Numbered from the stretch's first letter, positions 1 to 22,026 are shown. The stretch is 22,026 nt of DNA from a virus (IMGVR_UViG_3300033149_000817:1-22026); one strand, 5' to 3'. Numbers and translations: made by a program. The notes: a model not told the origin generated them from the letters alone.

Positions 1-65
1 ATAGTGCCATCCCTGAGACGATACCGCTGGTGGCCGCGATCCTTTTTCTTTGCTTTTTCAGTCAA
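1..65 (-). CDS. Partial 5' end of a leftward early gene, possibly a phage PD-(D/E)XK-type nuclease
   Basis: Reading leftward from a TTG at 65, the frame stays open to the window edge and encodes MTEKAKKKDRGHQRYRLRDG plus a Thr. The TTG overlaps the TGA stop of the annealing-protein gene (TTGA), a normal coupled arrangement in this operon. The short stretch HQRYRLRDGT resembles the N-terminus of phage RecB/Cas4-like exonucleases, which often follow a single-strand annealing protein gene. That is recall of a family pattern on about 21 residues, so the function is only a suggestion. A second possible start, ATG at 10, is less likely because it would leave an unexplained gap and has no clear ribosome binding site. 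Confidence 0.45.
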   Translation of the reverse strand, partial: MTEKAKKKDRGHQRYRLRDGT

Positions 66-703
66 AACAATTCCGCCTTTCCGTCCAAGCCCTTGGCAGC
101 GTCGATGTGTTCTTGTACGGCCTTGTGAAGTTCCTTGAGATACTTCTCGTCTTGTTTGTGGGCAATCACGTCATCCAGAGTTTCCTTGCAGTACGCATCA
201 GACAGGTGTTCAGCGTTGAAGCCGTCTATGAGCATCTGCTTTACCTCCAGGGCTACGGGGTGAAACTCGGGCCTCTGTTTTTTCTTCGGTTCTGTCTTCT
301 GCTCCTGGACGTATTTGTCGTCGTCGAACTGACCCTCGAAAACGTCGGAGTTGAACCCGAGCTTACTCAGGGCCTTGGTGGTAACGTCAGTCATGAGTTT
401 TTTCCGGCAATCGTTTCCGGGCTTCCAGGCCATATCTCCAGAAATGGGAAACCCGCCACCGGGATACCGAAAAGTGGCCTCGATCCATATCTCCACCGGT
501 GCGCCATCAGGAGCAGTGACGTACCCATAGGATACGTTGAACAACCCCCACGCTTTGCCATACGGCCCCCACAGTTCCGTCGCGCGCTTGATCTGGTGCT
601 GGGCGTCGATGGCCGTGAAGCCGCCACGCTGATTGACTCGACGGGTAATTGCCGGGTCTGTCGTACAAACTTGGTCCCAAAGTTCCATGTTGTTATCTGC
701 CAT
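62..703 (-). CDS. Rad52-like single-strand DNA annealing protein (putative)
   Basis: A 213-residue protein. The ATG at 703 is chosen over upstream in-frame codons because AGGAGGAGAACA stands directly before it. The N-terminal 130 residues carry the pattern TRRVNQRGGFTAIDAQ, then WGPYGKAWGL, a strand-rich section, and TDVTTKALSKLGFNSDVF followed by DDDKYV. This layout is familiar from phage proteins grouped with Rad52/Sak-type annealing proteins that pair complementary single strands during phage recombination. The C-terminal 80 residues are charged and helical. It overlaps the HTH gene upstream by 11 bases and the next leftward gene by 4 bases, so it is part of one operon. The family assignment rests on motif recognition only; an unrelated conserved phage protein remains possible. 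Confidence 0.55.
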   Translation of the reverse strand: MADNNMELWDQVCTTDPAITRRVNQRGGFTAIDAQHQIKRATELWGPYGKAWGLFNVSYGYVTAPDGAPVEIWIEATFRYPGGGFPISGDMAWKPGNDCRKKLMTDVTTKALSKLGFNSDVFEGQFDDDKYVQEQKTEPKKKQRPEFHPVALEVKQMLIDGFNAEHLSDAYCKETLDDVIAHKQDEKYLKELHKAVQEHIDAAKGLDGKAELF

Positions 704-950
704 TGTTCTCCTCCTGTATCTTGAAAGTATCCCATGACGCACGGGGAGTCAAGGTTTTTTTGAGATTTCTTGCAGGTTTCCCCGCTGCGCCAATTTTGAC
801 CAACAAAAGCTGATGGATTTCGTATAGCTCTTGCGGAGTTATCATCCACTGCTTGCCAAATCTTGCACAGCCATGCAGCCGTGCGTACTTGCGCATGGTT
901 CTGGGAGCGATCCCAAGGTGGTGTGCTGCTCTATTCACTGAGTAGATCAT
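693..950 (-). CDS. Small helix-turn-helix DNA-binding protein (MerR/excisionase-type fold)
   Basis: An 85-residue protein starting MIYSVNRAAHHLGIAP; the ATG at 950 has AAGGAG 8 bases upstream, while the longer in-frame start has no such site. Residues 2-45 (SVNRAAHHLGIAPRTMRKYA, then HGCARFGKQWMIT) fit the winged helix-turn-helix of excisionase and HTH_17 proteins: a first helix, a turn, a recognition helix and a short wing with W-x-I-T. The remaining 40 residues are basic with no recognised domain. It sits upstream of the annealing protein with an 11-base overlap. It could be a directionality factor or a transcription regulator; no integrase is in the window to decide between these. Confidence 0.6.
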   Translation of the reverse strand: MIYSVNRAAHHLGIAPRTMRKYARLHGCARFGKQWMITPQELYEIHQLLLVKIGAAGKPARNLKKTLTPRASWDTFKIQEENNGR

Positions 951-951
951 G

Positions 952-1161
952 CTATTTTTCTCCTTTTTGCAGGGCATCTTTTAGTCTTGCCCACAAATCA
1001 CTACGATGGAAAATCGGTGTGACATCTATCTTCACCCAATCACGGTTCCTGTCTACGACGGAAATGCGATGGATGTTTGTGACCGTTCCGTGGGTTGTCA
1101 CCTCATAATCCACAACAAACGGGATGCCGGCGATTTCGAGACAATATCCTTCAATTACCAT
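952..1161 (-). CDS. Conserved-looking small phage protein, function unknown
   Basis: A 69-residue protein beginning MVIEGYCLEIAGIPFVVDYE, with AAAGGTGG upstream of the ATG at 1161. The pattern of short alternating hydrophobic strands in the first 45 residues suggests a small beta sheet; the end is charged and helical (WARLKDALQKGEK). Its stop lies one base from the start of the HTH gene and its start overlaps the gene upstream, so it is translated as part of the leftward operon. I do not recognise a family. Confidence 0.6.
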   Translation of the reverse strand: MVIEGYCLEIAGIPFVVDYEVTTHGTVTNIHRISVVDRNRDWVKIDVTPIFHRSDLWARLKDALQKGEK

Positions 1162-1472
1162 TGCAACCCACCTTTCTGTCCAATTACCGGTATACGGTTG
1201 ATCTCGTCGCCATACTGATCACAGACAGATACCGACCAGTCGGACCAGTTGGCATCGATGGCCTGCACCTGGTCACGTATCCGCTCTGCCCACTCCATCG
1301 CTCGTTCCGGATCGATGTTGAGGCCATAGGGGTCAGGGATGGATTCCTGGCCGTCGTTACGGACCAGATGGAAAAAGATATGCTCGGTGCATTTCTTGCG
1401 AATCGGTGGTGGGAAATGTTCCACCGACTTCCTCGAATCTACCGCTTCCGCTTCGTGCCATATATACGCCAT
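1155..1472 (-). CDS. Hypothetical protein of the leftward early operon
   Basis: A 105-residue protein with an excellent ribosome binding site (AAGGAGGAGAACA directly before ATG 1472). The same GGAGGAGAACAATGGC start context occurs at the annealing-protein gene (703), which argues that both are real genes of one unit. The protein is acidic and tryptophan-rich (WHEAEAV, MEWAERI, NWSDWSVSV), with no signal peptide, membrane segment or metal-binding cysteines. It overlaps the next gene by 7 bases. Function is not recognisable. Confidence 0.6.
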   Translation of the reverse strand: MAYIWHEAEAVDSRKSVEHFPPPIRKKCTEHIFFHLVRNDGQESIPDPYGLNIDPERAMEWAERIRDQVQAIDANWSDWSVSVCDQYGDEINRIPVIGQKGGLQW

Positions 1473-1505
1473 TGTTCTCCTCCTTGCCCAAGTGTGGGCT
1501 ATACG

Positions 1506-1530
1506 TAGCCTGGGAGTTGCACCCAGGCTA
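1506..1530 (-). other. Stem-loop in the leftward operon
   Basis: TAGCCTGGG and CCCAGGCTA form a perfect 9-bp stem around a 7-base loop, in the 65-base gap between two leftward genes. Neither strand has a run of T after the stem, so it does not look like a classic intrinsic terminator. An RNA stability or processing hairpin, or a translation-spacing element for the gene starting at 1472, is more likely. Confidence 0.5.
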
Positions 1531-1537
1531 GACTGTT

Positions 1538-1738
1538 CTACGCCATTTCTCTGACCAGCACGGTCACGCCCCGCTGGTCCACTACGCGCTCACCGCCGTC
1601 CATAACCCGCAGCTCCGGGGCCTCCCAGCCGTGGATCGAGCACACGGCCGAGAGATCCCGCTGCCACTGCTCCAGGGTCTGCCGCCAAGGACAGTGGCCG
1701 TACTCGTCAGTTTCTAGCCGGTACAGCGTCATGATCAT
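1538..1738 (-). CDS. Hypothetical small protein of the leftward operon
   Basis: A 66-residue protein if started at the ATG at 1738, which overlaps the upstream TGA as ATGA and has AAGGGGG about 7 bases before it. A GTG at 1744 and an ATG at 1732 in the same frame are alternatives. The sequence begins MIMTLYRLETDEYGHCPWRQ and ends in a beta-rich stretch (LRVMDGGERVVDQRGVTVLV). It has the look of a small host-takeover or accessory phage protein but matches nothing I recognise. Confidence 0.5.
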   Translation of the reverse strand: MIMTLYRLETDEYGHCPWRQTLEQWQRDLSAVCSIHGWEAPELRVMDGGERVVDQRGVTVLVREMA

Positions 1739-1968
1739 GACCACACCCCCTTGCGGACGATCAGCACATCGCCGCGCGCGCTCTCCGTGCGCCGGTACTC
1801 GGAGATCACCTCCGGATACCCTCGGCGCACTACGGCCACCCGGCCCCTGGTGGCACCGGGCTCGTCAGCGAGCCAGCGCCTGCAGCGTAGGCGCGCTGCA
1901 GCTATCGTGGGCGCCTCTCGCGGCTCAGGCGCCGTGTCAATCTGATAGATCACTTTCGTTGTCTCCAT
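1735..1968 (-). CDS. Hypothetical small basic protein of the leftward operon
   Basis: A 77-residue protein starting METTKVIYQIDTAPEPREAP at ATG 1968, with AGGGGGAGATT before the start. The centre is arginine-rich (AAARLRCRRWLADEPGATRG). The GC content is higher than in neighbouring genes. A GC-rich overlapping frame exists on the other strand, but the strong ribosome binding site and the ATGA coupling to the next gene favour this strand. No domain recognised. Confidence 0.5.
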   Translation of the reverse strand: METTKVIYQIDTAPEPREAPTIAAARLRCRRWLADEPGATRGRVAVVRRGYPEVISEYRRTESARGDVLIVRKGVWS

Positions 1969-1984
1969 AATCTCCCCCTATCGT

Positions 1985-2033
1985 GCCCGGACTTGGGACC
2001 GGGCCCGTAGTTTACCGGGAGCCGGAGCTCCCG
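1985..2033 (-). other. Two tandem hairpins upstream of the gene at 1968
   Basis: Within a 77-base intergenic gap there are two compact inverted repeats: GCCCGG, 8-base loop, CCGGGC (1985-2004), and CGGGAGC, tetraloop, GCTCCCG (2016-2033). In the leftward transcript they follow the gene ending at 2046 and precede the next ribosome binding site. No T-run follows on the minus strand, so intrinsic termination is not supported. An attenuator, an RNase processing site or an mRNA stabiliser are open possibilities. Confidence 0.45.
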
Positions 2034-2045
2034 TCCCTCGCCAAT

Positions 2046-2363
2046 TTATGCGCTTCGCTCCTCCTTGATTTCGTCGGCTTTTTCGTTCAAATACTCTATC
2101 ATGTCGATCGGGATTGTTCCCTCTACCATTCCGGCCTTGATTGCGATTGCTGCCTCATATACCCACTCATCAACCGCCTCGGTCAATCCGATATTTCCCA
2201 TGCAGGAGATAAACCGTTCATGGCCCAAGAGTGGTCCCGGCTCTGCTGCCCATACCAGCTCATCATTCGCCCATGCTCGATAACCGACGCCCCCATTCTC
2301 TTCCATCACCGCGATCCGGGCATCCCGTCCGTCACTCGTTGTAAATCTGATTTCGATCTTCAT
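2046..2363 (-). CDS. First gene of the leftward early operon, function unknown
   Basis: A 105-residue acidic protein starting MKIEIRFTTSDGRDARIAVM at ATG 2363, with AAAGGAGAACGAA before it. It begins with a beta-hairpin-like stretch; the last 40 residues are predicted helical and charged (IDMIEYLNEKADEIKEERSA). As the first gene after the strong leftward promoter, with a leader of only about 14 bases, it would be among the earliest and most expressed phage products, which fits a host-takeover or anti-host role, but nothing in the sequence proves that. Confidence 0.6.
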   Translation of the reverse strand: MKIEIRFTTSDGRDARIAVMEENGGVGYRAWANDELVWAAEPGPLLGHERFISCMGNIGLTEAVDEWVYEAAIAIKAGMVEGTIPIDMIEYLNEKADEIKEERSA

Positions 2364-2383
2364 TTCGTTCTCCTTTCACTCGT

Positions 2384-2412
2384 ATAGTACCACCATCGGC
2401 ATATCCTGTCAA
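2384..2412 (-). promoter_or_regulatory. Leftward early promoter, sigma-70 type with extended -10
   Basis: On the minus strand TTGACA (2407-2412) is followed after exactly 17 bases by TACTAT (2384-2389), preceded by TGG, which makes an extended -10. Transcription would start near 2377 and leave about 14 bases before the ATG at 2363. A-tracts lie just behind the -35. This is the best promoter match in the window. Confidence 0.8.
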
Positions 2413-2425
2413 GGATTCCAGAAGG

Positions 2426-2451
2426 TTTTTTCACTTTTTTTCGGTTTTTTT
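2426..2451. promoter_or_regulatory. Three phased A/T tracts, probable curved DNA or UP element
   Basis: Runs of 6, 7 and 7 T (2426-2431, 2435-2441, 2445-2451) have centres about 9.5-10 bases apart, so they fall on one face of the helix. On the minus strand they are A-tracts 14-45 bases behind the leftward -35, where an UP element or intrinsic bend would raise promoter strength. A 9-base inverted pair, GTATAGTAC (2382-2390) and GTACTATAC (2459-2467), flanks the bent segment. Confidence 0.55.
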
Positions 2452-2479
2452 CATCGGAGTACTATACATCTGTTTACCA

Positions 2480-2508
2480 TTGTCTTTTGTTGTTGATCAT
2501 GGTATCTT
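2480..2508 (+). promoter_or_regulatory. Possible rightward promoter giving a nearly leaderless message
   Basis: TTGTCT (2480-2485) and TATCTT (2503-2508) are 17 bases apart. Each matches the sigma-70 consensus at 4 of 6 positions. A start 6-7 bases downstream would fall on the ATG at 2515, whose upstream bases contain no Shine-Dalgarno site. An alternative rightward -10 is TACTAT at 2460-2465, but it lacks a good -35. Confidence 0.35.
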
Positions 2509-2514
2509 GATAGT

Positions 2515-3009
2515 ATGGCCCGATCCCGGTTCCTGCCTCTTTTGGCCATTGTTCTCCTTCTCGGGGTCGGGCTTCTTCTTTCTTGCGGATCTCCACCGGT
2601 GGCTGTTGAGCCACATGCCGATCCGTTTGACGCCATGATGTATGCGCATTCTGCGCTCACCTACAAGATAGACGACATAGATAATTGGCAAACACCAACG
2701 GAAAGCCTGCGAAAGGGGACAGGAGACTGTGAGGATTTCGCCCTCTTGATGCTGGAGAGTCTCCGGTTGACGGGCATTCGGGGCGAGTTTGTTATCGTGC
2801 ATATTGCCGGCAGCTCAGCAAACCATGCGATTGTCTATGTGGATGGTATCTACTATGATCCGACCGGTGCAGATTATGGCCCGGTGTTCCCGGCCACCTG
2901 GCGCCTGATAGTGCGATACAGCTACTCGATTGCTTTGATGGAAGCACGGTGGGATGAGATAGAGTTATTTCTGCGCTATGGCCGGGTTGACAAAACGGCG
3001 AGGCGATAG
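2515..3009 (+). CDS. Predicted lipoprotein with a transglutaminase-like Cys-His-Asp triad
   Basis: A 164-residue protein. Residues 1-23 form a signal peptide (basic MARSR, then a leucine-rich core) ending in the lipobox LLSC with C24 as the lipidation site, so the mature protein should be a cell-envelope lipoprotein. After a short linker come GTGDCEDFALLM (C72), ANHAIVYV (H104) and YYDPTG (D115): the order and spacing of the catalytic triad of transglutaminase-like cysteine peptidases and acyltransferases. It is transcribed away from the leftward operon and has no visible ribosome binding site, unlike nearly every other gene here. It could be an envelope-modifying or exclusion protein expressed from the prophage, or a cell-wall enzyme; the substrate cannot be read from the sequence. 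Confidence 0.7.
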   Translation: MARSRFLPLLAIVLLLGVGLLLSCGSPPVAVEPHADPFDAMMYAHSALTYKIDDIDNWQTPTESLRKGTGDCEDFALLMLESLRLTGIRGEFVIVHIAGSSANHAIVYVDGIYYDPTGADYGPVFPATWRLIVRYSYSIALMEARWDEIELFLRYGRVDKTARR

Positions 3010-3014
3010 TATTA

Positions 3015-3045
3015 TTGACATGTGATGGGACGGCAAATCTATAAC
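3015..3045 (+). promoter_or_regulatory. Candidate rightward promoter for the replication genes
   Basis: TTGACA (3015-3020) matches the -35 consensus fully. The best -10 is TATAAC at 3040-3045 with a longish 19-base spacer. The 135-base gap between 3009 and 3145 contains no gene; the promoter, a GC-rich stretch with CGGCCCC and GGGGCCG 40 bases apart, and the next ribosome binding site fill it. Confidence 0.4.
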
Positions 3046-3144
3046 AATTTATCGGCCCCTGCCTTGGATACCGAGAATGCCGTCTCATCGTCCGGGGTGG
3101 GGGCCGTCCTTTTCAGGAGGAGTATAGATTTCCGGAGGTAAGTA

Positions 3145-3528
3145 ATGAGTATGCCTTTCATGGTCCGTGTTTCTGATGACATGGGGACAGAAGTTCATGC
3201 GGTGGTAGAAGCATGGAATATAAGTCCTGCCGAATTCTTCCGGATCGCGGCGGACGATCTGTTGCGCCGACCGCTTGGCGAGCAGCAGGCCGTCATTGAC
3301 CGCTGGAGCGCACGGCAAGCGATGCGCGGGGTTGGAACCGAGGGACCATCTCGAAACAGGAGTTTCGACAACATCCTCAAGACCGGCAAGCGCTTGCTCG
3401 TAGATGCAGGGAACCGTAATGACGAGGAGCTCAAGCGTGAGATCAAGGAATGGCTAACGACACAAATGACCGAGATGATTAATGCTTTGATAATCCAAGA
3501 GGAGGTAAAAAATAATGACAAATCATGA
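3145..3528 (+). CDS. Putative ribbon-helix-helix-like DNA-binding protein
   Basis: A 127-residue protein; GGAGG lies 6 bases before ATG 3145. Residues 4-42 (PFMVRVSDDMGTEVHAVVE, then WNISPAEFFRIAADDLLRR) show a strand followed by two helices, the plan of Arc/CopG-type repressors, with a charged C-terminal tail ending EEVKNNDKS. As the first gene after the rightward promoter it is well placed to be a regulator of that promoter or of replication. The last 14 bases overlap the HNH gene. The fold is inferred from pattern alone; a plain helical protein is the alternative. Confidence 0.45.
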   Translation: MSMPFMVRVSDDMGTEVHAVVEAWNISPAEFFRIAADDLLRRPLGEQQAVIDRWSARQAMRGVGTEGPSRNRSFDNILKTGKRLLVDAGNRNDEELKREIKEWLTTQMTEMINALIIQEEVKNNDKS

Positions 3529-4282
3529 GAAATGGGAAATGAGAATGTCTGTTGAACCATTAATAAATAGTGGTGATATATTGCTAAATGATGATATCGA
3601 ATTTTTGCGTCAGCATACAAAGGCGCAGGTACGAATGCTTCTTGATAGAAGTACTATGAAATGTCAATATAATGTCGAATTGATTTGTGCAGAATGTGGT
3701 CAAAAGAAAATGGCGAAAATAAATAAAACCCGACTTATCAAATTACTAAACGTGGAATATATATGTGACGAGTGTATATATGAGCGTAAAATACGCGAAA
3801 TGCAGGCAAGAGCACGGGCAATATTAGAAAAAAAGCAACAGAGGGAAAGTGATATTCAAAATTTTGTTGATAAATATCTTGATCCGCACGGGGTATGGGA
3901 TCCTGATATACGACCCAAAAAACGATTTAGTCTGATGATGCGTGATTTCCCAGAAAGAGCAGATGACGAAATAGCTGCAAAAATACGTAATATAGAGTAT
4001 AATGATTTCTTACAAACGCCTTATTGGAAGGCAGTTGCTTCAAAAAAGCGAGCCGAATGTGATAATAAATGCAATATGTGCGGAGCGCGTAATGTCCCCA
4101 TAATGGTGCACCATGGGGATTATGCAAGACGAGGATATGAACATAAATATTATAAATCTGATTTGATGTGTTTATGCCGAAAATGCCATGAGAAATATCA
4201 TGCAAACAAACAGAATGGAGGGAAACATGAAATATACAGTATTCGGGTTGCAACAAGACAAATTACTGGAGTGGGGCCTTGA
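3515..4282 (+). CDS. HNH endonuclease with an extra N-terminal zinc-binding region
   Basis: A 255-residue protein, start ATG 3515 after GAGGAGGTAAAA. The C-terminal part is an HNH nuclease: CNMCG (C186, C189), VHHGDY (H199, H200), and DLMCLCRKCHEKYH with C221, C224, H225 and H229, so four zinc cysteines frame the catalytic histidines. An additional pair of CxxC motifs (C58/C61 and C84/C87) probably forms a separate zinc knuckle for DNA contact, followed by a long basic helix. The gene is clearly more AT-rich than its neighbours and lies between a regulator and the replication initiator, typical of a free-standing homing-type endonuclease. About 25 residues after the nuclease core overlap the initiator gene by 56 bases in another frame, as if the original end of the gene was lost on insertion. 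Confidence 0.75.
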   Translation: MTNHEKWEMRMSVEPLINSGDILLNDDIEFLRQHTKAQVRMLLDRSTMKCQYNVELICAECGQKKMAKINKTRLIKLLNVEYICDECIYERKIREMQARARAILEKKQQRESDIQNFVDKYLDPHGVWDPDIRPKKRFSLMMRDFPERADDEIAAKIRNIEYNDFLQTPYWKAVASKKRAECDNKCNMCGARNVPIMVHHGDYARRGYEHKYYKSDLMCLCRKCHEKYHANKQNGGKHEIYSIRVATRQITGVGP

Positions 4283-5111
4283 TCTGAAAGACGCTGCAAT
4301 ACTCCGGTATATCATAGATTTCCAAGGCACACACAAGATGAAATCGCGAGTAATCCAAGGTGAGGAGTATTTCTGGGTATTTTACTCGGCAATTCGTGAA
4401 AATCTCCCGATTCTCGGCATAGAGAAGGAGGATACATTCTATCGGAGATTCAAGAAGTACGTCAAAGTTGGGTTGATGAAGCACCGGACGACGAGAGCTG
4501 GAGGAGTGTTTTCTTGGTATCGATTTGATCCAGATATGCGTGCTGAGTTGTTAGGTGCTGATAGTAGCGAGACCAAACCGGATGAAAATCCGGGACAAAC
4601 CGGATCAAAATCCGGTATAAACCGGATGAAAAGTCGGAACAAAGATTCTTCTATTAGTGATTATTCTAGTAAATTCAAAGAAGATAGTCATACGTCACCC
4701 GGGAAGCTACAATCCGACAAGCGCCTATCGGCGGTGGCTATCGCCACGTCTCACAAACCATCATCACTGGTACACTCTGAGATGCAGGCGTATCAACGGG
4801 CAGGAGGACCATTCGCCAGCTATGGCAAGGAAGGGGCAAGCATGAGGCGATTGGTAGCGTACGCCGAACGGGCATTCCCTGATGATCCCCCGGCATTCCT
4901 TGAAGCGCTACGTATGAAGTTCGGCGAATTACGAGCAGGCAGGGTGCCGGGCATGAACGCCCGGGAGCGTGCATTCTGGGCGAGTCAGCCATTCACGCCT
5001 TCCGCGCTACTATCGGTGGCAGAGCGAGTGGCAGAGTACCTGAAGAAACACAAAACGGAGGAGGTAGATCAAGAGGTTATGGAGGCGATGAGGAAGGCTT
5101 TTGCCGTATGA
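4227..5111 (+). CDS. Winged-helix replication initiator / replisome organiser
   Basis: A 294-residue protein. ATG 4227 is chosen because GGAGGG stands before it; an upstream in-frame ATG lies inside the HNH gene. Residues 1-115 hold a winged-helix domain: LLEWGLDLKDAAILRYIIDF, then EEYFWVFYSAIRENLPILGI and DTFYRRFKKYVKVGLMKHRT, ending with a W-Y-F wing. This is the layout of initiators and replisome organisers in many phages and plasmids. Residues 115-165 form a polar linker, which at DNA level contains the iterons. Residues 165-294 are helical and charged, probably for helicase or loader contact. It overlaps the next gene by ATGA. The role as the phage origin-binding protein is inferred from the domain and the iterons together. 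Confidence 0.7.
   Translation: MKYTVFGLQQDKLLEWGLDLKDAAILRYIIDFQGTHKMKSRVIQGEEYFWVFYSAIRENLPILGIEKEDTFYRRFKKYVKVGLMKHRTTRAGGVFSWYRFDPDMRAELLGADSSETKPDENPGQTGSKSGINRMKSRNKDSSISDYSSKFKEDSHTSPGKLQSDKRLSAVAIATSHKPSSLVHSEMQAYQRAGGPFASYGKEGASMRRLVAYAERAFPDDPPAFLEALRMKFGELRAGRVPGMNARERAFWASQPFTPSALLSVAERVAEYLKKHKTEEVDQEVMEAMRKAFAV
4575..4640. repeat. Three tandem 22-bp iterons inside the initiator gene
   Basis: Three head-to-tail copies of 22 bp (4575-4596, 4597-4618, 4619-4640) share AAACCGGAT, one variable base and AAAATCCGG; the third has GTCGG in place of TCCGG. Each unit contains the imperfect inverted repeat CCGGAT / ATCCGG. Because 22 is not a multiple of 3, every copy is read in a different frame and the encoded peptides differ, so the repetition is kept at DNA level and not for the protein. 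Confidence 0.85.
4575..4695. other. Putative phage replication origin (iterons plus AT-rich segment)
   Basis: The three iterons are followed at 4641-4695 by a strongly AT-rich stretch, a plausible unwinding region. The position, inside the linker part of the initiator gene, is the same arrangement as the lambda origin within gene O. Origin activity is inferred from layout and not shown. Confidence 0.6.
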
Positions 5112-5452
5112 CTGCATCAGCATTTGTTCATGGCGTTGAGGACTACTACGGGCCATATCCGAGGCCGGCAGTGAGGACGATAGTGCTGGAGTATCTCATA
5201 GCATTTCGCCCCGAGGAGCTCGACGAGCTATTCAAGTATGTGATTCTGAACTATTCTGGGCAGTATAGGTACACGCCCGATGTTGCCATCCTGGAGGTGG
5301 CAAAAAAGGCCATAAATGCTACGAGGGCCGAAAAGATAGGCGTCCGAAAACGGAAAGTCTTATCTGATCCATCTGATAACGAAGAGTTGATAGCATTTGA
5401 CGCTAAAGCTATACTACAGGCTATTGTAAACGCAAAGAAGGGAGAAGCATGA
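5108..5452 (+). CDS. Unknown protein in the replication module
   Basis: A 114-residue protein starting at the ATG in the ATGA overlap with the initiator stop. The first 65 residues read VEDYYGPYPRPAVRTIVLEY, then a helical DELFKYVILN and YTPDVAILEVAKKA, followed by a basic hinge (GVRKRK) and a helical end. The proline-containing pattern PYPRP...YTPDVAIL recalls small proteins next to initiators in other phages, some of which are helicase-loading partners, but I cannot assign a family. It is ATGA-coupled to the next gene. Confidence 0.6.
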   Translation: MTASAFVHGVEDYYGPYPRPAVRTIVLEYLIAFRPEELDELFKYVILNYSGQYRYTPDVAILEVAKKAINATRAEKIGVRKRKVLSDPSDNEELIAFDAKAILQAIVNAKKGEA

Positions 5453-5682
5453 AAGAGAAAGACATTGGCGCGTTGTGGGTCAAGGAAGGACAACACGGAA
5501 AGTACATGAGTGGTTCCGTAGAAATTAACGGTGAGAAAATCCGGATTGTGGTGTTCAAGAACAATTACAAGCAAGAGGACAAGTATCCGGATTATCGCAT
5601 TTACCGGGCCAAGTCGCAACAGCAGGCTCAAGGGGGAGCCCAGGAACCGGTGAAAGGGTTTGCTGATGATATACCGTTTTGA
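5449..5682 (+). CDS. Small single-strand-DNA-binding-like protein with an SSB-type tip
   Basis: A 77-residue protein, coupled by ATGA and preceded by GAAGGGAG. Residues 5-55 show a compact beta pattern (IGALWVKEG, YMSGSVEINGEKIRIVVFK, YRIYRA) similar to DUF736-like small OB-type proteins. A glutamine- and glycine-rich linker leads to the C-terminus FADDIPF, which closely matches the acidic DDDIPF tip by which bacterial SSB recruits repair and replication proteins. With an initiator upstream and a nuclease downstream, a phage SSB substitute or SSB-partner mimic is plausible. The fold is uncertain; the tip is directly visible. Confidence 0.55.
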   Translation: MKEKDIGALWVKEGQHGKYMSGSVEINGEKIRIVVFKNNYKQEDKYPDYRIYRAKSQQQAQGGAQEPVKGFADDIPF

Positions 5683-5685
5683 GCG

Positions 5686-5898
5686 ATGAGCAGAACGATT
5701 AGACGAAACCGGTTTGGGCCACGGCAATGGAGGGAAGACGAGCTGCGGTGCCGGCGGGATAGAAAACCGTACTGGAAATCTCCTAAGCGGTATAAACGAA
5801 TGCGTGAGCGCCGTCGAAGGGCAAAAATACAGGATGCGTTGCGCCACGGACGGGAAATACCACGGTTTCGCCATGACAATGATTGGTGGTGGTTATGA
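5686..5898 (+). CDS. Small arginine-rich basic protein
   Basis: A 70-residue protein starting MSRTIRRNRFGPRQW and ending WWWL, with more than a third basic residues. Short Arg-rich proteins with this start occur in phage replication regions, which favours this frame over an overlapping 68-codon frame (5714-5920). The ribosome binding site is weak (GAGCG), but the start is 3 bases after the previous stop, so translation coupling can supply initiation. It may bind nucleic acid by charge alone; no domain recognised. Confidence 0.5.
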   Translation: MSRTIRRNRFGPRQWREDELRCRRDRKPYWKSPKRYKRMRERRRRAKIQDALRHGREIPRFRHDNDWWWL

Positions 5899-5915
5899 GA
5901 AATGTGATCCACAAA

Positions 5916-5933
5916 CGTAATTCGCGAATTACG
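5916..5933. promoter_or_regulatory. Perfect 18-bp palindrome before the nuclease and packaging genes
   Basis: CGTAATTCGCGAATTACG is fully self-complementary and lies in the 88-base gap 5899-5986. It is followed by TTGCAT (5941-5946) and TATCAT (5964-5969), 17 bases apart, a possible weak promoter. A dimeric repressor operator, a late-gene control site or part of the packaging start are all possible. Confidence 0.5.
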
Positions 5934-5986
5934 GACACAGTTGCATATTGTTGACAATGGGTGTATCATATAGCTGGAGGTACCGT

Positions 5987-6328
5987 GTGGGGCGAAACGG
6001 GAAATATAACGCGCGCCGATCTCTCGTTGACGGAATCCTATTTGATTCGGGCAGAGAGGCCAAGCGCTATCAAGAGTTACGCCTGCTGGAGGCCGGCGGG
6101 AAGATACGAGACTTAGAGCTACAGCCCGTATACCAGTTACTTGACGGGTTTGTACATCGTGGTGAGCGTATACGGGGCATCACCTACCGGGCCGACTTCC
6201 GGTACTTTGACATTGAGAAAGAGTGCGAGGTTGTGGAGGATGTCAAGGGCCACAAGACGGAGGTTTACAAGTTGAAACGAAAGATGTTGTTATCGCGCTA
6301 TCCAGATATAGATTTTCGAGAGATATAA
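5987..6328 (+). CDS. DUF1064 family nuclease (PD-(D/E)XK type)
   Basis: A 113-residue protein started at GTG 5987, because GGAGG lies 6 bases before it and DUF1064 proteins begin at this point of the domain (GRNGKYNARRSLVDGILFDS). Visible motifs are FDSGREAKRYQEL, LQPVYQLL, ITYRADFRYF and the nuclease signature VVEDVKGHKTEVYKLKRKM: an acidic residue in YRADF and the E-D-x-K set in EDVKG form the active site. These small phage enzymes are predicted endonucleases that may resolve branched DNA before packaging. It is followed within 17 bases by the small terminase, consistent with a role in replication or head-full DNA processing. Confidence 0.75.
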   Translation: MGRNGKYNARRSLVDGILFDSGREAKRYQELRLLEAGGKIRDLELQPVYQLLDGFVHRGERIRGITYRADFRYFDIEKECEVVEDVKGHKTEVYKLKRKMLLSRYPDIDFREI

Positions 6329-6344
6329 CAGGTAGGATACAGGT

Positions 6345-6671
6345 ATGGGCAGGCCGGGCACGTGGAAACCAGGACAAAGCGGCAATCCTCATGGACGGCC
6401 CAAGAATGCTCTCTCTGAAGAGATTCGTGCTGCATTAGAGAAAGTACGATCTGTGGAGGTGGATGGGCGCAAGCGAAAAATGACCGAAAACCAGGTCCTA
6501 ATTCGCATTTTGTTGACGAAAGCACGGGAAGGAGACCAGAAGGCTATCCAGATGCTATGGGATCGTGGATATGGAAAGCCGACAGAAGATGTACACATGA
6601 GTGGCGAGCTATCCGGGGGAGGGGTGATTATTGTTGAACGCGCAAACGGAATACCGGATAAAACTGCTTGA
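6345..6671 (+). CDS. terS: Terminase small subunit-like protein (DUF5681)
   Basis: A 108-residue protein starting MGRPGTWKPGQSGNPHGRPK, the hallmark of the DUF5681 domain found at the N-terminus of small terminase-like proteins. The middle is helical (EEIRAALEKV; NQVLIRILLTKAREGDQKAI), followed by MLWDRGYGKP. Small terminases bind the packaging site and present DNA to the large subunit. Its last 41 bases overlap the large terminase gene. AGGTAGGA before ATG 6345 acts as the ribosome binding site. Confidence 0.7.
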   Translation: MGRPGTWKPGQSGNPHGRPKNALSEEIRAALEKVRSVEVDGRKRKMTENQVLIRILLTKAREGDQKAIQMLWDRGYGKPTEDVHMSGELSGGGVIIVERANGIPDKTA

Positions 6672-7830
6672 TGCGCAGGACCGATTCATCTTTTCATCAG
6701 CGAAATACTCAGCTTTCATCGGTGGTGTAGGGTCGGGTAAGACGTGGGCGGGCTGCGTCAATTCGCTGATACACTGCCATAACGATGTATTTGGCGCGAT
6801 AGTGGCACCTACCTACCCAATGCTCCGTGATGTGACGCAGGCGACGTTATTGACGATCCTGGACGAGGCGGAGCAGGTATACACGCATGTAAAGAGTGAG
6901 AATATCCTGTACTATCAAGGGACGACTATCTATCTACGGTCAGCTGATCAGCCGGACAGGCTCCGTGGCCTCAATCTTGATTGGGCATATCTTGACGAGG
7001 CGGCTCTTATGCGGGAGATGACTTGGCGCGTGATCTTGGGGCGTCTACGGCGAGGTGAGCCGAGAGCGTGGATAACGACCACGCCGGCCGGGTATAACTG
7101 GGTGTATCGATATTGGCAGGAGCGCAAGGATGCAAACTATGCCATGATCAGGGCCAGCACCCGGGATAATACCTATCTTCCGTCCGAGTATGTGCGGGAC
7201 CTCCTTGACACCTATACTGGGGAGTTTGCCAGGCAGGAGATCGAGGGCGAGTTCGTAGCATTTGAGGGGTTGGTGTACAATTTCCGATACGACGTACACG
7301 TGGTGGAGCCGTTCGATATCCCCGAGGATTGGACGATAGTACGAGGTATAGACTTTGGATATACAAACCCATTTGTCTGTCTATGGGGCGCGATAGACGA
7401 GGACGGACGTTTATACATCATAGATGAGCACTATCAGCGCAAGACGTTGATCAAGGACCATGCAGAAGCGATCAAGGGGAGGCCATGGAAGAAAGCGTTA
7501 TGGACCGTGGCCGATCACGACGCCCAGGGCAACGCCGAGCTGTGGGAGAATGGAGTTGATACAATCAACGCACAAAAAGCGGTAATTGACGGCATACAAA
7601 AGGTTGCGGCGAGGCTGGAAATAGCGGGAGATGGACGACCCCGGTTGTATGTTATGAGCAATTGTGTTAACCTTATCAAAGAGTTCGGCATATATCGATG
7701 GGTAGACAGTAAAGAGGGGCGAAATGAGAAAGAGGAGCCAGTGAAAGAGGCCGATCATGCAATGGATGCTCTACGTTACATGGTGATGGAATTAGACAAT
7801 TCGCGCGCCCCGAAAGTGAGGTTTGTATGA
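6631..7830 (+). CDS. terL: Terminase large subunit (packaging ATPase and nuclease)
   Basis: A 399-residue protein started at TTG 6631, with GGGGGAGGGG 7 bases upstream. The ATPase domain shows Walker A GGVGSGKT (31-38, K37), and Walker B YLDEA with D122 and the catalytic E123. The nuclease domain carries the RNase H-like acidic residues: GIDFGY (D241), ADHDAQ (D295, D297) and ADHAMDALRY (D375, D379). This is the complete motor that pumps DNA into the prohead and cuts it. Length is slightly short but all motifs are intact. It overlaps the portal gene by 4 bases (ATGA). Confidence 0.93.
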   Translation: MLNAQTEYRIKLLDAQDRFIFSSAKYSAFIGGVGSGKTWAGCVNSLIHCHNDVFGAIVAPTYPMLRDVTQATLLTILDEAEQVYTHVKSENILYYQGTTIYLRSADQPDRLRGLNLDWAYLDEAALMREMTWRVILGRLRRGEPRAWITTTPAGYNWVYRYWQERKDANYAMIRASTRDNTYLPSEYVRDLLDTYTGEFARQEIEGEFVAFEGLVYNFRYDVHVVEPFDIPEDWTIVRGIDFGYTNPFVCLWGAIDEDGRLYIIDEHYQRKTLIKDHAEAIKGRPWKKALWTVADHDAQGNAELWENGVDTINAQKAVIDGIQKVAARLEIAGDGRPRLYVMSNCVNLIKEFGIYRWVDSKEGRNEKEEPVKEADHAMDALRYMVMELDNSRAPKVRFV

Positions 7831-9896
7831 TCCGCGAAAAGATTTTGCAGTGGCTACGTAAGGGGGCGAATCCCGTATCGCCGACGAATTCGCATTTTCG
7901 GCGCATATTCGGCTGGGATACAGAAGACAAGAAGATCACGAAACCCTATGAACAGATTGCCACCGTGTATGCCTGTAACCGAGTAATTGCGCGTAATGTT
8001 GCCCAAGTACCGTTCGTGATCAAGCAGGGCGATAATCCGGTAACGACTGGACCGATCATCGCGTTGTTCAATAACGTTAATGACACAATGAGTCGGTATC
8101 AGCTGTGGGAGGCGATAGTAACGCAACTCGGGTTGTGGGGCGAGGCGTTTGTTGTGAAAGACGCAGAGGTAGTGCGTGGTATTCCCGTTGCGCTTTGGAT
8201 CAGATCGCCGGCAGATTTCAAGCCTGCTATGCGCAATGGTGTATGGGTCGGCTGGGAGCATTTCCGAGACGGCGTGAAGGAATTTCTGGACAAATCGCAG
8301 GTGATCCAGCCGAAATATTGGAACCCGTATAATCAGTTGCGTGGCATGGCTCCTATCGATGCGTTGATGTTGTCGTTGCAAGCGGATTGGGACGCGATCC
8401 GTTACAACAGCAAGTTCTTTTCCCAGGGTGGGCATGTCGGGGAGATATTCACGACTGATGAGCGGCTGAATGACCAGCAATATCAACGACTGGAAGATCA
8501 ACTAATCAATCGTCGGGCGGGAATGGAAAGTGCTCACAAGGGCATGGTGCTTGATGCCGGCCTGAAGGTGCAGGACCTCCGCAAGGCTAACAAGGATATG
8601 CAGTTCATTGAGTTGCGCAAGTTCACGCGGGAAGAAATTGCTATGGTCTACGGTGTTCCCGAGACGGAACTAAGCCTGTACAAAGAGATTCCGTATTCCA
8701 ACGCTGTAACGGCTGATTTGGGATTTTGGAAGAAAACCCTTATTCCGATCATGCGGCTGATTGAAGATAAGTTCAACACTGATTTTCTTTCGGAGCTTGG
8801 ATACCGGGGCGAGTTTGATGTATCGCAGGTTGACGTGCTGAACGCCGAGGTCCTCGAAAAGGCCGATGCTGCGAAAACGTTTTATCAGATTGGCATACCG
8901 ACGAATCAGATCAACGCCAGGCTCGGACTTGGGTTCGAAGAGATACCGAACGGGGATGAGCCGTTTGCCGGTCGTCCTGCTCCGGCACCGGCCGGTCTTG
9001 CAGTTGCCGAGCATGAGGAGAAGCAACTCGATATTGCCGGTGAGCCGGAGATGCGACGGATATCTGATGACCAGGTACGTAAAGAGATACGGGCGGCTGT
9101 CTGGAAGAGATTGGACCGGAAAGCCTCGCCCTTGGTATCGGCGTGCGCGCGAGAGGTGAAGAGGTATTTCCACGATACCGAGCAGAAGCTGCTCCGGAAG
9201 ATTATCAAGGGGAAAGGCGATGATGCCGTGTTGAAGGCGGAGGTTCCGCCGGATGTTGAGCGGGCTGTGCATGAATCCATTGATGACCAGGTGCTTATAG
9301 CTATCGTCAGCAAGTACACCGGGGACGCGATTGAACTTGGTTGGGCCACGATACAGACGAGTGCGAAGCTCTCTGATGATGTGGCGCGGGCCCTGATCCT
9401 GGAGCGGACGCAGACGATGCGAGGGATTAACGAGACATTGCGGGAGACTCTGTTACGCAAGCTCTCGCAATCTATCGCGGAAGGTGGGACGGAACGCGAG
9501 CAGGCGCAATTGGTGATAGATGCCGTGCGAGATGCGTTTGATATTGCCAAGGGGCGGGCACAGACGATAGCGCGAACCGAGGTGCATAGCGCGTTTGCTA
9601 AGGGCCGGCGTCTGTCTGCTGATAGTACGCATCCCAAGGCCAAGATGTGGTTGTCGTCAAGAGACCGGCGTGTTAGGCCCTCGCATGTCGACATGGACGG
9701 CGAAACGGTGGCGTGGGCGAAGAACTACTCCAACGGCCTCATTCACCCTCTGGATTGGGGCGGTGACCCGGCAGAGGTGATCAATTGTCGCTGTGTCGAG
9801 GTGCCGATCTACGAAGGCGAGGATGAAAGCGCCATGCTCGATGAATGGCGACGGAGCACGCCGGAAGAGTTTCTGCGCCGGCGGGAGGGTGAGTGA
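7827..9896 (+). CDS. Portal protein fused to a Mu F-like minor head domain
   Basis: A 689-residue protein, much longer than a lone HK97-type portal (about 400). Residues 1-390 are a portal: YEQIATVYACNRVIARNVAQ, YQLWEAIVTQLGLWGEAFVV, RGMAPIDAL and FTREEIAMVYGVPETELSL are typical. A proline-alanine linker (RPAPAPAGLA) near residue 390 leads to a helical section and a C-terminal Mu F-like domain: AQTIARTEVHSAFAKGRR near 580, RPSHVDMDGETV, then HPLDWGGDPAEVINCRC. In most phages these are two genes whose products meet at the portal vertex. Here the fusion places the minor protein at every portal subunit. The frame is intact. ATG 7827 overlaps the terminase stop. Confidence 0.9.
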   Translation: MIREKILQWLRKGANPVSPTNSHFRRIFGWDTEDKKITKPYEQIATVYACNRVIARNVAQVPFVIKQGDNPVTTGPIIALFNNVNDTMSRYQLWEAIVTQLGLWGEAFVVKDAEVVRGIPVALWIRSPADFKPAMRNGVWVGWEHFRDGVKEFLDKSQVIQPKYWNPYNQLRGMAPIDALMLSLQADWDAIRYNSKFFSQGGHVGEIFTTDERLNDQQYQRLEDQLINRRAGMESAHKGMVLDAGLKVQDLRKANKDMQFIELRKFTREEIAMVYGVPETELSLYKEIPYSNAVTADLGFWKKTLIPIMRLIEDKFNTDFLSELGYRGEFDVSQVDVLNAEVLEKADAAKTFYQIGIPTNQINARLGLGFEEIPNGDEPFAGRPAPAPAGLAVAEHEEKQLDIAGEPEMRRISDDQVRKEIRAAVWKRLDRKASPLVSACAREVKRYFHDTEQKLLRKIIKGKGDDAVLKAEVPPDVERAVHESIDDQVLIAIVSKYTGDAIELGWATIQTSAKLSDDVARALILERTQTMRGINETLRETLLRKLSQSIAEGGTEREQAQLVIDAVRDAFDIAKGRAQTIARTEVHSAFAKGRRLSADSTHPKAKMWLSSRDRRVRPSHVDMDGETVAWAKNYSNGLIHPLDWGGDPAEVINCRCVEVPIYEGEDESAMLDEWRRSTPEEFLRRREGE

Positions 9897-10738
9897 TGCC
9901 ATATCCGAATGAACATGCCTGTAGGTTGCATGATCCCGGCAAATATGATACATTGAGGCGGAAGAATTGTGATGAAAAGGTGGACGGCAAATGTATTGAC
10001 GTGATCTATGGTATCACGGACAACAAGAGCGAGATACAGGCGTTGCGATATGACAGGGATGTATGGACGGAAGGCGAGGCGCATAAGCATTGCGATGGTC
10101 GCGGCGGGACGTTCGAGGCGGCGAAAGGAGCGGATGACGTGGCAGCGAAGAGCATAGAGGGCAAGCTAGTAAAGAGGGCTGATACATACGGGATCATGGC
10201 AAGTACCGGTGACAAGGATCGTGATGGCGAGATTGTGGCGCCTGCTGCATTCAAGAACTTGAAGCAATACCTTGGTACGAACCCGGTTATCCTGTTTGGG
10301 CACCAATACGATCAGCCCCCGATTGCGAAGGCAACGGACGGCAAGGTGCTTGATAATGGGCTCCGGCTGGATATCGAGTTTGCCGAGACCCCCTTTGCAA
10401 AAGAGGTCAAGTATCTCTATGATAACGGGTTTATGAATAGCTTTTCAATCGGGTTTATCCCGAAGGACTGGGAAGTTGACAAGAATGGTACTAGAGTCTA
10501 TACTGATGTAGAGCTGCTGGAAGTCAGCGCGGTGCCGGTGCCTGCGAACGCGGCGGCGACCATGATCCGGCAGGCAAAATCACGAGGCGTCGAGCTATGC
10601 GAGCTGGAGCGTGTCTTGGGCAGTAACCCAGAAAGTAACCCCGATGAGGGTGAAACGGCGGCGAACGAAAAGGCAAGTCTTGCGAGTGTGGCTGACAGAT
10701 ATGAAAGGAAAAGACGATGGACAAGATTAAACTTTTGA
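9896..10738 (+). CDS. Prohead protease with an additional N-terminal domain
   Basis: A 280-residue protein. ATG 9896 (TGATG overlap with the portal stop, GGGAGGG upstream) is preferred over GTG 9893. Residues 1-80 form an extra module (YPNEHACRLHDPGKYDTLRR, then VWTEGEAHKHCDGRGGTFEA) with paired Cys and His residues; it is seen fused to proteases and other head proteins of some phages. Residues 85-235 are the HK97-family (S78-like) maturation protease: DRDGEIVAPAAF, VILFGHQYD (H136) and NSFSIGFIPKDW (S184), followed by EVSAVPVPANAAA. It would cleave the scaffold part of the capsid protein. The last 22 bases overlap the capsid gene. Confidence 0.88.
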   Translation: MPYPNEHACRLHDPGKYDTLRRKNCDEKVDGKCIDVIYGITDNKSEIQALRYDRDVWTEGEAHKHCDGRGGTFEAAKGADDVAAKSIEGKLVKRADTYGIMASTGDKDRDGEIVAPAAFKNLKQYLGTNPVILFGHQYDQPPIAKATDGKVLDNGLRLDIEFAETPFAKEVKYLYDNGFMNSFSIGFIPKDWEVDKNGTRVYTDVELLEVSAVPVPANAAATMIRQAKSRGVELCELERVLGSNPESNPDEGETAANEKASLASVADRYERKRRWTRLNF

Positions 10739-12024
10739 AAGAGCTCATTGAAAAGAGCGAAGGTGACGAACGGGCGAAGTATGAAGAGGAGTTGCTCCAG
10801 GCAATCGAGGAACACGCCAAGGAAGAGGTTCGCAAGGAGCTGGAAAAAGAGTTCGCCGAGAAGGCTAAAGCCGAGCAGGAGAAGAAGGATGCCGAGGATG
10901 CGGAGAAGTTGACGAAAGCCAACAAGGAGAAGGATGTCCGTATCAAGGTGACCAGCCCTGGCGAGTACAAGGGTTATTCGATTCTGCGCGAGGTGGATTC
11001 TGCCAAGGCGGGCATGAATGATCGTGTCAAGGCGCGCATGGATCAGCACCCCGAGCAGGCCGAGAAGGTGATCAAACACTTCATCGATCTGTTCACCGGC
11101 GCGACCAAGGCGCCGTTTGAACGGGTCAAGGCGGCCATGCAGGAAGGCACGGATACTGAGGGTGGGTATCTCACTCCGACCGAGCAGCGTAACGAGCTGT
11201 TGGCTTACATCCGGGACACCTCCAAGACCATGGGGGACTGTCAGCATGTTGCTATGGCAAGTGACGTGATGACGGTGCCGGCGGAGAATGCCAAGGTCTC
11301 TGTTGCGTTCACCGATGAGGAGAATACGGCCACTGAAACCGAACCGACTGTTGCCGTGGCAACGCTGACAGCTAAGAGACTAGATGGATATTCTGTGGCA
11401 TCGAACGAGCTGTTGGCGGACGAAACGACTGGTATCGTCGGTGTCCTATTGAGCCAGTTCGTAGAGGCGGTTGGTCAGAAGATCGACTCTGCGGTGTTCA
11501 AGGGTGCCGGTACTTTGGTAGACGGTTCCGGGTTGTTCCTGGCGGCCGGATACTCGGAGGTGTTTGATACCGGGAGCACGCACTTCTCCGAGATTCTGGA
11601 GAGCAACATTCGGAACATCGTGTCCAAGATTCCGAGCCAGTACATCAACAACATGGGCGGACAGGGGAAGTGGTACATCCACCGAACTCCGCTCTGGCAG
11701 TACATCTACGGGCTCCAAGATGGTGACTCCAGGCCGATCTTCATCCCGAGCTACAATGAACGGGTGCCTCATCAGATTTTCGGCTATCCGGTTGTGATAG
11801 CGGAGGAGGCGATCGGCACGAGTGCGGCGGAAACGGCCATGGCTCTATTCGGGAACCTACGAGGGTTCATCATCGGAGACAGGTTGACCAAGATAAGTCT
11901 GTTCATGGATCCGTATTCCAAGAGCACATCTTATCAAACCCTGTTCCTGATGTTCACTCGATGGGCATTCGCAAATGCTCTACCGAACTACACCGGTCGT
12001 ATCGCGACGGGTGCTGCTAGCTAA
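10717..12024 (+). CDS. Major capsid protein, HK97 fold, with N-terminal scaffold region
   Basis: A 435-residue protein; AAGGAAAAGACG precedes ATG 10717. Residues 1-75 are a very charged coiled coil (LLKELIEKSEGDERAKYEEE onward, many E and K), the delta domain that acts as built-in scaffold. The mature part begins around residue 140-150 (EGTDTEGGYLTPTEQRNELL) and shows the HK97 pattern: ASDVMTVPAE, ATLTAKRLDGYSVASNELLA, FKGAGT, PHQIFGYPVVIAEEA and the C-terminal FIIGDRLTKISLFMDPY. The cut by the protease just upstream presumably lies between residues 75 and 150. Lys and Asn residues are present but a crosslink cannot be judged. Confidence 0.92.
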   Translation: MDKIKLLKELIEKSEGDERAKYEEELLQAIEEHAKEEVRKELEKEFAEKAKAEQEKKDAEDAEKLTKANKEKDVRIKVTSPGEYKGYSILREVDSAKAGMNDRVKARMDQHPEQAEKVIKHFIDLFTGATKAPFERVKAAMQEGTDTEGGYLTPTEQRNELLAYIRDTSKTMGDCQHVAMASDVMTVPAENAKVSVAFTDEENTATETEPTVAVATLTAKRLDGYSVASNELLADETTGIVGVLLSQFVEAVGQKIDSAVFKGAGTLVDGSGLFLAAGYSEVFDTGSTHFSEILESNIRNIVSKIPSQYINNMGGQGKWYIHRTPLWQYIYGLQDGDSRPIFIPSYNERVPHQIFGYPVVIAEEAIGTSAAETAMALFGNLRGFIIGDRLTKISLFMDPYSKSTSYQTLFLMFTRWAFANALPNYTGRIATGAAS

Positions 12025-12308
12025 TGGCACATAAGTATGGCGAGCACTGCAACAACTGTGGTGCTCGCGTACTTATCCATTACGGATTCTGTCCTTACTG
12101 CGGCGCTCCCATGTGGAGCGCTAGCAGTCTTCCCTCAAAACGCATAAGGATGAAGCATGACTCTACAGTGGGCCAAGGCCCTCGATCTACCCGGAGTCGG
12201 GTTCGGATACACGACGCATCAAAAGAGACTGCACGAAGCACTGGAAAAACTCGGCGTCCAGTTCAGCGACGACGCCGACGTAGCAGTGTCGATAGTACCG
12301 GCGGGTAA
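12024..12308 (+). CDS. Small zinc-ribbon protein between capsid and glycosyltransferase
   Basis: The ATG at 12024 overlaps the capsid stop (TAATG). The first 37 residues hold two CxxC knuckles, HCNNCGARVLI and FCPYCGAPMW, followed by SASSLPSKR: a compact zinc ribbon. The open frame continues to residue 94, but the last 50 residues lie inside the glycosyltransferase gene in another frame and have the Arg/Ser-rich composition of an out-of-frame reading. The functional part is therefore probably the first 40-50 residues, and the original stop may have been lost when the next gene was joined. It may bind RNA, DNA or the glycosyltransferase, or be an acceptor; nothing decides this. Confidence 0.55.
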   Translation: MAHKYGEHCNNCGARVLIHYGFCPYCGAPMWSASSLPSKRIRMKHDSTVGQGPRSTRSRVRIHDASKETARSTGKTRRPVQRRRRRSSVDSTGG

Positions 12309-13296
12309 CTTCAACTATAAGCCGGGCAAGTTCAACATCCTTTATACCATGTACGAGATGACGACGATCCCTGATAACTGGGTGCCGAAGGTCAAGCAGG
12401 CCGATCTTGTCGTTGTTCCGTGCAAGCAAAATCAGGATGTCTTCCGGCAATACACGGATAAACCGGTGGTTGTCTGTTGGGAGGGAGTAGAGACAGACAA
12501 GTACACCTATATCAAGCGTGAGTTCCCCGAAGATAGGCCGTTTACCTTTCTTTGGTTCGGTGCGAGCAATGCCCGAAAGGGCTATGAGCACATGGTGATT
12601 GCATGGCACATATTCCGTGTCGTGGAAGCTCGGGCGGTACAAGAGGGGCGGGTACGGCTACTCATGAAAACAACGCAGATAGGCCGAAAGGAGCGCATTG
12701 TTGGTTATGAAGATGGTATCCCGATCAAGGAAGACATGCCGCAGGAAAGACTCTTTGCTGCTGATGAAGTTGTTGTTGACACTCGGCGCCTCCCCGTCGA
12801 TGGTGCGGACTATTGCCTCCCGCCTGTCGGCGGAGACATTAAGAACTATTGGATCGACGACAAGGAGAAATGGCCCGGTTTGGTACAGATGTATCATCAC
12901 GCCCATGCGTTCTGTTTTCCGTCGATGGGTGAGGGGTTTGGGTTGACTCTTGCCGAAGCAATGGCTACGGGGCTTCCGTGTATCTATACCAACTGGGGTG
13001 GACCGAGAGATTTCATCGGCAAAGAGGAGGGTTTCCCGCTGTCGTTTCACTGGGCACCGGTGACTGCACAGACGCCGCAATCCGACGGGACGATGAAGCC
13101 CACCTACAAAGGGACGGCGGCCAGTATTGACCCGATGGAGCTCGTAAAAAAGATGCGGCATGTTTATTACAACTATGAGCGGGCACTGATGAAGGGGAGA
13201 AAAGCGGCTGAACGGATCAGACGAAATATCACTTGGGAAAAGAGTGCAAGGAGTTTTGTCGAAATTGTGGAGAAATATACAGGAGAACGATTATGA
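12157..13296 (+). CDS. GT-B glycosyltransferase (GT4-like)
   Basis: A 379-residue protein with AAGGATGAAGC before ATG 12157. The C-terminal half has the GT4 donor-binding signature: FCFPSMGEGFGLTLAEAMA with E259 and E267 seven residues apart, then GLPCIYTNWGG. The N-terminal half includes ILYTMYEMTTIPDNWV, ADLVVVPCKQNQDVF and WEGVETDKY, and FTFLWFGASNARKGYEH marks the domain junction. Such enzymes transfer a sugar from a nucleotide donor with retention; the donor and acceptor are unknown. The overlap with the sulfotransferase is ATGA, and the gene runs with the structural operon, so its product should accumulate during virion assembly. No signal peptide: it acts in the cytoplasm. Confidence 0.88.
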   Translation: MTLQWAKALDLPGVGFGYTTHQKRLHEALEKLGVQFSDDADVAVSIVPAGNFNYKPGKFNILYTMYEMTTIPDNWVPKVKQADLVVVPCKQNQDVFRQYTDKPVVVCWEGVETDKYTYIKREFPEDRPFTFLWFGASNARKGYEHMVIAWHIFRVVEARAVQEGRVRLLMKTTQIGRKERIVGYEDGIPIKEDMPQERLFAADEVVVDTRRLPVDGADYCLPPVGGDIKNYWIDDKEKWPGLVQMYHHAHAFCFPSMGEGFGLTLAEAMATGLPCIYTNWGGPRDFIGKEEGFPLSFHWAPVTAQTPQSDGTMKPTYKGTAASIDPMELVKKMRHVYYNYERALMKGRKAAERIRRNITWEKSARSFVEIVEKYTGERL

Positions 13297-13937
13297 TCAA
13301 ATTCTTGCATGTGGTAAAAACCGGGGGGACGACCATAAGCAGGCATTTGTTGAAACATTATCCGGGCTATAAGGATATGCGAAATGGCGTGGTATCAAAC
13401 GGTGGTGAGATCAGATTCATTCAGGGACATCATGGACAGATAGGATGGGAAAATGATGGCGCACAATACATGACCATTGTTCGTGATCCCGGTTGGTGGT
13501 ATCCGTCGGTCTATAATCAAGATAGAAGTCGAACCGGATCGGAGATTGGCTTCTGGACGTGGTATGAAAGAGGCGGGGAGAATACTGTCATCCCATACGG
13601 CGGGCAGAAGGACCGCCAGTTTGTCTATCTCGCAAAGCTGGTAAACGCCGGGAACCTTTCGGAGGTGCTCTGGAGATTGGAACACTTCTGGTTTGTGACG
13701 ACGACAGAAGCTCTCGACCATGATCTCCCGTGGTTATTCACCCAGCTTGATGTACCGGGAAACTATGAGAAAAAGCGGGTGACCGGGGAGTTCGACGAGA
13801 TCGATGAAATCACCATTACTCGATATTTCACGCCGACAATCGAGGAAATGCAACGCCTCAGAGGGGAAAATAGATTGGATTACATGATGTGGCGATATGT
13901 CCAGGGATTGAGAACAAGGCGGGCGTATGGATGTTAA
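13293..13937 (+). CDS. Sulfotransferase (PAPS-dependent, family 2-like)
   Basis: A 214-residue protein; ATG 13293 overlaps the previous stop as ATGA and has AGGAGAACGATT before it. The start FLHVVKTGGTTISRHL is the 5'-phosphosulfate loop of sulfotransferases (K9-T-G-G-T13). YMTIVRDPGWWYPSVY contains the 3'-phosphate-binding pair R64 and S72, eight residues apart as in known enzymes. Between them, QGHHGQIGW is in the usual place of an acceptor loop and may supply the catalytic base. The enzyme would move sulfate from PAPS to a sugar or protein hydroxyl. Next to a glycosyltransferase, a sulfated glycan is the natural reading, but this is inferred. Confidence 0.8.
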   Translation: MIKFLHVVKTGGTTISRHLLKHYPGYKDMRNGVVSNGGEIRFIQGHHGQIGWENDGAQYMTIVRDPGWWYPSVYNQDRSRTGSEIGFWTWYERGGENTVIPYGGQKDRQFVYLAKLVNAGNLSEVLWRLEHFWFVTTTEALDHDLPWLFTQLDVPGNYEKKRVTGEFDEIDEITITRYFTPTIEEMQRLRGENRLDYMMWRYVQGLRTRRAYGC

Positions 13938-14730
13938 GCTGAGTCTCACAACTCACTGCAACGCAAAATGCAGGACGTGCCCGGTGTGGAGTATCCCGGG
14001 TAGGGATATGCCTTGGGAAGTCTTTACGAACATCTGGAGCAAGATTAACGCGAGCAAACTTGTCAGCAGGATATTGCTCAATAACACCGGAGACATGTAT
14101 GTCCATCCGGATCATATTCGCATGTTTGAATATATCGAGCAGCATCACTACAAGCCCATCATCATGACGACAAATGCAGCGGGCATGGACTATGTCCCTG
14201 CGGTGGACCTGATCATCATATCATTCAACGGCGGGACGAAAGGATCATACGAATATACCACCGGGCTATCATGGGACGAGGTGACGGCCACGATTCGGAG
14301 CCATTACTCAGAGCTCGCACGCCGGCCACTGGAAATGCACATGTTGGCATGGGACGGAAATGCCGGCACGGAGCAGGCGCTTGTTGAATACTGGCATGAT
14401 TTCCCAGGCCGTATCAGGGTATCGTACAAATACGATAATCAGATGCGCGACGACCATACGTTGCCTCAATACAGGCGAACGGACCGGATACCATGCGATT
14501 ATCTGGATATGATTAGCGTAATGCCGGATGGCAGGGTGGTGAGTTGCGCGCATGATTTCCATGCGGTAACCAATTTCGGCAATCTCTATACGGGCACGGT
14601 TGCCGGTACGATAAAGCATCCCAATAGGCTTCAGATGAAAGCCGAACATGCAAGGGGGGAGTTTCGTGGACTTTGTGCGAAATGTAATTACAATACGCCA
14701 ATAGGTGATCGGGTTGTGTATCTCAAGTGA
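13927..14730 (+). CDS. Radical SAM protein with SPASM/twitch-like C-terminus
   Basis: A 267-residue protein overlapping the sulfotransferase gene by 11 bases. The N-terminus LSLTTHCNAKCRTCPVW carries the radical SAM CxxxCxxC motif (C11, C15, C18) for the [4Fe-4S] cluster. The middle follows a partial TIM-barrel pattern (LLNNTGDMYVHP, PIIMTTNAAG, DLIIISFNGG). The C-terminus CDYLDMISVMPDGRVVSCAHD (C190, C207) and LCAKCNYN (C250, C253) forms a four-cysteine set for an auxiliary cluster, as in SPASM/twitch enzymes that modify peptides, sugars or cofactors. In this cassette it may alter a sugar or a protein side chain. Substrate not determinable; the family call is firm. Confidence 0.88.
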   Translation: MDVKLSLTTHCNAKCRTCPVWSIPGRDMPWEVFTNIWSKINASKLVSRILLNNTGDMYVHPDHIRMFEYIEQHHYKPIIMTTNAAGMDYVPAVDLIIISFNGGTKGSYEYTTGLSWDEVTATIRSHYSELARRPLEMHMLAWDGNAGTEQALVEYWHDFPGRIRVSYKYDNQMRDDHTLPQYRRTDRIPCDYLDMISVMPDGRVVSCAHDFHAVTNFGNLYTGTVAGTIKHPNRLQMKAEHARGEFRGLCAKCNYNTPIGDRVVYLK

Positions 14731-14742
14731 ACATGTTATATT
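14714..14742 (+). promoter_or_regulatory. Weak candidate promoter after the modification cassette
   Basis: TTGTGT (14714-14719) and TATATT (14737-14742) are 17 bases apart; the -10 is good (5 of 6) and the -35 poor (3 of 6). It lies in the AT-rich 29-base gap before the connector gene and may restart transcription of the tail genes. Confidence 0.25.
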
Positions 14743-14759
14743 ACTAATGGAGGCATGTT

Positions 14760-15367
14760 ATGGCGGTCACAGCTGATACGGATAATGCGCTGATTACGAT
14801 TGATAATGATTTGCGGGATTATCTCGGCATTGCCAATGATGATACGACCTATGATGACAAGCTCCAGGCCGTGATCAACGCCTTTTCAAAATTCGCCAAT
14901 AACTATACTGGGCGCTTGCTCAAGGCCAGGGATTTGACCGAATACTACGACGGCACCGGGACGGAGGCACCGGGACGGATACGCTCTATGTAGACAACTA
15001 CCCGATCAACAGCATCACCTCTCTCTATATTGATACCGGGCGCGATTATGGAGCGGACAGCGAGGTGGATAGCGATGATTATAGCCTCTATGGGGCCGTA
15101 GGCAAGATTGTGTTGGACAATACGATATTCAGCGGTGGAGCGCAGGCAGTGAAGATTGTTTACAACGGTGGATATTCGACGATTCCCTGGGACCTCCAAG
15201 AGGCAGCGCGAGAGTTTCTGGCGAGTGTATGGAATAGGGACAAAAAGGACCTGCTCAACGTGGCATCGGTGAGTGTCGAGGGGCAGAGCATCAGTTACGA
15301 TATCAAGGCAATACCAGAGTTCGCCAAAGAAGTGTTGGATTATCACCGGAGGCCTGCTCATGGGTAG
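14760..15367 (+). pseudogene. Head-tail connector gene, frameshifted by a 14-bp duplication
   Basis: Starts at ATG 14760 with GGAGG upstream. The first frame reads ALITIDNDLRDYLGIANDD, then VINAFSKFANNYTGRLL and EYYDGTGT and then goes out of frame, ending at 14993. Removing one copy of the tandem repeat 14952-14979 joins it exactly to TDTLYVDNYPINSITSLYID, then GAVGKIVLDN, VKIVYNGGYSTIPWDLQEAA and VLDYHRRPAHG, giving 197 residues. This is the pattern of gp6-like connector proteins that join portal and tail: N-terminal helices, a central beta domain with a Y-N-G-G-Y motif, and C-terminal helices. The second half has no well-placed start of its own. Either the phage lost the gene or the duplication is a sequencing or assembly error. 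Confidence 0.8.
14952..14979. repeat. Exact 14-bp tandem duplication
   Basis: GGCACCGGGACGGA occurs twice with nothing between (14952-14965 and 14966-14979). Fourteen is not a multiple of 3, so the extra copy shifts the reading frame of the connector gene; deleting it restores a continuous protein. Confidence 0.95.
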
Positions 15368-15788
15368 GTATACGCCGAAACAGTACGAACGAAAGCTCAA
15401 GCGGTGGCTGCGGACCATGGATCCGGCAGTCAAGGAAGCTTTGCAAAAGGGTGGGGAGATCGTCCGTAGAGAGGCACTGCTCAAGCACCTGTCCGGGCCA
15501 AAGATGCCCAAAGGGGTGGGGAGTGAAACAAGCGCGACCCTTGCCAGGCCGAGCGGGCACCTGGCCGGCAGTATTCGTGCCTATGTGCAGGAACATGGCG
15601 GCAAACTCCATGGCTTGGTGAGTGGTGGCGGATCAGGTATCAAATACGCTGCGGTCCACGAATACGGGTACAAAAGGCGCGGCATACCAGAGCGGTCGTT
15701 CTTGCGTTCGTCGCTAAATGCGAAGCGCAAACAAATCATGCGCGTATTGCTTGACGGCATGATGGATAGTTACAGGAGGGCTGGATAA
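15360..15788 (+). CDS. HK97 gp10-like head-tail/tail completion protein
   Basis: A 142-residue basic protein. ATG 15360 is chosen because GGAGG stands 8 bases before it and it overlaps the connector stop; the longer in-frame start lies inside the connector. The N-terminus is helical (KQYERKLKRWLRTMDPAVKE, then ALQKGGEIVRREAL). The C-terminal half has LAGSIRA, a Gly-rich turn, and IKYAAVHEYGYKRRGIPERS followed by FLRSSL, the motif shared by gp10 and virion morphogenesis proteins. These form part of the head-tail joint. The stop overlaps the next start (TAATG). Confidence 0.75.
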   Translation: MGRYTPKQYERKLKRWLRTMDPAVKEALQKGGEIVRREALLKHLSGPKMPKGVGSETSATLARPSGHLAGSIRAYVQEHGGKLHGLVSGGGSGIKYAAVHEYGYKRRGIPERSFLRSSLNAKRKQIMRVLLDGMMDSYRRAG

Positions 15789-16228
15789 TGGCTGACAGTA
15801 CACGCAAGAAAGTGCTTGATGCAGCCGAGGCAGCTCTGTCCGGGATATCGGGGATCGGCCTGGTATCGCAAGACCTGAAAAGCTGGGACGAACTACAGCC
15901 CAAGGATTTCCCGGCGCTGTTTCTCATTGATGCCGGTGCGGAGTATGAGCGTAATACGTTTGAGCATGCGACGGCAAATGATATGCATTGTGATTTAACC
16001 GTTGACGTGTATGGGTACGTGTATTCCAACATCAGATTAACGGCGGCCAGCCGGACAGCCCTGATAGCGGATGTTGAGACTGCGCTTACAAGTAATGCGG
16101 CGCTACTCGGCCTTGCGCAAGACGTGATGCCGGTATCGCTGGAAACGGATACAGGAGCGATGGATAAGTATTCTATCTTTCGCTTTACATTTACAATCAG
16201 TTACGGGTACAATCATGCTACACCGTAG
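15788..16228 (+). CDS. Probable tail terminator protein
   Basis: A 146-residue protein starting MADSTRKKVLDAAEAALSGI at the TAATG overlap. The pattern is one N-terminal helix, then strands (PALFLIDAGAEYER; MHCDLTVDVYGYVYS), a long helix (RTALIADVETALTS) and a final sheet (YSIFRFTFTISYGY), the plan of lambda gpU-like terminators that cap the tail tube at the neck. Position between gp10-like protein and tail tube agrees. The identification is by order and secondary structure pattern. Confidence 0.6.
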   Translation: MADSTRKKVLDAAEAALSGISGIGLVSQDLKSWDELQPKDFPALFLIDAGAEYERNTFEHATANDMHCDLTVDVYGYVYSNIRLTAASRTALIADVETALTSNAALLGLAQDVMPVSLETDTGAMDKYSIFRFTFTISYGYNHATP

Positions 16229-16240
16229 GGAGGTGAGAAA

Positions 16241-16633
16241 ATGAGTGCTACACTAGGGAAAGACGGCGAGATCAGGATTGGGTCGTCTGTCATGGCGCTG
16301 ATGGACACGTGGAGTCTGAACATGTCAGCCGACGTTGTGGAGACAACTGCATTCGGGGACACGCACAAAAACAGGAGCCAGACATTCAAGGACTGGACCT
16401 GTTCGATGTCGGGGCATTTGGACCGGTCGGATGCTCAGCAGGCTGCGTTGCTCGATCAGTTCGAGGACGGGACGTTGAGCGAGGTAGAGGTGCGCCTCTA
16501 TACGGATGCCGGTTCAAGCTACTGGTACGGTTCGGCTGTTCTGAGCGGCACAAGCGTATCGTCTGGCGTTGCTGATACGGTCAAGGTATCGTTCGACTTC
16601 CAGGGTTCCGGCGACCTGAACTACAACTCCTGA
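16241..16633 (+). CDS. Major tail (tube) protein
   Basis: A 130-residue protein; AGGGAGGTGAGAAA precedes ATG 16241. The sequence LGKDGEIRIGSSVMALMDTW, then VETTAFGDTHKNRSQTFKDW, and the beta-rich VSSGVADTVKVSFDFQGSGD are typical of short tail tube proteins: V-E-T-T-A-F-G-D is a conserved loop. Subunits stack as hexameric rings around the tape measure. The 12-base gap before the gene carries only the ribosome binding site. The gene ends one base into the next start (TGATG). Confidence 0.85.
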   Translation: MSATLGKDGEIRIGSSVMALMDTWSLNMSADVVETTAFGDTHKNRSQTFKDWTCSMSGHLDRSDAQQAALLDQFEDGTLSEVEVRLYTDAGSSYWYGSAVLSGTSVSSGVADTVKVSFDFQGSGDLNYNS

Positions 16634-16983
16634 TGAAGATAACATTGGCGAGGGATGCCGAGTACATCCCGGAGTGGAACGGGAACAGGGACGACCCGGA
16701 GCCGGTGGTCTTTCATCTGCGATATCTGACGACAGCCGAACGGCAGCAGTGTATGGAACGTGAATACCTGCCGGATAAAAACGGCGGGGTTCGCGTTGCC
16801 ATCAAGCCGGATCAGGAGCGCATGTTCAAGCTAGCGGTCAGGAAGATTGAAAACCTGGAAGTCAATGGACGCCCACTTACAACTGCCGGCGATGTTTTGA
16901 GTACTCCCGGGCTGGACTTGTTGTTCATCGAGGTATCGTTATACGTCCTGACCATGAACGCGGAGCAAGACTCAAAAAACTGA
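16633..16983 (+). CDS. Tail assembly chaperone, short form (gpG-like)
   Basis: A 116-residue protein starting MKITLARDAEYIPEWNGNRD, coupled to the tail tube gene. It ends EQDSKN at TGA 16981-16983. The residues LRYLTTAERQQCME and MFKLAVRKIENLEVNG match the N-terminal chaperone part of many siphophages. It binds the tape measure before tube assembly. A slippery site sits over its last codons, so some ribosomes make the longer form listed separately. Confidence 0.75.
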   Translation: MKITLARDAEYIPEWNGNRDDPEPVVFHLRYLTTAERQQCMEREYLPDKNGGVRVAIKPDQERMFKLAVRKIENLEVNGRPLTTAGDVLSTPGLDLLFIEVSLYVLTMNAEQDSKN

Positions 16984-17267
16984 GAGTGGCCTTTCAGTTG
17001 CTCCGTAAAGGATTCGGTCCTGATTACAAATGCCCGGCAAAATGGGCCGATACAATGATCATAGTGGAGACAAAGCTGGGAGGCCAGAAGATACGGAGAG
17101 GGGATGTTGCGACCATGTTTGATGAATATGCGAGAACGGCCTTGGATATATGGGCATATTATCATCGGTTTGGTCTCCCCTACTCCGGCGGCTGGGCAGA
17201 ACAGCCAGCGGTGCTCATGGACGTGATTTCAGCGATCGAGGAGGAATACCATGGCACTGAAAGATAA
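16633..17267 (+). CDS. Tail assembly chaperone, long form by -1 frameshift (gpGT-like)
   Basis: A slip of one base back at 16974-16980 joins the first 116 codons to a second frame read from 16980 (LRVAFQLLRKGFGPDYKCPA, then ARTALDIWAYYHRFGLPYS) and gives a 211-residue fusion ending at 17267. The second frame alone lacks a ribosome binding site and its only early starts are GTG or internal, which supports the fusion. In lambda, the T part recruits tail tube protein to the tape measure. The tape measure gene overlaps its end by 17 bases, the standard order. Confidence 0.8.
16974..16980 (+). promoter_or_regulatory. Programmed -1 frameshift site A AAA AAC
   Basis: In the zero frame the codons are TCA AAA AAC TGA, so the heptamer A AAA AAC is in the register needed for tandem slippage, and the stop follows at once. 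The frame entered after slipping (position modulo 3) is exactly that of the downstream ORF. A clear downstream hairpin was not identified by eye. Confidence 0.85.
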
Positions 17268-19275
17268 GGTCGTTGTCGATATTCAGACCAATACGAAGAC
17301 GGCTCATGCAAATGTGCTGAAATATGCTGCGGGGATAGGAACTGCTGTCGCTGCCGTGGCTGGATTGACAAAGTCAATTGGTGACATGATATCGGCATAT
17401 AGCAAGCAAGAAGATGCGGAGCGAAAGCTACGGGCTGCTCTAAAGGCAACCGGTGGTCAGGCGGGCATGACGGAAAGTGAACTGAAAAAGTTGGCCTCGC
17501 AATTACAGAAGACAACGACGTTTGGTGACGAAGCGACTATTGCAGCCGAATCTCTCATGCTGACATTTACCAAAATAGGGCGAGATACATTCCCGAGCGC
17601 CATTAAGGCTGCACAAGATATGTCAACAATGTTTGGACAAGACCTCCAATCATCCGTCGTGCAGCTGGGAACTGCGCTCAATGATCCCATCCAGGGTATA
17701 GGGAGATTGCGACGGATAGGTATTTCGTTTACGAAAGAGCAGCAGGATTCGATCAGGGCCTTTGTCGAACAAAATGATATTATCTCTGCGCAAAAGATTA
17801 TCCTCCAGGAATTACATAACGAGTTTGGCGGCGTATCAGAGGCCATGGCCGATACGACCAGTGGTTCGCTCAAACAATTGAAAAATGCGATGGGGGATTT
17901 GAACGAAATTGGCGGGGAGGCCATTGCGAGCTTCCTGCAACCGGCGGTGCGGTGGCTGGCAGACATGGCAACAAAAGCAGCGGATACGGCCAAGCACATG
18001 CGTGAGATTGATGAAATCTTGCAAGATAGCGCCAAGCACGAATTGACACCGATTGAAGAAACACAACGACGATTGAAGATAATAACCGACGAAATAAGCA
18101 AATATCAGGATGCGATTGAAAAAAAGGCATACGGGCAACTTGGTTCGCGGGCAGTGCTAGAGAGTAAGATCAAAGAATTGAAAGTGGAGCAATTGCGTCT
18201 TGCCGGGCGGTTGAATGATCAAGAAGCAGAGATGGCAACCAAGCAGGAACAAATGTTGCGGGCGCGAGCCGAAATGGGAGACATGAGCGAGGAGGAGATA
18301 AAGGACCAAGCGCAAATTTTGAGCAATTACAACGAAATGATGGAGCTCTATTATAAGACAACCAAGGGACGACTAGACCTTCTGCGAAAAGAAGAGGCGA
18401 AATGGGAGGATCGGCTAGAAAGGTGGAAATATAACAAAGATATCGTAGCAGAAATTCTGAACATGCTCTATGACCAGGACGCTGAATTGGAATCGCAATT
18501 ACGTACACAGTTGCAGACGAACAAAACAATCGAGGAGACGGCGTCGCTTGTTTATACCGAAGGCATGCACATTGCGCGAATAAAGGCCGATGAAGAGGAT
18601 CGGATATTTCTGGAAAATGAGATAATGCAGGGTATTAACAAACAAACTGACGAGTATGAAAAGCAAAAAGATGTTATTAAGGAAGTGGCCAAGGAACAGA
18701 ATAAAATGCTGAATAAGGCCTCGGAATTGTCTAGCATGTTTTTTGGGACTGTAAATGATTATTGGGATTTATACAAAGAAAAGCTCGATGAATCATATCA
18801 GCGGCAATTGGATTACATCAACGAAATATATGATACAGAGGAGGATAGGGCCGGGGCGAAAATGCAGCTTGATGAGCAGATGGCCGAGAAAGAGCACCAG
18901 CTCAAGGTAAGGCAGGCGCAATGGAATAAGGCTGCGGCCATTATGGATGCGACGATAAAGGGTGCTGTTGCTGTTGTGCAAGCTCTGACATTGCCACCTC
19001 CCTTTGGCGAAATAATGGCAGGGGTCGTGGCTGCAATCACTGCGGCTCAAATTGGGATTATAGCAGCGCAACCGATTCCCATGGCTGAAGGTGGCATTGT
19101 TACGGGGCCGACGAACATCTTGGCCGGCGAGGCCGGACCCGAGGCGATCATCCCGTTGGATCGCGGGGCGAATCTCGGGACGACCATTATACACGTGCAT
19201 GGATCGCTCATTAGCGAGCGAGAGCTCCAAAGTTATATCTGGCGAACCGTGGAGGCAAAAGCAAGTGGCTATTAA
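17251..19275 (+). CDS. Tail tape measure protein
   Basis: A 674-residue protein; GAGGAGGAATACC precedes ATG 17251. The N-terminus has a short hydrophobic alpha-helical stretch (YAAGIGTAVAAVAGLTKSIG) and LRAALKATGGQAGMTESELK, FGDEATIAAESLMLTFTKIG, DLQSSVVQLGTALNDPIQGI: the family pattern of prophage tape measures. The middle 300 residues are long charged coiled coils. Near the end there is a second hydrophobic helix region (VVQALTLPPPFGEIMAGVVA) and the common motif AEGGIVTGPTNILAGEAGPE followed by AIIPL. The length predicts a tail of roughly 100 nm using the usual 0.15 nm per residue. The gene overlaps the next by 11 bases. Confidence 0.9.
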   Translation: MALKDKVVVDIQTNTKTAHANVLKYAAGIGTAVAAVAGLTKSIGDMISAYSKQEDAERKLRAALKATGGQAGMTESELKKLASQLQKTTTFGDEATIAAESLMLTFTKIGRDTFPSAIKAAQDMSTMFGQDLQSSVVQLGTALNDPIQGIGRLRRIGISFTKEQQDSIRAFVEQNDIISAQKIILQELHNEFGGVSEAMADTTSGSLKQLKNAMGDLNEIGGEAIASFLQPAVRWLADMATKAADTAKHMREIDEILQDSAKHELTPIEETQRRLKIITDEISKYQDAIEKKAYGQLGSRAVLESKIKELKVEQLRLAGRLNDQEAEMATKQEQMLRARAEMGDMSEEEIKDQAQILSNYNEMMELYYKTTKGRLDLLRKEEAKWEDRLERWKYNKDIVAEILNMLYDQDAELESQLRTQLQTNKTIEETASLVYTEGMHIARIKADEEDRIFLENEIMQGINKQTDEYEKQKDVIKEVAKEQNKMLNKASELSSMFFGTVNDYWDLYKEKLDESYQRQLDYINEIYDTEEDRAGAKMQLDEQMAEKEHQLKVRQAQWNKAAAIMDATIKGAVAVVQALTLPPPFGEIMAGVVAAITAAQIGIIAAQPIPMAEGGIVTGPTNILAGEAGPEAIIPLDRGANLGTTIIHVHGSLISERELQSYIWRTVEAKASGY

Positions 19276-21445
19276 GTGGATTGACTCGGATTGGCAAAAT
19301 GCACTGAAAACTGCTTCTGCTATGACACGCAATGGTGAAAAGCGTGATCGGGTATACATCGACTTTCGGCAGAGGCAGTACCCGGTAATTGCCGGAACGC
19401 CCACTTTTACCGAAATAACGAGTGGTAATAACTGGAGTGGAACGCATGATCTAACCGGTGGTTATGCGAAATACCTGTTGGATATGCCAACAAAGTTTAC
19501 GCTAGACATTCGAGCATCGGCCGAGTTTACATACAATACGGGTAGTGATCAACCCCTTGCAAGTTGGTATGTTGACGGGACGCATTATTGTATTGTCGAT
19601 TATGAGGCAGCAAGCGACAAGATACGAGTACGATGGGTAAATGGTGGGACCGTGCGAACGTTGTATAGCGAACAATATGATGATGGCACCTCATATACTG
19701 ACATTGCAACAATCAGCAGAATAACGGTTGTGATTGATACGACGACTGGTTCTGATAGTGGTTCGGCGCTGTATGTAAATGGCACTCTGCAAGACAGTAC
19801 ATGGAGTGGTGCTATTGACGCCAGGGACGTGAGATTGCCGATATTTGCCTTGCGATATACAACGGCCGAAGGGGATTGGGATATCAATACTGTCCGGCTA
19901 TTCAGTGGATATCTGGCAAGCGCAAATGACGTTTCACACAATTTCCGGGATGTAGATGATGAAGAAGTTGTATGGTATCTCAACGGGGAAGCTGTGGGCA
20001 GAACCCGGTGTAACGTTACGGATTTTGTTTTGTCTATCGGTCTTGCGAGATCGGCAGAGGATCCCGATACCGGATCATTGGTTGCCAACAGGGCGTCCAT
20101 AGAATTGAAAAGCGAAAGTGGCGAGTTTGCAGACGATCAGTATGCGGCATTTGATCCTGCGGCTCACCAGTACAACGGGACGAGTGCTCAACGCTATATG
20201 ACGAAGCGCCCTCGGGTTTTCATCGAAACTTGGTACGATGGGGAGTTCGAGCCGTTATTTGTCGGGCGGGTCGAGGGATCATTCAGACGGTCAACCGTGG
20301 TTGGCGATATTTCCCGAGTGCATATCGATGCAGCAGATCAAGCGGCAGAGCTTGCTACAAGGTACGTGCGTAAAGGTCGATATTGGGAGAATAAGGATCT
20401 TGTCAGCGCGACGGAAAGCAATAGTTTGTTGCATCTCATAACTCGCGTGGCGACACAGAAAGAGATTTACCAATATCTCGGAAATAGTTCCTTTGAGAAT
20501 GCAACCGTCACCAACTCATGGGCGGCGAGCGGTGGGACGTTGACACGACAAAGCGATCCACTTCTTGGATCATATTGCGGGCAGCTTGCGAATGCTTCCG
20601 GGTCGCAGCAGACCGTGAAACAGACGGTCACGTTTACCGGCGACAAATCAATCAACGTAGACGAGAAGTGGACGTTTTCGGTCTATCTGAAGAGTGCCGG
20701 CGCAGCGGCTGCTGACATTCGCCTGGAGGAGCATGATAGCAGCGGGATAAACGGCACAGCATCAACAACGGCCTATAGTCTATCCGGTGGCGAGGGATGG
20801 GTGAAGTATGAAGTGACAAGAACGATAGCAGACAGCACGTCAGACAGGCTTGTGGTGGCAATTGAAGTCGATAATGATGTGACGTTGAAATTGGACGCTG
20901 CCATGCTGACGCAGGTGGAAGCGGCGCCGGATTGGTATGTGGAAAATACGACAGACGGGGCAGCCGGTGTGTGTGATGCCGATGATGCAGTAAGCGATTC
21001 GTACGATACTTGCGGATTTATCTCGACAGCCGTTGCCATCACACACCCATGGGCACGTATCGAAAGGGGCAGTACGATATGGGAGCAGATCAAGCAACTC
21101 GCAGATGCGTGCATAGCGTATAAGTGTGGATTCACCGGAGGTGGAGCGCTGGAGTTTGCTGCAGTACTGGAGTCCGGGTATTCCGATCCGTCACCGATTT
21201 TGACCATAGACAAGATGTCGTCTATGGACACGACGCTCGACCTTGAACGAGCAAACAAGATTATTGTGCATGGGACAAAGATTTTGAAAGACACGTACGC
21301 GCGCACGTTATGGAGTGCTGCATCCTCGGGTGTATTCGGAACGGCAAAGGCATTCCCCATTTACGTAAACGTGGCTGATGACGCATATTTCCCGGATAAG
21401 TCCACGTTCGGCGAGTTTGTTGCAAAGTACGGGGAGGTAGATTGA
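19265..21445 (+). CDS. Tail-tip/hub protein with probable carbohydrate-binding modules
   Basis: A 726-residue protein. GTG 19265 is chosen: GGAGG lies 9 bases upstream and the longer frame lies inside the tape measure. After a short N-terminus, residues 35-230 form a beta-rich module like LamG/concanavalin A jellyrolls (FTLDIRASAEF; ISRITVVIDTTTGSDSGSAL; YVNGTL; VRLFSGYLASA). Residues 230-395 resemble tail-hub domains (RPRVFIETWYDGEFEPLFVG, then RVEGSF). Residues 400-560 look like a CBM4/9-type module (NSSFENATVTNSWAASGGTL; EKWTFSVYLKSAGAAA; LKLDAAMLTQVE). The final part (LERANKIIVHGTKI) returns to the hub type. It should sit at the tail end and contact the host surface glycans. Domain names are by pattern only. 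Confidence 0.65.
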   Translation: MAIKWIDSDWQNALKTASAMTRNGEKRDRVYIDFRQRQYPVIAGTPTFTEITSGNNWSGTHDLTGGYAKYLLDMPTKFTLDIRASAEFTYNTGSDQPLASWYVDGTHYCIVDYEAASDKIRVRWVNGGTVRTLYSEQYDDGTSYTDIATISRITVVIDTTTGSDSGSALYVNGTLQDSTWSGAIDARDVRLPIFALRYTTAEGDWDINTVRLFSGYLASANDVSHNFRDVDDEEVVWYLNGEAVGRTRCNVTDFVLSIGLARSAEDPDTGSLVANRASIELKSESGEFADDQYAAFDPAAHQYNGTSAQRYMTKRPRVFIETWYDGEFEPLFVGRVEGSFRRSTVVGDISRVHIDAADQAAELATRYVRKGRYWENKDLVSATESNSLLHLITRVATQKEIYQYLGNSSFENATVTNSWAASGGTLTRQSDPLLGSYCGQLANASGSQQTVKQTVTFTGDKSINVDEKWTFSVYLKSAGAAAADIRLEEHDSSGINGTASTTAYSLSGGEGWVKYEVTRTIADSTSDRLVVAIEVDNDVTLKLDAAMLTQVEAAPDWYVENTTDGAAGVCDADDAVSDSYDTCGFISTAVAITHPWARIERGSTIWEQIKQLADACIAYKCGFTGGGALEFAAVLESGYSDPSPILTIDKMSSMDTTLDLERANKIIVHGTKILKDTYARTLWSAASSGVFGTAKAFPIYVNVADDAYFPDKSTFGEFVAKYGEVD

Positions 21446-22026
21446 TGCCTGTATATTTTGGCGGACCCGGATACTATGGTGATCCAACGGCGGGGGCGAG
21501 TGGTAGTACACGCACTGTTGATAACACCAATCTAAGAGGACGAACCAGGCGAAAACATCGCGCTGGCATACCAACTCGCAAGAAAACCTATATCAATATC
21601 AAAGACAATGAGATCATAGGCATTAAGGACGCGTCGCTCAAACATCAAACCGAAACAAGCCGATCAGGCGAGTTTACACAAGAGATATTCGATACCTCCA
21701 CGTATGCCGATGGTGCTATAATCCTTCTGAAAAATGAGACGGGGAGCGCGACGGCGATTATCGACTGCGCGATTCGCGGCAAAGCTGTTGTGCGGCTATC
21801 CGGGGAATCGGGGTTTCTGCATGACAAGTTCTGCGACTGGGAACGGATTGCCATTGAGGGAGAGATGCCGTTTGAGATAGGCAATAATTACATAGTGACC
21901 TCTGACCAGGTAAACAAGATTGCCGACTGGTGGTGGAAGTGGTTCAAGGTTGCGCGGCATGATTACGTCATCACTCGGCCAGGGACTTGGTATCACATAG
22001 AACCAGGAGAGACTTACACGCTACAG
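21445..22026 (+). CDS. Partial downstream tail protein, open to the window edge
   Basis: ATG 21445 overlaps the previous stop (TGATG) and the frame stays open for 194 codons to the end of the window. The N-terminus MPVYFGGPGYYGDPTAGASG is glycine-rich and flexible; then come KKTYINIKDNEIIGIKDASL, a beta-rich stretch (AIILLKNETGSATAIIDCAI, RGKAVVRLSGESGF) and IVTSDQVNKIADWWWKWFKV followed by GTWYHIEPGETYTLQ. The last portion resembles the C-terminal region of gpD-like hub proteins, where helix and PG-D/E-x-Y/V segments follow one another. It may therefore be the second half of the hub that is one protein elsewhere. No stop is seen, so its length is unknown. Confidence 0.6.
   Translation, partial: MPVYFGGPGYYGDPTAGASGSTRTVDNTNLRGRTRRKHRAGIPTRKKTYINIKDNEIIGIKDASLKHQTETSRSGEFTQEIFDTSTYADGAIILLKNETGSATAIIDCAIRGKAVVRLSGESGFLHDKFCDWERIAIEGEMPFEIGNNYIVTSDQVNKIADWWWKWFKVARHDYVITRPGTWYHIEPGETYTLQ

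Follow-up and report, generated by a model that had tools for sequence, protein, structure and literature searches.

Apart from being cleaved and cross-linked, the protein of phage capsids is commonly assumed to be unmodified. Outside the phages, the major capsid protein (MCP) of chloroviruses is glycosylated by glycosyltransferases (GTs) of the virus itself, and we know of no sulfation or radical SAM step in chlorovirus glycosylation. Among phages, the virions of a few mycobacteriophages have been shown to be glycosylated. Two papers (PMC12363180, PMC12619734), citing Freeman et al. 2023, report virion glycosylation and phage-encoded GTs for Che8, Corndog and Myrna, and place the glycans on the C-termini of the capsid and tail tube proteins. 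The Che8 enzymes are of the GT2 and GT25 types with a fused methyltransferase, and their genes are located at 56-58.7 kb of the 59.5-kb genome, near its right end, where they are surrounded by hypothetical genes and an HNH gene and have neither a sulfotransferase nor a radical SAM neighbour. Pelagimyophages, which are large myophages, contain a hypervariable region with GT/LPS genes and, in some of them, radical SAM genes; this region adjoins the tail-fibre genes, not the gap between MCP and connector, and has been read as a means of changing the host O-chain, with no sulfotransferase mentioned (PMC7029224). Phage sulfotransferases have been described as of unclear function (PMC10580990), and a phage cassette combining a sulfotransferase, a radical SAM enzyme and a GT was not found described in the literature that we searched. 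In this paper, we analyse such a cassette in the late operon of an uncultured tailed phage.

The window, i.e. the whole stretch of DNA analysed, is a viral record of 22,026 bases representing a linear fragment. Its tailed-phage late operon begins at position 6631 on the plus strand, and is arranged in the order terminase, portal with a MuF domain, protease, HK97-type MCP, cassette, connector, neck and tail genes, the last of which include the major tail protein (MTP) and the tape measure. The cassette consists of four overlapping open reading frames (ORFs) between MCP and connector, which encode a zinc ribbon, a GT, a sulfotransferase (ST) and a radical SAM enzyme (rSAM). The relevant features are as follows:

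10717..12024, plus strand: MCP of the HK97 type, acceptor candidate (PF05065, 5e-34; phrog_10, 1e-36)
12024..12308, plus strand: zinc-ribbon microprotein (PF13240, 2.8e-6)
12157..13296, plus strand: GT4-type glycosyltransferase, constant core of the cassette (PF00534, 1.8e-13; EX7E glutamates; 3oy2, 1.2e-9)
13293..13937, plus strand: predicted PAPS-type sulfotransferase (KTGG, RDP and S72 invariant; profile match to 5t03, 2.8e-8)
13927..14730, plus strand: twitch-type radical SAM enzyme with a predicted BtrN-like fold (seven invariant cysteines; model pLDDT 95.6)
14760..15367, plus strand: head-tail connector, the next gene 3' of the cassette (phrog_442, 0.0013; intact homologues, e.g. L003 at 11310-11906)
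16241..16633, plus strand: MTP, second acceptor candidate (alignment of ten homologues)

A previous sequence-only reading of this DNA had described three enzymes packed between capsid and connector with ATGA or short overlaps, and was right about their coordinates and order: GT and ST overlap in an ATGA, with the ST starting at 13293, and ST and rSAM share 11 nt. It had let the first enzyme start at 12024, which has to be corrected, as the ORF that starts there is the separate zinc-ribbon one (12024-12308), missed earlier, and not the GT. The MCP stop codon overlaps the start of this ORF (TAATG), whose conservation is apparent only in about the first 40 residues, the remainder overlapping the GT out of frame. 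In 16 of 41 contigs, the gene directly 5' of the GT is a small CxxC/CxxC ORF; the corresponding figure for control positions is 33 of 820 (4%). The connector reading frame is broken in the window record by a 14-base tandem duplication. The plus strand of the cassette is free of terminator-like sites; the number of promoter-like sites was not clearly above chance. The GT, ST and rSAM are soluble; no membrane segment was found in any of the three, and no flippase or GtrA/GtrC-like partner was seen in the cassette slot.

The GT matches both PF00534 (50.9 bits, cut-off 26.4) and PF13692 (48 bits, cut-off 27), and the EX7E glutamates E259 and E267 of its C-terminal domain, which the earlier reading had noted for its GT4-like enzyme, are invariant in 22 homologues. 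It is thus classed with the GT4 type (Glycos_transf_1), and is predicted to transfer a sugar from a nucleotide sugar. A profile search with the GT family returned glycosyltransferase B736L (PDB 3oy2, 1.2e-9), a chlorovirus enzyme, as the best solved relative; the sequence link is distant, and leads to a eukaryotic algal virus with an unrelated capsid. The GT shows no similarity to Che8 gp108 and gp110, which, as noted, belong to other GT types. GTs of Streptomyces phages (e.g. Jada gene 20) are distant homologues with about 24-26% identity; the neighbours of Jada gene 20 are a ribonucleotide reductase and another GT, not an ST or rSAM, and the portal is several genes away, and we dropped these phages as carriers of the same system on account of this gene context. 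The Pfam search of the cassette also matched PF20706 ('GT4-conflict'), which was taken as the shared GT4 C-terminal half and dropped as a sign of a conflict role. An anti-phage defence role is unsupported, as a PADLOC search with the GT, ST and rSAM gave no match to known defence protein models.

The ST by itself had no Pfam, PHROG or NCBIfam match, and a scan with the single protein found no homologues, so that an alignment-based scan was needed to find them. In six homologues, K9-T10-G11-G12 (the 5'-phosphosulfate-binding loop), R64-D65-P66 and S72 are invariant, R64 and S72 being the 3'-phosphate-binding Arg and Ser; the motifs KTGGT and R64/S72 had been noted before for a PAPS sulfotransferase. 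The profile of the six homologues matched heparan sulfate 6-O-sulfotransferase 3 (PDB 5t03) best, with an E-value of 2.8e-8, and the structure model of the ST, which at a pLDDT of 61.6 is weak and unsuited to docking, gave heparan sulfate sulfotransferases as its best Foldseek matches (2e-4). The PAPS motifs are common to the ST and 5t03, although the latter is a eukaryotic Golgi enzyme and the phage protein a soluble one of 214 residues. On Pfam Sulfotransfer_2 (PF03567) the homologues scored 17-20 bits, below the cut-off of 22, and the window ST had no match; because these scores fall under the curated cut-off, we assign the ST to the PAPS-dependent sulfotransferase superfamily only, outside Sulfotransfer_2. 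Its nearest relatives appear to be glycan-acting enzymes, namely the heparan sulfate sulfotransferases.

All seven cysteines that the sequence-only reading had pointed out in the rSAM, i.e. the CX3CX2C cluster motif (C11, C15, C18) and a C-terminal auxiliary set of four twitch cysteines (C190, C207, C250, C253), are invariant in 18 homologues, and place it by sequence in the twitch/SPASM branch of the radical SAM superfamily. Its structure model (pLDDT 95.6) ranked BtrN, the twitch radical SAM dehydrogenase of butirosin synthesis, first by Foldseek, and BtrN was also the sole profile match (1.4e-5). In VIA-align BtrN (PDB 4m7t) again came first, with a Z of 19.8 and an rmsd of 2.8 over 218 aligned residues; the four auxiliary-cluster cysteines align with those of BtrN, at an overall identity of 13%. 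BtrN is an aminocyclitol dehydrogenase. The relatives found by Foldseek and VIA-align also include the RiPP maturases SuiB and SkfB. The modelled fold is therefore nearest to that of BtrN, yet the peptide-acting anSME and SuiB tie with BtrN on Z, so that the rSAM may act on a sugar or on a peptide, and a BtrN-type two-electron oxidation of a sugar-like hydroxyl is putative. Searches of 50,697 phage records for relatives of the ST and of the rSAM found none, and therefore no cultured phage is at hand.

The distribution of the cassette was examined by IMG/VR scans seeded with the MCP, rSAM, GT, ST and MTP; for the MTP, the alignment of ten homologues was too diverse as a query, and six closer MTPs worked. 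The MCP-to-connector layout was found in dozens of contigs, and because of this recurrence it is more than chance. To limit circularity, the position of the GT was counted only in contigs from the MCP-seeded scan, an informative contig being a distinct one whose MCP scores over 350 bits and is followed by at least 1.5 kb of sequence. With the 350-bit line chosen after inspection of the tables, and the groups read from printed tables, the GT lies between MCP and connector in all 21 informative contigs of the capsid clade, versus 0 of 9 contigs with more distant MCPs (100-330 bits); since the two sets are two lineages, the contrast runs along lineage and could stem from one event. In L168, which is among the nine, the MCP is directly followed by a distant GT4 and a methyltransferase.

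Recurrence of the trio near head genes had been put forward as a check on the sequence-only reading, and GT, ST and rSAM were indeed found together in about eight further contigs, so that this check did not refute the reading. Trios of the window families occur in L032, in L155/L156, in L204 and in L053, which belongs to a metagenome-assembled genome whose bin also holds an APS kinase, while in L205 the trio is cut by the contig end and in L134 its order is reversed (rSAM-ST-GT). GT and ST are accompanied by another radical SAM family in L024. A radical SAM enzyme of the latter kind is combined in L162 with the GT and a Sulfotransfer_1-type enzyme above the Pfam cut-off, which we interpret as the same three activities rebuilt from different subfamilies. 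The arrangement in L035/L036 is GT-ST-methyltransferase. The GT is the constant part of the cassette, and the sulfotransferase is optional.

In L035/L036, L054 and L134 the cassette occupies a second slot, among the tail-end connector genes and directly 5' of the MTP. The MTPs next to it are homologous to that of the window, whereas the capsid proteins are not close relatives; L014 carries a GT in both slots. The cassette therefore keeps to the MCP and MTP genes, whose products are the most abundant proteins of the virion, although the surrounding modules differ. In the mycobacteriophage papers cited above, the glycan-bearing proteins are reported to be the same two, i.e. capsid and tail tube. 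By analogy, the cassette would work like mycobacteriophage virion glycosylation, and is not a member of that system by homology as judged from the Che8 enzymes, the ones compared; a glycan on the virion is here predicted. The evolutionary distances of GT, MCP and portal correlate about equally (0.75-0.84; MCP-GT r 0.75, MCP-portal 0.84), so that the GT is inherited together with the head module; no specific MCP-GT matching beyond the portal was seen (partial 0.08). GT and rSAM covary beyond the MCP (partial 0.60). A conserved Thr/Ser at the MCP C-terminus was considered as a GT-specific glycosylation site, and was dropped because capsids without this GT share the motif.

In other contigs the same slot is occupied by an NAD-dependent epimerase, LicD with a cytidylyltransferase, a PIG-L deacetylase, methyltransferases, GT2/GNT-I-like GTs, a transglutaminase-like protein or a second radical SAM family. 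The swapped epimerase, LicD, cytidylyltransferase, PIG-L, GT2 and methyltransferase genes are, as classed by sequence, of glycan-tailoring types. We consider it probable that the locus is a modular, late-expressed virion-glycosylation cassette, which furnishes the proteins of the phage's own virion with a variable glycan, in this case sulfated and probably oxidised by radical chemistry. Decoration of the virion is the most likely role of the cassette and would be new chemistry for phages; it is the best-supported reading because the enzymes are soluble and translationally coupled to the MCP, the cassette has two slots, the trio recurs, and the relatives of the ST act on glycans. The gene identities, their order and overlaps, the recurrence, the two slots and the co-inheritance with head genes are observed; in the following scheme, we infer the acceptor, the donor sugar, the sequence of the steps, the exact reaction of the rSAM, and the purpose. 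During late expression, the soluble GT4 would put a sugar on the MCP and/or MTP in the cytoplasm, the ST would move sulfate from host PAPS onto the glycan so made, and the BtrN-like rSAM would oxidise or otherwise modify it by hydrogen abstraction. A likely helper, perhaps for targeting, is the zinc-ribbon microprotein. With the GT as a fixed core and the tailoring enzymes swapped between phages, we propose that virion surfaces differ chemically as a result; possible purposes are surface charge or recognition, stability and shielding. The idea of a late pathway placing a sulfated, modified sugar on the virion, which the sequence-only reading had advanced, is therefore the best-supported one, but is supported only in part: its acceptor and product are proposed ones, the GT is the constant part and the ST an optional one, and a zinc ribbon is added to the three enzymes.

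The main rival explanation is a change that the enzymes make during infection to the polysaccharide of the host or to precursors of it, so that sister phages or released virions fail to bind; this would block superinfection or free virions from cell debris. Genes for LicD, sulfotransferases and deacetylases have roles in surface polysaccharides as well. A host-surface role has often been assigned to phage GTs (PMC7029224, PMC10202952). We nevertheless regard it as unlikely, given that the trio is devoid of a membrane segment and of the membrane partners looked for in the slot, that it keeps a constant late-operon position beside MCP or MTP and is co-inherited with head genes, and that an integrase was found in a single one of 10 related contigs, any of which may be a fragment. 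Unrelated cargo (moron) genes that have separate roles and merely settled where the late operon tolerates insertions would account for the variable slot content and the optional sulfotransferase; this is highly improbable in view of the GT fixed in the clade, its covariation with the rSAM beyond the MCP, the overlapping start and stop codons, and a trio that is kept together when reversed in L134 and that reappears in L162 with members of other subfamilies.

A peptide or small-molecule product, with rSAM and GT modifying the zinc-ribbon microprotein or another small carrier, is suggested by the ties of the rSAM fold with anSME, SuiB and SkfB, and by the small ORF that precedes the GT in 16 of the 41 contigs. 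The microprotein, however, is absent or unrecognised in most contigs carrying GT and rSAM, it has neither a leader/core look nor an export signal, the rSAM sequence profile leads to BtrN only, and the genes exchanged in the slot are typical of glycan tailoring, all of which makes such a product quite doubtful. That GT and ST act on modified phage DNA bases is the least probable of the alternatives. DNA-modifying phage GTs are known. In one paper, phage systems with glycosyl- and sulfotransferases have been placed together with nucleotide modification (PMC10829341). However, a thymidylate-synthase-family gene was found in none of the ten related contigs (possibly fragments), and the cassette lies among virion genes, not replication genes. 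A search for TET/JBP found none, an absence that is uninformative as the control had no match either.

On the virion-decoration reading, a broader picture is conceivable, which we put forward tentatively: an uncultured, widespread lineage may possess a hypervariable virion-glycan locus like the flagellin and pilus glycosylation islands of bacteria, in which the GT primes the MCP and/or the tail-tube protein, and a swappable ST, twitch rSAM, methyltransferase, epimerase, LicD with cytidylyltransferase and deacetylase diversify the product, with the first sulfated, radical-oxidised phage virion among its members. If this is true, some phages control and diversify their own surface chemistry and charge, through a capsid-adjacent cassette fixed across a lineage. 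This would raise the question of what is selected, i.e. host-side recognition, stability, or adhesion to particles, and would provide candidates for sulfotransferases of glycans and for radical SAM enzymes acting on sugars. The frequency of virion modification could, moreover, be tested cheaply and directly from the mass of purified or co-expressed virion proteins.

The genes that accompany the GT4 glycosyltransferase (GT) vary among the related IMG/VR contigs (L numbers), and the regions concerned are as follows.

Gene content around the GT and the major capsid protein (MCP) in related contigs
L041, 5396-7850: LicD, GNAT-like ORF, cytidylyltransferase, radical SAM protein and zinc-ribbon ORF, between MCP and GT
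L047, 260-2018, and L048, 5475-7233: in each, PIG-L-type deacetylase, two methyltransferase-like genes and zinc-ribbon microORF, directly upstream of GT
L162, 7006-8423: second radical SAM family and Sulfotransfer_1-type enzyme, both before GT
L032, 1064-1513: transglutaminase-like protein (hydrophobic segment at its N-terminus), as an insertion that separates GT from sulfotransferase
L024, 6674-8493, and L026, 10603-11991: large structural-looking proteins, between cassette and connector
L168, 3374-5042: distant GT4 and methyltransferase, directly after a distant MCP

The gene set of L041 suggests that a phage glycan is decorated with a phosphorylated alcohol, e.g. a phosphocholine-like group. 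In L162, other subfamilies have been recruited for the same activities, and the large proteins of L024 and L026 are possibly decoration or beta-helix proteins.

In the window, a 14-base tandem duplication (ggcaccgggacgga x2, at 14945-14990) disrupts the frame of the connector gene, 14760-15367. Either the assembly is at fault here or the genome is defective; homologues with an unbroken frame exist. In L145 (2738-4355), a homologue of the major tail protein (MTP) begins 17 bases after the MCP, the connector, neck and cassette all being absent from this interval; the junction may represent a deletion, an unusual arrangement or a chimeric assembly.

A single phage, L014, carries two GT copies (3619-4623 and 7754-8794), one behind the MCP and the other directly before the MTP. 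Since even the distant MCP of L168 is directly followed by a GT4 and a methyltransferase, there is a hint that the MCP-GT arrangement extends beyond the clade studied.
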